A stretch of DNA of 64,000 bases from Planctomycetota bacterium (lineage in GTDB: Bacteria > Planctomycetota > Planctomycetia > JALXBF01): NCBI GenBank assembly GCA_026991575.1, contig JALXBF010000049.1:1-64000 (forward strand), given 5' to 3'. The translations under genes and the position numbers were made by a program. Position 1 is the stretch's first letter, and every line of letters begins with the position of its first letter. Positions 1 to 64,000 of this stretch are shown here, in pieces. The notes below the pieces were generated by a model. That model worked only from the letters and a program-made list of their open reading frames with translations, searched no databases and had not been told where the DNA came from.

Positions 1-84
1 GACTACCACCCCCCCTAACACAGCCCTACCCCTTTGAGCAATCAGCATCAGCAACACGGCAGTCGCAGGAGCCGGGATGACCGG

Positions 85-1332
85 TTATCTCGGGCGTCCC
101 TTGTTGCTGCGGCGATCGAATGGCAGGGTCTGAAGCCAGACTGCTGTCAGCCGAACCCCCTTACCGGGATCAATGGTCAGCGAATCGGCTTCGGGTACCG
201 CTACGGGGACTGCTCCGAGCGGGTAGCCATCCAGGGCCAGTCGCACGGCACCGTCCTCGTAGCGTAAGGTCAGTCGCCAGGTGGTCGTAGCCTTGTGCCA
301 CGCAATCCACCGGGTCTCCTGCGAATAGTCCCGCAGTAGCTGCCCATCTGCAGCCACGAGCTTCAGCGACGGCGGCCTCAGCTCAACAGTCCAGGCGGCC
401 TTCTCACCGGCAAGACCAACGCAACGCAGCGTCCCGGGCCCCGGTAGGGCGGCTAACAGTTCTAGCTCGATCCGCATGTACCCGACACACCGGACCGGTT
501 CCCCCACCGGATGCGCCGCGAAGCCAGCAGCCCGCCACGAGGCGGCGTTGGCCGTTTGGCTAACTGGTAGGTACACAACGGGGAAACGCTCGGGATCGTG
601 CCCGGTGTTCTTACGGAAAACGATCAGGTGTTGCCGGGGCAGGAACTCGTGGAGCTCGCTGAGGCGGAACCCGAAATCTTCCAGTTCGTAGCGGACCTGG
701 CGCAGCGTCATCTTGTGATCGGGCAGGATCGGAACAGTGGGGTCCTCGGCGCGGTACTCGATAAGCGCCAGCCTTCCGGTTGGGCGCAGCGCCTTGGCTA
801 GCCGGGGCATGAAGACATCGGGGTCCTGGATCTCGTGGTAGACGTCGACCATCAGCGCAAGATCGATCGACGATGGCGGAAGTTTCGGGTCGTCCGGTTC
901 GGAGAGTACCGGGACGACGTTCGTGACGCCGAATTCGGTCAGCCGCTGCTGGAGCATGCGGATCATTTCTGGCTGGATGTCCACGGCAAATACCTTGCCC
1001 GTTGGGCCGACCCGCTGGGCCATTCGCACGGCGAAGTAGCCAACGCCGGTACCGATGTCGGCCACGATCTGCCCGGGCCGGATGCGCAGTGCGTCCAGCA
1101 CGCGCTCGGGCTGCTCCCAGAGGTCGCGATCCGGGCGCAGCAACCAGCGCCAGCCGCGCCAGCTCATCACGCGCGCGATCGGGCGGCCCTTGTAGGTCCG
1201 GGCTGCGGGGAGCGAACGCGGCGCGCGATTCTGCTGAGCGGGCAGCGACGTGGCCAGTGCTGGCAACAGCAGCACGATGGCAAGGATCAGCGTGCAGCGA
1301 CAAAGCGTGCGTCGTGGGACCAAGCGGCTCAT
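85..1332 (-). CDS. Exported class I SAM-dependent methyltransferase with extra C-terminal domain
   Basis: The central part is a Rossmann-type methyltransferase. Motif I (ADIGTGVGYFAVRM) lies at about residues 91-104, followed by an acidic strand end in AVDIQPEM. A basic N-terminus and a hydrophobic stretch (LILAIVLLLPALATSLPA) form a clear signal peptide, so the enzyme or its fold is exported, which is unusual for a SAM-dependent enzyme but recurrent in planctomycetes. The C-terminal 160 residues or so are beta-rich and do not match the methyltransferase fold; they look like a jelly-roll or LamG-like module, which is inference. The ATG at 1332 was chosen over a longer upstream frame because GGAG sits 6 nt before it and the signal peptide starts there. 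It is transcribed divergently from the TolC-like gene. The substrate cannot be told from sequence. Confidence 0.85.
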   Translation of the reverse strand: MSRLVPRRTLCRCTLILAIVLLLPALATSLPAQQNRAPRSLPAARTYKGRPIARVMSWRGWRWLLRPDRDLWEQPERVLDALRIRPGQIVADIGTGVGYFAVRMAQRVGPTGKVFAVDIQPEMIRMLQQRLTEFGVTNVVPVLSEPDDPKLPPSSIDLALMVDVYHEIQDPDVFMPRLAKALRPTGRLALIEYRAEDPTVPILPDHKMTLRQVRYELEDFGFRLSELHEFLPRQHLIVFRKNTGHDPERFPVVYLPVSQTANAASWRAAGFAAHPVGEPVRCVGYMRIELELLAALPGPGTLRCVGLAGEKAAWTVELRPPSLKLVAADGQLLRDYSQETRWIAWHKATTTWRLTLRYEDGAVRLALDGYPLGAVPVAVPEADSLTIDPGKGVRLTAVWLQTLPFDRRSNKGRPR

Positions 1333-1473
1333 AGGGACTCCGTCTCGTGCGTCGCGCCACAACTGGCAAAATCGCTACAGCCGGACCGCGCTGCAGCCGA
1401 TCTTGAACACTGGAGCGCTACGATTTCGCATGTCGGCATGCTGGCATCGGGCGCGGGCTGTACGACAACTCCG

Positions 1474-3693
1474 ATGGTACGACACCGGCAACGTGAGCTC
1501 AACTCGTCGATCCGTGCAGCGGCCTGCCTTCGGCTGATTCTGGCCGTGCTCATAGCTGCCGGCGGCTGCATACCGGCCGTGCCCGCGCACCGGCCATTGG
1601 TGTTGTCGCCCCCTGTGGCCCGGCCCGATGTGGCCATCCCGTTGGAACACTATGCGGTCGGCCTGGCTCGCTCGGGGGCTGACGTTGTACCCGGTAGCTA
1701 CAGCGACCCCGTCGACGTGCCGCCTGAACCGCTGTTGCCGAGCCGCCCCGAAGCGGCACGGCTACGCCCCATCCGGCTGCACGAAGCGATCCGTATGGCG
1801 TTGGAAAACAACGAGGTTCTGGTCCGCGCAGGCGGAGGGGTCGCCGCGGTCGAGAACGGCCCGAACCTCGGTTTCGGAACACTCGGTCGGACCATTTACG
1901 ATCCGGCCTTGTTCGAGACCGAGATCGAACGACAACTGGCCCGGTTCGACGCTCGCTGGGAAACTAGTCTCTTCTGGGACAGCATCGACGTGCCGTTTGG
2001 TTCGGTGGCGTCGCAGTTTCAGGGATTTCGCCGGGACATCTTCCAAGGGCAAACCATCCTGCGTAAGCCACTGATCACCGGCGGCGAGGTGTCCATCGGG
2101 TTCAACACAAGCTATCAGTTCCGCCGGGTGATTACGCCCCTACTGCAGGGTCTGATCAATCCCGAATACGAAACCCAGCTGGTCTTCGCGATCCGGCATC
2201 CACTGGGCGGTCCGGACGCCGGCGGCCGCTTCGGCGGTGCCGGCGTGGCCTACAACCGGGTGCCGATCATGATTGCTCGGATCAACGCGGACCAGGAGCT
2301 GTGGCAGTTCAAGGAGAACTTGATGATCATGGTCCGCGACGTGGAGGAAGCGTACTGGAACCTGTATGGGTCGCAGGTTCAGTATCAGGCTCTGCTGCGC
2401 GCGGTGGAGCAGAGCTGGCGCTACGTGCGCGACCTGGAGGAAGCCAACAGAGTGGGCAAGGCGGATCCGGCGGAACTCCTCGAAGCACGGGCTCAACTGG
2501 ACAGCCTGCGTGAGGCGCTGTTGCAGGCCAAGGCCGGGCAACGTGGCGCGGCCGGTCTGCCGTTCGACGGCCTGCTCGTGGCCGAAGCACGCTTGCGGGC
2601 GCTCATCGGCTTGCCCCCCTACGACGGAACCCGCCTCGTCGCCGTCGACGAACCGACGCTGGCCCCGGTCGAACTGGACTGGGAATCGGTGATCCGGGAG
2701 GCCTACCGTTATCGACCGCAGCTTGCCCTGCACCGCTTGAACGTGCTCGAGCAGCGTCAGCGCTGGATTCGAGCCCGCGGCCAGCTCAGGCCCCAGATCG
2801 ACGTGGGTGCCCAATTCCAGATCAACGGCCTGGACAGCACGTTCGACGGCTCCCTGGATGTTCTGACCGACGGCAACTTCAACGATTACCAGTTCGATAT
2901 CCAGGTGACCGTGCCGCTCGGTTACCGGCGAGAGTTGGCCGACGCGCAGACAGCGCTGCTGCAGATTGCCGCTGCCAAGGCGCGACTGTACCAGGCGATG
3001 CGGGAAACGGACCACACGATCGCCCAGCTGTATCGAGAAGTAGATCTGGCCCGGGAACGATTCCTCATCGCACGCGATCAACTGCGTACCGCGCAGCAGA
3101 GACTGGAAGTGAACATCGCGCAGTGGGAAGCGGGGCAGCAGGATCGCAGCGTCGTGAACCTGAGGCTGGTCCAGGCCATCGAGGGCTTGCGCCGCGCGCA
3201 ACTGGCCGAAGTCGAAGCACGGGTCAACTACAACATTGCCCTTATCCGCCTCGAGCACGCCAAAGGCACGCTGCTGTCCTACGACAATATCCATTTCCAT
3301 CCCGGCCCGTGGGCCGTGCGCGTCGAGATGGCGGTGCCTGAGGAGCCTGCCGAGCAGCGCTCCGGCGACGAGCCGGCTCGTTCGGAGACAGCACCCGACG
3401 GCAAGTCCCAGCAAGTCGACGCTGCGACAGTACAGCCCGTACCGATCGCACAAGCGTCCGCCCCCGGGACGGCGGTCCCCGGCACCGAAGCGCGCAACCC
3501 GGACGGGCAACCCCCGAGCACCGGCAAGCAGCCCTCGGCACCGCGTGCTGCGGCGAAACGAGATGGCTGGCGTGCCGCGGCGTCACCCCCACCGGCACAC
3601 GGTCCGACGCCACACTCCCATTCGAGCCAGCCTGCGCAGAGGCCCCCCGTGGCCCCGGAACCGCTGGATCTACCGGCAGCCACCGGCGATTGA
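1474..3693 (+). CDS. TolC-like outer-membrane efflux lipoprotein
   Basis: This is an outer membrane efflux protein (OEP/TolC family), the exit duct of RND or type I export systems. It has two repeats of long amphipathic helices, for example around LWQFKENLMIMVRDVEEAYW and in the second half around AKARLYQAMRETDHTIAQLY, separated by beta-strand segments. The N-terminus from the ATG at 1474 has a hydrophobic stretch ending AAGGC, a probable lipobox with Cys at about residue 32. The ATG at 1438 is an alternative start. The open frame runs upstream to 835, but that part is antisense to the methyltransferase. The last 90 residues or so are a Pro/Ala-rich low-complexity tail. No inner-membrane pump or membrane-fusion protein lies beside it, so its partner must be elsewhere. 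Confidence 0.88.
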   Translation: MVRHRQRELNSSIRAAACLRLILAVLIAAGGCIPAVPAHRPLVLSPPVARPDVAIPLEHYAVGLARSGADVVPGSYSDPVDVPPEPLLPSRPEAARLRPIRLHEAIRMALENNEVLVRAGGGVAAVENGPNLGFGTLGRTIYDPALFETEIERQLARFDARWETSLFWDSIDVPFGSVASQFQGFRRDIFQGQTILRKPLITGGEVSIGFNTSYQFRRVITPLLQGLINPEYETQLVFAIRHPLGGPDAGGRFGGAGVAYNRVPIMIARINADQELWQFKENLMIMVRDVEEAYWNLYGSQVQYQALLRAVEQSWRYVRDLEEANRVGKADPAELLEARAQLDSLREALLQAKAGQRGAAGLPFDGLLVAEARLRALIGLPPYDGTRLVAVDEPTLAPVELDWESVIREAYRYRPQLALHRLNVLEQRQRWIRARGQLRPQIDVGAQFQINGLDSTFDGSLDVLTDGNFNDYQFDIQVTVPLGYRRELADAQTALLQIAAAKARLYQAMRETDHTIAQLYREVDLARERFLIARDQLRTAQQRLEVNIAQWEAGQQDRSVVNLRLVQAIEGLRRAQLAEVEARVNYNIALIRLEHAKGTLLSYDNIHFHPGPWAVRVEMAVPEEPAEQRSGDEPARSETAPDGKSQQVDAATVQPVPIAQASAPGTAVPGTEARNPDGQPPSTGKQPSAPRAAAKRDGWRAAASPPPAHGPTPHSHSSQPAQRPPVAPEPLDLPAATGD

Positions 3694-3708
3694 CCAGGGC
3701 GAGTGGTC

Positions 3709-3737
3709 TTGAAACCCGGCAGCCATGGTGCTATAGA
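3709..3737 (+). promoter_or_regulatory. Sigma70-type promoter of tRNA-Gly
   Basis: TTGAAA at 3709-3714 and TATAGA at 3732-3737 are separated by exactly 17 bp. The -10 box ends about 31 bp before the mature tRNA-Gly 5' end. The stop codon of the preceding outer-membrane protein gene lies just upstream, so the tRNA is probably an independent unit. Confidence 0.7.
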
Positions 3738-3768
3738 TGGAAATGAGCGGCAATGGGGTCCGCGGTGT

Positions 3769-3840
<72 letters not shown>

Positions 3841-3865
3841 CCTTGGAGGATACGCGCACCGTTGT

Positions 3866-3894
3866 CGGCGGGCTGTCGTGCCCGCCGCTTTTTT
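3866..3894 (+). terminator. Rho-independent terminator after tRNA-Gly
   Basis: An 8-bp perfect stem, CGGCGGGC (3866-3873) with GCCCGCCG (3880-3887), has a 6-nt loop and is followed by C and six T residues. It sits 26 bp after the tRNA. The remaining sequence to 4134 contains nothing I recognise. Confidence 0.85.
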
Positions 3895-4134
3895 GCGCGC
3901 GCTTGCCCACGCCGCATGCCATGCCAACTACGCACTGGGCCTGCCAGAAAGAGGGGCTGACGCGCCAGTGCGTGACAGGAGGCCCACCACTTCTCTCACC
4001 TGTGCCCGAACACGTCGACGACGGGAAGCTCGGCCCGGCAAGTACCCGCCGCGAGGTGCGGTGGCTGCCTGGTTGCAGTCTAGCGCAGCGCAGCCACTTC
4101 TGCTGGCATCAGCTAGGGCAGCTTCGCTGCTGAG

Positions 4135-5292
4135 CTACGCAGCTGCCACCCCCTGGCGCGCCCGGAGCCGACGAGCCAGCAGGAGCAGTTCGAGGCCGCA
4201 CCAGGCTGACAGTGCCGGCAGGACGAGCCAGAGATAAGGATAGGCCAGGCCTCGAAGCACGCGGTCGGCAAGCTCCGGCACATTACCCTTCCAGACGCCT
4301 TTCAGCAGACCGAGCACCGGGTGCGGTCGGGCAAGTCTGCGCCAGGCACCGGCACGCAGCCAGGCCCGGCCGTACTTGCCCTTGCGTGCGGCCAGCCGCA
4401 CGGCCGTCTCTGCCGCTTCGTCCCCGCTGCGCAGGAGTCGGATCGCGTCGCGCCGGAGCGAGTGCACGACGATGCTCGCTTCCGAACCATACTTCTCGGC
4501 ATAGCGTGCCATGCGGGCCACGTCGGCAGGGTCATCGGCATACCGCAGCACGCGCAGCACGGTGGTACCGCTGCCGGATCGTTTGGTAAGCACAGCCACG
4601 TCGCCGGCGAACCGCGCCAACGGTCTTCCGTTACCCCGTCTGGCTAGCCGGGCAAGTTCCACGAGCTTGTCCAACAGGCGGCGGCTCAAGTTACCCGTCT
4701 TCACGGCCACCTTTGTCACAGCGGCTCCCAGGTCAACCATTGGCGCAACCGTCGTTGCAATGCCCAGGGCGGACAATCCGGTGATGACCCAGTCGACCTT
4801 CTGTCCTTCGACTCCATGCGAAACTTGGATGGCCAGGTCACGGATGTCTCCGACGACAAACAGATCGGTGACCACGGCACCGATCAGCCCTTCCGTGGAA
4901 GTGCCGTAACCGGAGACCGCACCGGCCGCGAACTTCTTGGCACGCCTCAGCAAACTCTTCCGCTCAGCCTCCAGCTGGGCACGTTTCGCGAGCAATGCGT
5001 CGCGATAGTTGGCAGCGTAAGCTTCGTCCTTCAGGCCGGCGTCGATGTAGGCAAGGGCATCCTCGTACAGCTCCCCCTCCGCTAACCTGTCCGCCTCGGC
5101 CAGGTAATCCACCGTCGGGAGCCGCTGGTACTGGATCCAAGCGATCGCGCGCGGCACGTCGGCGGCCAGGATAACCAGCAGCCCCAGGGCACACAGCAGC
5201 CGGAGGACGTTCCAGCGGCAGCGCCAACACGCGGCAAGCAGCGAACCTGTGGCCGCACCATGTGGTTGGACACCAGTCGATGGAGCTGCCAT
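4135..5292 (-). CDS. Membrane protein of unknown function, paired with DUF4230 protein
   Basis: I do not recognise a named family. A transmembrane helix near residues 25-45 (LRLLCALGLLVILAA) is followed by a TPR-like or helical stretch (YLAEADRLAEGELYEDALAYIDAGL). A long central segment rich in small residues has the pattern GAVVTDLFVVGDIRDLA...VITGLSALGIATTVAP, which recalls pre-toxin TG-type hydrophobic domains. A basic helical region and a second transmembrane helix near the C-terminus (YLWLVLPALSAWCGLELLLLA) complete it. The ATG at 5292 has GAGGG 8 nt upstream; a GTG at 5307 would overlap the stop of the upstream DUF4230 gene as GTGA. Either way the two genes are translationally coupled, suggesting that the products work together in the envelope. 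Confidence 0.7.
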   Translation of the reverse strand: MAAPSTGVQPHGAATGSLLAACWRCRWNVLRLLCALGLLVILAADVPRAIAWIQYQRLPTVDYLAEADRLAEGELYEDALAYIDAGLKDEAYAANYRDALLAKRAQLEAERKSLLRRAKKFAAGAVSGYGTSTEGLIGAVVTDLFVVGDIRDLAIQVSHGVEGQKVDWVITGLSALGIATTVAPMVDLGAAVTKVAVKTGNLSRRLLDKLVELARLARRGNGRPLARFAGDVAVLTKRSGSGTTVLRVLRYADDPADVARMARYAEKYGSEASIVVHSLRRDAIRLLRSGDEAAETAVRLAARKGKYGRAWLRAGAWRRLARPHPVLGLLKGVWKGNVPELADRVLRGLAYPYLWLVLPALSAWCGLELLLLARRLRARQGVAAA

Positions 5293-5303
5293 GATCGGTA
5301 CCC

Positions 5304-5987
5304 TCACGCTTCAGGTTGCCGAGCGGCACCGGCCCTGATCGCCTCTTCGCCCTTGAACCGGATCTCGACCCACGTATCCTCCGGCAGCACCGCCTGGAAA
5401 AGCTCTCTGAGCTGAGCCCGCGACTGTTCGCGGACCTGTTCGAGCAGTTTGCGTGAGCTGGCCACCTTGCGGATCTCGCGCGGCAGGTCCTCGTAGATGC
5501 ACAGCGTCAGCTGCGTCTGGCCGGCACCGGTGCGTGTGCGCATCCCGCTGATGTGCATGCGCTTCTCGACAATCCGGCTCGGGTCGAAATCGTGATACAG
5601 CAGCCTCGGCTCAGGTACCACCACCCGGACGTAGCCCGGTGTGCGTGTCTCGACTTGGACGGCATCGCTGGTGAGGTCAACCCCGTAAAGCAGTTTGACC
5701 GGAGCTTCGATTTCAACTTCCACCCGACCGCGCCAGTTCTCGTGGTGCCGCTGGGCGGAGACCCGCGTCTCGACCTCCTGCGTCACCACCTTCAGCACGT
5801 CCAGCACTCGGGTCACACGGAACGTTGCGTCCTCGGACTCATCCAGCGTCGCCGGCAGCGGCGCTGCGTACATCGCGTGGTACAACCACCACCCCATGGC
5901 GGTCGCCAGGACACAGATCACCACCATGGGCAGGGTCAGGTCCCAGCCAACCCGCTCAGCACGTTTGGCAATCGACTGAACGCTCAT
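5304..5987 (-). CDS. DUF4230 domain membrane-anchored protein
   Basis: A protein of 227 residues with one N-terminal transmembrane helix (LPMVVICVLATAMGWWLYHAM) and a beta-rich extracytoplasmic body. The segment VKLLYGVDLTSDAVQVET followed by VVVPEPRLL matches the characteristic DUF4230 pattern of a VDL strand and a proline-containing strand. A helical region near the C-terminus (SSRKLLEQVREQSRAQLREL) precedes the end. The biochemical function of this family is not known. It is the first gene of a two-gene unit on this strand. Confidence 0.7.
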   Translation of the reverse strand: MSVQSIAKRAERVGWDLTLPMVVICVLATAMGWWLYHAMYAAPLPATLDESEDATFRVTRVLDVLKVVTQEVETRVSAQRHHENWRGRVEVEIEAPVKLLYGVDLTSDAVQVETRTPGYVRVVVPEPRLLYHDFDPSRIVEKRMHISGMRTRTGAGQTQLTLCIYEDLPREIRKVASSRKLLEQVREQSRAQLRELFQAVLPEDTWVEIRFKGEEAIRAGAARQPEA

Positions 5988-6435
5988 CTGTTCGCCCCCA
6001 GCGATGCCTGGGACGGGTTCTCTGCCAGAGCCGCGATTGATGACAGTATGTTCGCCTTATCAGCCGCTATCTTAGCATACCCCTTGCCCCGCGCCGCCCG
6101 GTCGGTTCCTGCATCACGCTCGCGGACGGTAGCCGCCCGTCTGCACGCGGAACGTGCCGGAACGAGTGCAGGACGCGAATGTCGGAAGTCTCGCCGCAGA
6201 GTGGCTAAGTCATCGTATGGCATCGCCGCCGATCGGCGCTCGCGTTTGTCGCGAAGGTGGCGATCGGTTGGGGGCGTGCCGATCGTAGTGACCCTGTCGC
6301 TGCTTCGGATGCACGGACCGGCAACGGCCGCACCGAGCGGTTGGTTGAGGCCGCGGGCCGAGGCGGACGGCTGCGAATATGATTTAGTGTTTCCGCTTTG
6401 TCGGACTCGTTCGATCCACGGGGGAAACGAGTGTG
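5988..6435. other. Intergenic region without recognisable gene
   Basis: This 448-bp gap separates the divergent DUF4230 and HIT genes and must carry both promoters. Open frames cross it on both strands, but none has a recognisable domain or a ribosome binding site. A possible -10 element TATGAT at 6378-6383 precedes the HIT gene, with no convincing -35. Confidence 0.5.
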
Positions 6436-6936
6436 ATGGATGTCCTATGGGCACCGTGGCGGCTTCAGTACATCGTCCAGGCGCGCGATCAGGCGGATGA
6501 TACCTGTTTCATCTGCAGCGCAGTGTCCAGTTCGGACGATCGCGCCAACCTGGTGGTGCACCGCACGGCGCTGAGTGTGGTGATCCTGAACAAGTTTCCT
6601 TACAACAATGGACACTTGTTGATTGCCCCCAAGACGCACAAGGCTGAGCCGGGCGAGCTGGACGACGCGGAACTCCTGGATCTGATGCACACGATGCAGC
6701 GGATGCTGACCGTGCTGCGGAAGGTGCTCACGCCGGACGGCTTTAACGTGGGGCTGAATCTGGGCCGGGTTGCCGGGGCGGGTCTGCCCGGCCATCTGCA
6801 CTGGCACGTGGTGCCCCGGTGGCAAGGGGACACGAACTTCATGCCGGTGGTCGCCGACACGAAGGTCATCAGTCAGTCGCTGGAAGCTCTCTACGGACTG
6901 CTGGCCGACGCACTTTCCGACCAGCAGTGCGCCTAG
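6436..6936 (+). CDS. HIT family hydrolase or AP4A phosphorylase-like protein
   Basis: A histidine-triad nucleotide-binding protein of 166 residues. The HIT signature HLHWHVV is at residues 120-126, in the context GLPGHLHWHVVPRW, and the conserved N-rich helix entry (FPYNNGHLLIAP) is at 54-65. The N-terminus (LWAPWRLQYI) and CFIC pair at 24-27 resemble the AP4A phosphorylase/actinobacterial HIT branch, which splits dinucleoside polyphosphates or nucleoside phosphoramidates. The ATG at 6436 follows GGGGAAACGA; a GTG directly before it is possible. The exact substrate is uncertain. Confidence 0.9.
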   Translation: MDVLWAPWRLQYIVQARDQADDTCFICSAVSSSDDRANLVVHRTALSVVILNKFPYNNGHLLIAPKTHKAEPGELDDAELLDLMHTMQRMLTVLRKVLTPDGFNVGLNLGRVAGAGLPGHLHWHVVPRWQGDTNFMPVVADTKVISQSLEALYGLLADALSDQQCA

Positions 6937-7023
6937 CGGCGGTCGCCGCAGGCGATAAACTGAAGAAGGGGATGGGGCAGTGCTGCCTGCCACCACACGG
7001 CTTATTCGAGGAAGACCGTACCA

Positions 7024-8088
7024 ATGGCGCTTTGGGTCATTCGCACGCTGTTCCTGCTGATCTGGACCGGACTTGGCTCCTACTTGGCATGGCGCCTGGA
7101 GCTGGGCGCATGGCAGACGGTCGGTGTCGTCTTGCTGGCGATCATCATCGGTGTGACGGTGATCGCCATTGACGTGCTGGTGCCGCGGAAGAAGATTGGC
7201 ATTTTGTCGGCGATCTTCTTCGGGCTGTTGCTGGGCACGATCATGGGCCAGCTGATCTGGTCGGCAATCCGCCCGGCTCTGTGGTACGTGGAGCAGACGC
7301 TGGAGCTGCAAGCGCGTGCACAGTTTGAAACGGTAGTCGAGCCGCTGGTTAACCTGCTGCTCAGCTCGCTGCTCTGCTATCTGGCGATCAGCTTCATCTT
7401 ACAGACGCAGGATGACTTTCGTTTCGTGATCCCGTATGTCGAATTCAGTCGGGAGCTGCGCAGCAGCCGGCCACTGGTGGTTGACACCAGCGCATTGCTG
7501 GACGGGCGGATTGTGCGGCTGGTGCAGGCGGGCCTGTTTGACACGACGATCATTGCGCCGGCGTTCGTCTTGGGTGAGTTGCAGCGGTTGGCCGAGAGCC
7601 CGGACCGTGCCGAGCGGGTGCGCGGCCGTCGCGCGCTGGAGCTGGTCACCGAGCTGCGCAACGATCCTCATGTGTCGATTGAGACGCCGGACGTGGAGCC
7701 GCCCGAGTTGCGGCACGTGTTGGACCCGGCGCAGAAGCTGGTCCGGTGGACAAGGATCGTTCACGGCAAGCTGGTCACCGTGGACGCCAACCTGGCAAAG
7801 CTGGCGCGGGCCGAAGGCATCGATGCGCTGAACCTGAATGATGTCTCCGATTCGCTCCGGCCGCAGGTGCTGCCGGGCGATCGGGTCCGTGTCCGGTTGG
7901 TCCGTTCCGGCGACCAGCCCGGTCAGGGCGTCGGCTACCTGGATGACGGTACGATGGTAGTGATCGAAGACGGCCGGGCACACATCGGCAAAGAGGTGGA
8001 AGCGACGGTCACCAGTGTGATCAATACGCATGCTGGAAGGATGGTTTTCGGCCGTATCGAACCCACTCGCGCAACCCAACGGGCATGA
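7024..8088 (+). CDS. Membrane PIN-TRAM domain protein (YacL-like putative ribonuclease)
   Basis: Four predicted transmembrane helices occupy residues 1-130. They are followed by a PIN domain starting at VVDTSALLDGRI (about 152-163), with further acidic residues in LVTVDANLAKLA, and a C-terminal TRAM domain (about 285-350, ending TSVINTHAGRMVFGRI). This architecture is that of the Bacillus YacL-type proteins, putative membrane-bound RNases with a TRAM RNA-binding domain. The length of 354 residues is typical. A gap of 87 bp follows the HIT gene, so they may be cotranscribed. Confidence 0.9.
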   Translation: MALWVIRTLFLLIWTGLGSYLAWRLELGAWQTVGVVLLAIIIGVTVIAIDVLVPRKKIGILSAIFFGLLLGTIMGQLIWSAIRPALWYVEQTLELQARAQFETVVEPLVNLLLSSLLCYLAISFILQTQDDFRFVIPYVEFSRELRSSRPLVVDTSALLDGRIVRLVQAGLFDTTIIAPAFVLGELQRLAESPDRAERVRGRRALELVTELRNDPHVSIETPDVEPPELRHVLDPAQKLVRWTRIVHGKLVTVDANLAKLARAEGIDALNLNDVSDSLRPQVLPGDRVRVRLVRSGDQPGQGVGYLDDGTMVVIEDGRAHIGKEVEATVTSVINTHAGRMVFGRIEPTRATQRA

Positions 8089-8144
8089 GGATTGCTTCGC
8101 CTGCGTACTGCGGGAACGCGGGCTGCGGCTGACGGGTCGAAGTT

Positions 8145-8804
8145 ATGGAGCTCGTTCGCGTGGCAAAGCGACGGCCTGCCAACCGGGAGCGTAACAGGGC
8201 CAGCGATAGGGAACTGGTCCAGCGAGCGATCGAGGAGCGGCGGCAGGGCAAGAGCCCGGCGGCCTATGGTGAGCTGGCTCTTCGATACATGCAACGGCTG
8301 TACAACTTCCTGCTGCGTCAGACCGGTGATCCGACTGAGGCAGAGGATATTGTGCAGCAGGCCCTGTGCAAGGGATTCGAGAATCTGGAGCAGTTCGAGC
8401 AGCGCTCGAGCTTGTATACGTGGTTGTGCCGCATCGCGCTGAATGAGCTTCACAATCGGCGCCGCCGTCAGAAGCCGATCTCGGGGCTGCTGACCAGCGG
8501 CGATGGTGGCGGCGGCGAAGGAACCGCGGCCGTGCTGGAGCCGACCACGGACGAGACTCCCGAGACGATCGCGGCCAGCCGTGAAATGCAGGCACGCGTG
8601 CGCGACGCGCTGCTGGAGCTGCCCGAGGAGTTCCGCACGGCGGTGAACCTGGTCGACTTGGAGGGATTGAGCTACAAGGAGGCGGCTGAGGTGATGGGCG
8701 TGCCCGAGGGAACGGTCAAGAGCCGCCTGAACCGAGGACGACGCATGCTGGCAAGGCGCCTGCTGGGCAGGCGGACCGAGCAACCGCAGGGCGGCCAACG
8801 ATGA
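8145..8804 (+). CDS. ECF-type RNA polymerase sigma factor
   Basis: A protein of 219 residues with sigma region 2 (LALRYMQRLYNFLLRQTGDPTEAEDIVQQA, about residues 43-75) and region 4 helix-turn-helix (YKEAAEVMGVPEGTVKSRLNRGR, about 175-198). No region 3 is present. The linker between the two regions is longer than usual (about residues 105-145). It is followed after 79 bp by a large membrane protein with anti-sigma-like N-terminal repeats, which is the usual sigma/anti-sigma arrangement. Confidence 0.93.
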   Translation: MELVRVAKRRPANRERNRASDRELVQRAIEERRQGKSPAAYGELALRYMQRLYNFLLRQTGDPTEAEDIVQQALCKGFENLEQFEQRSSLYTWLCRIALNELHNRRRRQKPISGLLTSGDGGGGEGTAAVLEPTTDETPETIAASREMQARVRDALLELPEEFRTAVNLVDLEGLSYKEAAEVMGVPEGTVKSRLNRGRRMLARRLLGRRTEQPQGGQR

Positions 8805-8883
8805 GGCGGACTTGGGCCGCTGGACGCGTGCTGACGATGTGTTGGATAAGTGATCGGTCAGGCATCGCGAGGAATACGCTGCG

Positions 8884-10737
8884 ATGAGCCAGCGTCGGAA
8901 CGCGCAAGACGGGGTTGCCAAGGAGCAGCTCATCGTCGAGTACGTCGATGGCACGCTGTCTCCGGAACTGGCCGCGCAGGTGCGCCGCCATATGGAAAGC
9001 GACGCAACGTTCCGCGAAGAAGTGTTGATCCAGCAGCGTGTGAAAGAACTGCTGGCCCAATACCGGCCCCAGGCCCAGCTGCCCCGCTCTGCCGAACGGC
9101 GCATCCTTGGTCGCCTCCAACTCATCGGACGCAGCTACCACCTCTGGCACGAAGTGCTCCGCGCCGCCGCAGAGGACACCGCTGGTGATAGCACCGCTCA
9201 GCACATCGAAGTCACCGCCCTCAGCGTGCTCGTCGACTACTACCTGGATGGCGATTTGCCGGAGGAGCTCCGCGAGCAGTTTGAGCAGCAACTTGCCATT
9301 GACGAGGCACTCCGACGAGAAGTCGAGCAGATGCGCTGGCTCCAGGAAGTGGCGCTGCCCGCCTGCGTCCAGCAGAACTATGAGCCCGCCGGACATGCGC
9401 TGCGCGAGCGGGTGCTGCGCCAGCTGGATAGCGTCGCCCTCCGCAGCAGCAACCGGTCCGAGCAGACGTCATCGTGGTGGCGCCGGGCCGCCGCGGCCGC
9501 AATCTTGCCGTTGCGGCGCTACCGGCCCCAAATGGCGATCGCAGCCGCGGCATCAGTGCTGATTGCTTCGGCTGCTTTCTTCATGCTCCGCTCTTCCCCG
9601 CAAGCCCCCGAAACGCACTCGGTCGACAGGCCACCCGGTACAGCACACACTGTGCCTCCACAGACCGGCGCCGATGCCCCGTTTTTCGAGGGTTTCGTGT
9701 CATCTGGTCCGGAAACCATCCCCGAAGGGGAGCTCGAGTTCCTTCAGCTTAAGGAGACCGGCCAGCTCTGGAACGGCTTCGGCCCGATCCGCGAGCAGCT
9801 GGCTCAGATGGGCCACGGTGCGCTTAGCCGCGTGACCGAGATTGCTGCCAGCCTGCCCTGGCCTCGGTTTGGCACGCGCCGTGAAGCCGCCGGAGCGGGT
9901 TCCGCCGAGAGCGCGCGAGCGCCCGCTTCCGTCGGCAGATACCGGCTCCGGAACCTCTCGACGCTGCTCAACAGACACTCTGCCTCACCGCGCCCGGCGA
10001 AGGAACGGTCCGAGAAGAACGTGGAGGAAGAACTTCTAGCAGCTGCGAAGCACGTCGGACGAACGATCGCATGGGAGGACGACAGCGGCGACCTTCACTG
10101 TGCCGTCGTCGTCGACGCGGTGCAGGCCGACGAAACAATCTCTTTGCTGTGCCGACGCTATGACCTGCAGCTCACCGAAATGGACGACACCGATGCTGAC
10201 AGCGCCGGTAGACTGATGGTGCTGGAGCTGCCCGCAGAGAAAGCCGAAGAGTTGATCAACGAGATGCAGGAGCGGTTCCAGCGGCTACTAACGCAACGGA
10301 CCGCAAAGAACTCGGCGCCCGGCAGTGCAGAAAGCAAGCGAACGAAGGCACCTCAGCCAGAAGTCGTCGAACATCGCGCCCGGAAACGGCCAGCCGATGT
10401 CGATATCGCCCCCACAGCTCTCAACGGCGTGCACGCCGTTACGTTGCCAATCCGATCCGACGAACGGAACGCATTGCTGCGACTGCTAGCCGTCCTTGAC
10501 CAACACGTGACACGAAGTGCGCGCCGTGCCCTCCGTCGGCTGCCCTTCGGTCGTCCAGCGCCCACGCGTCGCCGACCGCCAGAGGAGCACTCCGGAACAG
10601 GTAAGCCCAGCGAGGAACAGCAGAAGAAAGGCAGCAGACGCAAGAGCGACCGAGTCGTTGTTTACCTGTACTTCGTGTTCGAGCAACCTCGCGACACGAA
10701 CGACGAGAGGAAAACCACCCCGCAGCCCAAACGTTAG
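8884..10737 (+). CDS. Probable anti-sigma factor with duplicated N-terminal domain
   Basis: A 617-residue membrane protein. The N-terminal cytoplasmic part holds two related helical units, LIVEYVDGTLSPELAAQVRR... (about 18-60) and LVDYYLDGDLPEELREQFEQQ... (about 115-155), that resemble the anti-sigma domain (ASD). Neither carries the HxxxCxxC zinc motif. One transmembrane helix (AIAAAASVLIASAAFFML, about 217-236) leads to a large extracytoplasmic region of about 380 residues with no recognised domain and a basic, Gln/Lys-rich end. Its place right after the ECF sigma gene supports an anti-sigma role. GAGGA about 10 nt upstream supports the ATG at 8884. Confidence 0.75.
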   Translation: MSQRRNAQDGVAKEQLIVEYVDGTLSPELAAQVRRHMESDATFREEVLIQQRVKELLAQYRPQAQLPRSAERRILGRLQLIGRSYHLWHEVLRAAAEDTAGDSTAQHIEVTALSVLVDYYLDGDLPEELREQFEQQLAIDEALRREVEQMRWLQEVALPACVQQNYEPAGHALRERVLRQLDSVALRSSNRSEQTSSWWRRAAAAAILPLRRYRPQMAIAAAASVLIASAAFFMLRSSPQAPETHSVDRPPGTAHTVPPQTGADAPFFEGFVSSGPETIPEGELEFLQLKETGQLWNGFGPIREQLAQMGHGALSRVTEIAASLPWPRFGTRREAAGAGSAESARAPASVGRYRLRNLSTLLNRHSASPRPAKERSEKNVEEELLAAAKHVGRTIAWEDDSGDLHCAVVVDAVQADETISLLCRRYDLQLTEMDDTDADSAGRLMVLELPAEKAEELINEMQERFQRLLTQRTAKNSAPGSAESKRTKAPQPEVVEHRARKRPADVDIAPTALNGVHAVTLPIRSDERNALLRLLAVLDQHVTRSARRALRRLPFGRPAPTRRRPPEEHSGTGKPSEEQQKKGSRRKSDRVVVYLYFVFEQPRDTNDERKTTPQPKR

Positions 10738-10929
10738 CCCCCTGACGCTTTCCCGCCACCGGCAAGAACACACGTGTGGCCTGCCCCCGACCCTCGACGA
10801 ACGGCGTCATCTCGCTCTGACATTTGAAAGCCAGCTCTTCTGTACTGCCCGGTCTTAGCGTGCGGCAGGCCAGTGCCTTGGGAACCGACGCAACGTGTCC
10901 GTGACCCGCGTCTGCGCGGGGAGCCTCGC

Positions 10930-11961
10930 TCAGGGGCGCAGCAGCAGTTCGGGAGCAAAGTATCCGTACACGTAGTGGAAGCGCGGGCTGAAAAGACTGG
11001 TTCGCTCTGCACCGTGCCAAGGCTGGCGTCGCATCAACAGGGTGGATAACTGGAGCTGAAACAGGTCGGTCAGTCGCCAGCCGCGGCGCAGCTCGACGAC
11101 ACGTAGCCGCTCCAGCCCGGTCAGCTCGCGGACACGCTCGATCGCATCGTCCAGGTACCCGATGCGGTCGATGAGCCCGTGCTGGAGCGCTTCGTCTGCA
11201 ACGTATACGTCGCCGTTGGCTATGTGCGGCAGCTGCTCTTCCACAATCCGATCCCTTCTGCCCTCACGCACCACATCCAGGAACGTCTGGTAATAGTGCC
11301 GTATCAACTGCATGAACCGCTTTCGCTCCTCGTCCGTTAGCGGTCTGAACGGTGATCCGGCATCCTTCAACGGGCCGCTCTTGAACGTTTCCACTTGCAC
11401 CTGCCACTCGGACAACAGCCCGGAGACGTTGAAGAAGGTCATGCGGACACCGATTGATCCGACCAAAGCGGTCGGTTCGGCGATCACTTCATCCGTGGCA
11501 CATGCCAGGTAGTAGGCGCCCGATGCACCGAGGCCTTGGATAAACGTCACGACTGGAAACGCCGTGTTCGATGTGTCCTGCCGCTGGCGTTTGTACTCCA
11601 ACAGTTCGTGGTACATGCGGTCCGTGGCAGTGACCGTCCCGCCAGGGCTGTCCACTCTAAGGAGCACGCCTCGTACGCGCTGGTCCTTTTCCAGCCGGCG
11701 TAGTGTGCTGCGGAGCGCGGAAGCGGAAGAGGCAGTCAGCAGGCCGTTGATCGGTATGATGACGAGTTTGTCCTCCGCGTCTCGCTCACCGCTGACGAAA
11801 ACCTCACGGTACGGTCTGCCTGTTCGTTCCTGAACGAGGTTGAACAGAACGGCGTTGGTGAGCAAGGAGACAATCAGCAGCAACGCCAGCAGGCGTCGTC
11901 GCCACCTGCCGCGAGGTCTGCCCGCCTTTCCGCCTTCACGGTCGCTGGCCAACTCACTCAT
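10930..11961 (-). CDS. sppA: Signal peptide peptidase SppA (family S49 serine protease)
   Basis: A short-form SppA of 343 residues. An N-terminal signal anchor (LLALLLIVSLLTNAVLFNLV, about 24-43) leads into a ClpP-fold protease domain. The nucleophile is Ser147 in GLGASGAYYLA and the general base is Lys199 in KSGPLKDAGSPF, exactly the numbering of the Bacillus enzyme. The oxyanion-region motif RVDSPGGTV is also present. It cleaves remnant signal peptides and other membrane protein fragments. The start overlaps the preceding gene as ATGA (11958-11961). As last gene of an operon with three SPFH proteins it parallels the known pairing of stomatins with ClpP-class proteases. Confidence 0.93.
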   Translation of the reverse strand: MSELASDREGGKAGRPRGRWRRRLLALLLIVSLLTNAVLFNLVQERTGRPYREVFVSGERDAEDKLVIIPINGLLTASSASALRSTLRRLEKDQRVRGVLLRVDSPGGTVTATDRMYHELLEYKRQRQDTSNTAFPVVTFIQGLGASGAYYLACATDEVIAEPTALVGSIGVRMTFFNVSGLLSEWQVQVETFKSGPLKDAGSPFRPLTDEERKRFMQLIRHYYQTFLDVVREGRRDRIVEEQLPHIANGDVYVADEALQHGLIDRIGYLDDAIERVRELTGLERLRVVELRRGWRLTDLFQLQLSTLLMRRQPWHGAERTSLFSPRFHYVYGYFAPELLLRP

Positions 11962-12521
11962 TGCTGTTCCGGTCTGCCTTCTCCGCCGTTCTGATCTTCG
12001 TTGCGGGTCTGCTGGATCTGCGGCGGTGCCGCGTCCGGGAACGCCGGCGTACCGTACGGCACAGGAGGTTCGAACACGTCAGCCGGTTCGATGTGGTAGA
12101 CGCGCCAGGTGTCGTTCTCTTGTTGCAATCGGTAGGCCTGCCGTTCCCACGGCCTACCTTTGTATACCCGTTCTACGACGATGCGGATTCGGCCGTTGTC
12201 TAGTGTCTCTGTGAGATCGTGGCGGATGGCACGCCCCACGACGCCTTCAAGGCTTTGCTTCAGGTAACTGCGGAACGCCTCCTCACCGCGCTCACGCAGC
12301 TCATTGGCAAGCCTCTGGCGCAGGGTTCCGGTGAAGCAGTCCAGATACTCGGTCACGTCGCCGCGTGCTGCCGCTTCATAGAGTAGGTCGATGCGTTCCT
12401 CCGGCGTGCGGGGCGTAGCTCGGCCCAGGCCACGCCCGGCCATCACGGCGGCCACCGCCAGTACCGCCACCGTCAGCGCGGCAGCAATCGCCTTATGCGA
12501 CCGGTTCGCACCCCGACTCAC
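11958..12521 (-). CDS. Membrane-anchored NTF2/DUF4878-like protein
   Basis: A protein of 187 residues. One N-terminal transmembrane helix (IAAALTVAVLAVAAVMAG) is followed by an alpha+beta region (ERIDLLYEAAARGDVTEYLDCF ... WRVYHIEPADVFEPP) that has the layout of NTF2/SnoaL-like lipoprotein domains. The assignment is by pattern only. The C-terminal tail is Gln/Asn/Glu-rich. It overlaps both neighbours by 4 bp (ATGA), so it is translated together with the upstream HflC-like and downstream SppA genes and probably acts at the periplasmic face of the same complex. Confidence 0.7.
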   Translation of the reverse strand: MSRGANRSHKAIAAALTVAVLAVAAVMAGRGLGRATPRTPEERIDLLYEAAARGDVTEYLDCFTGTLRQRLANELRERGEEAFRSYLKQSLEGVVGRAIRHDLTETLDNGRIRIVVERVYKGRPWERQAYRLQQENDTWRVYHIEPADVFEPPVPYGTPAFPDAAPPQIQQTRNEDQNGGEGRPEQQ

Positions 12522-13489
12522 CGGATAGCCTCTTGCTGCTGAAGCTCTTGCTGGTCACGTCGTTCTGGTTGTTCCCTGTTCTCGATCGGTCTCAGCACCC
12601 CGATATCGACTGGCTTGTGCCGGTCGTCGACCACGATGGTTCGCCGCACGTTGGCCAGCGCGCGGCCCAGGGTGTCGAAGAATAGACGGGCGGTGACCAA
12701 CGACGGCTGTTGGCGGTACTCGTAGAGCAGCTTTCGAAACCGATCCGCTTCTGCCAGCGCGCGGTTGCGCAACTCGGCCGCTTCGGCTCGGGCGCGCTGC
12801 CGGAGAGCATTGGCCTGGGCTCGTGCGGTGAGCCGCTGCTGGTCGGCATAACGGCGCGCCTGCACAACCATCGTTTCCGCCTCTGCGCGGGCTGCGTTCA
12901 CATCGTCGAATGCGTCCTTCACCTCCGCAGGCGCCTCCACTACAGGCAGCGCGATGTCCCGGACCGCGATCCCTAACCCTTGCCGTGCCACCCGCCGCTG
13001 CAACAGCGCCAGTGCCGCAGCGGCAATCTCGGCCTTGCCCGTGGTCAACACGTAGTCGATCTGCCGCGTCGCCAGAACCTCGGACAAAACGCTTACGGTC
13101 AAGCTCGCAAGCACCTTCTCCGGCTGGCTGGTGGCAAACAGGTACGCCACCGGGTCGGAGACCGAGTACTGCACCACGGCCTGCACGACAACCAGGTTTT
13201 GATCGCCGGTCAGGAACAGAGCCAGCGGTGAGGTGGCCGGCATCCCGAGCAGTCGGTCTGCCGCCCCCCTCATGCCCACCGTTAGCCGCTTCACTTCACG
13301 CGGTTTGATGCGATCCACTCGATCCAATCCCCATGGCAGGCCGAAATGTAACCCCGGCTCGCGCAGCGGTGGGTCAAAGCGGCCGAAGCGGCGTACCACG
13401 CCGACTTCGTTCTCAGCCACCGTATAGATGCCCGTTGCGAGGTAGGCAGCCAGTGCGACGATCGCCAGAGCCAGCATCCAACGACTCAT
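12518..13489 (-). CDS. HflC/stomatin-like SPFH protein
   Basis: A protein of 323 residues. An N-terminal transmembrane helix (LALAIVALAAYLATGIY) leads directly into an SPFH/Band 7 domain beginning VAENEVGVVRRFGRFDPPLREPGLHFGLPW, the hallmark entry of HflK/HflC. The domain continues through LFLTGDQNLVVVQAVVQYSV, and a long Ala/Arg/Glu-rich coiled coil (about 205-260) follows. HflK/C form large cages around the FtsH membrane protease. Overlaps of 4 bp join it to both neighbours. A second and third SPFH protein in the same operon suggest a hetero-oligomer. Confidence 0.9.
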   Translation of the reverse strand: MSRWMLALAIVALAAYLATGIYTVAENEVGVVRRFGRFDPPLREPGLHFGLPWGLDRVDRIKPREVKRLTVGMRGAADRLLGMPATSPLALFLTGDQNLVVVQAVVQYSVSDPVAYLFATSQPEKVLASLTVSVLSEVLATRQIDYVLTTGKAEIAAAALALLQRRVARQGLGIAVRDIALPVVEAPAEVKDAFDDVNAARAEAETMVVQARRYADQQRLTARAQANALRQRARAEAAELRNRALAEADRFRKLLYEYRQQPSLVTARLFFDTLGRALANVRRTIVVDDRHKPVDIGVLRPIENREQPERRDQQELQQQEAIR

Positions 13490-14865
13490 GGCTTCCCTCC
13501 GTCACCGCCAGCGGCAGCCTGACCGTCGGCTGCTACCGCCGGCACTTCGGGTTTGGACCCCGCCGGCTCCCCGTTTCCGACGCCGGCCGTAGCCTGCCGC
13601 TCGGTTCGACTCCCGATGGTCGCACCCGATGCGAGTTCGTGGACGGTAGTCAGCAGTCGCATGAGGGGACTTTCTGAGGAAAGCACCAGGACAGCCTTCT
13701 CGTTGAGCATCTTCTGGTACGTTTCCAGCGTCACCAGGAACTCGTAGAAGGTGGGATCTTCCGCGTGCGCTTCATTGGCCACCTTCATTGCTTCTGCTTC
13801 CGCGCGCGCTCGGATCTCGGCAGCATCACGCTCAGCACGCGCCAGCAGCTCGCGCACCTCCTTGTCCGCCTGACTGCGAATCGTCTCGGCGATGCTCCGG
13901 CCTTCGGCCCGCGTCCGGTCTGCCACCGCCTGCCGTTCTGTGCGGATCATGTCATAGATGGCGGAACGGACGGCGGTCGGATGATTGAATCGCTTGATCC
14001 GAACGTCAACGACCTCAATGCCATATTGCTCGTACGCGCTCTTGCGGACCGCATCAACGAGCTTCTGTGCCAACTCATCCAGGAGCACGTCCTCAGGGTT
14101 CAGGCTCACGAACTGCTGCAGCTTCATCTGGCCCACTTCCGCCCGGACCAACGACCAGATGCGGTCTTCGAGTCGGGCCTCAGCCGCTTCGATCGTACCG
14201 ATCGCACGCAGGTAGCGGAGGATAGCGGCTTCGTGTGCCTGGCGCGCCTGGTCCGAGCCCACTGCCACGCCGCTCATCCGTGCCGCAAACTCCGGCGTAG
14301 GCAGCCGCCAGCACGCGAACCACTCGACATTCAGGTTCTGCCCTACCTCCAGACGCTCACTCTGCTGTCCCGCGCCCGGCTCCGCCTCGGGCCGGCTGAG
14401 TCCGATCTGGAACACCCGTCTGGCACCACCCTGGGTAAGCATTTCGCGTCCGGGCGGATTCAGCAATTGCAACCGGCGATCCAGGCGGCGCACCGTCTCA
14501 AACGGCCACTTGAAAGCCAGCCCAGGCTCCACTAGCAGCCGCACCGGCTTGCCGAAAAGCGTAACGTACACGTATTCGGTCTCGTCCACGAAAACGACCG
14601 AGCGAACGAGCAGCACGGCCACGAGTGCCAGGGCAAATAGGCTCAGCGCCACGCGCCGCAGCCGTGTGAGGTTCAGCCGATACGGCCCGGCACTCTGCCA
14701 GTCCTCCCACCAATCCTCGTGATCGTGATCATGGTCATGATGGTGGTGCTCGTGATGCCCATGGTGGTGATGGCCTGGGTCGTGCCGGTGGCCTTCAGGA
14801 CCGTGGGCATGATGGTGCCCGTGGTCACGAGTGTGCGAGCCGCTGGCGATGTCGTCGCGATGCAT
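13486..14865 (-). CDS. HflC-like SPFH protein with His-rich N-terminus
   Basis: A protein of 459 residues from the ATG at 14865, which has GGAG 9 nt upstream; a GTG at 14910 is the alternative. Residues 10-50 are dominated by His, Asp and Glu, with runs such as HHHHGHHEHHHHDHDHDHED, a likely metal-binding stretch on the cytoplasmic side. A transmembrane helix (VALSLFALALVAVLLVRSVVF, about 70-90) precedes an SPFH domain opening VDETEYVYVTLFGKPVR...PGLAFKWPF, typical of HflC. A coiled coil (about 330-385) and a Gly/Ala-rich tail follow. It lies between the ATPase-SPFH fusion and a second HflC-like gene, which suggests a metal-linked partner for the pump. Confidence 0.9.
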   Translation of the reverse strand: MHRDDIASGSHTRDHGHHHAHGPEGHRHDPGHHHHGHHEHHHHDHDHDHEDWWEDWQSAGPYRLNLTRLRRVALSLFALALVAVLLVRSVVFVDETEYVYVTLFGKPVRLLVEPGLAFKWPFETVRRLDRRLQLLNPPGREMLTQGGARRVFQIGLSRPEAEPGAGQQSERLEVGQNLNVEWFACWRLPTPEFAARMSGVAVGSDQARQAHEAAILRYLRAIGTIEAAEARLEDRIWSLVRAEVGQMKLQQFVSLNPEDVLLDELAQKLVDAVRKSAYEQYGIEVVDVRIKRFNHPTAVRSAIYDMIRTERQAVADRTRAEGRSIAETIRSQADKEVRELLARAERDAAEIRARAEAEAMKVANEAHAEDPTFYEFLVTLETYQKMLNEKAVLVLSSESPLMRLLTTVHELASGATIGSRTERQATAGVGNGEPAGSKPEVPAVAADGQAAAGGDGGKP

Positions 14866-14922
14866 CTGGGTTTGCTCCGCTAGTGCGTTCAGCACACGAC
14901 CAAGCCGCACGCGCGCGATGGA

Positions 14923-17900
14923 TCACTCTTCCGGAGGCGGTGGCGGCGGCACGGCCAGCCGCTCGATCGTCTCCTGCAAGAGCCGGCCGAGTCGGGCGAC
15001 GGTGTCCGTGTCGGCCAGCCAGAGCAGCCGCCGACCGGTGCCTGATTGATCAACGATGACCATCTCGCGGTCAGCTACCGCCTGTGCGAGCGTGCGGTGG
15101 TAGAGCCTCAAGGCGGACACGTGCGGCGCGACGCGGTGGCCCGTTAACCTGGCCCGAAACAGCGTCGCTTCCACTTGAGCGCGGGTGACCGTGATGACAG
15201 CCTCCGCCTCGGCCTCGTTCAGGATCCGCCGCGCCGTGCCTTGCAACTGCTGGCGGAGAATGCCCCACAGCGCCTCAACCGGATCACCCGCCACGTTGGC
15301 AGCCACAAGGCGTTCGCTGGCCTGTTGTCCTGCCGAACGAATCAGGCGCTGGACGCGGTATGCTTCCGCTTCGATTTCCAGCCGCTCCCTTTCCTTGTAC
15401 GCCCGGGCAAGTTCACGGAACGCATCGACAACTTCCAGCGGAGGGTGCACGTCCTGCAGTGTCACGGCAACGACCTCTAACGGCAACCCGTAGCCCTCTA
15501 GCCGCTGCTGGATTCGCTCTGCCGCGGCCAGCTCGATCGCGTGCCGGCCGCGGGTCAAGACCGCATTGAAAGACTGGGTCGCCGTCAGTTCCCGGAGCAC
15601 CTCCTCGGCCACCACCCGCACGGTGTCCTCCACGTAGCGGACACGATACAGGTAGCGGAGCACGACGTCCTTGAGCCGATCGGGAGCGATGTGCACCGGG
15701 TCACCGACTGCGACGCGGTACTGGACGGTGGCGTTCAGTTCAAGCAGCCGGTTATCACCGGAAAAGACCAGCGACTCGTCCTCCACCCGCTCCAGCATCC
15801 CATCCCGGTGCGGGCTGTCCCATTCGATTGGCAGCATGCTCTGTTGCAGCGGTCCGGACCGTCGGCGGAACCCGATTTCGACGGCGCGCACTCTAGCGAC
15901 TGGCACCCGGTCGACCAGTTCCAGTGGTTGGGGGAGTCGCCAGTGCAGACCGGGCTGCAAGACGGCGTGGAACTTGCCGAAACGGCGTACGGCACCGATC
16001 TCATCCGGTCCGATCACGGTCAGCCCGCTGGCCAGGTACGCGGCGGCAGCCGCCGCCAGCGTCGCGGCGGCGAGCCGACGACGGCGGTACCAGCCCCAGG
16101 CGACAGCCGGGGTGAAAAAGTCTGCCACGCGCATCACCCAGCGGGCGGCTGCCCGTTCCATCCGTCCCAGTGCCGACCGCTCCCACTTCTCAAACCAGAG
16201 CAGTCGGACAGCGTTGCAGAGCACCAGGAACGAGCCGATCTGATGCGTGATCGCAGCTCCGATTGGGCCAAGCACTTCTTCGGCCGAGAGGAGGATGGCG
16301 CCGGTGTTCAGGCCGAAGGCAAACACAAGGATGTTCTGCCGGATCACGCGCATCACGGCGCGGCTAAAGCGGATCAGTTCGGGCAACGGCTTCAGTGGCT
16401 CACCCATCAGCACCAGGTCGCCGGCCTCCGCGGCGATGTCTGTGCCGACGCCACCGAGTGCCAGACCCGCGTCGGCCACGGCCAGGGCGGGGGCATCGTT
16501 GATGCCGTCGCCAACCATGCCCACTCCGGGCAAGGTGCGTCGGATCCTCCGTTCGCGCAGCCGTCGCCGGTCTCTGTCCCGCACTTCCATGCGCCACTGT
16601 TCGATCCAGCGTGCCTTGTCCGCCGGAAGCATTTCCGCCTCGAACCGGTCAACCCCAACCTGCTCTGCGATGCGGGCCGCCACAGGCCGGCGGTCGCCAG
16701 TCAATAACACGATTTCGCGGATGCCCAGGTGTCGCAGCTCGTGGATGACGTCGGCGGCTTCGGGCCGCACGCGATCTTCAACCCCCAGGGCCCCGACAAC
16801 CTCGCCCTCCACGGCCACCAGCAGCGGACTCATGCCATGCGCTTCCAGCTCCTCCAGCGTGGCTATGGCTGCCTCGACGCCGCGCACGCCAAGCTCCTGC
16901 ATCAAGCGTCGGTTTCCGATGACAACTCGGCCGACGCCGGGCACGGTTCCTTCGATGCCTGCACCGGGATGGACCTTGAAGTCGACAACTTCCGCCAACG
17001 TCAGGCCTCGTCGCTGGGCTTCGGAAACGATCAGCTTCGCGATGTGGTGCTCACTGAGCGACTCGACGGCCGCTGCCCACGCCAGGAGCTGGTCCTCGGT
17101 CACGTCGCCCAGTGGCACGACGCGGCCCAGGTGAAGCTTGGCCTGGGTAAGCGTGCCGGTCTTGTCGAACGCCAGGTAGCGGACGGTGGCCAGCCGCTCC
17201 AGCGCTTCGCTGGCCTTCATGATCACCCCCCGGCGCGCCATCCAGGCCATGGCCGCCATTGCGGCTGCCGGTGTTGCGAGGATGAGGCCACATGGGCAGG
17301 CGACGACCAGAACGGCAAGAGTGGGCATCCAGTTCAGGTTTCTCCAGGAGGGAGCCCCCCAGTTCGTGTAGATCAACGTCAGGACCGCGGCGGTCAGCAC
17401 GGCGGGCAGGAACATTCGGGCATAGCGATCGGCCAGGCGTTCGATCGGTGCCTTGCGTGTCTGGGCCTGCGCCACGAGCTTGATGACCTGGCCCAACGTC
17501 GTTTCTTCGCGCACCCGCTCGGTACGGATCCGAACGGCTCCGTACTGGTTTAGTGCTCCGGCGTAGATCTTGTCCCCCTCCCCTACGTCCACCGGCAGGC
17601 TCTCGCCAGTCAGCGCGCTCTGATCCACCGTGGTGCGGCCTTCGATGACGACGCCGTCGACCGGCACGCGCTCCCCGGGACGAACGATGACGACGTCTCC
17701 GGGTTCGACCTGCTCGATGGGCACTTCGACTTCCGCCCCGTCCCGCAGAACGCGGGCGGTTCGCGGAGCAAGTTCAAGGATCTTGCGCAACTCCCGGTGG
17801 GCACGCTTGAACGCTACCGCCTCCAAGGATTCGCCCACCATCGCGATGAATGCCACCTCGGCCGCCACCCAGTATTCGCGCAGCAGCAACGCAGCGAGCA

Positions 17901-18165
17901 TGGCGATGGCCAGCGCGATGTCGGCACCGATGTTGCCTTCCAGGATGCCGACCAACGCCGCATAGACGATGCGAGCCCCCCCGATCAAGGCGGCAATCAG
18001 CGCAAGGTCGTAACCGAACGGTTGTTGCAGCGTGGTCCAACCAAGCCAGCGGAACAGTAGGTCTGCAGCGATGAGCACGCCGAGCGTGGCAGTGAGCAGA
18101 TAGAGCGAGCGGAAGGATGGAAGCTCCAGCGCTTCCCGCGGATCCACGCTATGCTGCATGTGCAT
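14923..18165 (-). CDS. P1B-type metal ATPase fused to an HflK-like SPFH domain
   Basis: A 1080-residue fusion. Residues 1 to about 660 are a heavy-metal P-type ATPase with the transport motif CPC at about 290-292, LTGES at about 183-187, DKTGTLT at about 333-339 (phosphorylated Asp) and GDGINDAPAL at about 553. It has no N-terminal metal-binding domain or CxxC. The usual SEHP of the nucleotide domain reads SEHH here (codons near 17041-17061). After the last ATPase membrane helices a further transmembrane helix at about 690-710 starts an SPFH domain (VIGPDEIGAVRRFGKFHAVLQPGLHWRLP) with a coiled coil to the end, as in HflK. No stop or frameshift separates the halves. The metal is not determinable from sequence. 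It heads the operon down to SppA. Confidence 0.93.
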   Translation of the reverse strand: MHMQHSVDPREALELPSFRSLYLLTATLGVLIAADLLFRWLGWTTLQQPFGYDLALIAALIGGARIVYAALVGILEGNIGADIALAIAMLAALLLREYWVAAEVAFIAMVGESLEAVAFKRAHRELRKILELAPRTARVLRDGAEVEVPIEQVEPGDVVIVRPGERVPVDGVVIEGRTTVDQSALTGESLPVDVGEGDKIYAGALNQYGAVRIRTERVREETTLGQVIKLVAQAQTRKAPIERLADRYARMFLPAVLTAAVLTLIYTNWGAPSWRNLNWMPTLAVLVVACPCGLILATPAAAMAAMAWMARRGVIMKASEALERLATVRYLAFDKTGTLTQAKLHLGRVVPLGDVTEDQLLAWAAAVESLSEHHIAKLIVSEAQRRGLTLAEVVDFKVHPGAGIEGTVPGVGRVVIGNRRLMQELGVRGVEAAIATLEELEAHGMSPLLVAVEGEVVGALGVEDRVRPEAADVIHELRHLGIREIVLLTGDRRPVAARIAEQVGVDRFEAEMLPADKARWIEQWRMEVRDRDRRRLRERRIRRTLPGVGMVGDGINDAPALAVADAGLALGGVGTDIAAEAGDLVLMGEPLKPLPELIRFSRAVMRVIRQNILVFAFGLNTGAILLSAEEVLGPIGAAITHQIGSFLVLCNAVRLLWFEKWERSALGRMERAAARWVMRVADFFTPAVAWGWYRRRRLAAATLAAAAAAYLASGLTVIGPDEIGAVRRFGKFHAVLQPGLHWRLPQPLELVDRVPVARVRAVEIGFRRRSGPLQQSMLPIEWDSPHRDGMLERVEDESLVFSGDNRLLELNATVQYRVAVGDPVHIAPDRLKDVVLRYLYRVRYVEDTVRVVAEEVLRELTATQSFNAVLTRGRHAIELAAAERIQQRLEGYGLPLEVVAVTLQDVHPPLEVVDAFRELARAYKERERLEIEAEAYRVQRLIRSAGQQASERLVAANVAGDPVEALWGILRQQLQGTARRILNEAEAEAVITVTRAQVEATLFRARLTGHRVAPHVSALRLYHRTLAQAVADREMVIVDQSGTGRRLLWLADTDTVARLGRLLQETIERLAVPPPPPPEE

Positions 18166-18373
18166 GGGCAGTGGACTCCCAGAGACCGCACCGGCTTGAC
18201 CGCCACACAGGACCGTGGCGCACGCTCTCGTCCGTTGCCCGCCAGCTCTGCACGTCGGCTCCGCGAGCGCAGCGGAGCGTGCCGTTCCGGCAGCCGGCGG
18301 TGCTGGTTGCCAAGGGCAGGCGTCGGCTTAGCGTACGGATGCGCCGAATGCCGTGCAACGCGCAGAGCGAAGC

Positions 18374-19189
18374 TCAGGGAAAGTAGCGACGACTCTGGTA
18401 GACCAGCCGGCCATAGGCCTCGATGCGCGCCCGCTCCTGGTAGGTCACCGGCCGCCAATCGTCCAGAAGCGTGAGGTTCTCCATCAGCTCCCTGCGGTTC
18501 CCCGGCGCCATGAGGACCACGGCCACGTCCGGGTGGGACAGAGCGTAACGATAACATTCTACCGCACTCAACGGTCGATCCCGGCCGTTGCCCGGCAGTG
18601 GCCGGATCAAGTGGCCCCAGCGCAACGCGGTGAACACGACGACGGGTAACCCCATCGCCCGCGTCACTGGGAAAACGTCTCGCTCCGCACCCCGGTGCGC
18701 CGCGTTGTACCGCACCATCAGCAGATCCAGGGCACCGCCGCGAGCAAGCTCCGCAGCAAGCCGGCGGTTATGCGTCGTCAGGCCAATCATCCGCACCGCT
18801 CCGGCCCGCTTCAGCTCCGTTAGCAGTCGGTGGGCCCCTCGGCGCGGCTCCATGATCTGCTGCCACTCTTCCATGCGTTGAACGTAGTAGTACGTGACGA
18901 CGTCCACATAGTCGGTACCCAGCTTCGTGCAGATCGTGTCAAACTCGCGAGCGGCCTCATCGTACGCACGGGCCTCAAACTGAACCGCCACGCAAACGTC
19001 ACGCCTTCTGCTGCCAAGGTTGCGCACAGCGCGCTGCAGACCGTCCTCATGACCACACCAGTTCCAGTAGTTCACCCCACGCTCCAACGCCAACCACACC
19101 CCCGCCTCATCCACGGCCGCATTGCCGCGCGTGGCCAGACCAAGCCGGCAGACTGTCCCGCATTGTCCCAGTGCTACGACGCGTTCCAT
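18374..19189 (-). CDS. Aldo/keto reductase family protein, catalytic tetrad not conserved
   Basis: A 271-residue TIM-barrel protein of the aldo/keto reductase family. The family pattern is visible in ERGVNYWNWCG, KLGTDYVDVVTYYYV, AGAVRMIGLTTHNRRLA and GLPVVVFTALRWG. The residues that form the catalytic Asp-Tyr-Lys-His set appear replaced: the DTA...Y strand reads NWCGHED, the Lys position reads VQF, and the His of the usual YxxH strand is Tyr. The length is shorter than the usual 310-330. It may bind a ligand or NADPH without normal reductase activity. It is divergent from the PVC cytochrome gene. Confidence 0.8.
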   Translation of the reverse strand: MERVVALGQCGTVCRLGLATRGNAAVDEAGVWLALERGVNYWNWCGHEDGLQRAVRNLGSRRRDVCVAVQFEARAYDEAAREFDTICTKLGTDYVDVVTYYYVQRMEEWQQIMEPRRGAHRLLTELKRAGAVRMIGLTTHNRRLAAELARGGALDLLMVRYNAAHRGAERDVFPVTRAMGLPVVVFTALRWGHLIRPLPGNGRDRPLSAVECYRYALSHPDVAVVLMAPGNRRELMENLTLLDDWRPVTYQERARIEAYGRLVYQSRRYFP

Positions 19190-19374
19190 GGTGCCTCCGC
19201 TCAGCCAACCAGGCGCGCATCGTACGGCAGCCAGGCACCACTTGCCTGCACCGAAGAAGGCACGTTAATTCTGGTATGCTGCAGTACGTATCCGCTGTTC
19301 GGTGCAAACTCGACGTTCCTATGCGAACGCGGACCCCGCCACGGCCAGACTCTCATCGGTTTGCGGAACTGAAG

Positions 19375-22300
19375 ATGAACCGGCATACCATGCTGTTTCT
19401 TTCCTGCCTCACGCTGCTGCCCCTTACGCCACTTGCTGCCCACGGTTCGGAGAGGTCGACGGCAGCGGGAGCCGTCGCCAAAGCACCACGGCCACCCCTT
19501 TCGCCCACCGCCGCGACTGCGGCGTTTCAGATTCAGGATGGCTACCGTGTCGAGCTGGCGGCCTGTGAACCGGACGTCGTGGACCCAACGTTTGTGGCGT
19601 TTGATGAAGCCGGACGGATGTGGGTCGTGGAGATGCCGGGATATCCGACTGGCGGCCCGGACGGCAAAGGACCGAAGGGACGCATCAAGATCCTGACCGA
19701 TCCCGACGGCGATGGCCGCTACACACTTGCCAGTGTCTTCGCCGACAATCTCAGCTACGTGCACGGCGTCCAACCGTGGCGTGGCGGCGTGATCGCGGCT
19801 ATGGCACCGCACATCGTTTACCTGGCCGACAACGATGGCGACGGTCGCATGGACAGCAGCGAAGTCTGGTACACTGGGTTCTCGACAACCAATCCTCAGC
19901 TCTACGTCAACACGCCCACATTCGCCTACGACAACTGGATCTATGTGGCCAACGGCCTACGCGGCGGGAACGTCCGGGACGCTCGTAAGCCGTCGGCGGT
20001 ACTGCTGTCGATCCGGGACAGGGACTTTCGCTTCCAGCCACAGACCGGCGAATATGAGGCTGTGGCCGGTGGTGCCCAGTACGGCCTGAGCTTCGATTCC
20101 TGGGGCAATCGCTTCATCTGCTCCAATCGAAACCACATTCGGCACGTTGTCATGGAGCTGCATTACCTGGAGCGAGTCCCCTACTTGCCGGTGACGCGGC
20201 CAGTGCTGGACATCCCAGACCACGGAGCCGCGGCCAGGCTGTTCACCATCAGCAGCAACTGGACCACGTCCAACCTGCACCGCGGCACGTTCACGGCAGC
20301 GTGTGGGTTGTCGATCTACGTGGGCGACTTGATGCCCGAACTGGCGGGCAATGCCTTCGTCTGTGATCCGACGGCCAATGTCGTGCACCGCGACCTGTTG
20401 ACCCCCGCCGGTGTCACGTTCGTCGCCACCCGTGTCCCGACGGATCGCGAATTCCTCGCCTCACGCGACGATTGGTTTCGACCGGTGCACACCACTACCG
20501 GGCCTGACGGGGCGCTGTACATCGTTGACATGTACCGGGCCGTCATCGAGCACCCGGACTTCATGCCCCCCGAACTGAAGAACCGGCCGGACCTGTACTC
20601 TGGCAACCGCCTGGGACGCATCTGGCGAATCGTGCCGGAGAACCGGCCGGGCAAGCCGGTGCGCCCGTTGCCGCACGATCCAGACCGGCTCATTGAACTG
20701 CTCGGCCACCCGAACGGGTGGGTTCGGCGTACGGCGCACCGGCTGCTTCTGCAACTCGGCCCCCGCGACAGCGAACAGCTCCTTCGCCGGGTTGCTCGTC
20801 AGGCCCGGCCACCGGCGCGCATGCACGCGCTCTGGGTACTGGAAGGGACGGACCTGCTGACCGAAGAAGACGTCCTCGCGGCCCTCGACGCGAAGGATCC
20901 CCATCTGGTGGAGCACGCCATCAAGCTGGTCGAGCGTCGGTGCAGGCCCGTTACCAACAAGACCGGAGTTCGGCTGCCGGAACCCGTGTGGTCGCAGGCA
21001 CGGGCTCGGATCGTGCAGCTTCTTGATCACCGCTCCGTACGCGTCCGCTACCAGGCACTGCTTACGCTCGGCTACTTCCCGGAACACGTCCATATCAAAC
21101 GATTCGCGGCGGCGCTTGCGCGTGACGGTGCCGATCCGTGGCTGCGGCTGGCCGTCGCCTCAGCAGCCGGCAAGCAGGCCTGGCGGCTCTTGAGGGCGTT
21201 GTCTGTGCTCAAGAGGTGGCACTCCGCCGACCCGGACACGCGTCTGGCGATACTTGAGCTGCTTGGCACGTTGATCGGCGGTGCCGGTGACGAGGCGCCG
21301 GTGAGGGAAGCGTTGACGGCAGCGGTACGCGGCGAGTTGGGCATAGAACGACAGGAGCTGATCGTCTTCACCGCAGGCATCGCCAGCGGGCTAGCACGAC
21401 GCAGACGCTCGCCCAGAACCATGCTCGGGGCGCCGTGGGCAGCACCGCTTGCCGCTATTCTGCTGAGCTACGCCCACGACGTCGATCCGAAGCAGCCGCC
21501 GAGTAAGGTCACCACCGAGTTGATCCGGCTGCTCGGCTGGCTGCCGGACGAACAAGCGGCAAGACGGCTCGCTTCATGGATCGAAATGACCGACGCGAAC
21601 ACCCAGTTCCGTGCCGCCGCGATTCAGGCGATTGGGCTGCACCGGGACGAGCAAGCGGTGAGCGTCTTGCTGGGGCGTTGGAAAGCGCTTTTGCCGGCCG
21701 AACGACGCGCGGCTGCCGCGGTCCTGCTGCGGAACCGGAACCGCGCCATGAGACTGCTGGAAGCAATCAAACGGGGGCAGGTGGCTGCCACGGAACTGGA
21801 CAAGGCGCGGCTCCAGCAGCTTCGCAACTACCCGGACCCCACGGTGCGGGCCGAGGCCCGTCGCGTCCTCGCACAGCTTCGCCCGGCCGATCGTCAGAAG
21901 GTGATCGAGCAGTACCGGGTTGCCCTGAAGCTTGAGGGTAACTTCCAGCGCGGAAAGGAGATCTTTCGCCACAAGTGCGCGAGCTGTCACCGAGTGGCCG
22001 GAATGGGTGCGGACGTCGGCCCGGATATCTCCGACACCAGGATCCGCTCGGCTGAGTCGTTGCTGACGGACATTCTGGATCCGAACCGCGCCATTGATGC
22101 CAACTATGTCAACTACGTCGTGCTCACCAGAGACGGCCAGGTCTATACCGGAATCATCGCGGGCGAAACCGCAACCGCCATCACGCTGGTGCGGGGGGCC
22201 AACGAGAAGAGCACGATCCTCAAGGAGCAGATCGAATCGATCCGGTCCACGGGCCAGTCGCTGATGCCGGAAGGTTTCGAACAGGAGTTGACGCCGCAGG

Positions 22301-22395
22301 ATCTGGCGGACTTGATTTTCTTCTTGAAGAACTGGCGTTATCTGGAATCGTCCAAAGAACCCGGCGCGCCGCCGGTACCGGGCGTGAATCGCTAG
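19375..22395 (+). CDS. PVC-type exported dehydrogenase with HEAT repeats and C-terminal cytochrome c
   Basis: A 1006-residue secreted protein. The signal peptide (MLFLSCLTLLPLTPLAAHG) is followed by a seven-bladed propeller of the planctomycete Piru_Ver/TIGR02604 type (VELAACEPDVVDPTFVAF, FDEAGRMWVVEMPGYP). A helical HEAT-like region occupies about 430-830. The C-terminal PVC cytochrome domain (TIGR02603 type) has the heme site CASCH at about 868-872, followed by GADVGPDISD. Such proteins are abundant in planctomycetes and are thought to oxidise sugars or other organics in the periplasm; the substrate is unknown. The ATG at 19375 gives the signal peptide; an in-frame ATG at 19321 would put 18 polar residues before it. 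Confidence 0.93.
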   Translation: MNRHTMLFLSCLTLLPLTPLAAHGSERSTAAGAVAKAPRPPLSPTAATAAFQIQDGYRVELAACEPDVVDPTFVAFDEAGRMWVVEMPGYPTGGPDGKGPKGRIKILTDPDGDGRYTLASVFADNLSYVHGVQPWRGGVIAAMAPHIVYLADNDGDGRMDSSEVWYTGFSTTNPQLYVNTPTFAYDNWIYVANGLRGGNVRDARKPSAVLLSIRDRDFRFQPQTGEYEAVAGGAQYGLSFDSWGNRFICSNRNHIRHVVMELHYLERVPYLPVTRPVLDIPDHGAAARLFTISSNWTTSNLHRGTFTAACGLSIYVGDLMPELAGNAFVCDPTANVVHRDLLTPAGVTFVATRVPTDREFLASRDDWFRPVHTTTGPDGALYIVDMYRAVIEHPDFMPPELKNRPDLYSGNRLGRIWRIVPENRPGKPVRPLPHDPDRLIELLGHPNGWVRRTAHRLLLQLGPRDSEQLLRRVARQARPPARMHALWVLEGTDLLTEEDVLAALDAKDPHLVEHAIKLVERRCRPVTNKTGVRLPEPVWSQARARIVQLLDHRSVRVRYQALLTLGYFPEHVHIKRFAAALARDGADPWLRLAVASAAGKQAWRLLRALSVLKRWHSADPDTRLAILELLGTLIGGAGDEAPVREALTAAVRGELGIERQELIVFTAGIASGLARRRRSPRTMLGAPWAAPLAAILLSYAHDVDPKQPPSKVTTELIRLLGWLPDEQAARRLASWIEMTDANTQFRAAAIQAIGLHRDEQAVSVLLGRWKALLPAERRAAAAVLLRNRNRAMRLLEAIKRGQVAATELDKARLQQLRNYPDPTVRAEARRVLAQLRPADRQKVIEQYRVALKLEGNFQRGKEIFRHKCASCHRVAGMGADVGPDISDTRIRSAESLLTDILDPNRAIDANYVNYVVLTRDGQVYTGIIAGETATAITLVRGANEKSTILKEQIESIRSTGQSLMPEGFEQELTPQDLADLIFFLKNWRYLESSKEPGAPPVPGVNR

Positions 22396-22408
22396 GGGAG
22401 CAAGCGTC

Positions 22409-23206
22409 ATGCAGCTTGGCATCGTCACCTACATGATCGCTGCCCGCTGGCCGCTGGAAAAGATCATCCGCGTGCTAGTGGATGTTGGGTTGCGCGGCGT
22501 CGAGTTGCGCACGACCCATCGGCACGGAGTCGAGGACAGGCTGGATGCGGCCGAGCGCGCGCGCGTGCGCCGGTTGTTTGAACGATCGGGTGTCCAGCTC
22601 GTCGGACTGGGTACTGCCTTCGAATTCGACTCCCCGGACCCGGCCGTTGTGCGCAGGAACATCGACGGTGCGAAGCGGTACATTGAGCTGGCTCACGACG
22701 TTGGCGGCTACGGGATCAAAGTCCGGCCCAACCGGCTGCACACGGACCGGGGCATCCCCGCGGAGCAAACCATACGCCAGATTGCCGCAGCGCTCCGCGA
22801 GCTCGGTGACTATGGCGCCGGCTTCGGCATCCGTATCCGCGTCGAGGTACACGGCCGTGGGACGTCGCGGATCGACGTGATGCAGGCAATCATGCGTCAG
22901 ACCAATCATCCGAATGTCTACGTTTGCTGGAACTGTAACCAGACCGATCTGGACGACCCGAAAGCTCCTGCAGGTCGTCGTTCGATCCGCCGCAGCTTCG
23001 GTCTGCTCCGCCGCTGGATTGAAATCGTCCACATCCACGAGCTGTACGATGACGGCTACCCGTATGGGGAGCTGTTCCAGTTGCTGCGTGCTGCGGGCTT
23101 TGATGGGTACACGCTGGCGGAGATCCCGGCATGTCGCTGCGACGACGATGCCGTGCGGCTGCTGCGGTACTACAAGGCCCTCTGGCAGCGGCTGCAGGCC
23201 GGCTAG
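22409..23206 (+). CDS. Sugar phosphate isomerase/epimerase-like TIM-barrel protein
   Basis: A 265-residue xylose isomerase-like (AP endonuclease 2) TIM barrel. The barrel is recognised from LGIVTYMIAARWPLEKIIRV, LRGVELRTTH, RIRVEVHGRG, YVCWNCNQTD and IVHIHELYDDGYPYGEL, and the final strand DGYTLAEIPAC. It begins 13 bp after the PVC cytochrome stop, so the two genes are an operon; such pairing is common in planctomycete sugar catabolism. The specific substrate is unknown. Its stop overlaps, convergently, the stop of the TPP enzyme subunit on the other strand by 4 bp. Confidence 0.88.
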   Translation: MQLGIVTYMIAARWPLEKIIRVLVDVGLRGVELRTTHRHGVEDRLDAAERARVRRLFERSGVQLVGLGTAFEFDSPDPAVVRRNIDGAKRYIELAHDVGGYGIKVRPNRLHTDRGIPAEQTIRQIAAALRELGDYGAGFGIRIRVEVHGRGTSRIDVMQAIMRQTNHPNVYVCWNCNQTDLDDPKAPAGRRSIRRSFGLLRRWIEIVHIHELYDDGYPYGELFQLLRAAGFDGYTLAEIPACRCDDDAVRLLRYYKALWQRLQAG

Positions 23207-23799
23207 TCGGTGCCGGCAATACCCAGTGACTCACGCAGCCGTCGGATCTGCTCGTGCATCGGTCCCGGATGGATCACGTGCAACGAGCCGCTGGGAGTCG
23301 GTCGCACGACCCATTCGGCAAACGCAGGCCCTGGGCACTCCATAAACCAACGGGCGTCGTTACGCCAGTCCGTCACGTCTTCGTAGCGGCGGGCAACAGC
23401 AAAGCCGGCCGCTCGCGCTAGCGCTGCGTAGTCGACCCGCCCGGCTCCGGCCGTCGGCTGTTTGCCGGTGACCTCATAGACCCCGTTGTTGACAACGATG
23501 AGCCGGTAGTTGCGGGGGCCTGCATCGGCGATGGTCACCAGAGAGCCGAGGTTCATGAGCATGCAGCCGTCACCGTTGATCACGACGACGTTCACCTCAG
23601 GCCGGGCCAGTGCGAGCCCCAGGCCCAGCGCCGGCGCCTGCCCCATGCTGGAGGGCATGTAGAAGAAATCGCGTGCATGGCGCGACATCTTCAGCCATTC
23701 GCGCTCGGCCGCCATCGTGGTCACAACGACCGCATCGCCCCTGACTTCTCGGAGCGCGGCCAGCATTTCTTTCAGGTCTGCCGTGGCTGCTGCTGTCAT
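23203..23799 (-). CDS. TPP-binding (beta) subunit, sulfopyruvate/phosphonopyruvate decarboxylase-like
   Basis: A 198-residue thiamine diphosphate-binding PP domain. The ThDP motif GDG at the start of NGDGCMLMNLGSLVTIAD ends with the NN of IVVNNGVYEVTG. MSRHARDFFYMPSSMGQAPAL supplies the usual glycine-containing entry. The size fits the separate beta subunit (ComE) of archaeal sulfopyruvate decarboxylase or half of phosphonopyruvate decarboxylase. It follows the alpha-like subunit gene by 15 bp and has GGAGG 10 nt before its ATG. The natural 2-oxoacid is not known; coenzyme M itself is not expected in bacteria of this type. Confidence 0.85.
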   Translation of the reverse strand: MTAAATADLKEMLAALREVRGDAVVVTTMAAEREWLKMSRHARDFFYMPSSMGQAPALGLGLALARPEVNVVVINGDGCMLMNLGSLVTIADAGPRNYRLIVVNNGVYEVTGKQPTAGAGRVDYAALARAAGFAVARRYEDVTDWRNDARWFMECPGPAFAEWVVRPTPSGSLHVIHPGPMHEQIRRLRESLGIAGTD

Positions 23800-23814
23800 C
23801 GTCGCGCCGCCCTC

Positions 23815-24303
23815 CTAGAGCCGCCTTTCGGCCAGGGCTGCCACCCCGGCCTGATTCTGCGCCCTGAGCTGTTCGTAGAACGCCGCGATCGCTTCGATAC
23901 CGTCGTCAGGCTCGATGACGCGGTATGGCAACTTCCAGGCCTTCAGAATCGGCTCAAAGAACCGCGGCGCGCTGTCACCCGTGGCCCGATCCCGCGCGTC
24001 GTAGTTCCGATAGCCGACCAGCATGAACAGCGGCACGCCCAGGTCGTAGACGACGTTTCGAATCGCATCGCCGGCCTCAAAGAAGCCGGTACACTGGATG
24101 GCCACGACCGGATGAGCGCCCCCCAGCCATAATCCGGCTGCAATCGCGATCGCCTCCCCCTCGCGGCACGCCCGGATCAACCGGACCTGATCGGAACCAA
24201 CCAGCGCGCCTTCCCATTGGCCGAGCTCGCTGTCGGGCAGCCAAACAAGGTGCGTGACGCCGCAGCGTTCCAACCAGCCAACGAGTTCCTCACCGCCAAT
24301 CAC
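23815..24303 (-). CDS. Pyrimidine-binding (alpha) subunit, sulfopyruvate/phosphonopyruvate decarboxylase-like
   Basis: A 162-residue PYR domain of ThDP enzymes, resembling ComD: CGVTHLVWLPDSELGQWEGAL, then RACREGEAIAIAAGLWLGG, which contains the catalytic Glu that activates ThDP, and PVVAIQCTGFFEAGDAIRN. The GTG start at 24303 overlaps the preceding stop as GTGA and has GGGAG 9 nt upstream; the frame extends further but would overlap the upstream gene by 140 bp. It forms a heterodimer with the 23203-23799 product. Confidence 0.83.
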   Translation of the reverse strand: MIGGEELVGWLERCGVTHLVWLPDSELGQWEGALVGSDQVRLIRACREGEAIAIAAGLWLGGAHPVVAIQCTGFFEAGDAIRNVVYDLGVPLFMLVGYRNYDARDRATGDSAPRFFEPILKAWKLPYRVIEPDDGIEAIAAFYEQLRAQNQAGVAALAERRL

Positions 24304-25412
24304 CGTGATGCACTCCCGCGTGCGTCGCGTGGGAAGGTTTGCAATCGGATAAGCGGCTCGATGACAACCAGCGGCTTGCCCGCTTCGTCCACCTTGACCC
24401 TGTAGGTCAGCGAGGCCGGACGGAGCGCGTCCTTGAAGCACAGCGCCAGCGCACGGTTGCGACAGCCAACGTCCACCACCACCTCGCCAATGTCGATCTT
24501 CTGCTTGGCCAGCGCCAGGTGGTCGACCAGGAACGGAACACGACAGTGTACCGCCAGCGAGGCAATGAGCTGCATCGCGGGCAGGCGGCGCGGTGGGATC
24601 GTAACTCGTTCGAAGAGCCGGGGCACCAACTGGCCGGGCGGCTCAGCGGCCTTCCAACCAACAGGCCACGGCCGTTGCAGCGCACTGGCAGCGTCGATCA
24701 TCAGCGTCACCGAGCTCGGACCGGTGCGGCGCGGTGCGAACCCGAGACCGGCCGAACCGAGCACGTGCGCCAGAGCCGTGCCGAGGCTGACGCTCTTCAG
24801 CTCAACAGCCACCCGACGTTCTGCTACCGTCTTCTTCGCCCCCTCGGCAACACGAATCGGCAGTTCGATGCGCGCGCGCACGTCGTCCACCAGCTCGCTT
24901 AACGGTACCGCTTCATACTGAAATTGGGCCGGCCCAGCCAGGGCGCGGAACACGTGTACGAACATCGGCTCGGGTAAGTCCCAGTGTTCGGTCTTGGGAG
25001 CGAAGGCCAGCGGTCCCTCGGCACGAATCCGGCTCAGTAATTGCTCCAGCCCGCGACGGTCGCCGGGACGGATCACACTGTTACCGATGCGAAGTGAGCC
25101 GGAGCGAAGCAGCATGGCGCGGACCAGCAAGCGGTCCTTGCCAAGCGGCTCGACCGCAGCGGCATCCGCGGGTACTCGGCCGACCTGCCGCACACTGGCA
25201 GCCCCGGCGCGCCGCAGGAGCCGAGTCCAGTTCAAGACCACCGCCTTAGGCACAACCGGATCAGCGATTAGCTCAACGTCGATGGCGAACCCGGCGGCCG
25301 TTTGCGCCGCGGGTGCGACGGGTGACTGGGACCAGCATGTGGCAAGGACGAGCACGAGCGCGGCGGCAATCGATCGGTGCACGTCCGGAAGCCATCGAGC
25401 GGGTGCGGACAT
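24300..25412 (-). CDS. Secreted protein of unknown function
   Basis: About 370 residues from the ATG at 25412. A signal peptide (SIAAALVLVLATCWSQSPVAPA) precedes a mixed alpha/beta body. No catalytic motif is apparent. The repeated pattern of short domains (residues about 140-200 and 250-360, e.g. PMFVHVFRALAGPAQFQYEAVPL and MQLIASLAVHCRVPFLVDHLAL) recalls secretin-like or STN-like small domains of planctomycete orphans, but this is only suggestive. The frame remains open to 25496, overlapping the methyltransferase upstream. It sits inside the RtcB/TPP decarboxylase operon and overlaps the next gene by 4 bp. Confidence 0.7.
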   Translation of the reverse strand: MSAPARWLPDVHRSIAAALVLVLATCWSQSPVAPAAQTAAGFAIDVELIADPVVPKAVVLNWTRLLRRAGAASVRQVGRVPADAAAVEPLGKDRLLVRAMLLRSGSLRIGNSVIRPGDRRGLEQLLSRIRAEGPLAFAPKTEHWDLPEPMFVHVFRALAGPAQFQYEAVPLSELVDDVRARIELPIRVAEGAKKTVAERRVAVELKSVSLGTALAHVLGSAGLGFAPRRTGPSSVTLMIDAASALQRPWPVGWKAAEPPGQLVPRLFERVTIPPRRLPAMQLIASLAVHCRVPFLVDHLALAKQKIDIGEVVVDVGCRNRALALCFKDALRPASLTYRVKVDEAGKPLVVIEPLIRLQTFPRDARGSASR

Positions 25413-25449
25413 CGGGCTGTGTTGGTCCTGTGTTGCAAGGTCCTGCGGC

Positions 25450-26250
25450 TCAGCGGTTGCCGGCGTCTCCTGCGCCGCCGGGCTTGCGGAAAACACATTG
25501 CCCCCACCGGTCCAACGGGTTCGATTTTACGTGCGCCTCGAACGTCAACCCGGCGGCTTCGGCCAACCGCACAAGCAGTTTGGCCGGGACCGCGGGGCCT
25601 GGGTCCACGGCGGCAATGCCGCCGGGTTGCAACGCACACACAGCGTGCGCCAGAACCCGTGCGGCATCGTCGGGGCGCAGGTGATGTCCGATCACGCCGG
25701 TGGCGTTGACCAGATCAACCGAACCGGGCGCGACCGGCGCCCCGTCGGGCCAGCGCCAGTCGTCGACGATGTTCTGGCAGCGGAACAGTACCCGTGCCGG
25801 GCGCCCGCCGCCGAAGGCATGGTGCCGGTACTGCCTGCGCCGCGCTGCGCGGACGAGCGGCTCAGCCCCTTCCAGGGCAAGGATCGTGGAGCCGGGTGGC
25901 AAGAAGCAGGCTAGCACCTCGGTGGACTGCCCCGTTCCTGCACCGAGGTCGATGGCCACCAGGGGTCTGAGCGGCAGGCGGCCCGAAATGGCCCGGGGGA
26001 TAGTCCGCCAGCTGGCCCACCGCTGGCGCGCGTTGATGGCGTCGAACTCCTCGGGGCTCATTCGCGCGTAGACGCTCAGGGCCCGTTCCGGATCGGCAAT
26101 GCGAAAGCTTGGCGCGCGCCGCTGCCACCGGCGTTCTGCAATGAACTGCTTCGTGACCGCCTCCAGCGGTGACAGAGGCGTGTAGCGTGCGACCAGCCGC
26201 TCAGGAATTTCCAGCACGGGTTCAGCGGTGGCGCTCGGTTGGCCCGGCAT
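25450..26250 (-). CDS. Class I SAM-dependent methyltransferase
   Basis: A protein of 266 residues. Motif I is VAIDLGAGTGQSTEVLACF (about 97-115), motif II ILALEGAEPLV, and later VDLVNATGVIGHHLRPDDAARVL and ALQPGGIAAVDPG complete the Rossmann methyltransferase fold. A helical N-terminal region of about 90 residues precedes it. It starts 3 bp after the RtcB stop, so it is co-translated with the RNA ligase. A role in RNA modification would fit the neighbour, but the sequence does not show it. Confidence 0.85.
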   Translation of the reverse strand: MPGQPSATAEPVLEIPERLVARYTPLSPLEAVTKQFIAERRWQRRAPSFRIADPERALSVYARMSPEEFDAINARQRWASWRTIPRAISGRLPLRPLVAIDLGAGTGQSTEVLACFLPPGSTILALEGAEPLVRAARRRQYRHHAFGGGRPARVLFRCQNIVDDWRWPDGAPVAPGSVDLVNATGVIGHHLRPDDAARVLAHAVCALQPGGIAAVDPGPAVPAKLLVRLAEAAGLTFEAHVKSNPLDRWGQCVFRKPGGAGDAGNR

Positions 26251-26253
26251 GTC

Positions 26254-27717
26254 CTAGCCCTTGATGACACCGATCGGCCGCATTTTGGCCACTTTCTTGG
26301 ACAGCCCTGCGTTGTGGACGACTTCGACAACCAGGTCCACGTCCTTGTATGCCTTCGGCTGCTCCTCGGGCAGCTCGCGCCGACTCCGTGCTCGGGCAAT
26401 AACGCCAATCCGCTCCAGCTCCTGGTCGATTCTCCGGCCGCGTGCGTCGCGCACGGCCGCAGCCCGACTCATCCGGCGGCCGGCACCATGGCAACTCGTG
26501 CCGAACGTCTGTTCCAACGCCCCCGGCTGGCCAACGAGCACCCAGCTTGCCGTGCCCATGGAGCCGGGAATCAGCACCGGCTGACCGATCGAGCGATACG
26601 CCTCAGGAATCTCTGGATGGCCCGGCGGGAACGCTCGGGTTGCCCCCTTTCGGTGGACCCAGACCCACTTCTCCTCGCCGTCGATCCGGTGCTTCTCCAG
26701 TTTCGCGATGTTGTGGGCCACGTCATAGACAACGTGCACACCAAGCTCTTCCCAAGGACGCCCGAAGAACTCCTGCAGCACCTCCCGCGTCTGCTGCAGG
26801 AGCAGCTGGCGGTTGGACCAGGCAAAGTTGGCTGCTGCCCGCATGGCGCCGATGTACTGGCGTCCCTCCGGGCTGTTGACCGGAGCACAGACGAGCTGCC
26901 GATCGGGCAGCTTGATGCCGTACCGCTCGGGCACTCCGCGGAGCTTTTGCAAGTAGTCATCGCAGACCTGGTAGCCAAAGCCCCGCGAGCCGCTATGGAT
27001 CATGATGCAGAGCTGGCCCTCGAACAGCCCCATCACGCGGGCAGCCTCCTCGTCGCAGATCTCGCTGCAAATCTGCAGCTCCAAGAAGTGATTGCCGGAA
27101 CCGAGCGTACCGCACTGCTCTTCGCCCCGCTCGTATGCCCGGTCCGACACGAAATCTGGCTCGGCGCCTTCGAGGCGTCCATGTGCTTCGGTAAATTCCA
27201 GGTCACGCGGAATGCCCAACCCCTTCTGCTCGACCAGGTAGCGGGGCCCTTCGGTCACGAGCTTGCGAAGTTCTTTCTTCGGAAACGAGTACTTTCCGGT
27301 GCGGCCCACTCCGGTAGGAATCCTGCGGAACAGCAGGTCCACCAGTTCGCGCACACGGTCACGCACGTCCTCGACCGTTAGGTCGGTGCGTACCAAGCGA
27401 ACGCCGCAGTTGATGTCATAGCCGACACCGCCGGGCGAGATCACACCGCCTTCGTCTGGGTCCATCGCCGCAACGCCGCCGATGGCGAAGCCGTAGCCCC
27501 AGTGGATGTCGGGCATCGCCAGGCTGTATTTCTGGATGCCGGGCAGCGTAGCAACGTTGGCCACCTGTTCGGGCGCCTGGTCGCGGCGGATCTGCTCGAT
27601 CAGCTCCTCGCTGGCGTAGATCAGGCCGGGCACACGCATGCCCGGTTTGTAGTCCTGCGGAATTAGCCACTGATAGGGACCGACTCGCTCCAACGGTCCA
27701 CGGTAACCCTCTGCCAT
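26254..27717 (-). CDS. rtcB: RNA ligase RtcB
   Basis: A full-length RtcB of 487 residues. It joins 2',3'-cyclic phosphate or 3'-phosphate ends to 5'-OH ends of RNA, using GTP and Mn. The metal-binding segment GVGYDINCGVR (D101, C104) and the guanylylated-His region CHGAGRRMSR (His near 410) are present, as is the entry LPDIHWGYGFAIGGV-like segment at about 69-83. The length is that of the archaeal/eukaryotic type. The ATG at 27717 has GGAGG 6 nt upstream. Its activator archease is the preceding gene, 75 bp away. It serves in tRNA splicing or RNA repair; with no intron tRNAs visible here, repair is the likelier role (inference). Confidence 0.97.
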   Translation of the reverse strand: MAEGYRGPLERVGPYQWLIPQDYKPGMRVPGLIYASEELIEQIRRDQAPEQVANVATLPGIQKYSLAMPDIHWGYGFAIGGVAAMDPDEGGVISPGGVGYDINCGVRLVRTDLTVEDVRDRVRELVDLLFRRIPTGVGRTGKYSFPKKELRKLVTEGPRYLVEQKGLGIPRDLEFTEAHGRLEGAEPDFVSDRAYERGEEQCGTLGSGNHFLELQICSEICDEEAARVMGLFEGQLCIMIHSGSRGFGYQVCDDYLQKLRGVPERYGIKLPDRQLVCAPVNSPEGRQYIGAMRAAANFAWSNRQLLLQQTREVLQEFFGRPWEELGVHVVYDVAHNIAKLEKHRIDGEEKWVWVHRKGATRAFPPGHPEIPEAYRSIGQPVLIPGSMGTASWVLVGQPGALEQTFGTSCHGAGRRMSRAAAVRDARGRRIDQELERIGVIARARSRRELPEEQPKAYKDVDLVVEVVHNAGLSKKVAKMRPIGVIKG

Positions 27718-27792
27718 CCCGTACCTCCCGCGTCTGACGACGCCTGCCGCGCTACCGATTGAGGCTCAACGGAAGGATATCGTTGCAGGGGT

Positions 27793-28215
27793 TCAGATGT
27801 CCAAGATCACTTCGGCCAGCCACTCCTCGCCGTGCTTTTCGACGCGTAGGCCGTGGTAGGTCACGGCCTTCACTTCGGTGCCGGGCCGGTGTCTGGACCA
27901 GTCCAGCGGCTCGCCGCTGCAGAGGGCGCTGAGCGTGTAGCGGCGTTCGTTAACCTTGACCTGAAACTCGCTGAAGACGAGGTGTTGGGTGTCGAAGATA
28001 TAGAGGAGTTCGCGGAGCCAGTCGGCCAGCAGGTAGGCGAGATCCTCGGCATGCAACTGCAGCTCGACCATCTCGTGCCGCTCAACCGCCTCGGGGTTCT
28101 CCAGCAGCACGCTGAACAGCCCGCGGGCAGCCTCGGCAAACAACTCATCGAGCGTTTCGGCTCGAACTCTCAGGCCCACATCGGCGGTGTGGTCGAAGGT
28201 TTCGAAGGGGCACAT
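27793..28215 (-). CDS. Archease, RtcB cofactor
   Basis: A protein of 140 residues beginning FETFDHTADVGLRVRAETLDELF, the archease signature with the metal-binding Asp, and ending in EVILDI with the second conserved Asp. Archease accelerates guanylylation and turnover of RtcB, which is encoded next. The ATG at 28215 was chosen because upstream codons overlap the CitG-like gene and the domain begins here. Finding both genes adjacent is the normal archaeal and occasional bacterial arrangement. Confidence 0.95.
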   Translation of the reverse strand: MCPFETFDHTADVGLRVRAETLDELFAEAARGLFSVLLENPEAVERHEMVELQLHAEDLAYLLADWLRELLYIFDTQHLVFSEFQVKVNERRYTLSALCSGEPLDWSRHRPGTEVKAVTYHGLRVEKHGEEWLAEVILDI

Positions 28216-28228
28216 CGTACTGGTTGTC

Positions 28229-29122
28229 CTAGCCGAAGACTTCGATCGGCTGCCGGAACTTGGCCACCAGCAATTCGGGCTGTTCGATAAGCAACCAGAA
28301 CACGGCAGCGGCCACAAGATCGGCTGTCGTGCCGGGGTTCAGCGGGGGGTCATGCTTGCGGAGCCAGCTATCAAACGCACAGAAATGCTCGATGCCCAGG
28401 GCGGTGTCGGGCCAGTGATGACGGAGCACGTCACTGGCCCGGCGCGAGACCTGTTCGGCCACGCGTGCCCCGTATTTGCGCTGGATCAGGCTGTCGCGGC
28501 ACTGGCTGAGCATGTACAGCCAGCACGAGATGATTGCCTGCTCCCACGTGCGCCGCTCCTTTTGGAGCTGTTCGGCGAGCCGCTGGCGCAGCAGGCAGAC
28601 GTCTTCATAGTCGTTAGCGTACTGCCAGGCGATCGTGTCGCGGTCCGAAGCCGAGAGCATGATGTCGCGGAGCCGGCGCGTGGGACGATCGCGCACGTCG
28701 TCGGCATCGACCTGTCCGAGCCCCCCTGGGTCGGCCAGTCGGATGGCTTCGTAGACATACTCCGAGTCGCGCACGGTCGTTTCGCGCAACACGCCCTTGA
28801 GCACCTCTGCCACCGGGCGCTCACCGCGCAAGCTCGCGGCCATCGCAATGGGACAGAAAAGCAGGACGATGCCGAGGTTGGTGTTGGTGTCGACCACGCG
28901 ACGAGTGGCTCGGATGCACTCCAGGACAGCCTGGCCGACACCTAACTCGGCAACCCGGTCGAGCGGCTCGACGATCGCCTGGGCGGACATTAAGAAATCC
29001 AGAAAAGAAGCGTCGCTACCGGGTGCCCACGGATGCACGTTTCCCGGTTTGCGTGCCGTGACCTCCAGCACACAGGCAAGGAACGCCTTCTGACCGATGC
29101 TCCATGTTTCTGAGTTCGCCAT
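28229..29122 (-). CDS. CitG/MdcB-like triphosphoribosyl-dephospho-CoA synthase family protein
   Basis: A 297-residue all-helical protein. The conserved segments are EVTARKPGNVHPWAPGSDASF, VDTNTNLGIVLLFCPIAMA, NDYEDVCLLRQRL and the late NPGTTADLVAAAVFWLL, which match the CitG family (triphosphoribosyl-dephospho-CoA synthase). Members without a citrate lyase operon occur in archaea and in bacteria with tetrahydromethanopterin-linked C1 pathways; that link is family knowledge and not proven here. No citrate or malonate decarboxylase genes are nearby. It precedes archease by 13 bp. Confidence 0.88.
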   Translation of the reverse strand: MANSETWSIGQKAFLACVLEVTARKPGNVHPWAPGSDASFLDFLMSAQAIVEPLDRVAELGVGQAVLECIRATRRVVDTNTNLGIVLLFCPIAMAASLRGERPVAEVLKGVLRETTVRDSEYVYEAIRLADPGGLGQVDADDVRDRPTRRLRDIMLSASDRDTIAWQYANDYEDVCLLRQRLAEQLQKERRTWEQAIISCWLYMLSQCRDSLIQRKYGARVAEQVSRRASDVLRHHWPDTALGIEHFCAFDSWLRKHDPPLNPGTTADLVAAAVFWLLIEQPELLVAKFRQPIEVFG

Positions 29123-29182
29123 TGTGCGTGCTTCCCACCGGTCCAGTCGCCGCGCCTCGTGCTCGTAGCCGCCTCGCTACTC

Positions 29183-29551
29183 CTAGCACCGCGGCGAGCG
29201 CGTTCGGCTGATCGCTGCGGTCGGGGTCGTTGGCGAGATCGTCTCGACACGGGCCTGACCATCGAGCCCGGCCGATCGGAGAAACGCCTGCATCAGGGGA
29301 TGGCTTGCCAGATCGGAACAGGCGGGACAGACGTCGAACCACCGGATCGTAACGCTTGTCCCCCTCACGCGCCGCCGCACCCAAAACCATTTCCCGCAGA
29401 AGAGGCAAAGCCGCTCATGACCGACTCGTCCATGCCATGCCGCCTTCTGCTCACCAGCCTTCCGGCGCGCCTCTTCGTGCCGGTTCTTCGCCTTTCGTTT
29501 CCGTACCGACCACAACCAAGCGTTCAGCCGTTGCGAACCAAACGAACGCAC
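29183..29551 (-). CDS. Small zinc-ribbon-like protein
   Basis: A protein of 122 residues with two Cys pairs, CLFCGKWF (about 49-56) and CPACSDL (about 75-81), 22 residues apart, the spacing of a zinc ribbon. The region before them is very basic. The GTG at 29551 has GGAGG 10 nt upstream and an in-frame stop just above it. It is 60 bp upstream of the CitG-like gene and is probably the first gene of the operon. The C-terminal 25 residues look unstructured. No family name can be given; the codon pattern supports coding, but the call is moderate. Confidence 0.5.
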   Translation of the reverse strand: MRSFGSQRLNAWLWSVRKRKAKNRHEEARRKAGEQKAAWHGRVGHERLCLFCGKWFWVRRRVRGTSVTIRWFDVCPACSDLASHPLMQAFLRSAGLDGQARVETISPTTPTAAISRTRSPRC

Positions 29552-29770
29552 TCGCCGTCATCCTCCGCTCCGAAGACCATACGTCACTCAAAGAAACCTA
29601 GTCGCTCAACAACTTAGTCGTCAAGCGCGGTTTGTGCCGCCGTGGCGATCGCCGGGACCACGCTCCAGGGCGGTGCAACCGGCCAAGGCAGCTCGCGGGC
29701 GCAGCGGGCCGACGCAAAGCACACGGGCACCGAAGAAGCGCTGGCCCGTCGGCCGGTGGGCAGCACCTGC

Positions 29771-29798
29771 TTGACTTTCCCGGCACGGCTGGCATAAT
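29771..29798 (+). promoter_or_regulatory. Sigma70-type promoter upstream of the TIM-barrel gene
   Basis: TTGACT at 29771-29776 and CATAAT at 29793-29798 are 16 bp apart, about 80 bp before the ATG at 29878. The rest of the 29552-29877 interval, which also contains the start of the minus-strand operon, shows no gene. Confidence 0.6.
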
Positions 29799-29877
29799 GT
29801 GCGGTTACTTACGCTGGTGCCAGATGGAAGCCCCGACCGAACCGTGCAGTGACAGCACAGGGGGAGGACACGGAACG

Positions 29878-30894
29878 ATGGCACGACCGGTAACGCTCTT
29901 CACCGGCCAGTGGGCGGACCTGCCGTTCGAGACCATGTGCGAAAAGGCATCCCAGTGGGGATACGACGGCCTGGAACTGGCCTGCTGGGGCGATCACTTC
30001 GAAGTTGGGCGGGCCCTGCAGGAATCGGACTACTGTAAGAGGAAGGTGGAAACCCTGGCCAAGTACGGCCTGAAAGTCTGGGCGATCTCCAACCACCTGG
30101 TCGGCCAGGCCGTTTGTGATGCGATCATCGATGACCGCCATCGCCGGATCCTGCCTGCGCACGTCTGGGGCGACGGCGACCCGGAGGGAGTTCGGCAACG
30201 GGCTGCCGAGGAGATGAAGGACACGGCTCGAGCTGCGCGGCTGCTGGCCGAGGCGGCCGGCCATGAGATCGTCGTCAACGGGTTCACCGGATCCCCGATC
30301 TGGCACCTCGTCTACGACTTCCCCCCGACCGACCCGGCCGAGATCGACGCAGGCTACAAGGAATTCGCCGACCGGTGGCATCCGATCATGGACGTGTTCA
30401 AGGAACAGGGCATCCGCTTCGGCCTGGAAGTCCACCCGGGTGAAATCGCGTTCGATTTCTACACGGCCGAGCGGACGTTAGAGGCCATTGGGCGACGTCC
30501 CGAGTTCGGCTTCAACTTCGACCCGAGTCATCTGGTCTGGCAGGGAGTCGACCCGGTGCAGTTCATCCGGGCGTTCGCGGACCGCATCTACCATGTGCAC
30601 GTCAAGGATGCCGCCGTAACGCTTGATGGCAAGAGCGGCATCCTGGCTTCACACCTGCGCTTCGGAGACTACCGCCGCGGTTGGGACTTCCGCTCGCCCG
30701 GTCACGGCGATGTCGATTTCGAGGCGATCGTGCGGGCACTGAACCAGATCGGCTACCAAGGACCGCTTTCGGTCGAATGGGAGGATTCAGGCATGGATCG
30801 CGAACACGGTGCTGCGGAAGCCTGCCGCTTCCTGCGGGAGACGGATTTCAAGCCGTCCGAGCAGATCTTCGATGCCGCGTTCGCACAAGAATAG
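29878..30894 (+). CDS. Sugar phosphate isomerase/epimerase (xylose isomerase-like TIM barrel)
   Basis: A 338-residue AP endonuclease 2-type TIM barrel. Metal-ligand-bearing strands are recognisable: [55 protein letters not shown] and the final [15 protein letters not shown]. The length and these motifs match the planctomycete family of such proteins close to inosose/keto-sugar isomerases. The ATG at 29878 follows a GGGGGAGGA sequence, and the frame upstream of it (from 29632) lacks domain content. The substrate is unknown. Confidence 0.9.
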
Positions 30895-31086
30895 AGGTGA
30901 GCAGAGCAAGAAGACGTGTGGTGATGGACAGGCCGCAGGTGGTGCACTGCTACACCGCTTGCGGCCCTTCTTTGGCTGTCGTTTCGTGCTGCTGAAACTT
31001 AGGCCGTCCTGAGCGGGTCTAGACGTAGCGCACCACCGCGCGCGACGGCAGTCAGAACGAATCCAAGCGGACTCTCGGAGGATGCG

Positions 31087-32685
31087 ATGATGTTGCTGAA
31101 CAGAACGGCCAAGTACGTAAGCTGCCTGGCGGCCATCGCCGCACTGCTGGTAGCAACTGCCCTGCCCGCATGGGCCCAGAAGCCCAAGGTGCCGGCGATC
31201 GTGCTGCAGGTCAAGAGTGCAGGCGAGGTGCTGGACGACGTCCAATACCTCGCCAACGTTGTGGCCGGACCGGTCGGCGCTGCTCAAATCCAGGCCATGC
31301 TTCAGATGGTGCCGCTTGGCGGCGTAGACCAAGACAAACCGGCCGGCATGTTCGTGCAGTTCGGTGAATTTGGCGAACTGCAAATGCCTGTCTTCTACGT
31401 GCCCCTGAGCGACGAGAACGAGTTTCGCCAAACGTTGCGCACGATGTTCGCCCGGGAACAGGAACTGGGCAATGGTATCGTGCTGTACCAAAACGAAGGA
31501 CAGGCCATCTACTATAAGCCCGCCAAAGGGTACGGGTTCCTTGCCATCTTGCCGGTCTCGCTAGAGAACCTGCCTGACGTTACCGCTATTCCACAGCCTG
31601 AGCATGACATCGAACTCGTAATCGACTTCTCGCAAATCCCGCCCGAAATCCTCACCGCAATCGACGCTCAAATGCAGATCGCGCTGGCCCAGCAGCAGCT
31701 ACAGCAGGGCGAAGGGGCGGACGCTCAGGCCGAGCAGCTCGCCGTGCAGCTGGTGCAGCAGCTGTTTCGACTCCTGTTCAAGGAAACCGACCGTCTGCTG
31801 CTCGCTATCGACGTGGACCGCGGTCGTGGCCTTGCCCGCCTGGTGTTTCGGCTCCGGCCCAAAGAGAACTCCAGCTGGGCCGAGATGGCCCAGGCCATGG
31901 CCGCCACCCGTAGCCAGTTCGGAGCAATGATCGAAGAAGGAGATCTCTTCGCTATCGCCTACGCCTCGCCCATCAGTAAGGAAACCAAACAAACCCTCCT
32001 CCAGCTGTTCGACATGGTCGAACAAAGCGTTGCCCAGAGTGACGACGCTGCAGCGCAAGACGCGGTCGCTATCCTATTGCCGGCGGCACGGAAATGCATC
32101 GAGGCGGCCGACAGGTTCGACTGGGTCGTGCGTCTGGTCAGTCTCGACGGAAACCCGGTGCTCATCGGGGTCGCGGCCGTCCCCAACAGCAAAGAGCTGG
32201 AAAAGGCCGTGCTCGAGCTGGCGCGGGCTCGCGCAACCGTCGCCGAGAACATCGCCGAGTTCCGCGGGGGCGCGGTGCATCAGATCGACGTGCCGCAGAT
32301 GGACTTCCCCGTGTTCATCGCGGCACCGGAGGGAGAATTCTGGTTTGCCATCGGCAACCAGGATGACGTGAATTTCGTGGCTCAAACGCTTGACATTGCC
32401 CCCGACCCAGACATCCCGCCGGTGTACTACGCGATCAACATCAAGGCCGTGCTCGAGGTGCTAAAGAAGCACGCACCGAATCCGGCAGAAGTCGACGAAG
32501 TGGCCCGCGTGCTGGGTGACCGGCCAGGTCTGGTGCGTGTGATCGGCCGTTCCGACGGAAAAGAATTCGAGACGGCACTCGAGGTTGATGAAGGCGCGCT
32601 GCGGGTACTGGGGGCTATCGTGGCACGCGCCGCTGCCGAAATGCAGGAGCAAGCGCAGGAGGAACAGGAGCAACTCGTCGAGTAA
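31087..32685 (+). CDS. Secreted protein of unknown function
   Basis: A protein of 532 residues with a signal peptide (LAAIAALLVATALPAWA) and predicted cleavage after AWA. The body alternates beta strands and helices. Two similar halves can be suspected: DRLLLAIDVDRGRGLARLVFRLRP in the first and DRFDWVVRLVSLDGNPVLIGVA in the second. The overall organisation resembles planctomycete proteins of the DUF3352-like type, but I do not assign it. The C-terminus is rich in Gln and Glu. The ATG pair at 31087/31090 follows CGGAGG. A strong terminator follows the gene. Confidence 0.75.
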   Translation: MMLLNRTAKYVSCLAAIAALLVATALPAWAQKPKVPAIVLQVKSAGEVLDDVQYLANVVAGPVGAAQIQAMLQMVPLGGVDQDKPAGMFVQFGEFGELQMPVFYVPLSDENEFRQTLRTMFAREQELGNGIVLYQNEGQAIYYKPAKGYGFLAILPVSLENLPDVTAIPQPEHDIELVIDFSQIPPEILTAIDAQMQIALAQQQLQQGEGADAQAEQLAVQLVQQLFRLLFKETDRLLLAIDVDRGRGLARLVFRLRPKENSSWAEMAQAMAATRSQFGAMIEEGDLFAIAYASPISKETKQTLLQLFDMVEQSVAQSDDAAAQDAVAILLPAARKCIEAADRFDWVVRLVSLDGNPVLIGVAAVPNSKELEKAVLELARARATVAENIAEFRGGAVHQIDVPQMDFPVFIAAPEGEFWFAIGNQDDVNFVAQTLDIAPDPDIPPVYYAINIKAVLEVLKKHAPNPAEVDEVARVLGDRPGLVRVIGRSDGKEFETALEVDEGALRVLGAIVARAAAEMQEQAQEEQEQLVE

Positions 32686-32720
32686 CGCAGCCCGACGCGA
32701 AATCCAATAGTGAGCACCAG

Positions 32721-32764
32721 CCCCTGCGTTAGCCCGGCCTGGACAAACGCAGGGGCTTCTTCTT
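32721..32764 (+). terminator. Rho-independent terminator
   Basis: A 10-bp perfect stem, CCCCTGCGTT (32721-32730) with AACGCAGGGG (32746-32755), has a 15-nt loop and is followed by CTTCTTCTT. It ends the transcript of the secreted orphan and separates it from the NagA-like gene. Confidence 0.8.
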
Positions 32765-32796
32765 CGAAGAAAGAAAGACACGACCGGACTGCACCC

Positions 32797-34014
32797 GTGC
32801 CGTTCGACCTGGTCGTTCAAGCTGGCGGTCTCGTTCTCCCCGGCCGTGTGCTCGAAGAAGGCTGGCTGGCCGTCCGGCGTGCTAGGATCGCCGCAATCGG
32901 CCGTGGCAAGCCCCCTCCGGCGTTCCGCCAGGTGATTGCCGAGAACCGCCTACTGGTTCCCGGCCTGGTTGACATCCACGTCCACGGTGGCGCCGGACAC
33001 GACTTCATGGACGGTACGCTGGAAGCCATCGTAGCAGCCGGACGAGCGCATCTGCGGCATGGCACAACGTCACTGGTCATTACCACGACAACGGCACCGC
33101 GGTCGCGCCTTGTCCGCGTGCTGGAGGTGGCACAAGCGGCTGTGTCACGCTCTCCCGACACCGGTCCCCCCACCCCTCGGTTCCTGGGCGTCCACCTGTA
33201 CGGTCCGTTTTTCGGACCGGAAGCGGTGGGCTGTCATGCACCGGACTACCTGGACACCCCGGATGAGGAGGTGCTGGCCAGGTATGAGGCCTATGCCGAT
33301 GTTCTGCTCGGTGTAACCGTGGCCCCGGAGGTCGATGGCTGGCGATTGGTGGTTGAGTGGGCCAAGCGGCTGGGCTTGCGGGTGCATGTGGGCCACTCGA
33401 ACGCAACGTTTGAGCAGTTTGCCCAGGCGGTTGCGGCCGGTGCCTGCCATGTGGATCATCTCTTCTGCGCAATGTCGGACAAGACGAAGTTGCGCCGTGG
33501 GCGCCCCTACCCGATGCAGGGAGGCGTGCTTGAGGGTGCGCTCCTGTTCGAAGACCTGACCACGGAAGTCATCGCCGACGGCAAACACCTTGCGCCCGAG
33601 CTCTTGCAACTGGCGTTCCAGATCAAGGGCCCAGACCGGCTCGCACTGGTGACCGACTGTAATCGGGCTCTCGATCAGCCCGACGGTCCGTACGTGTTCG
33701 GGCCGGCCGACTGCGGACGCCCGTTTGTGAAGCGAGACGGGGTTGGCCAGATGCCGGACGGTTCCGGACTGGCTTCCTCGTGTGTACCGCTGCTACATTG
33801 TGTGCGTGTCTTCGGCGAGGCGGTCCGCTGCGACCTGCCCGAGCTGTTCCGCATGGCTTCGCTGACGCCGGCTCGGATCGTCGGCTGGGATCATCTGGTG
33901 GGGAGTCTTGAGCCGGGGAAAGCGGCGGACTTTCTGCTGGTAACGCCAACGCTGGAGCTGTCGGCCGTCTACGTGGCAGGCCGGCAGGTCTGGCCGGAAG
34001 CCGGCACAGGGTGA
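32797..34014 (+). CDS. N-acetylglucosamine-6-phosphate deacetylase-like amidohydrolase
   Basis: About 405 residues. The amidohydrolase barrel is recognisable: LVPGLVDIHVHGGAGHDFMDG, HLRHGTTSLVITT, HVGHSNATFEQFAQAVAAGACHVDHLFCAM, EVIADGKHLAPELL, LVTDCNRA with the catalytic Asp, and MASLTPARIVG...GKAADFLLV. This is the NagA family, which deacetylates GlcNAc-6-P. The usual metal-ligand Glu in HLEGPF is Tyr here (HLYGPFFGPEAVGCH), so the metal site differs. A GTG at 32797 is the likely start, because a GTG at 32710 would place the terminator hairpin inside the gene. No good ribosome binding site is visible. Confidence 0.82.
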   Translation: MPFDLVVQAGGLVLPGRVLEEGWLAVRRARIAAIGRGKPPPAFRQVIAENRLLVPGLVDIHVHGGAGHDFMDGTLEAIVAAGRAHLRHGTTSLVITTTTAPRSRLVRVLEVAQAAVSRSPDTGPPTPRFLGVHLYGPFFGPEAVGCHAPDYLDTPDEEVLARYEAYADVLLGVTVAPEVDGWRLVVEWAKRLGLRVHVGHSNATFEQFAQAVAAGACHVDHLFCAMSDKTKLRRGRPYPMQGGVLEGALLFEDLTTEVIADGKHLAPELLQLAFQIKGPDRLALVTDCNRALDQPDGPYVFGPADCGRPFVKRDGVGQMPDGSGLASSCVPLLHCVRVFGEAVRCDLPELFRMASLTPARIVGWDHLVGSLEPGKAADFLLVTPTLELSAVYVAGRQVWPEAGTG

Positions 34015-34059
34015 GCATGATAGATCGGTCCGGTAGTCAATCCGCGGCGGAGGTTCCCA

Positions 34060-34542
34060 ATGGATCCGGCCATTCGCCCCTGGGTCGAAGCGTGGGATGA
34101 TCTGGACGAGCGGTTCTGGAGCTTCGTCACGTGGGCCCGCAGTCACCTGAGCCCCGAGGAACTTTGCTGGCAGCCCTGTCCGGACGTAGCGTCCATTGGA
34201 TTCAATCTAATCCATCTTGCCGAGATGCTCGACTACTACCTGCACAAGGTGTTCCAGCCGGATAGCACCCCCGTGCGGTGGCCGCTGCCGACGATGGCCC
34301 GAGCTGCCGTCGATCCAGGCACCTACTCAGAACTGGACGACATCGTTGCGTATCACCGCATCGTGCGACCTCGATACCGAGCGTTCCTCACCACGCTGAC
34401 GCTGGCGGACTTTGCCAGGCCGCTGTTCGGCGGTCGGCGCAGCGTAGGCTGGGCAATCGCCCACATCCACGAGCATGAAAGCTACCACCTGGGCAAGTGC
34501 ATGCTGCTGCGGACACTTATTCGCGCCTGCTGCCAGGAGTGA
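34060..34542 (+). CDS. DinB family protein
   Basis: A four-helix-bundle protein of 160 residues. The metal-binding histidines of the DinB/YfiT fold are in FNLIHLAEMLDYYLHKV and in AIAHIHEHESYHLGKCML. Members include thiol S-transferases and many uncharacterised stress proteins. GGAGG 7 nt before the ATG supports the start. Its last 26 bp overlap, convergently, the beta-helix gene on the other strand. Confidence 0.88.
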   Translation: MDPAIRPWVEAWDDLDERFWSFVTWARSHLSPEELCWQPCPDVASIGFNLIHLAEMLDYYLHKVFQPDSTPVRWPLPTMARAAVDPGTYSELDDIVAYHRIVRPRYRAFLTTLTLADFARPLFGGRRSVGWAIAHIHEHESYHLGKCMLLRTLIRACCQE

Positions 34543-35905
34543 GCCGGTCAAGCCTGCGCACCGTAGCACCGACGTTGTCCTCGACGACAACATCCTCAAC
34601 GCCCTGATCGCGACCGCCCACAAGGATCAGACGGGTCGGGCCGAGGAAGACATTGCCGCGGATGACAATGCGGCGCGATCGGTTGCGGACGCGGATCGTC
34701 GCGTCCTGTCCGGCGCCTGTGATGAAGAGGTTATTGGCAATCAGATAATCCTCTGCCCGTGGTGTCTTCGACGGATCGAATGCGGACTTGTCGATCATGA
34801 TTTCGCCATCAAGGATTCCGTGATCCTTGCGGCCGTTGCGCCGGAAGATATTGCCGACGATGACTAGGCCACTGGACTCTGGCGCCCACAGCCCTTCGCG
34901 GCCGCTGTCCTCAATCACGTTGCCGGTCAGCGTGCAGAAACGAGACCCGCGTTCGATGGTGACTCCCCGGGAGCCGTTCCCGCGGATGATGTTGTTGCTG
35001 GCAACAATGTAGCTGCTCGTCTCGACAAAGTACCCGCCCATCTTGCTTTCCAGGACCCGGTTCGCAACGAAGCGGCCGTCCACACAGCGATAGAAGTGGG
35101 TGCCATCCGAGCGGGAGCGCTCCAGCGTGCAACCGCGCACGAGGAAGTTGCGCACGAAGTAGAACGCCAAGATCCCCTGATCCTCTCGCTTGCTGCCTTC
35201 GACCGGCCCCGCGCCCGGTTGCAGGTAGTCGATGTAGACGTTGCAGCAGTCGCGGCCCACGACGTTCTCGACCCAGACATCCTCAATCATCGCCTGTGGA
35301 CCAGCTCCAAAGAGCCCGATGGCATTCCTCGACAGGGCCTCGAACACCATGTCCCGGAACCTAAGCTGTCGGCACCGACCATAGAACCGCACCCCCGCGA
35401 CGTTGACGCTATCAGGCCAGTGATCTCGTCGGCCGATGATGCGACCGCCAACGAACGTGACGTCACGGACGTCCCTCCCCACGAAGACCTGGCCATCCCG
35501 GCGAACGGTCTCGGCAACGACGAACGTGACTCCGTGGAGAAGCAGGGTCGTGTGGGAGTGGACGCGAAGCCCGGCAGGGTCGGTGATGCGGAACACGGCC
35601 TGTGGAAAGCGCAGGACAACAGGTCCGCTCTTGGCCTCATCCAGTGCCCGTTGCAGCTCCTCCTGGTATGAGACGGACCCGTCGGTCTTGAAATCCGCGG
35701 GCAGGAACGCGCGCACGTCGACCACGCGTCCCCCTGGTCGTGGGCCAGCCACAAGCGGTCTTTCCCGGCCGAGCGTTACGGCGATGGCGACCGCAAGTCC
35801 AACGGCGGTTGCGGTAGCCGTTCGCAGTGTCCTGTTGTGGATCGGTTCCGGCGCCTCGCACCGGCCACGGTCACGCTGAAGCCCGCGATCGCTTCGGTCA
35901 GCCAT
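34517..35905 (-). CDS. Exported right-handed parallel beta-helix protein
   Basis: A protein of 462 residues with a basic N-terminus and a hydrophobic segment (TATATAVGLAVAIAVTLG), a probable signal or anchor. Repeated coils of the pectate-lyase/NosD-like type follow, e.g. VFVGRDVRDVTFVGGRIIG, RFRDMVFEALSRNAIGLFG, IVASNNIIRGNGSRGVTIE and CTLTGNVIEDSGREGLWAP, spaced by about 22-24 residues. Such proteins bind or cleave polysaccharides; active-site residues cannot be assigned. The ATG at 35905 has GGAG 6 nt upstream. An upstream ATG at 35950 is possible. Confidence 0.85.
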   Translation of the reverse strand: MADRSDRGLQRDRGRCEAPEPIHNRTLRTATATAVGLAVAIAVTLGRERPLVAGPRPGGRVVDVRAFLPADFKTDGSVSYQEELQRALDEAKSGPVVLRFPQAVFRITDPAGLRVHSHTTLLLHGVTFVVAETVRRDGQVFVGRDVRDVTFVGGRIIGRRDHWPDSVNVAGVRFYGRCRQLRFRDMVFEALSRNAIGLFGAGPQAMIEDVWVENVVGRDCCNVYIDYLQPGAGPVEGSKREDQGILAFYFVRNFLVRGCTLERSRSDGTHFYRCVDGRFVANRVLESKMGGYFVETSSYIVASNNIIRGNGSRGVTIERGSRFCTLTGNVIEDSGREGLWAPESSGLVIVGNIFRRNGRKDHGILDGEIMIDKSAFDPSKTPRAEDYLIANNLFITGAGQDATIRVRNRSRRIVIRGNVFLGPTRLILVGGRDQGVEDVVVEDNVGATVRRLDRLTPGSRRE

Positions 35906-36143
35906 CCTCCGCTCCGAGTCACCCAACGCGTTACTTGCAGTCGATAGCATTCTTTGGCCCCGCACGGCGGAAACGACGGATCTTGCTGTCCAGGCGGCAA
36001 CCCTCGGAGGCCCATGGGAGCTCTCAGGGTAGTATCCCCAGTGTTCACCCACGTGTGCCCTGCCTGCTACGGTTTAGCTACCCTGTAGCTTGTGGTCCGC
36101 CGCCCGTGGGCGAGTTCCCCGCCTTGACCGGGGGTAGAAAACG

Positions 36144-37100
36144 ATGGTACCCGACGAGTACTTGTACCGAGGACTGTGTGCGCTGGCCCGTGCGCACCGG
36201 GCCGGCACGATGGCAGGCCATCTCGGGGCTGCAGTCGTTGCCGGCTACTTCTTGGCCCGCGAGTGGCTGGGCCACGATGCGGCGGTGGCTGAGGCAATCA
36301 GGCATGAGCTAGATCGGATCCGGGCCGGAGAAGAGCGGCTCTGGTTTGATCCGGCACGGACGGGCATCACGGTGGAAGAGTTGTTTGAACCGTTCGAGAA
36401 CGCCGAGATTGTCCGTAACGGCATCGCCCGCCTGACGAAGGCACTCTGGGCCAGCGTTGATCGGTTGCGTCAGTCGGGCCACAATGTGATCTTTGCCAGC
36501 CTGGCGCTGAAGGCTATCGCGCTGCGTCCTCAATTCGCGCAGGAACCTGTAGTTGCAGGTCTGGAGCGGCTGCTCGGTTTGTTTGCGTCCGCGGGTCCGG
36601 GCCGGGGCTACTACGGTCGGGAGCGCGGCTGGCAGTGGCCCCCGCGGGCCCCCCTTGCCGACGATCGCCTGGTACCGGTGTACCGGTCGCCGCGCGCCGC
36701 TGCCCGGGTCGTGCTTTCCGTGTTGGCGAATCATGCAGGTGAGCGGCGTCGGGGCTATGGCGGGCTGTTTCACTTGATCACGCATGCGCGGGCACTCCTC
36801 GATCTGGAGGAGCTAGGCGCACGGGAGCTGGCCCGTGCGGCGCTGGCCGCCCACCGTCAGCACGTCCGAGCATGGCTGGGCCTGCCGAGAGTGGACCAGG
36901 AGTTAGGTACCCTGAAACGAGCTATTGAGCTGCCCGACTCGCCAGAGTACTGGCGCAGACATCGTCAGTCGGTGCAATGGTCGGGCTGGCTAACGCATCG
37001 CCTTAAGGTGCTGTATGCCTTCCACGCTCTGTTGCCGTTAGCCCCGACCGAGCAAGCTCGCAACCGCGCCCTACAGGCGCTTGGGTACCTGCTGGCCTGA
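36144..37100 (+). CDS. Protein of unknown function, all-helical
   Basis: A soluble, almost entirely helical protein of 318 residues with no signal peptide or catalytic motif I recognise. It is rich in His and Arg, with segments such as LTKALWASVDRLRQSGHNVIFASLALKA and SVQWSGWLTHRLKVLYAFHALLP. It may be a planctomycete-specific family. The ATG at 36144 follows a GGGGGTAG sequence and lies in a 238-bp divergent spacer with the beta-helix gene. Confidence 0.65.
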   Translation: MVPDEYLYRGLCALARAHRAGTMAGHLGAAVVAGYFLAREWLGHDAAVAEAIRHELDRIRAGEERLWFDPARTGITVEELFEPFENAEIVRNGIARLTKALWASVDRLRQSGHNVIFASLALKAIALRPQFAQEPVVAGLERLLGLFASAGPGRGYYGRERGWQWPPRAPLADDRLVPVYRSPRAAARVVLSVLANHAGERRRGYGGLFHLITHARALLDLEELGARELARAALAAHRQHVRAWLGLPRVDQELGTLKRAIELPDSPEYWRRHRQSVQWSGWLTHRLKVLYAFHALLPLAPTEQARNRALQALGYLLA

Positions 37101-37362
37101 GTGCCCACCGTGCACCGACTCCGGCCCCGCTGTGGGCACCCCTGAACTGTTCTCGGAGGGCGGAAGCCGAGACCGGTACGCCGCTGCGGCTGAGCCCGGC
37201 GATTCTGCGTCTGTCGCTTCGCAGTGGCTTATCTGTGCTTACCAAAGGGCATGCTGCCCAAGAGGCTGGTAGCTGATACAGTGGACATAATGGGCGTATC
37301 CACGTCGTGCACCGGTGGCCGCTGCGGCAGCGGTTGGGCATTTGGCGTCGGAGAGCTGGGTA

Positions 37363-37632
37363 ATGATTGCGGAGAAGGCAACCAGAGCGAGTATTGGCGT
37401 AGGCATCGGGGTGGTTCTGAACGTGATCGGTTTCCTGCTTTTGAGCGCCGCAGACCCCGTTCGTCTCCTTGGGCCCATCGTGATCGTGCTTAGCATCGTG
37501 GCTCTCGTCTGGGGCTGCGCGAACTATGCCGAAGCAAAGGGATATACCAAGTGGCTTGGCGCACTTGGAGTGGCAGGCCTGCTCGGTCTTGTGGTTCTTG
37601 CCCTTTTGCCCGACCGCCACAGCCAGGCCTAG
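37363..37632 (+). CDS. Small membrane protein
   Basis: A protein of 89 residues with three predicted transmembrane helices: IGVGIGVVLNVIGFLLLSAA, LLGPIVIVLSIVALVWGCA and WLGALGVAGLLGLVVLALL, with a short polar loop NYAEAKGYTKW. The ATG at 37363 has GGAG 8 nt upstream. No function is known. Confidence 0.75.
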   Translation: MIAEKATRASIGVGIGVVLNVIGFLLLSAADPVRLLGPIVIVLSIVALVWGCANYAEAKGYTKWLGALGVAGLLGLVVLALLPDRHSQA

Positions 37633-37969
37633 CATACGGTTTCAGGACCGAGACGGCAGGCAACGGCGAGCCAGCAGGTGCCAAACGGCCCGCCGGGAAG
37701 CATAACCTCCGGCTTCAACCTTCACCTGCGTCGCGGCCTTGAGGATCACGGGGTAGCGGGATGCAGCCAAGCTGGCGGAACTCGCCGGGGGACGTGAAGC
37801 TGCCGCGGCTGGCAGGACGTCCACATCCGCGACGGGTAGCGAGGTGCGGTCGCGGCCCCGTTGTGCGCGCGAGATGGGCCCTGCGGGGCCAGGTAGGCAG
37901 TTGGCACCGTTGCCCAAGCCGCTGGAGTGGGTCTGGTCTGCGGCGCCCGGCGGCGAAACGGCTAGCCAG
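37633..37969. other. Intergenic region, no feature recognised
   Basis: The interval between the small membrane protein and tRNA-Lys, which converge, is GC-rich. Open frames exist on both strands but have no domain, signal peptide or ribosome binding site. Confidence 0.5.
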
Positions 37970-38042
37970 TGGGGGCGCAGGGAGTCGAACCCTGGACCCT
38001 CGCATTAAAAGTGCGATGCTCTACCAGCTGAGCTACACCCCC
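37970..38042 (-). tRNA. tRNA-Lys(TTT)
   Basis: A cloverleaf on the minus strand: acceptor GGGGGTG with CGCCCCC (one G-T pair), D arm TAGCTCAGCTGGTAGAG, anticodon stem TCGCA/TGCGA around CTTTTAA (anticodon TTT), and T arm CCAGGGTTCGACTCCCTG. The discriminator is A and CCA is not encoded. Confidence 0.96.
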
Positions 38043-38069
38043 AGACGGGCCGGTAGCCCGAGTCGCCGA

Positions 38070-38098
38070 ATTTTAGCCACGCCACCAATGCCGGGCAA
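38070..38098 (-). promoter_or_regulatory. Sigma70-type promoter of tRNA-Lys
   Basis: On the minus strand TTGCCC (38098-38093) and TAAAAT (38075-38070) are 17 bp apart. The -10 box ends 27 bp before the mature tRNA. Confidence 0.65.
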
Positions 38099-38302
38099 TC
38101 TCACCAACCGCCCCGCGCCCGCTGCAGGCTCGCTCCCCTGGCCTGACGGCCCGCAGGCGAGGGCGGACGTTGCGGCCGTCCCAGCGGGATGTTGATCCCA
38201 AGGGGGCCGGCCCGGCGGGGGATGGAAACATGGACCCATGCAGCCGCTTGCACGGCCAGTGCGCGAACCGGTCCATTCCTGGCAGCTTATCGGCTGGATG
38301 TG

Positions 38303-39565
38303 CTACGGGGTGGACCGCTGCGCAGCGGTCGTGGCTGGGGCTCCCGCTGGCTTGTCGTCGCCACGCTCCTGAGCCACCTTCCGAGCACACAACGGGCAGT
38401 AGAGCTCCACGCGATTCCGGCCTTTCCGCTTGGCGCGATACAGTGCCTCGTCGGCCTTGGCCAGCAGTTCGCTGGGTGTGCTGGCGTCTTGCGGGAAAGT
38501 GGCAATGCCGCAGCTGACGGTCACGCGGCCATCCTCGCCGAACAGCGCATGCAGCGAGTACTCTTCAATCGCCCCTCGCAGTCGCTCGGCAAATGCGTAC
38601 GTTTCCAGCTCGGCGTCGACGACATGCTCATCGGCCTGTCCCGAGCGCTTCCGGCGCGGCATGATCACGGCAAACTCCTCTCCACCCAGGCGACAGAGAA
38701 TGTCTTCGGCACGGAAGTGCTGCCGCATCAGCTCAGCCAACAGTTTGAGCACATCGTCGCCAGTGGGATGTCCGTAGCGATCGTTGATCCGCTTGAAGTG
38801 ATCCACGTCGACCAGCAGCAGACTCACGGGGAACCGTTCCGCTCGGGCGAGGACCAAGTAGTAGTTTAGCGCCTGTTGCAGGAATCTGCGGTTGAAGAAC
38901 CCGGTTAGCGGATCGGTGTATGAGAGACGCAGCAAGTTGTAGGAACGCCACGCCTCAGCCAGAATCGGCTCGGTTTCGGCCAGCGCACGCTGGGCTCTGC
39001 GGATATCGTCCGCACTCAGCGTGCGGCCCTGGTCGACGTCTGTGATATTGATCACCCCGATTGCCTTCCGGTCCGGACCACGGACCGGCAGGCTGATGAA
39101 CCCTTTGCTGCGGTACCGGTTCGGTCGCGCAACCGGCAAACGGACACGCGACACGTCGGGCACCAGCAGCGGTACGCCCCGACTGTAAACCCAGCCCACG
39201 ACACCCTCACGCGCGTCAACCCGCCGGGCCCGCCGGGCGATCTCCTCGGGCAATCCGGCGTAGGCAACCAGCGCCAGTCCGCGGTCAGCGTCGGCAACGA
39301 ACAACGAGCAGCGACCGGCGTGAACCTCATCCAGGATGTGCTCCACCATGAAATGTGACGCGGCTTCGATGTCGTGACTGAGTTGTGCAACGAGTTGGCC
39401 GAACTGAAGTAGTGGTCGGTTGTCGGAGCGTAGCATGGCCAGCGCGCGGCGCACGGCCTCGGTGGTGTGAGCGGACGGGCACCCCAACAGTTGGCGGAGC
39501 GGATCCGGCACAGAGGTCATCACAAGCCCTGCTCGGGCTGCCCCGTCTAGCGTTGTACCGTCCAT
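38303..39565 (-). CDS. GAF-GGDEF diguanylate cyclase
   Basis: A protein of 420 residues. A GAF domain (about 65-200, with ASHFMVEHILDEVHAGRCSLFVAD and GFISLPVRGPDRKAIGVINI) is followed by a GGDEF domain (DPLTGFFNRRFLQQAL, LLLVDVDHFKRINDRYGHPTGD). The active-site motif is GGEEF, a functional variant, and RAED five residues before it fits the product-inhibition I-site. It makes the second messenger cyclic di-GMP. A CPLC pair lies near the C-terminus. There is no transmembrane helix, so it is cytoplasmic and senses through GAF. Confidence 0.95.
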   Translation of the reverse strand: MDGTTLDGAARAGLVMTSVPDPLRQLLGCPSAHTTEAVRRALAMLRSDNRPLLQFGQLVAQLSHDIEAASHFMVEHILDEVHAGRCSLFVADADRGLALVAYAGLPEEIARRARRVDAREGVVGWVYSRGVPLLVPDVSRVRLPVARPNRYRSKGFISLPVRGPDRKAIGVINITDVDQGRTLSADDIRRAQRALAETEPILAEAWRSYNLLRLSYTDPLTGFFNRRFLQQALNYYLVLARAERFPVSLLLVDVDHFKRINDRYGHPTGDDVLKLLAELMRQHFRAEDILCRLGGEEFAVIMPRRKRSGQADEHVVDAELETYAFAERLRGAIEEYSLHALFGEDGRVTVSCGIATFPQDASTPSELLAKADEALYRAKRKGRNRVELYCPLCARKVAQERGDDKPAGAPATTAAQRSTP

Positions 39566-39844
39566 CGTCGGTGATACCCCCGCTGTGTCGTTCGGACTTG
39601 ACCGCCAGAACGGCGACCGATGGGACCAGTTCCGTATGCGGCGGCCCGGCTTGCTCTAGCCCCGGTCGCGGGGCAACCATAGCCCGCCGCCACTGGGTAC
39701 CATGTGAGCCGAGCAAGACACTCGGGAACAGCCGCCGCCGACCCCGCCCCGGCAAGCGGCCGCGACGACAACCGCAACAACCTTGATGGGTTCGGTCAAA
39801 TATAGCTTGCGCACCGGCGTGCACCGGCTCCAGGGGGGTTAACG

Positions 39845-41080
39845 ATGACATCAGGATCGGCATATACGGAACAGGTAGAGCTGCACGGCCACATTATCGA
39901 TTCGCTTCTGCTGCCCAAGGTGCTCGACATCGTGCTGGAACAGGGCGGCGACTTCGAGCTGCTGGAGGTACGCATTGGTCGCCGGCGGCAGGACCCGAGC
40001 TATGCCCGCATCGAAATCCGGGCCGATTCGGCGGATCGGCTGCGGGCGATCCTGCAGCAGATTAGCCTCCACGGCGCGGTCCCGATCGAGCAACACGACT
40101 GCACCGTGGTGGCTGCTGACCAGGACGGCGTCTATCCGGATGGGTTCTACAGCACGACGAACCAGCCGACGGAGGTGCGGATCGATGGTGAGTGGATTCG
40201 CGTCGCCGATCAGGAGATGGACTGCGGCATTGCTGTCGACCCGGTTCGACGTACGGCCCGCTGCGTGCCCATGGCTCACGTGCGCCGCGGTCAACTGTTC
40301 GTGGTCGGCCACCGTGGTGTCCGGGTGGTTCCCGTGGCGCGCGACCGCCAGGTGGGCCATGGTGAGTTCCGGTTCATGGCAAGCGATGTATCGATCGAAA
40401 AGCCGAAACGCAGCCTGATCGAGCGCATTGCTCACGCAATCCGCGCCGCGCGCGCCTCTGGCAAGAAGATCGTCCTCGTCGGCGGCCCGGCCATCGTGCA
40501 CACCGGCTCGGTCGGACATGTCTGCCGGCTGATTCGCGCCGGCTGGGTGGACGTGCTCTTTGCGGGCAACGCTTTGGCGGCCCATGACATCGAGTACGCC
40601 CTGTACGGCACCAGTCTGGGCGTTTACCTGGACCGTGGCGAGCCGGCTCACCATGGCCACGAGCATCACCTGCGTGCGATCAACACCATACGCCGCTGCG
40701 GCAGTATTCGCGCTGCCGTGGAACAGGGGGTGCTGTCTGCCGGCATCTTCTACGAATGTGTGCGGCACGATGTGCCGTTTGTACTGGCTGGTTCGATTCG
40801 CGACGACGGCCCCCTGCCCGATGTCATCACGGACGCCCTGGTAGCGCAGGACCGCATGCGGGAGCACCTGCGCGGCGCAGGCGTCGCACTCATGATTGCG
40901 ACCGTGCTCCACGCAATCGCCACGGGCAACCTCCTGCCTGCCTGGGTCACGACCGTCTATGTCGACATCAACCCGGCTGCCGTCACGAAACTCATCGATC
41001 GGGGCACGGTCCAGGGAATCGGGATTGTGACCGACGTGGAGGCATTCCTGCGGCAGCTGTGTGATCTGTTGCCGGCATGA
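39845..41080 (+). CDS. LOR/SDH-type protein (TIGR00300), archaeal-type ornithine cyclodeaminase
   Basis: A protein of 411 residues starting with the LOR/SDH conserved N-terminus (VELHGHIIDSLLLPKVLDIV, FELLEVRIGRRRQDPSYARIEI). It continues with a Rossmann-like half (KIVLVGGPAIVHTGSVGHVCRLI, VDVLFAGNALAAHDIEYALYGTSLGV) and ends with PAWVTTVYVDINPAAVTKLIDRGT. This domain is the C-terminal half of cyanobacterial AgrE, where it converts ornithine to proline; archaeal homologues are ornithine cyclodeaminases. The arginine dihydrolase-like partner domain is encoded 4.8 kb downstream on the same strand. The ATG at 39845 follows GGGGGG. Confidence 0.9.
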   Translation: MTSGSAYTEQVELHGHIIDSLLLPKVLDIVLEQGGDFELLEVRIGRRRQDPSYARIEIRADSADRLRAILQQISLHGAVPIEQHDCTVVAADQDGVYPDGFYSTTNQPTEVRIDGEWIRVADQEMDCGIAVDPVRRTARCVPMAHVRRGQLFVVGHRGVRVVPVARDRQVGHGEFRFMASDVSIEKPKRSLIERIAHAIRAARASGKKIVLVGGPAIVHTGSVGHVCRLIRAGWVDVLFAGNALAAHDIEYALYGTSLGVYLDRGEPAHHGHEHHLRAINTIRRCGSIRAAVEQGVLSAGIFYECVRHDVPFVLAGSIRDDGPLPDVITDALVAQDRMREHLRGAGVALMIATVLHAIATGNLLPAWVTTVYVDINPAAVTKLIDRGTVQGIGIVTDVEAFLRQLCDLLPA

Positions 41081-41301
41081 GCCCTGGCCGGCGGGCCCGT
41101 CCGCGGGAAGCAACGGCCAGCCGTGATCAAAGCGGTCACGCTCCAGGACAACAACGACGTCGGCCAAGCGCCGCGGCTGCAGGCCGTCTCCGCCGGCGGT
41201 CCTTCAGCATGCGCTGCGGTTTCCTGCATACGATGCCGGTGCACCGTCTCCGGCCAGCCTGACTCGATCGCTCACCACTCGGTGGCAGCGGACGCGGTGC
41301 G

Positions 41302-41331
41302 TTGACACGCTGCGCAGCGGGCCGTTAGAAT
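41302..41331 (+). promoter_or_regulatory. Strong sigma70-type promoter
   Basis: A consensus TTGACA at 41302-41307 and TAGAAT at 41326-41331 are separated by 18 bp, about 50 bp before the GNAT start. The 41081-41301 part of this interval contains no gene I can support. The promoter likely drives the GNAT and M16 genes. Confidence 0.75.
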
Positions 41332-41380
41332 CTGCCGCGAAGCCGAGCTAGTTTGCCGCAACAGCCATTGTCGGATCACG

Positions 41381-41935
41381 ATGGTGACCGCGACCTTCCG
41401 ACGCTATCGCATGGCGCGCGCGCTGGAGCCCTTGCCCCACTTCCCGCTTCCAGCCGGCTTCCTATGGGTCGCCTGGGAACCCGATCTGCTCGCCGTACAC
41501 GCCGACACACTCTATCGCTGTTTTGCCGGCGAGCTCGACTCGCTTGTGTTCCCGTCGTTGGGGACTCCGGAAGGTTGCCGCCGTATCATGCATGACATCG
41601 TGGGCCGATCGGGATTCTTGCCGCAGGCCACCTGGCTGGTCGTCACGGCCGACAGCCAGGAGCCATGCGGCACGATCCAGGGCGTGCGCGTGGGGGACAC
41701 GCTGGGCGCGGTCCAGAACCTAGGCGTCGTGCCCGCGTATCGCCGTCGCGGCCTTGGCAAGGCACTGCTGGCACGGGCCATGGAAGGTTTCCGGGACGCC
41801 GGGCTTAGCGAGGTCTACCTGGAGGTGACCGCTGACAACACGCCCGCTATTCGGCTCTACGAGCAGCTCGGCTTCAGTGTCGTCAGGATCCTACAAACCA
41901 TCCGCCGAACCCTGGACGTGGAACCGGAACGCTAA
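41381..41935 (+). CDS. GNAT family N-acetyltransferase
   Basis: A protein of 184 residues. The acetyl-CoA-binding motif A reads LGVVPAYRRRGLGKALLARAM (R-x-x-G-x-G loop, about 115-135), followed by VYLEVTADNTPAIRLYEQLGF, the usual motif B. The substrate is unknown. The first 30 residues are non-conserved. It shares an operon with the M16 peptidase pair. Confidence 0.9.
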   Translation: MVTATFRRYRMARALEPLPHFPLPAGFLWVAWEPDLLAVHADTLYRCFAGELDSLVFPSLGTPEGCRRIMHDIVGRSGFLPQATWLVVTADSQEPCGTIQGVRVGDTLGAVQNLGVVPAYRRRGLGKALLARAMEGFRDAGLSEVYLEVTADNTPAIRLYEQLGFSVVRILQTIRRTLDVEPER

Positions 41936-41966
41936 CCACACTCCGCTCGTTTCGGGAGCCGAAAGG

Positions 41967-43238
41967 GTGGCAACGGAAACGCGACCGCTCTTGATCCACC
42001 ATCTGGACAACGGTCTGACGCTGGTTGCCGAGCCGATGCCGGCAGTCCGGTCTGCCGCGTTCTGGCTGCTGCTGCCCGCTGGCAGCGGCTACGATCCGGA
42101 GGGCCGTTATGGCGCGGCGCACATGACTGCGGACCTGATTTTCCGCGGTGCCGGGGCACGCGATACACGCCAGATCGTTGCCGACCTGGACCGTCTCGGC
42201 GTAGCGCGGAGCACGGCCGTTGACACAGAGTTCACCAGCCTGGCGGCAGCCACGTTAGCAACGAATCTGCCGGAGACGTTGTCCATCTATGCGGACATCG
42301 TGCAACGACCCCATCTGCCGGAGAACGAGGTCGAAGCCGTCCGGCAGGCCTTGCTCCAGGAGCTACAGGCGCAGGAAGAAGACCCCCGCAGTAAGCTCTT
42401 CAACGAGCTGCGGCTGCGTCACTGGCCCAAGCCCTACGCGTTTCCCCCTACAGGCACCTTGCAGACCGTGCCCGAGATCTCCTACCGGGACCTGCGCTCC
42501 CACTGGGAACGACGGTACACACCTGCGGGGGGAGTATTGGCCGTGGCCGGCCAGTTCGATTGGGACCGGCTGCGCCGCGTGGTCGAGGAACTCTTCGGTT
42601 CATGGCGCGGCCCTGAGCCCGCCCCACTGCCGATCCAGGCACGCGGCGACCGCGTAGCCCACATCGAGCTCCAGACGGCGCAGACGCACATCGGCCTCGG
42701 CTGCGATTCGGTCCCGTATCGCGATCCCGAGTTCCTGACGCTACGAGCCGTGCTCTCGGTGCTGTCGGACGGCAGCAGCAGTCGGCTGTTCACCGAGCTG
42801 CGTGAGAAGCGCGGGCTCTGTTACGCCGTGTCAGCCACGTACGTCGGCTTCCGTGACATGGGTGGTATCGTCTGCTACGTGGGCACGACGCCCGAGCAAG
42901 CGGACGTGGCGCTGGAATTGCTACTCAGTGAGCTGGAACGTGTCGGCAGAGAGATCGAACCGCGGGAGCTGGAACGCGCCAAGATCGGCCTACGCTCCGG
43001 GTTGATCATAAGCTTGGAGTCGACGAGGGGGCGGGCAAGCTTCCTGGCGCGGGACTGGTTCTACATGGGTCGAGTGCGTAGCGTTGAGGAAATCCTAACG
43101 ACAACCGAACAGCTAACCGTTGACGACCTGCTCGACTTCCTTAAGCGGCATCCGTTCACGAACCACACCGTTGTGACGATCGGCCCGAAACAGCCCAGGC
43201 TGCCCGCCGCTCTGGCATCCCCGCCACCGGACGGCTAG
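41967..43238 (+). CDS. M16 family peptidase-like protein, catalytically inactive subunit
   Basis: A 423-residue pitrilysin-like protein. The fold is clear (LDNGLTLVAEPMP, FTSLAAATLATNLPETLSIYADI, LFTELREKRGLCYAVSATYVG), but the zinc-binding HxxEH is replaced by HMTAD in RYGAAHMTADLIFRG, so it should not hydrolyse. In bacterial heterodimeric M16 proteases such a subunit pairs with an active one, here the next gene. The GTG at 41967 has GGAG 9 nt upstream. It starts 31 bp after the GNAT stop. Confidence 0.88.
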   Translation: MATETRPLLIHHLDNGLTLVAEPMPAVRSAAFWLLLPAGSGYDPEGRYGAAHMTADLIFRGAGARDTRQIVADLDRLGVARSTAVDTEFTSLAAATLATNLPETLSIYADIVQRPHLPENEVEAVRQALLQELQAQEEDPRSKLFNELRLRHWPKPYAFPPTGTLQTVPEISYRDLRSHWERRYTPAGGVLAVAGQFDWDRLRRVVEELFGSWRGPEPAPLPIQARGDRVAHIELQTAQTHIGLGCDSVPYRDPEFLTLRAVLSVLSDGSSSRLFTELREKRGLCYAVSATYVGFRDMGGIVCYVGTTPEQADVALELLLSELERVGREIEPRELERAKIGLRSGLIISLESTRGRASFLARDWFYMGRVRSVEEILTTTEQLTVDDLLDFLKRHPFTNHTVVTIGPKQPRLPAALASPPPDG

Positions 43239-43314
43239 CCGATTGTAGCTCAGGGGCCGTGCATTCCAAGAGACCCGACTCCGCGACTCACAGCAGCACG
43301 AAGCGAGGACCACG

Positions 43315-44598
43315 ATGTCCGTCTCCTTCCACCATACGACGTTAGACAACGGCCTGCAGGTTGTCGCCGAGGTGAATCCGCACGTGTACTCGGTGGCCGT
43401 GTCGTTCGTGGTCCGGACGGGCGCGCGTGACGAGCGACCTGAAGAATACGGCCTGGCCCACTTCCTGGAACACATGGCCTTCAAGGGCACCGAGCGCCGC
43501 TCGGCGGAGGACATCAACCGCGAATTCGACGAGATTGGTGCCCACTACAACGCAGCGACTTCCGAGGAACTGACCTCCTTCTACGCGGTCGTGCTGCCGG
43601 AGTTCCTGGCACGGGCCGTAGACCTGCTGGCCGACATCCTGCAACCGGCACTGCGGCCCGAAGATTTCGAGCTGGAAAAGCAGGTTATTCTCGAAGAGAT
43701 ACGCATGTACCAGGATCAACCCACCTGGACGCTCTACGACCGCGCGATCGAGACCTACTTCGCCGGTCACGATCTGGGGCACAGCGTCTTGGGTACGACA
43801 GCAACGGTCAGCAGCCTGACGGTTGAGCAGATGCGAGCCTACCACGCGGAACGCTACCGTGCCGGCAACATTGTTGTCTTCGCCACCGGCAACTTTGACT
43901 GGCCCGAGCTGCTCCAGCTCCTGGCGCAGCACTGCGGCCACTGGCCGGGCGGCAGGCCCAGGCGGAAGCTTACCGGCCATGCCCCCCAGCCGTTGGTGCG
44001 GGTGTTCCGCGACGACAAAGTCGAGCACGCCTATCTGGTTGGCATGTCGCCGGCTCCCCGAGCGGGAGACCCCCAGGCTCTGGCTGCTTCTTCGCTGGCG
44101 GCCGCCATCGGCGACAGCACTGGCAGCCGCCTGTTCTGGGAACTAATCGACCCCGGTCGGGCCGATTCTGCCGACTACGAACGCCATGCGTTCACCGACA
44201 CGGGTGCGTACATGGCGTACCTGAGCTGTGCGCCGGAACGGCTCCAGGAAAACGTCGAGACGCTGTTGAGAGTCTGCCGCGAGGTAGAAGAAAACGGCAT
44301 CGAAGAGGAGGAGCTCGACCGCGTGCGCAAGAAGTTTTCCTCGCAACTCGTTCGCTCCGCTGAACGCCCAATGGGACGCCTGCACCAGATCGCTTCCGAT
44401 TGGCTATACCGCGGGCTGTATCAACCAGTGGATGCGGCGTTGGAAGAGTACGACAGGATCGCCCTGGAACACGTCCGCATGTTGCTGCCGCATTATCGCC
44501 TGGTACCGGCCGCGTTCATCGGGCTGGGCCCGATCGATGAGACCGCCCTTCAACAACAGCTTGCGGGATACCGCACCGCGACGGCACCTGCCGGTTGA
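43315..44598 (+). CDS. M16 family zinc peptidase, active subunit
   Basis: A 427-residue member of the processing-peptidase family. HFLEH in GLAHFLEHMAFKGTERRSAEDI is the inverted zinc motif (HxxEH), and the distal Glu region FELEKQVILEEIRMYQD supplies the third ligand. The C-terminal homologous domain contains the RxxxY signature region around LFWELIDPGRADSADYERH. With the inactive 41967-43238 partner it likely forms the clamshell heterodimer that degrades short peptides or removes leader peptides. There is a 76-bp gap from the partner gene. Confidence 0.93.
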   Translation: MSVSFHHTTLDNGLQVVAEVNPHVYSVAVSFVVRTGARDERPEEYGLAHFLEHMAFKGTERRSAEDINREFDEIGAHYNAATSEELTSFYAVVLPEFLARAVDLLADILQPALRPEDFELEKQVILEEIRMYQDQPTWTLYDRAIETYFAGHDLGHSVLGTTATVSSLTVEQMRAYHAERYRAGNIVVFATGNFDWPELLQLLAQHCGHWPGGRPRRKLTGHAPQPLVRVFRDDKVEHAYLVGMSPAPRAGDPQALAASSLAAAIGDSTGSRLFWELIDPGRADSADYERHAFTDTGAYMAYLSCAPERLQENVETLLRVCREVEENGIEEEELDRVRKKFSSQLVRSAERPMGRLHQIASDWLYRGLYQPVDAALEEYDRIALEHVRMLLPHYRLVPAAFIGLGPIDETALQQQLAGYRTATAPAG

Positions 44599-44763
44599 CC
44601 GACTCGATCGCCCTCAGTGGCGTCAACCCGTCAGCCGCCCTTCTTCGGGCGGTGCGGCGCAGCCGCCGGCTGCGGTCTCCGCTGCATGCCCTCCGTGCTA
44701 CCATTGCCATGGAGGAAGCGGTAGGTCACGGTTCGCCACACGCCGACGGTGGTTCCAAGCACC

Positions 44764-45768
44764 ATGCCAGCGAACCTGACGCCTCAGTACCACAAAGCGG
44801 AAGAAGCGTACAAGCGGGCTCAGACCACGGAAGAGAAGCTGGCAGCTCTCCGCCAGATGCTGGCCACGATCCCGAAGCACAAGGGTACCGAGAAGCTCCA
44901 GGCCGATATCAAGAGCCGCATCCGGAAGCTCAAGGAAGAGCTGCAGCAAGAGCGCAAGAAGGGCAAACGGGGGGTAAGCTATCGCGTGCCCCGGGAGGGA
45001 GCGGGCCAGGTGGTGCTGATCGGGCCGCCGAACGTGGGCAAGAGCCGGCTGCTGGCTGCTTTGACGAGTGCCCACCCGGAAGTTGCCCCGTACCCGTTCA
45101 CCACACAGCGGCCTCAGCCGGGCATGATGCCCTGGCAGAACGTCGCGGTTCAGCTCGTTGACCTGCCGCCGGTTACGGACTCGTACCTGGAAGGCTGGAT
45201 CCCCGGCCTTATCCATGCAGCCGACGCTGCTGTGCTGGTGGCCGACCTGAGCAGCGATGACATGCTTGATGCCCTAGAGTCGTGTCTTGGCCGGCTGGAG
45301 CGGGCACGTATCTACTTGTGCACGGAGCCGGATCGCTTCCAGCAGCTGGCTGCCGGCAGCGACGGCACAATGTTTCTGAAGAAGAGCTTGTTGGCTGCCA
45401 ACAAGTTGGACGCTGCCGACGCCGGTGAGCGGTTGGAGTTGCTCAGGGAGGCCTACGGTGACCGGTTCGAGATCTTGCCGGTGTCGGCCGAGACGGCCGA
45501 AGGGTTGGGCACGCTGCGCGATCGGATCTATCAGTTTCTCAACGTCATCCGCGTCTACTCGAAGCCGCCCGGCAAGCCGGTCGATCGCGAGAAGCCGTTC
45601 ACCCTTCCGGCCGGCAGCACTGTCATGGACCTGGCCGAACACATCCACCGGGAGTTAGCCGCGAAGCTCAAGAGCGCGCGCGTCTGGGGGGAGGGCGTCT
45701 ACCCGGGTCAGCCGGTGAAACGGTCGCACGTGCTGCACGACGGGGACATCGTCGAGTTACATTTCTGA
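44764..45768 (+). CDS. DRG/OBG-like GTPase with C-terminal TGS domain
   Basis: A protein of 334 residues. An N-terminal coiled coil (about 1-70) precedes a G domain with G1 GPPNVGKS (about 82-89), a G3 that reads VDLPP rather than DxPG, and G4 ANKLD. A TGS domain (FTLPAGSTVMDLAEHIHREL...VLHDGDIVELHF) ends the protein. This matches archaeal and eukaryotic DRG proteins and their bacterial relatives, which bind ribosomes or tRNA-related partners. The ATG at 44764 is preferred over a GTG 15 bp upstream. Confidence 0.88.
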   Translation: MPANLTPQYHKAEEAYKRAQTTEEKLAALRQMLATIPKHKGTEKLQADIKSRIRKLKEELQQERKKGKRGVSYRVPREGAGQVVLIGPPNVGKSRLLAALTSAHPEVAPYPFTTQRPQPGMMPWQNVAVQLVDLPPVTDSYLEGWIPGLIHAADAAVLVADLSSDDMLDALESCLGRLERARIYLCTEPDRFQQLAAGSDGTMFLKKSLLAANKLDAADAGERLELLREAYGDRFEILPVSAETAEGLGTLRDRIYQFLNVIRVYSKPPGKPVDREKPFTLPAGSTVMDLAEHIHRELAAKLKSARVWGEGVYPGQPVKRSHVLHDGDIVELHF

Positions 45769-45912
45769 ACGCTTCGCAACGAAGCTCCGGGGAGATGGTC
45801 GGCAGAGTAGCGGCAAGAGGGGACAAGCCGCGAGACGCTGTCGCTGCGACCGATCGCCCTGGTGGCTTGAGACCGGCGAGCCCCTAGTGCTACGGGATCT
45901 GAGGAAGTGCCG

Positions 45913-46737
45913 ATGGCTGCACGAATCTTGATGTGTCGACCAGATCACTTTGGCATCGAGTACGAGATCAACCCCTGGATGAGTCGCCGTCGCGCAGCGG
46001 ACCGGCGGCGGGCCATGCAGCAGTGGCAAAGGCTGGTTGAATTGCTCGGCAGCCTCGGCGCGAGCATCGAGCTGATTGAACCGGTAGCCGGCCTGCCCGA
46101 CATGGTGTTCACGGCCAATGCAGGGCTCGTCTACAAGGACAGAGTGCTGTTATCCCGATTTCGGTACGACGTGAGGCAGCCGGAAGCGGAGCAGTTCGCG
46201 CGTTGGTTTCGCGAGCATGGCTTTCAGGTGGTCGAACTGCCTGAAGGGCACTACTTCGAAGGCGCTGGCGACGCCCTGTTCTGTGGGGAAACGCTGATCG
46301 GGGGCTACCTCTTCCGAAGCGACGTGCGCAGCCATCACTGGGTGGCCGAACAGCTTGGCTGCCCGCTGGTGGTTGCCGAGCTGATCAACCCGTACTTCTA
46401 CCACCTGGACACCTGCTTCTGCCCCCTGCGCCCCGGCTGCGCAGTCTGGTACCCGGAAGCGTTCGATCGTTACGGCAGGCTAGCGATCGAGCAGGCCGTA
46501 CCGGAACTGATCGAGGTGAACCAAGAGGAAGCCTATCGTTTCGCTTGCAACTCGGTTGTCGTCGGAGAGCACGTCATCACTCCGACCGGCTGCCCGCGCC
46601 TGCACCGTACGCTGCGGCTGTATGGGTTCGAGCCGCACGAGGTCGAGCTGACGGAGTTTCAGAAAGCCGGCGGCAGTGCAAAGTGCTTGACGCTCCGCCT
46701 GGACGGCGAGGACGCGGCAGCGTGGCGTACCGCTTAG
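45913..46737 (+). CDS. Amidinotransferase-superfamily enzyme, arginine dihydrolase (ArgZ)-like
   Basis: A 274-residue protein of the guanidino-group-modifying superfamily. It has MVFTANAGLVYKDRVLLSRF (Asn and Ala at about 68-71), the substrate-Glu/Asp region HYFEGAGDALF, the catalytic His in YFYHLDTCFCPL (near 164) and the nucleophilic Cys in GGSAKCLTLRL (near 258). The nearest well-known relatives are dimethylarginine dimethylaminohydrolases and the cyanobacterial arginine dihydrolase ArgZ/AgrE, which turns arginine into ornithine, CO2 and ammonia. GAGG 8 nt before the ATG supports the start. Together with the 39845 gene it would make a route from arginine to ornithine to proline. Confidence 0.85.
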   Translation: MAARILMCRPDHFGIEYEINPWMSRRRAADRRRAMQQWQRLVELLGSLGASIELIEPVAGLPDMVFTANAGLVYKDRVLLSRFRYDVRQPEAEQFARWFREHGFQVVELPEGHYFEGAGDALFCGETLIGGYLFRSDVRSHHWVAEQLGCPLVVAELINPYFYHLDTCFCPLRPGCAVWYPEAFDRYGRLAIEQAVPELIEVNQEEAYRFACNSVVVGEHVITPTGCPRLHRTLRLYGFEPHEVELTEFQKAGGSAKCLTLRLDGEDAAAWRTA

Positions 46738-47045
46738 TGCGGCGTGGGCGGGGAGAGCCTGGGCGCGCCGGTCCACGGCTGTACCGCGTGCCCCAGGGCA
46801 ATGCCGCCCCGCTGCCTCGCGGTCCGTCGCACCAGTGGCGGGCCGCCCGGTCGGCGCAGCAGGCGCTTGCCCGCTGATCGGCCCGTCGCGATCGGTACCT
46901 ACCGTCGCGGGCCGGCTACCGCTCCGCTCCTGCTGGCCGAACGGCACCGAGCGGTTCCAGACCGCATCGGCTGCCATCCGACCTTCACCGCGGCAAGAGC
47001 GGCTCCTACAATCAGCGGTCGTGCACCACGGAGGACAACATCCGG
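46738..47045 (+). other. Intergenic region before glgX
   Basis: No coding frame here has domain content. It contains the candidate promoter described next and a GGAGG at about 11 nt before the GlgX start. Confidence 0.5.
46984..47012 (+). promoter_or_regulatory. Candidate promoter of the glycogen/trehalose operon
   Basis: TTCACC (46984-46989) and TACAAT (47007-47012) lie 17 bp apart, 33 bp before the GlgX start codon. The match to consensus is moderate. Confidence 0.4.
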
Positions 47046-49229
47046 ATGCGTGTCTGGCCAGGGAGACCATACCCGCTGGGGGCAACTTGGGACGGTTCGG
47101 GCGTTAACTTCGCCCTGTTTTCCGAGCACGCCGAAGCGGTCGAACTATGCCTGTTTGATTCGCCCCGGGCGCAGCGCGAGTCGGTGCGGATCCGCATGCC
47201 TGAACGCACCCACATGGTCTTCCACTGCTACCTGCCCGATTGCCGCCCGGGTCAGCTGTACGGTTACCGCGTGTACGGTCCGTACGATCCGGCTAACGGG
47301 CACCGCTTCAATCCGAACAAGGTCGTGCTCGACCCGTACGCGAAAGCGATCGGTCGTGACTTGAAATGGTGTGATGAGCTGTTTGGCTACCGGGTGGGTC
47401 ACCCGGATGCGGACCTATCCTTCGATGACCGTGACAATGCCGCCTGGGCCCCGCTTGCGATGGTGATCGACGACTACTTCCCGTGGGGCTCGGACCGGCA
47501 CCCGCAGCGGCCATGGCACGAGACGGTAATCTACGAGCTGCACGTCAAGGGATTCACGAAGCTGATGCCGGGCATCCCAAAGAAGCTGCGCGGCACCTAC
47601 GCTGCGCTGGCTACCGAGACGGTAATCCGTTACTTGAAGGACCTGGGCGTTACGGCGGTGGAACTGATGCCGGTGCACCATCACGTCGATGACCGTCATC
47701 TGGTGGAACGTGGGCTGGTGAACTACTGGGGGTACAACACGCTGGCGTACTTCGCGCCCGACATGCGCTACTCGTCGTCCCGGTCACCGCGTGAGGCGGT
47801 GCGTCAGTTCAAGAACATGGTCAAGGCGCTGCATGCGGCGGGCATCGAGGTCATCCTGGACGTGGTTTACAACCACACGGCCGAAGGCAACGAGTTAGGG
47901 CCAACGTTATCGTTTCGTGGTATCGACAACGCAGCGTACTACCGGCTTGTGCCGGACAACAAGCGGTACTACATGGATTTCACCGGCTGCGGCAATACGC
48001 TAAACATGCAGCATCCCCGCGTCCTGCAACTCATCATGGACTCACTGCGCTATTGGGTCCTTGAGATGCATGTGGACGGGTTCCGCTTCGATCTGGCCAG
48101 TGCCCTTGCCCGCGAGCTATACGAGGTTGACAAGCTCGGTTCGTTCTTCGACATCATTCACCAAGACCCGGTGCTTTCGCAGGTGAAGTTGATCGCTGAG
48201 CCGTGGGACCTGGGCGAAGGGGGGTACCAGGTCGGCAATTTCCCGGTGCTCTGGACCGAGTGGAACGGCAAGTACCGCGACTGTGTCCGCCGCTACTGGC
48301 GTTGTGACCAGGGGGTGATGCCCGAGTTTGCCACGCGGCTGGCCGGTAGCAGCGACCTGTACGCCACTTCCGGTCGCCGGCCGTACGCCAGCATCAATTT
48401 CGTTACCTGCCACGACGGCTTCACGCTGGAAGATCTGGTCAGCTACAACCACAAGCATAACGAAGCCAACGGCGAACACAACCAGGATGGTGCCTGGGAC
48501 AACCTCAGCTGGAACTGCGGCGTGGAAGGCCCCACCGACGACCCGGAAATCCTTGCCCTGCGGGAGAAGCAGAAGCGGAACTTCATCCTCACACTCCTCT
48601 GTTCCCAGGGGGTGCCGATGCTGCGGGCCGGGGACGAGCTGAGCCACACGCAGCATGGCAACAACAACGCGTACTGCCAGGACAACGAAATCAGTTGGCT
48701 GAACTGGGAACTCGACGACCGTAAGCAACGGTTCTTCGAATTCGTACGCGAGGCGATCCGGTTACGCTGGGAGCAGCCGGTCCTGCGGAGACGCAAGTTT
48801 CTGAAAGGCGAAGTCGTGCCGCTGATCGGCCGCCGAGACGTCACGTGGCTTCATCCCAGTGGTGAGCCCATGGCGGACCAGCACTGGCACGACCCCCACC
48901 TGAAAGCACTCGGCATGCTCCTGGACGGCGAAGCGATCAACGACACCGACGAGCGCGGCATGCCGATCGTGGGCGACACGCTGCTGTTACTGTTCAACGG
49001 AGGCTCCGATCCCGTACGTTTTGTGCTCCCCAGAATGCACGAGCCGGGCCAGTGGTACTGGCGGTTGGCCAGCGTGCCGCGCCCACGGGCCCGTGCCCAC
49101 TGGCGGCCGGGTGAGCCGTTCCCGCTGGAGGCCCGCGCCGCGGTCGTCTTCCGCTGGGTACCCAAGCAGCCGGGCCGGTTCAAGTCCGACGAACACGGAC
49201 ATCAGGACGAGCCTTCGCAGGCGCCGTAG
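47046..49229 (+). CDS. glgX: Glycogen debranching enzyme GlgX (isoamylase type)
   Basis: A protein of 727 residues, the usual size. A CBM48 N-terminal domain ([22 protein letters not shown]) precedes a GH13_11 barrel. Catalytic residues are in [13 protein letters not shown] (nucleophile Asp) and [16 protein letters not shown] (acid Glu), with the third Asp in [15 protein letters not shown]. The isoamylase-type context [17 protein letters not shown] is present. It removes alpha-1,6 branches from glycogen. It is the first gene of a compact cluster and ends 23 bp before the GlgE start. Confidence 0.97.
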
Positions 49230-49252
49230 CGGGGGTGCGGAGGAGAGAGAAC

Positions 49253-51304
49253 GTGAGCGGAATCGTCTGGCAACAACACAAACGACAGCCAGCCGCTGAG
49301 CGGCTTGTCGAACGGAACACTCAGGCCCCGCCGGCACGGGTCGTCATCGAAGCAGTTAGCCCCAGCGTCAACCACGGCCGCTTCCCGATCAAGCGGGTCG
49401 TGGGCGAATCGGTCACCGTTGAGGCAGACGTGTTCGCCGATGGCCACGACCGGCTGCGGGCTGTGTTGCAGTACCGCGCGGTTGGCGAACCGGTGTGGCA
49501 TGAAATCGAGATGGTTCCGCTGGGCAACGACCGCTGGCGAGCCGAGTTCACGGTCACCGAACTCGGCCAGTACGAGTACACGGTCGAAGGCTGGGTCGAT
49601 CGCTTCGGCTCGTGGCGCGATGCACTGAAGAAAAAGCTCGACGCCGGCCAGGACATTCGCTCTGAGTTGCTCGAAGGCGCGGCGCTAGTGCGCTCGGTCG
49701 CTACCGCTGCAGCCAGCACGGAAGACCGCACCTGGCTTCAGCAGCAGGCGACGCTCCTGGCCGACGAACAACTCTCCCCGACCAGCCGCGCCGATGCGGC
49801 GCTGAACCCGTTGCTTGAAGAGCGCATGCGGGCCAATGACCCACGCCCAGGGGCAGTCCGCTACGAACCGGTGCACCGCGTGCTGGTGGAACGCGTGCGG
49901 GCCCGTTACGGGGCGTGGTATGAGATGTTTCCCCGCTCAGCTGCGAACGAACCGGGGCGCCACGGTACATTCCGCGACGTCATCCGCCGCTTGCCGTACA
50001 TTCGCTACATGGGCTTCAACGTGCTGTACCTGCCGCCCATCCATCCGATCGGACGCACCAAGCGCAAGGGCAGGAACAACTCGCTGGTGGCCGGCCCGGA
50101 CGATCCGGGTAGCCCCTGGGCGATCGGGTCCGATGAGGGGGGACATACCGAGATCCATCCGCAACTGGGCACGCTGGACGACTTCCGCGCGCTGGTCGCT
50201 GCCGCTGCCGAACATGGTATCGAGATCGCCCTGGACCTCGCGTTTCAGTGCTCGCCCGATCATCCGTACGTTCGGGAACACCCCGAGTGGTTCCGCAAGC
50301 GACCGGACGGGTCGATCAAGTACGCCGAGAACCCGCCCAAGAAGTATGAGGACATCTATCCGTTGGACTTCGAATCCCCCGCCTGGCAGCAACTATGGCA
50401 GGAACTGAAGCGAGTTGTCCTGTTCTGGTGCAGCCAGGGGGTGCGAATCTTCCGCGTCGATAACCCGCACACAAAGCCGTTCGCCTTCTGGGAATGGCTG
50501 CTTTCCGAGGTGCGCCGGAGCTATCCGGACGTGATCTTCCTGTCGGAAGCGTTTACCCGCCCCAAGATCATGAAGTACCTGGCCAAGTGCGGCTTCTCTC
50601 AGTCGTACACCTACTTCACCTGGCGAAACACGAAGCAAGAACTGATCGAATACCTCACGGAGCTGACCCAAACTGAGATGCGCGAGTACTTCCGTCCCAA
50701 CCTCTTCGCCAACACGCCCGACATCCTGCACGCCTACCTTCAGCACGGCGGTCGACCGGCGTTCCAGGTGCGGGCAACGCTGGCAGCAACGCTGGCAGCG
50801 ACCTGGGGCATCTACGGCCCACCGTTTGAGCTTTGCGTCGCAGAGGCCGTTCCCGGCACGGAGGAGTACGTCAACTCCGAAAAGTACGAGATCCGCCACT
50901 GGGACCTGGACCGACCGGGCAACATCCGCGACTACATCGCTGTTCTCAATCAGATCCGCGACCAGAACCCCGCCCTGCAGTACAACTGGAACCTGCAGTT
51001 CCTGACCATCGACAACGAGCAGATGATCGCCTACGCGAAGGCCCTGCCGGACCGGTCCAACATCCTGGTCATGATCGTGAACCTGGATCCGTTTCACCGT
51101 CAGGGCGGCTGGCTTGAGTTGCCGTTGGAGCAGCTCGGCATCGCGGCGAACGCGCCCTTTGAGGTGCACGAGCTCATCGGCGACAGCCGCTTCTTCTGGC
51201 AGGGTGCACGACACTACTACGAACTGGACCCACATGTCTGCCCCGCTGCGATCTTGCGGATCCGTCCCACCGTGCGTACGGAACGGGATTACGAGTACTT
51301 CTGA
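49253..51304 (+). CDS. glgE: Alpha-1,4-glucan:maltose-1-phosphate maltosyltransferase GlgE
   Basis: A GH13_3 protein of 683 residues. The N-terminal beta domain (VKADVFADGHDRLRAV-like region at about 45-110) and the specific insert RHGTFRDVIRRLPYIRYMGF and PIGRTKRKGRNN identify GlgE. Nucleophile Asp is in IFRVDNPHTKPF and acid Glu in FLSEAFTRP. It elongates alpha-1,4-glucans using maltose-1-phosphate. The GTG at 49253 follows GGAGGAGAGAG. The maltokinase that makes its substrate is the next gene, with an overlapping TGATG. Confidence 0.95.
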   Translation: MSGIVWQQHKRQPAAERLVERNTQAPPARVVIEAVSPSVNHGRFPIKRVVGESVTVEADVFADGHDRLRAVLQYRAVGEPVWHEIEMVPLGNDRWRAEFTVTELGQYEYTVEGWVDRFGSWRDALKKKLDAGQDIRSELLEGAALVRSVATAAASTEDRTWLQQQATLLADEQLSPTSRADAALNPLLEERMRANDPRPGAVRYEPVHRVLVERVRARYGAWYEMFPRSAANEPGRHGTFRDVIRRLPYIRYMGFNVLYLPPIHPIGRTKRKGRNNSLVAGPDDPGSPWAIGSDEGGHTEIHPQLGTLDDFRALVAAAAEHGIEIALDLAFQCSPDHPYVREHPEWFRKRPDGSIKYAENPPKKYEDIYPLDFESPAWQQLWQELKRVVLFWCSQGVRIFRVDNPHTKPFAFWEWLLSEVRRSYPDVIFLSEAFTRPKIMKYLAKCGFSQSYTYFTWRNTKQELIEYLTELTQTEMREYFRPNLFANTPDILHAYLQHGGRPAFQVRATLAATLAATWGIYGPPFELCVAEAVPGTEEYVNSEKYEIRHWDLDRPGNIRDYIAVLNQIRDQNPALQYNWNLQFLTIDNEQMIAYAKALPDRSNILVMIVNLDPFHRQGGWLELPLEQLGIAANAPFEVHELIGDSRFFWQGARHYYELDPHVCPAAILRIRPTVRTERDYEYF

Positions 51305-52857
51305 TGGCCGACCGCGTCGCTAACCTGACAGAAGCCGTCCACCAGCGCACTGGACTGACGGCGGCGGACATCACGGAGCTGGCGACCGCTGAGCTGCCCA
51401 GTTTCCTGGAGCGGCAACGGTGGTTCGGAGGCAAGGCTCGGCGCATACGCAGCCTGAGCCCGGTAACCATCGTGCCACTGGCGGTCGAGCCGATCCCGAC
51501 CGTGCTCTGTGTGGTGCTGGTCCGCTACGAAACAGGCGCGCCGGATCACTACGCAGTGCCGCTGGCCCTTGCGCAGCCCGAACGGCTGCAAGTCGCGGTC
51601 GAAGACGCCCTGGCTTCGGTCCAGACCGCCCACGGCGAACTGCTGGTCTGCGACGGGCTGCCCGTGCCGGAAAGCCGAGCGGCACTCGTGGAAGCAATTC
51701 GCACTGGCGTGTTGTTCCGGGGAGAGGGCGGGGCCGTCCGTGGCTTCGTGACCGGGCCGGGCCGGCTAGTCCTGAACCGGGTGGATCCTACCGACTCGTT
51801 CGTCCCGTCACTGGAGCAAAGCAACAGCGCTGTCCTCTATGGCCGCGACGTGTTCCTGAAGCTGTTCCGCCGGCTAGTGCCCGGGCCCAACCCGGACGTT
51901 GAGGTGGGCCGGTTCCTGACGGAGGTTGCCGGCTTCAAGCAGGCGCCGGCCGTCTACGGGGGGCTGGAACTGTGCGTCGAAGGCTACGACGAACCGTGGA
52001 GCCTCGCTCTGGCACAGCAGGCCCTGAACAACGTGCGAGGCGATGCCTGGCAAGTGCTGGGCGAGCTCCTTCGCGATCGAGCCCGCCAGGACAGCCGCAT
52101 GGCCACGTGGCAGGAAACCTACCAGTTCGTCGAGGCGGTGGCTGACTGCACGGCAGCATTACACCGGGCGCTGGCATCAGGCACCCATGATCCGGCGTTT
52201 CGCCCGGTGGCCGCTGACGCGAGCTTCCTGGGCGAGTTGATTGGCCGCGTCGAGCGCGAATGCCGTGCGACTCTGGAGCTTCTGCGGGCAAGCCTTGGCG
52301 AACTGGGCAAATCCGAAGCGGCGTTAGCCAGGAGGCTGCTGGAACGAGCACCGCGGTTGCTCGCCGCCCTGGATCGTGCGCGGACCGCGCCCCTGCAAAC
52401 ACCCCCGCGGCGGATCCGGGTTCATGGAGACTACCACCTGGGCCAGCTCCTCGTGGACGAGCAGGGCAAGTTCTATGTCATCGACTTTGAAGGCGAACCG
52501 GCCCGGCCGCTTGCCGAGCGGCGCCGCAAGGAACTCGTCCTGAAGGACGTTGCGGGTCTTCTCCGATCCATTGACTATGCGGCGAATGCAGTGGCGTTCG
52601 ACTTGCCTGAGGCCGGCTCCGAGCTGACCGCGTGGGCGGACCGAGCAACGGCTCTGTTCTGGCAACGGTATCTGGCTGCGGTGAAGCGGCTGAGCCTGGT
52701 GCCACCGCAGCCACAGCAACAGGCGACGCTTCGCGCCGTGTACCTTATCGAGAAGGCTTGCTACGAACTGGTCTATGAGCTAAACAACCGTCCTGACTGG
52801 GTCCGGATCCCGTTGGCGGGTCTGAATAGAATCACGGAGATGCTGGACCCCAGTTGA
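51304..52857 (+). CDS. mak: Maltokinase (Mak/Pep2)
   Basis: A protein of 517 residues with aminoglycoside-phosphotransferase-like kinase fold. The catalytic loop is RIRVHGDYHLGQLLV and the metal site is FYVIDFEGEPARPLAERR, followed by KDVAGLLRSIDYAA, all typical for maltokinase. The N-terminal region (LPSFLERQRWFGGKAR) is the Mak cap domain. It phosphorylates maltose to maltose-1-phosphate for GlgE. In most species it is fused to trehalose synthase TreS; here it is free-standing, and no TreS is in the window. The start overlaps the GlgE stop. Confidence 0.95.
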   Translation: MADRVANLTEAVHQRTGLTAADITELATAELPSFLERQRWFGGKARRIRSLSPVTIVPLAVEPIPTVLCVVLVRYETGAPDHYAVPLALAQPERLQVAVEDALASVQTAHGELLVCDGLPVPESRAALVEAIRTGVLFRGEGGAVRGFVTGPGRLVLNRVDPTDSFVPSLEQSNSAVLYGRDVFLKLFRRLVPGPNPDVEVGRFLTEVAGFKQAPAVYGGLELCVEGYDEPWSLALAQQALNNVRGDAWQVLGELLRDRARQDSRMATWQETYQFVEAVADCTAALHRALASGTHDPAFRPVAADASFLGELIGRVERECRATLELLRASLGELGKSEAALARRLLERAPRLLAALDRARTAPLQTPPRRIRVHGDYHLGQLLVDEQGKFYVIDFEGEPARPLAERRRKELVLKDVAGLLRSIDYAANAVAFDLPEAGSELTAWADRATALFWQRYLAAVKRLSLVPPQPQQQATLRAVYLIEKACYELVYELNNRPDWVRIPLAGLNRITEMLDPS

Positions 52858-53050
52858 CGGACGGCCGCCTCACCGGGCTGCGCACCATGTCCGGGATGGC
52901 TGCCGAGACCGAACCGATCGGGTTTGACTCCTCTTCAGCCGCGGAGGGATTGTCCTGCGACCGGGCCGCAGGTCGACAGGCCAAGGGCGTTCCGATGAGA
53001 CAGCCGCAGGAGGATGGCGGCACGCTGGCCTTGGAGCATTGAGAGACGCT

Positions 53051-55024
53051 ATGGACACGCTGGAAGTACAACGGGTCAACACGGTGACGCGCGCAACGGA
53101 CGGGTGCGGACCCGTCTGCTATGACGTGAGCCTGCTGACGGACGACGATCTGTACCTCTTCAACGAAGGCACGCACTGCAAGCTCTACCTGAAGCTCGGT
53201 GCCCATCTGCTGAAGGATCCGCCCGGCGTCTACTTTGCGGTCTGGGCACCGAACGCGGAGTACGTTTCGGTCATCGGTGATTTCAACGGTTGGAACCGGG
53301 ACGCTCACCCGCTGCGGCCACGCGGCTCGTCGGGAATCTGGGAGGGGTTCGTGCCCAACGTAGCCCAGGGGACACTGTACAAGTATTTCATCCGCTCGCG
53401 TTTCCACGGCTACTGTGTGGAGAAGGCCGATCCGTTCGGCTTCTTGCACGAGACGCCCCCGAAGACAGCATCGATCGTCTGGTCGCTCGACTATGAGTGG
53501 TCCGACGGCCAGTGGTTGCAGGAGCGGGCCGAACGGCAGAAGCTGACCGCACCGTTGGCAATCTACGAGCTACACCTGGGCTCGTGGCGGCGCGTGGTGG
53601 AGGAGGGAGCTCGCTGGCTGAGCTACCGGGAGATCGCGCCGTTGTTGGCCGACTATGTGCGCGAGATGGGCTACACGCACGTGGAGTTCCTGCCCGTTAT
53701 GGAGCACCCGTTCTACGGGTCCTGGGGTTATCAGACCACGGGCTATTTCGCTCCGACCAGCCGCTATGGCTCACCACAGGACTTCATGTACCTGATCGAC
53801 TACCTGCACCGGCAAGGCATCGGCGTCATCCTGGACTGGGTACCGTCGCACTTTCCCACGGACCCCCACGGCCTGGCCTACTTTGACGGAACGTATCTGT
53901 TCGAGCACGCTGACTGGCGGAAAGGGTGGCATCCGGACTGGAAGAGCGCCGTGTTCAACTATGGCCGCCACGAGGTGCGCAGCTTCCTGCTAAGTAGCGC
54001 CTTCTTCTGGCTGGATCGCTACCACGTCGACGGGTTGCGTGTGGACGCGGTGGCAAGCATGCTGTATCTGGACTACTCCCGCAAGGAAGGCGAATGGATC
54101 CCGAATGAGTTCGGCGGGCGGGAGAATCTGGAAGCCATCCGGTTCCTGCGTCAGATGAATGAGCAGATCTACGCCGCATTTCCCGACGTGATCACCGTGG
54201 CGGAGGAATCTACTGCGTGGCCGATGGTTTCGCGGCCCACGTACCTCGGCGGGTTGGGTTTCATGTACAAGTGGGACATGGGCTGGATGCACGATACGCT
54301 GCAGTACTTCAGCCATGACCCGATCTATCGCAAGTACCACCAGAACGAGCTCACGTTCCGGATGCTGTACGCGTTCCATGAGAACTTCATCCTGCCGCTG
54401 TCGCACGATGAGGTGGTGCATGGCAAGGGTAGTCTGATTGGCAAGATGCCGGGCGATGAATGGCAGAAGTTTGCGAACCTGCGGCTACTGTACGGCTACA
54501 TGTACACCCAACCGGGCAAGAAGCTGTTGTTCATGGGTGGTGAGTTCGGGCAATGGCGTGAGTGGGACCATGAGACCAGCATTGACTGGCACCTGCTCGA
54601 TGCCCCCCTGCACCGCGGCCTGCAGCGGTGGGTGCGAGACCTGAACACGACGTACCGGGGCGTGCCAGCGTTGCATGAGCGAGACTGCGAACCGGATGGC
54701 TTTGAGTGGATCGATTGCTCGGACACGGAAAACAGCGTGCTTTGCTACCTGCGGCGGGGCCACGATCCGGACGAAGCGGTGCTGGTGGTCTGCAACTTCA
54801 CGCCGGTGCCCCGTCACAATTACCGAGTGGGTGTTCCCTGGGGAGGCTACTGGCAGGAAATCCTCAACAGCGACGCCACGCTCTACGGCGGCAGCGGCGT
54901 GGGCAACCTCGGTGGCGTGCGTGCTACGCCCGTTCGGTGGCACGGCCGCGACTATTCGGTCAACTTGACGTTGCCGCCGCTTGCTATCGTAGTGTTCCGC
55001 AGCCGGCGGCCTCGACTGTTCTGA
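53051..55024 (+). CDS. glgB: 1,4-alpha-glucan branching enzyme GlgB
   Basis: A protein of 657 residues. A CBM48 domain ([21 protein letters not shown]) is followed by a GH13_9 barrel. The nucleophile Asp is in [17 protein letters not shown], the acid Glu in VAEESTAWP, and [20 protein letters not shown] is the branching-enzyme-specific segment. It forms alpha-1,6 branches. The ATG at 53051 is preceded by weak purine-rich sequence at 8-14 nt; a 193-bp gap from the maltokinase may hold a secondary promoter. Confidence 0.97.
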
Positions 55025-55060
55025 CCGCTGATTGGCAAAACCCTGGGATCCGGAGCAGAC

Positions 55061-55738
55061 ATGGCCGACAACCGGGTCGAGCCCTTCGAAGTCAAGGACT
55101 GCAGTTTGGCCCGTTTCGCGGTCGGCCGCTCCTGTTCCAGTCTGCGCGAACTGCTCGATGCAATCCGGACCGTACCGGAAGCCGTGATCGAGCACCACAT
55201 GATGCGCTGCGCGCTGGAGGACCATTTCGAGCTCTATGAGTTTCCCAACGACTTTGCCCGCTGGTGCTGGGGCCCGCTTGGTGAGCATGTGCTGGGTGAG
55301 CGGCTGGCGCTGATCGACCCGTACCGCCATCGAGACATCGCCGGGCTGCGGACCGAGCTGGCTAACGTGGTTGAGGACCACCTCTGGCACCTGGATCGGG
55401 TGCCCTACTGCCGCCCCGGCCTTGAGCTCCATCTGGTCGGCTCGCGGCTCGTGTCCTACGACACGGGCGAGCGGATCACGACCCCGGTCGCGCTGGCCGA
55501 AGCCATCCCCCGGCTGTCCCGCCGGAGCCTCTTCTACCACGTGCACGAAGCCTGGCGGCGCAGCGGCCGATCCGACGACTTCTCCGCCTGGCTGGAGAAA
55601 CACCCCGGGCACGAACAGCTTGCCCAGAGGATCCGCTCCATCGACTTCCACTTCCTAAACCTCTCGCAACTGCGCCGCGAACTGATCGAAGTGTTTCGTG
55701 AGTACCTACCGGAGAAGGGAGTGGTACCGCCGGCATGA
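55061..55738 (+). CDS. DUF5752 family protein
   Basis: A mostly helical protein of 225 residues, recognised as the DUF5752 type often found beside retaining glycosyltransferases. The features are FELYEFPNDFARWCWGPLG, ALIDPYRHRDIAGLRTELANVVEDHLW and SLFYHVHEAWRRSGRSDDFSAWL. The biochemical role is unknown. Its stop overlaps the TreT start as ATGA, so the products probably act together. CGGAG 7 nt upstream supports the start. Confidence 0.8.
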   Translation: MADNRVEPFEVKDCSLARFAVGRSCSSLRELLDAIRTVPEAVIEHHMMRCALEDHFELYEFPNDFARWCWGPLGEHVLGERLALIDPYRHRDIAGLRTELANVVEDHLWHLDRVPYCRPGLELHLVGSRLVSYDTGERITTPVALAEAIPRLSRRSLFYHVHEAWRRSGRSDDFSAWLEKHPGHEQLAQRIRSIDFHFLNLSQLRRELIEVFREYLPEKGVVPPA

Positions 55739-56976
55739 ACCGCCTCGAAACGTACGAACAGGTCGTCGGCCATCAGGAAATCACCCGGCTCCGCTACCTG
55801 GCACAAGGGCTTCGCGGAGCACGCGTCGTGCACGTCAACTCCACCCGTACCGGAGGCGGTGTGGCCGAGATTCTCTCCTGGATGGTGCCACTGATGCGGG
55901 AACTGGGCATCGATGCCCACTGGGAAGTCATCACCGGCCCCCCTGACTTTTACCGCGTCACCAAAGCAATCCACAACAACCTCCAGGGCCTTCCCGTTCC
56001 CCTCAAAGACGAAGACCTCCAGCTGCACCGCGACGTCAACCGCGACAACGCCGAGAAACTCGCGCTGGAAGCCGACATCGTCATCGTGCACGATCCCCAG
56101 CCGATCTTCCTGCCGGAATTCACGCCGAAGAATCGGGTGAAGCGCTGGGTGTGGCGGTGCCACGTCGACGCCTCCCGGCCCACACGGCGGGTCTGGAAAC
56201 ACCTGGAGTCCGCCATCAACCGGTACGACGCAGCCATCTTTCACATGGCTGCCTTCACCAGACCACTGCCCTGCCCAATGTTCCTGATCCCACCATCCAT
56301 CGACCCGCTGTCCGACAAGAACTGCCCGCTCCCCGAAGACGAACGGATCGAAACACTGCGGCGGTTGAACGTCGACCCGGACCGCCCGCTGCTACTACAG
56401 GTCTCGCGGTTCGACCGCTTCAAGGACCCGATCGGTGTGATCCAGGCCTACCGGCTCGTGAAGCCCTACTACCCTGACCTGCAGCTCTGCCTGGCCGGCG
56501 GGCCGGCGGACGACGATCCGGAGGGGCCGGAGGTGCTACGCGAAGTGATGGAACATGCCGGCAGCGATCGGGACCTGATCGTGTTGATGTTGCCACCCAA
56601 CTCGCACCGTGAAATCAACGCACTGCAGCGCTCGGCCACGATCGTGCTGCAGAAATCGTTGCGCGAAGGTTTCGGGCTAACCGTCACGGAAGCCCTCTGG
56701 AAAGGCAAACCCGTCATCGGCGGCGCCTGCGGCGGGATCACGCTGCAGGTTCACGACTACCACACCGGGTTCCTGGTCTACTCACCCGAAGGGGCCGCCT
56801 ACCGGATTCGCTACCTGCTTCGCTATGCCGAAAAGCGGCAACGCATGGGGCGGACCGGGCATGAATTCGTGCGGGAGCATTTTCTGCTCACCCGCCATCT
56901 GCGTGACTACATGATCATGCTGATGTGCGTGACCCAGAAGGACAAAGCCAGAATCCCAACACCGTTCGCCGCCTGA
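55735..56976 (+). CDS. treT: Trehalose synthase TreT (glycosyltransferase family 4)
   Basis: A GT4 protein of 413 residues. The signature VNSTRTGGGVAEIL near the start and DPQPIFLPEFTPKN, VSRFDRFKDPIGVIQAYRLV and KSLREGFGLTVTEALWKGKPVIG (the E-x7-E retaining site) match TreT, the trehalose glycosyltransferring synthase of Thermococcus and Thermotoga, which makes trehalose from NDP-glucose and glucose. The length fits. In some organisms it works mainly in the breakdown direction. Confidence 0.92.
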   Translation: MNRLETYEQVVGHQEITRLRYLAQGLRGARVVHVNSTRTGGGVAEILSWMVPLMRELGIDAHWEVITGPPDFYRVTKAIHNNLQGLPVPLKDEDLQLHRDVNRDNAEKLALEADIVIVHDPQPIFLPEFTPKNRVKRWVWRCHVDASRPTRRVWKHLESAINRYDAAIFHMAAFTRPLPCPMFLIPPSIDPLSDKNCPLPEDERIETLRRLNVDPDRPLLLQVSRFDRFKDPIGVIQAYRLVKPYYPDLQLCLAGGPADDDPEGPEVLREVMEHAGSDRDLIVLMLPPNSHREINALQRSATIVLQKSLREGFGLTVTEALWKGKPVIGGACGGITLQVHDYHTGFLVYSPEGAAYRIRYLLRYAEKRQRMGRTGHEFVREHFLLTRHLRDYMIMLMCVTQKDKARIPTPFAA

Positions 56977-57049
56977 AAGGACCCCGCGGCCATCAACCCG
57001 GCCGCCTGCAGCCACCGGCCGGTATGCCACGCATCCGCGCACCACTGCG

Positions 57050-58990
57050 ATGACCGACCAAGACATCGCCAGCCTCAACCAGCCGCCGCTCTACTGGCCA
57101 CAGGTCGGTGCCTTCCTGGAACCGTCCAACGGGTTCGTTTTCCGGGTGTGGGCCCCGAAGGCCAGGCGCGTCGACCTGATCTTCGACCACCGTCCGGATC
57201 GACCGTTACGCCTCGAACCACGCCCGGGCGGCTACTACGAGCTGATGGTCGATGAGCCACCCGAGGAAGGCACCCGCTACCGATACCGGCTCGACGGTGA
57301 AGGCTTGCACTCAGACCCTGCGTCACGCTGGCAGCCGGAGGGCGTCTTTGGCAGTTCGGCCGTGCTGCACCCGGATCGATTCCGGTGGCACGACGCCGAG
57401 TGGCAGGGTCCGGCGTTGGATGAACTGGTGCTTTATGAGCTACACGTCGGGACGTTCACGCCCGAAGGCACGTTTGATGCCGCAATCGAGCGGTTGGAAA
57501 CATTGCGCAAGCTAGGCGTAACCGCCATCCAGCTCATGCCCGTCGCGCAGTTCTCCGGACAGCGGAACTGGGGATACGACGGTGTGTTCCCGTTCGCCGT
57601 GCAGAACAGCTATGGCGGACCACACGGGCTGCAGCGCTTCGTCGATGCGTGTCACCAGGTCGGGCTGGCGGTCTTCGTTGACGTGGTCTACAACCACCTC
57701 GGCCCCGAAGGAAACTACTTCTGGGCCTTCGGGCACTACTTCAGCTCCCGGTACCGAACCCCCTGGGGCGATGCGCTCAACTTCGACGGTCCCCACTGCG
57801 ATGCCGTTCGAGCATTCGTGCTGCAGAATGCCCGGTACTGGATTCGCTATTTCCACATCGACGGTCTCCGGGTGGACGCCATCCACGCGATTATGGACAC
57901 GAGCGTCCAGCACATCTTGGCGGAACTGGCCACGGCCGTCCGGCTGGAAGCGCGGGCGGTGGGGCGAAACGTGCTGCTGATTTCGGAAAGCCACCTCAAC
58001 GACCCGCGCGTGCTCGACGACCAACAGCGACGCGGCTACGGGCACGATGCCCAGTGGGCAGACGACTTCCACCACGCGGTGCACGCGCTGTTGACCGGTG
58101 AACGGACCGGCTACTACGCGGACTACGGACGGCCCGAACAGCTCGTGAAGTGCCTGAACCAGAACTTCATCTTCGACGGCATCTACAGCCGCTTTCGCAG
58201 ACGACGTCACGGTGCCCCGGCAGGTTCGCACCCGGCACAGCGATTCGTCGTCTACATCCAGAACCATGACCAGGTAGGCAACCGGCCGCGGGGCGATCGG
58301 ATCGGACGGTTGCTATCGCCGCCGGCCTACCGCCTGGCAGCGTCACTCCTGCTGCTCAGCCCGTTCACGCCGCTGCTTTTCATGGGCGAGGAGTACGGTG
58401 AGACCAACCCGTTCCCTTTCTTTTGCGACTTCCGCGACGACCGACTACGGGCCGCCGTGCGGCGCGGCCGTCGTCAAGAAGCAGCTGCTTTCGGTTGGGA
58501 GGCAGAACCACTGGACCCGACGCGCGAAGAAACCTTCCGTGCCGCCGTCCTAAGCTGGCGGTGGGATGAGCCGAACCGCCGTGGCCTGCGTGCCCTGTAC
58601 GCTGATCTGCTCCGTGCCCGGCGGCAGTGGCCGGCCTTGCGTGACCGCCTTCACCGCCATGCCAACTTGATGGCGCACCCCGACCGAGAAGCGGTCGTGT
58701 TACGCCTTATCCGCGGTGACCGGCTCCCCGGCCCCGGGACCGCACTGTGCTACTTCAACTTGTCTCCTGTCGAGGTCCCGCTGCGCGACGAACGGTCACG
58801 CCGCGGCACGCGGGTGTTGTTCTCCAGCGAGCACCGCCGTTACGGCGGCCAGCTGCAGGCAATCCCCACGGAACGATTGCTACCGTATGAGTGCCGGGTT
58901 TACGGTAGCCCTGCCTGGTGGAGCCCGCTGACCGCGGACTCGGCCGCTTCGGCGGACAACGGCCCAGAAGAGCCCCGCGGAGTCCGATGA
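57050..58990 (+). CDS. treZ: Malto-oligosyltrehalose trehalohydrolase TreZ
   Basis: A protein of 646 residues. A CBM48 (FVFRVWAPKARRVDLIFD) precedes a GH13_10 barrel. The nucleophile Asp is in GLRVDAIHAIMDTS, the acid Glu in LISESHLNDPRVL (the E-x-x-x-N-D-P-R stretch of TreZ), and the transition-state Asp in VVYIQNHDQVGNRPRG. It releases trehalose from malto-oligosyltrehalose; the partner TreY, which makes that substrate, is not in this window. The length is slightly above the usual 550-600. Confidence 0.95.
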   Translation: MTDQDIASLNQPPLYWPQVGAFLEPSNGFVFRVWAPKARRVDLIFDHRPDRPLRLEPRPGGYYELMVDEPPEEGTRYRYRLDGEGLHSDPASRWQPEGVFGSSAVLHPDRFRWHDAEWQGPALDELVLYELHVGTFTPEGTFDAAIERLETLRKLGVTAIQLMPVAQFSGQRNWGYDGVFPFAVQNSYGGPHGLQRFVDACHQVGLAVFVDVVYNHLGPEGNYFWAFGHYFSSRYRTPWGDALNFDGPHCDAVRAFVLQNARYWIRYFHIDGLRVDAIHAIMDTSVQHILAELATAVRLEARAVGRNVLLISESHLNDPRVLDDQQRRGYGHDAQWADDFHHAVHALLTGERTGYYADYGRPEQLVKCLNQNFIFDGIYSRFRRRRHGAPAGSHPAQRFVVYIQNHDQVGNRPRGDRIGRLLSPPAYRLAASLLLLSPFTPLLFMGEEYGETNPFPFFCDFRDDRLRAAVRRGRRQEAAAFGWEAEPLDPTREETFRAAVLSWRWDEPNRRGLRALYADLLRARRQWPALRDRLHRHANLMAHPDREAVVLRLIRGDRLPGPGTALCYFNLSPVEVPLRDERSRRGTRVLFSSEHRRYGGQLQAIPTERLLPYECRVYGSPAWWSPLTADSAASADNGPEEPRGVR

Positions 58991-59661
58991 AGATGGTGCC
59001 GGTGGCTGAGCTGCTTGTCCGCGTCCCGCACCATGACCAGTTGGCAGAGGCCTACGCGCAGTGCCGTGACGCGACCGAGCGGCTGGTCTTCGCAACCCTG
59101 CTGGGGATCGTCTCGCCCGGTCGGCTACCGGGCGTCGTTCACCGTGTGGCAGCAATGCTGGCGAAAGGATCGCCTACTGCCACATCGAGCCGAGGGTGGT
59201 TGGAACGGATCGTCTTTGGCCGTCCCAGCCGCACGGCCACCCTGGCGCCGGCACGTCGTCTGCTTGCGTGGTGGCAGGCCCAGGATCAGGATCGGATAGG
59301 TACCCCTCAGGCTGACACGATCACAGCTTGGATCGACGACCTGGTCCACGCCGGTGGCACGCCCGCTTACCTGGCGGCACGCGTTGCGCTACTGGTCTAC
59401 GGATGCCCGGTTCTGCCGCTGGACCGCCCGCTGTATCGTGTCTTCGTGCGGCATGGCTGGGCCGATCTGCCCGGTGACGCCGATGAGTCGGTGCCAGGAT
59501 ACCTGGTGTGCGCGGAGGTTTCGCACGAGCAGCTCCGTGCCCTGTACTTCGGTCTGCGACTGATTGCAGAGCGGCACTGCCGGACAAAGGCACCGAACTG
59601 CGAGCGTTGTGCCCTGCGCGAGCTGTTGCCGGAGGCCGGACCGCTGGAGCCAGAGTGGTAG
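58987..59661 (+). CDS. Endonuclease III-like HhH-GPD protein with altered cluster and catalytic residues
   Basis: A protein of 224 residues. The alignment with EndoIII is clear in AGGTPAYLAARVALLVYGCPVLPLDRPLYRVFVRHGW (HhH and Asp region, near 120-155) and in the C-terminal cluster site HCRTKAPNCERCALRELL. The cluster motif C-x6-C-x2-C-x5-C lacks the fourth Cys (Leu here). The helix-hairpin-helix Lys position of EndoIII is not a Lys, but the Asp of the LPLD strand is retained. It may be a repair glycosylase or a degenerate, non-catalytic form. Its ATG overlaps the TreZ stop (ATGA), so it is translated with the trehalose operon. Confidence 0.8.
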   Translation: MKMVPVAELLVRVPHHDQLAEAYAQCRDATERLVFATLLGIVSPGRLPGVVHRVAAMLAKGSPTATSSRGWLERIVFGRPSRTATLAPARRLLAWWQAQDQDRIGTPQADTITAWIDDLVHAGGTPAYLAARVALLVYGCPVLPLDRPLYRVFVRHGWADLPGDADESVPGYLVCAEVSHEQLRALYFGLRLIAERHCRTKAPNCERCALRELLPEAGPLEPEW

Positions 59662-59722
59662 TGTCAGCAAATCTATCGGCTTCTCCGGCGCGTCGGAGCA
59701 GTTGAGGTCGCCGGGCATGAGG

Positions 59723-60466
59723 TCACGACAGCACGTGGAGGCCTACGACGGCGACCAGAATGTCGTAGGCGGCATGAGCCCCCACCGCCAGGCCGAAACC
59801 TCGCAGGACGAAAATCGTCGAGAAGAAAACGCCCGCCACCAACCGGAAACTAAACGTGAAGCCGTCGAACGGTTCGGCACCCGGGCCCAGGTAGTGAGCC
59901 CCGGCGAAGGCGACCGAGGAGACGGCAATGGCAATGGCCGTGGCAAAGCGTGGCGAAGGCTGTACCTTGGACGCGATCCAGAGTACGGCCGGCAGCAGCA
60001 TCAGTCGGAAGATCGCCTCCTCGTAGATGCCGGCCCCCAGGTATCCGACCGACTGAACGAACCACGGTTTCAAGGCGAGCTCGTCCAGGATCGAGGCGGC
60101 CGGGGGAGCGGTCATCTTGACGTACAGCTGGTATTGGAGTTCGCCGACGAGAACCAGTGCGGCACCGAGCCCGATGCTTTCGCCGATCATCCCGAGAAAC
60201 ACTGGCAGTTCCAGCACCCAGGGATCTTTCTCGTAGATCTGCCAGCCAACCAGGATGGCGACGATCAGGCCGGGTACGATCCACGTCGACTCGATTCCGA
60301 TGTTGGCGAGCGTCCAGCGGAGCCAGGAATCGGCCGCACTGCGCACGCTGAATCCGTTGGTCTCGCCTATCAGCAGGACTCCGACCTCGTAAGCAATCAG
60401 CAACGGGAGCACGAAGAACAGGTTCGGCAGCGGACGCTTGGTCTTGTCCCAGTACTTCTCAGGCAT
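59723..60466 (-). CDS. CPBP family intramembrane metalloprotease
   Basis: A polytopic membrane protein of 247 residues with about seven helices. The CPBP (CAAX/Abi) signature EExxxR is in GAGIYEEAIFRLMLLP, with the His-containing motif HYLGPG and the later FVLRGFGLAVGAHAAYDI. These enzymes cleave prenylated or bacteriocin-related peptides; the substrate is unknown. It converges with the EndoIII-like gene, with no clear terminator between them beyond a short CTCCG/CGGAG hairpin at 59693-59708. Confidence 0.9.
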   Translation of the reverse strand: MPEKYWDKTKRPLPNLFFVLPLLIAYEVGVLLIGETNGFSVRSAADSWLRWTLANIGIESTWIVPGLIVAILVGWQIYEKDPWVLELPVFLGMIGESIGLGAALVLVGELQYQLYVKMTAPPAASILDELALKPWFVQSVGYLGAGIYEEAIFRLMLLPAVLWIASKVQPSPRFATAIAIAVSSVAFAGAHYLGPGAEPFDGFTFSFRLVAGVFFSTIFVLRGFGLAVGAHAAYDILVAVVGLHVLS

Positions 60467-60947
60467 GGCACGTGTCCGAACGGGTCGCGTGCGGCAGGTT
60501 CGCTAGTGGGGGCGGAAGTCCGACAATTGCTGCACTCGCGTACACCAGCAGCAGACGGTTGAACCCAGTTCATAGGAATCGGCCTAACAACACGCGCCGG
60601 CCACGCGCTGAGCTGGATCGCAGGGTCGACGGTGCCAGCCCGAGCGGTTGTAACGAGCTGTGTCCTGCGGAGAGGCCCGCCGCGTCGTGGGCCACCTGGT
60701 TGTCTCCAAGTGCCGGGTCATCCCGCGGCCCGGTTAAGTTGGCTCCGTCTTCAGCGTCGCGCGCTACTGCCGCGTGGATTCCTGGCACGATGGGCAGAGC
60801 CCCGTGGGCGAGGCGCTCTGGGAAGTGTTGCCGGCCGAGCCCGCTAACCGTGCCGCCACTTACGGCGATCTGTCAGGAGGACCTCCGTCATGGACCGCCC
60901 CCCGCGCCAGGCCGGCCGTTCGGCCCAGACCATGGCCGCGGATGCCT
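60467..60947. other. Intergenic region without recognisable gene
   Basis: This 481-bp gap lies upstream of the CPBP gene and downstream of the universal stress protein. Frames in it have no domain or ribosome binding site. I see no RNA gene or repeat. Confidence 0.45.
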
Positions 60948-61406
60948 CTAGCCGGGCACGCAGACGACGGGGATCATGGCAGCCCGCAACACTTTCTCCG
61001 CCGTGGAACCAAACAGCCACGCTTCGATGTCCTCGCGTTTGCGGCTGCCGCTGCCCATGACGATCATCCGGAAGTCGAGGTCGTGGGCGATGCGGAGGAT
61101 TTCGGCAAACGGCTTGCCGACGACGATCATTGGTTCGAACTCCACATCGTCCCGTTGCTGGCGCACGTCGGTCAGCAGCACATCGAGCTGCCGCTCTGCC
61201 TGGCTGCGAAGCTGGTCGATTGCCTGCTCGCGTGATGCAAAGCCGCTGTGCACGACCCGCTCCACGAAGTCGATGTCCACCACGTGCAGCACCAGCACCT
61301 CACTGCGCGGACCGACCAGTGACAGGGCAAAACGAAGTGCTCGCTCTGACGTGGGTGTGAAGTCGACGGGGACGAGCACGTCGCGAAACCGTTCGTCTGC
61401 AGCCAT
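60948..61406 (-). CDS. Universal stress protein (UspA family)
   Basis: A USP domain of 152 residues. VLVPVDFTPTSERALRFALSLV opens the fold and DFRMIVMGSGSRKREDIEAWLFGSTAEKVLRAA carries the ATP-binding G-x2-G-x9-G-S/T-like site (GSGSR...GSTAE). It is a single-domain, ATP-binding stress protein. The ATG at 61406 has AGGAG 9 nt upstream; the frame upstream of it is antisense to other sequence. It begins 23 bp after the glycosyltransferase stop and probably shares its transcript. Confidence 0.93.
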   Translation of the reverse strand: MAADERFRDVLVPVDFTPTSERALRFALSLVGPRSEVLVLHVVDIDFVERVVHSGFASREQAIDQLRSQAERQLDVLLTDVRQQRDDVEFEPMIVVGKPFAEILRIAHDLDFRMIVMGSGSRKREDIEAWLFGSTAEKVLRAAMIPVVCVPG

Positions 61407-61429
61407 CGCAACTTGCTCCTGAGTGCGGG

Positions 61430-62257
61430 TCACACGGATGTTCTTTCCGTCTTCGCTGCGGGCTCCTTGTTCACTGTAGCATAGCCTGACCGGTCCTGGT
61501 TTCCGTCGCTGGCCAGGTTTGCTTCTGCACGGTGCCGGGGCAACACCACGTGGCGATACGCTCGGGCTGAGCCGAATGCAGATCGGATCCGTTGCCACGC
61601 GTAGCGGGGGAATCGCTTGAGGTGGAAGTAGACGTAGCTCCAGGCGGCGACGGTGAGCATGGCGATCTTTCCAAGCAGGCCGAGCAACGGTCCACGCTTG
61701 CGTTCCTTGACGACGTGGAACATGCCGTCGAGCACGAAGTAGCGTACCGGAAAGCGGTTCAGGCGGCACAGGGAGTTCAGCGCTGCTTCGACCTTGTAGC
61801 CGTGCAGCTCGTCTGGCTCCAGCGCGTCGAACAGCTCGCGCCGCAGGGCACGTTCGCCGGTGAGCACGGGAAAGACGTGCAAGAACCACCAGTTGAGCCA
61901 CGGACCGCGATCAAACAGGCCACAGGCCATGACCGCCTCGCCGCGCCGCACTGGCTCGATCAAGCGTTCGACATGCTCGGGTTTCAAGCCGGTCAGGTCG
62001 GCATCCAGGAAGACGAGGATCTCTGCGTCGGCAGCGGCGGCGGCCCCCGCGCGCATCGCCTCACCCTTGCCCTGGTTCCGCTCCAGCCGGATCACCTGGA
62101 CGCCGGGCACGGACGCAGCTGCCTCCGCGGTCCGGTCCGCTGAACCGTCGTCCACGACGATGACACGGTCGACACCGCGTGCCTGGCGGGCAACGGCCGC
62201 GACCTGGGCCACCGTAGCTGCCTCGTTGTACGCCGGGATAATCACCGCAACGGCCAT
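61430..62257 (-). CDS. Family 2 glycosyltransferase
   Basis: A protein of 275 residues. The GT-A fold opens with VIIPAYNEAATVAQVAAVA, then IVVDDGSADRTAEAA, and the metal-binding DxD is in VFLDADLTGLKPEH. The C-terminal part carries a hydrophobic segment (LGLLGKIAMLTVAAWSYVYF) that may bind the membrane. It is similar in layout to dolichol- or undecaprenyl-phosphate sugar transferases. The ATG at 62257 has GGAGG 6 nt upstream. Confidence 0.9.
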   Translation of the reverse strand: MAVAVIIPAYNEAATVAQVAAVARQARGVDRVIVVDDGSADRTAEAAASVPGVQVIRLERNQGKGEAMRAGAAAAADAEILVFLDADLTGLKPEHVERLIEPVRRGEAVMACGLFDRGPWLNWWFLHVFPVLTGERALRRELFDALEPDELHGYKVEAALNSLCRLNRFPVRYFVLDGMFHVVKERKRGPLLGLLGKIAMLTVAAWSYVYFHLKRFPRYAWQRIRSAFGSARAYRHVVLPRHRAEANLASDGNQDRSGYATVNKEPAAKTERTSV

Positions 62258-62338
62258 GATCGCCTCCAGGCGGCGGTCGTAGCAACCGGCGTGCCGCACC
62301 GATACGATGAAAGAAGCACGCCGAGCGAGGCCTACGGA

Positions 62339-63196
62339 ATGCTACGTTTCGCGCTAGCTCAGATCGCGCCACGACTGGCACGCCTCCAGGAGAACCTGGC
62401 CCTGCACGTAGAGCTCGTGCAGCAGGCATTCGCCGCCGGGGCCGAAGTTGTCGTGTTCCCGGAACTGTCGCTTACAGGCTATTTCCTGCGGGATCTGGTT
62501 CCGGAGGTGGCGCTGCGGCGCGATGCGGCCCAGTTGGCAAAACTGGCCAGCCTGACCCGCGAAAAGGGGATGCTCGCCTTTGGGTTCGTGGAGGAAACCC
62601 CCGATTACCGCTACTTCAACGCGGTGGCAGTCTGCTGGCAAGGTTGCTTGCAGGGCGTTCATCGTAAGATCTACCTGCCCACCTACGGTATGTTCGACGA
62701 ACAGCGTTACTGGGCGGCTGGCCGATGCCTGCGCACTTTTGACTCCCCCTACGGCAAGATTGGCGTACTGATCTGTGAGGATGTCTGGCACCTGAGCCTT
62801 GTCGTATTGCTGGCGGCCCATGAGGTTGACTATGCCTTCTTCGTGGCCAACTCGCCGTTTCGTGGCCCGAGCAGCCCGGAGCCAGACCCGCAGCGTACCT
62901 GGCACGTGCTGAACGCGTGCGCGGCCATGCACCTGGCTGCGCCGGTGGCGTTCGTCAACCGAGCAGGCTGCGAGGAAGGGGTGATTTTTTGGGGCGGAAG
63001 CGAGTTTCTTAACCCGGACGGCACACTCCGTGCTCGGGCCGATCTGATCGATGAACAGCTGCTGATTGTGGAATACGATCCGCGGCAGACACGGCAGTAC
63101 CGGATCAGCACGCCGCTACGCCGGGACGAAAACCTGTTATTGACGTACCACGAACTTCAGAACCTGCTGGAACGACGGCACAGTGGCATCCGATGA
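62339..63196 (+). CDS. Nitrilase-superfamily glutaminase subunit of NAD synthetase
   Basis: A carbon-nitrogen hydrolase domain of 285 residues. The Glu-Lys-Cys triad is visible: VFPELSLTGY, GVHRKIYLPTYGMFDE and GVLICEDVWHLSL. This matches the N-terminal glutaminase domain of glutamine-dependent NAD synthetases, which supplies ammonia to the synthetase. Here it is a separate protein, and its stop overlaps the NadE start (ATGA). The ATG at 62339 has GAGG about 6 nt upstream. Confidence 0.9.
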   Translation: MLRFALAQIAPRLARLQENLALHVELVQQAFAAGAEVVVFPELSLTGYFLRDLVPEVALRRDAAQLAKLASLTREKGMLAFGFVEETPDYRYFNAVAVCWQGCLQGVHRKIYLPTYGMFDEQRYWAAGRCLRTFDSPYGKIGVLICEDVWHLSLVVLLAAHEVDYAFFVANSPFRGPSSPEPDPQRTWHVLNACAAMHLAAPVAFVNRAGCEEGVIFWGGSEFLNPDGTLRARADLIDEQLLIVEYDPRQTRQYRISTPLRRDENLLLTYHELQNLLERRHSGIR

Positions 63197-64000
63197 GCAC
63201 GACGCCGGCACAGACAAGAACGAAGGACCGTTTTCCGGTCCGCTTGATCACGGCCGATGCGCGAGCCGCAGCGGAGAAGCTGTTGCAGATCGACTGTCCG
63301 CTGGTCGCTCGCGTGCTCGAGCGATTCGTGCGTGACGAGGTGCTTCGCGCCGGGTTTCACCGTGTGATCGTTGGGCTGTCGGGCGGGGTCGATTCGTCGC
63401 TGTCGGCGTACGTGGCTGTCCGGGCCCTTGGTCGGGAGAACGTCATCGGTGTGCGGATGCCATACCGGACCTCCAGTGTCGAATCGCTCGCTCATGCCCA
63501 GCTTGTGGCCGACGACCTCGGGATCCGGCTCTTGACGGTACCGATCACCGCCCAGATCGATGCCTACTTTGCCCAGTTTCCCGACGCCGATCGCCTCCGC
63601 CGCGCCAACAAGATGGCGCGCGAACGCATGACCATCCTTTACGACCTGTCCATGGCCCACCACGCACTGGTGCTGGGCACGTCCAACAAGACGGAGCTGC
63701 TGCTGGGTTACGGTACGCAGTACGGCGACATGGCTTGCGCGCTCAACCCGCTGGGCGACCTGTATAAGTCGCAGGTCTGGCTGCTGGCCCGCTGGATTGG
63801 GGTCCCGGAGGTCATCGTACACAAGCCGCCAACGGCGGACCTGTGGATCGGTCAGACCGACGAAGCGGAACTTGGCCTGCGTTACCGCGACGTAGACCGG
63901 CTGCTGGTGCTGATGATCGACGCCCGCTGGACCAAGTCGATGCTGATTGAGGGGGGCTTCGCGCCAGAGTTCATCGAGGATGTGGCCGAACGGGTGCGAC
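63193..64000 (+). CDS. nadE: NAD(+) synthetase NadE (partial, cut by window end)
   Basis: The gene starts at the ATG at 63193 and runs off the window end, giving about 269 codons. The PP-loop ATP site SGGVDSS is at about residues 64-70, followed by the synthetase segments VRMPYRTSS, LGTSNKTELLLGYGTQYGD, NPLGDLYKSQVWLLA and KPPTADLWIGQTDE. It adenylates nicotinate adenine dinucleotide and amidates it with ammonia. The paired upstream subunit provides glutamine-derived ammonia. The N-terminus carries about 20 non-conserved residues. The C-terminus is not in the window. Confidence 0.95.
   Translation, partial: MSTTPAQTRTKDRFPVRLITADARAAAEKLLQIDCPLVARVLERFVRDEVLRAGFHRVIVGLSGGVDSSLSAYVAVRALGRENVIGVRMPYRTSSVESLAHAQLVADDLGIRLLTVPITAQIDAYFAQFPDADRLRRANKMARERMTILYDLSMAHHALVLGTSNKTELLLGYGTQYGDMACALNPLGDLYKSQVWLLARWIGVPEVIVHKPPTADLWIGQTDEAELGLRYRDVDRLLVLMIDARWTKSMLIEGGFAPEFIEDVAERVR

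Follow-up and report, generated by a model that had tools for sequence, protein, structure and literature searches.

The DNA that we analysed (hereafter "the window") is a stretch of 64,000 nucleotides from a Planctomycetota bacterium. Its minus strand carries five consecutive open reading frames, all of them verified in the ORF list of the window (Table 1), as expected from a first-pass annotation which had read here five genes in one direction. The same annotation had described three stop/start overlaps of the form ATGA: the two outer ones are indeed ATGA, while the middle one is GTGA. The fusion gene is separated from the HflC gene by 12 nt, GC3 lies between 0.71 and 0.78 across all five genes, and a promoter/terminator scan of the operon gave a signal no better than that of shuffles. 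An aldo/keto reductase-like gene (positions 18374-19189) lies about 0.2 kb upstream of the operon, in the same direction, and an ECF sigma factor gene, followed by the gene of a 617-aa zf-HC2 putative anti-sigma protein (positions 8145-10737), is convergent with it.

Table 1. Genes of the operon and overlaps between them (positions in the window).
Feature	Position	Strand	Length
P1B ATPase-HflK-type SPFH fusion (gene 1)	14923..18165	-	1080 aa
HflC-type SPFH protein with His-rich N-terminal tail (gene 2)	13486..14910	-	474 aa
Second HflK-type SPFH protein, without transporter domain (gene 3)	12518..13489	-	323 aa
Membrane-anchored NTF2-like protein (gene 4)	11958..12521	-	187 aa
Short SppA, peptidase S49, one N-terminal TM helix (gene 5)	10930..11961	-	343 aa
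HflC-HflK stop/start overlap, ATGA	13486..13489	-	
HflK-NTF2 stop/start overlap, GTGA	12518..12521	-	
NTF2-SppA stop/start overlap, ATGA	11958..11961	-	

The protein encoded by gene 1 begins with a pump. This part scores 553 bits with TIGR01525 (cut-off 346), hence it is a P1B-type heavy-metal ATPase; it extends approximately over residues 20-657, has 8 TM helices and shows CPC at 290, DKTGT at 334, GDGIND at 552 and, in TM8, HQxxS at 641. A Pfam scan found no N-terminal HMA domain in this ATPase. After the pump come a ninth TM helix (approximately 692-712), a Band_7/HflK-type SPFH domain (717-935) and long C-terminal helices. The Band_7 domain reaches 148 bits with TIGR01933, slightly below the cut-off of 159.4, and its best match among solved structures is HflK of E. 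coli. The P1B ATPase-HflK fusion recognised at first pass is thus real, and since it is found in about 109 distinct proteins it is not due to chance. Nor is it an artefact of assembly or gene calling: it occurs in many independent assemblies, including the complete genome of Singulisphaera acidiphila (L074). In one further locus (L042:5920-9313, genome G055) the ATPase-SPFH gene is spread over two overlapping frames, by a frameshift or a sequencing error, next to intact HflC and HflK genes.

When 22 fused proteins are compared, TGES, CPC, DKTGT, TGD and GDGINDAP are invariant or nearly so, and TM8 follows the consensus HQxxSLxVLxNsxRLL, which aligns to HEGST...NALRLL of the P1B-4 structure 7qbz. 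The P1B-4 (CoaT) subclass is defined by SPC in TM6 and HEGxT in TM8, both visible in 7qbz. We therefore rejected this subclass for the fused ATPase, whose CPC in TM6 and HQxxS in TM8, taken together, match exactly none of the well-known P1B classes. An AlphaFold model of the fusion, built with the 22 sequences (mean pLDDT 79, pTM 0.60, that is of moderate confidence), displays 8 TM helices, a linker, the helix 692-712, the SPFH domain and long helices up to the C-terminus. As the pump has an even number of TM helices, the ninth helix would bring the SPFH domain outside, like those of HflK and HflC. The TM count of the pump, the ninth helix and the charge pattern agree on this extracytoplasmic position, which we take as probable on the grounds of hydropathy and of the predicted model.

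The two following genes encode the partner SPFH proteins. Gene 2 is an HflC (TIGR01932, 142.7 bits, cut-off 134.4) and also matches HflC among solved structures; it has 22 His in residues 1-70, so that its first description as a His-rich HflC-like protein was accurate. Its TM helix lies at 90-108, and an in-frame ATG at codon 16 provides an alternative start. Gene 3 had been called a second HflC-like protein; in fact it is an HflK, with 187.6 bits for TIGR01933 (cut-off 159.4) and a match to HflK in the PDB at E 1e-35. Genes 3, 4 and 5 each encode a single N-terminal helix, which in gene 4 spans residues 11-29, with a domain predicted to be extracytoplasmic. For gene 4 there is no Pfam match at E 0.001 (SnoaL_2 is weak, E 0.012); the Foldseek search with its AlphaFold model gave as top match the NTF2 domain of RsgI9 (E 3e-4) with many NTF2-like folds ranked behind it, all at low TM-scores, and this agrees with the NTF2-like character first attributed to it. 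Elsewhere, the genome of the window possesses a canonical HflK-HflC pair of its own as well as two genes for FtsH. Hence, we concluded that the operon is not the housekeeping HflKC operon.

The full fusion is present in 23 of the 59 genomes of the same class and in 3 of the 294 genomes of an even draw across the phylum. Among named genomes it occupies 80 loci, mainly in Isosphaeraceae, Gemmataceae and Planctomycetaceae, and also on contigs labelled Acidobacteriota, Bryobacteraceae and Armatimonadetes. Full-length matches were found in 14 of 247 genomes sampled from the phylum of the Bryobacteraceae locus (one of the 14 was known before sampling) and in 10 of 121 sampled from that of the Armatimonadetes locus (two of the 10 were known before). 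HflC lies nearby in 74 of 104 fusion loci and HflK in 63; the other loci are in part truncated by contig ends and in part split modules. The NTF2-like gene comes fourth in 9 of these 104 loci, including that of Singulisphaera acidiphila and a 1.1-Mb Bryobacteraceae contig (L101), as well as in most of the Acidobacteriota/Armatimonadota loci L207-L217. The first-pass annotation had suggested a search for the whole five-gene neighbourhood in order to learn whether it is confined to this genome. It is not, as far as the first four genes are concerned: the order fusion-HflC-HflK-NTF2 recurs in three phyla, Planctomycetota, Acidobacteriota and Armatimonadota.

The fusion is isolated from its partners in eleven of the class genomes. 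One could take such "orphan" fusions as an argument against a partner. We rejected it, as all eleven genomes contain elsewhere an HflC of the module type (262-351 bits on the module-HflC score, on which the canonical HflC of the window genome obtains 188 bits), usually with an adjoining HflK. Nine of these HflCs from split modules were placed on a tree, and all fall within the clade of HflCs from ATPase modules (SH-aLRT 99); a further row labelled "split" (L235) is L026 again and not a split case. Over the class, an HflC scoring 261 bits or more exists in 23 of the 23 genomes with the fusion and in 0 of the 36 without it (highest score 258), for a Fisher p of 7e-17 which must be read with the facts that the threshold was picked post hoc and that the genomes, being related, are not independent. 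In four genomes a gene of about 710-760 aa stands upstream of the split HflC-HflK (L243:1236-3383, L244, L246, L247); that of L243 has weak esterase/peptidase S15 matches.

The order X-SPFH, HflC, HflK is kept when the ATPase is replaced by other transporters, X always being N-terminal to the HflK-type SPFH domain. In ten loci (L141-L146, L148, L149, L151, L153) and in Acidobacteriota (L218-L220, L226), X is a Cu/Zn efflux transporter of the SO_0444 family, an assignment resting on NF033936 in the four tested members (367-398 bits, cut-off 300) and on BLAST in the rest. In L157, L221-L223, L225 and L163, X is a CDF transporter. The last of these (L163:5258-16588) belongs to a conjugative plasmid of Aquibium oceanicum B7, so that here the module is mobile and has copper-related neighbours: the CDF-HflK fusion is followed by HflC, HflK, a peptidyl-prolyl isomerase, a P1B ATPase, PCu(A)C and SCO. 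This was the one CDF-HflK fusion operon yielded by a search of plasmids, which returned chiefly canonical HflK-HflC pairs. On another plasmid, from Methylophaga thalassica (L159:2532-9832), an HflK-HflC pair is divergent from genes for a MerR regulator, a heavy-metal-associated protein and a P1B ATPase. Finally, in L138-L140, L147, L150, L152, L154, L155 and L224, the place of X is taken by a polytopic domain of about 300 aa which has no annotation and, in the members tested, no Pfam match; in the operons of this type the fourth gene is an unfused P1B ATPase.

On a tree of 63 rows, a branch with support 100/98 divides 53 module HflCs, of all X types, from the 10 canonical ones. We thus rejected the idea that the module HflC is a housekeeping one. 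On this tree the five labels (the four X types and the canonical type) require five changes, which is the minimum plus one. A quick tree with more rows gives the same split between module and canonical HflC with an SH-aLRT of 84. Among the ATPases, the fused ones group together (SH-aLRT 95), as do those encoded unfused in the operons, in a clade of their own (100).

A His-rich tail (at least 6 His per 20 residues) precedes TM1 in 21 of the 109 fused proteins, compared with 30 of 842 other ORFs, which were scored over their whole length and include spurious ORFs (p 2e-8). In the window it is HflC, and not the ATPase, which bears such a tail. A His-rich HflC is not a trait of the window only, as the HflCs of L207 and L208 have the tail too, there together with a tail on the ATPase, and in L210 and L211 a His cluster occupies the linker from TM8 to TM9. 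These three positions, the N-tail of the ATPase, the N-tail of HflC and the linker, are all predicted to be cytosolic; for HflC, the positive flank N-terminal of the TM helix makes this probable. A likely metal-binding tail which shifts between the pump and HflC supports the idea that both act at one site.

That a metal pump is physically tied to an SPFH scaffold, as the first-pass annotation had it, is strongly supported by the fusion itself, by the co-occurrence with a dedicated HflC, by the exchange of exporters and by the conserved gene order. With a fused domain of the K type and a gene 2 of the C type, one would most simply expect a K/C assembly where part of the K subunits bear the pump. 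We propose that the operon encodes a heavy-metal efflux pump which is integrated in an SPFH assembly of the HflK/C type and receives its metal from His-rich tails in the cytosol, a reading to which we give a probability of roughly two thirds. The pump would itself be a subunit of the assembly: the 8-TM ATPase would end in the cytosol, the ninth helix would cross the membrane, and the SPFH domain would stand outside, where it would alternate with the HflC-type protein. The plain HflK of gene 3 would serve as a K subunit without a transporter and dilute the pumps in each ring. The His-rich tails, carried here by HflC and in relatives by the ATPase, might gather metal at the entrance of the pump and so stand in for the missing N-terminal HMA domain, and the NTF2-like protein might be an extracytoplasmic accessory. 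Such an assembly would concentrate or stabilise metal exporters in a single membrane patch. The ring, the alternation of its subunits, the capture and export of metal and the identity of that metal are what we infer. One may go further, tentatively, and consider HflC/HflK as a general swappable chassis, in which P1B, SO_0444 and CDF exporters enclosed in an SPFH cage discharge metal into a walled extracytoplasmic chamber and not freely into the periplasm; we think this extension rather doubtful.

The resemblance of both partner types to HflK and HflC, their closest relatives among solved structures, could also point to a role in FtsH-type quality control. The three SPFH proteins would then cage FtsH, and the fused pump would be degraded or controlled there, or would report metal stress. 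The genome of the window has two FtsH genes, and in Mycobacterium tuberculosis the scaffold PacL is known to set the abundance of a pump (PMC9374683). However, no FtsH was seen in the module operons, the genome retains its canonical HflK-HflC pair apart from the module, and the module HflCs form a clade of their own. Moreover, the HflK-type domain is found fused to exporters of three unrelated families, which is better explained by a scaffold for transport than by an adaptor of a protease. Hence we regard the involvement of FtsH as unlikely.

The protease in question could instead be the SppA of the operon, in a metal-linked membrane quality control similar to that of stomatin with an NfeD/ClpP-class partner. 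The SppA assigned to gene 5 at first pass is genuine: it scores 178.6 bits with TIGR00706 (cut-off 155.45) and has Ser147 and Lys199 in the expected motifs, the Ser/Lys dyad of the S49 family. In this genome its gene shares an ATGA with the NTF2-like gene, and it is the second S49 enzyme, the other one being a 603-aa SppA encoded elsewhere. However, SppA lies beside the module in this genome only and in none of the other fusion loci examined, in a sample which held no other member of the window's family, and nothing in relatives connects SppA to metal exporters. We therefore rejected SppA as a conserved gene of the module; it is probably a lineage-specific add-on. Support is lacking for the complex of quality control with an S49 protease, which had been the first interpretation of this operon, as the core kept in three phyla is made of four genes; nor is quality control linked to SppA supported as a general function, and even for the window we consider it very improbable. 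The first reading had underestimated the locus with respect to the conserved and modular exporter-SPFH family and overread it with respect to SppA and quality control.

In many bacteria SPFH proteins are markers of membrane microdomains, and the fused SPFH domain diverges more than the ATPase (approximately 33% against 54% identity to L074), so that it might be a passive tail which sorts the pump or alters lipid order with no defined HflC/HflK ring; but a dedicated HflC accompanies the fusion strictly, even where its gene lies at a distance, and the K-C-K gene order persists with three types of exporter, both of which imply that HflC is a partner in fixed stoichiometry and the SPFH domain not a mere tail. 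The passive tail is therefore the least probable of the explanations.

In these modules SPFH is joined to its cargo, several unrelated kinds of metal exporter, within one gene, so that the cargo can be read from the sequence. This bears on the roles of bacterial SPFH rings beyond the housing of FtsH. If an exporter is built into the assembly as we propose, SPFH scaffolds would have a direct role in metal transport, and proteins annotated as "FtsH protease activity modulator HflK" could belong to metal exporters; WP_072608301.1, the CDF fusion of Aquibium, has this annotation only.

Among known systems, HflK/HflC-FtsH (the SPFH3 operon; 7vhp, 7wi3, 9cz1) is similar in having K-type and C-type SPFH neighbours, with one N-terminal TM helix, as in the module partners, and an SPFH domain outside, as is predicted for them. 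In E. coli, HflK and HflC form mixed 24-mers enclosing FtsH, and Arg191 is the reported HflK-FtsH contact, in a numbering which differs from that of the aligned HflK chain (PMC12048511). The module differs in that its first K-type subunit bears a whole metal exporter, in its extra K-type subunit, in the separate clade of its HflC and in operons where FtsH was not seen. The stomatin/flotillin-NfeD operons (SPFH1, SPFH2, SPFH5; PMC2636767) likewise combine SPFH with a membrane partner, whereas the module of the window has neither an NfeD nor a STOPP protein. The words "transporter" and "ATPase" are absent from that survey of prokaryotic SPFH proteins, and we found no paper on SPFH-transporter fusions in the open-licence literature searched. 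The P1B-4 Co/Zn/Cd ATPases (sCoaT, 7qbz) and other P1B pumps share with the fusion their fold and catalytic motifs; compared to P1B-4, the fusion has CPC instead of SPC, HQxxS instead of HEGxT, a C-terminal SPFH domain and no N-terminal HMA domain. The individual domains are thus all known; their covalent combination, an exchangeable metal exporter with an HflK/HflC scaffold, appears undescribed in that literature, and the module seems to represent a family of scaffolded metal exporters not reported before.

Functionally, the closest parallel is probably the PacL/Ctp effluxosome, with an unrelated scaffold. In Mycobacterium tuberculosis, PacL is a scaffold with a DLHDHDH motif which clusters P1B ATPases into membrane platforms (PMC9374683, PMC13043812). 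The scaffold of PacL/CtpC has a metal-binding tail (His/Asp in PacL1), as that of the module probably does, and like it is co-operonic with the pump. PacL is however a small single-TM protein, not SPFH, and its foci are flotillin-independent, whereas the scaffold of the module is SPFH and covalent to the pump; a Pfam scan found no PacL domain in any of our five proteins, so that the likeness would be one of function only. If our proposal is correct, the module would represent another answer to the effluxosome problem known from M. tuberculosis.
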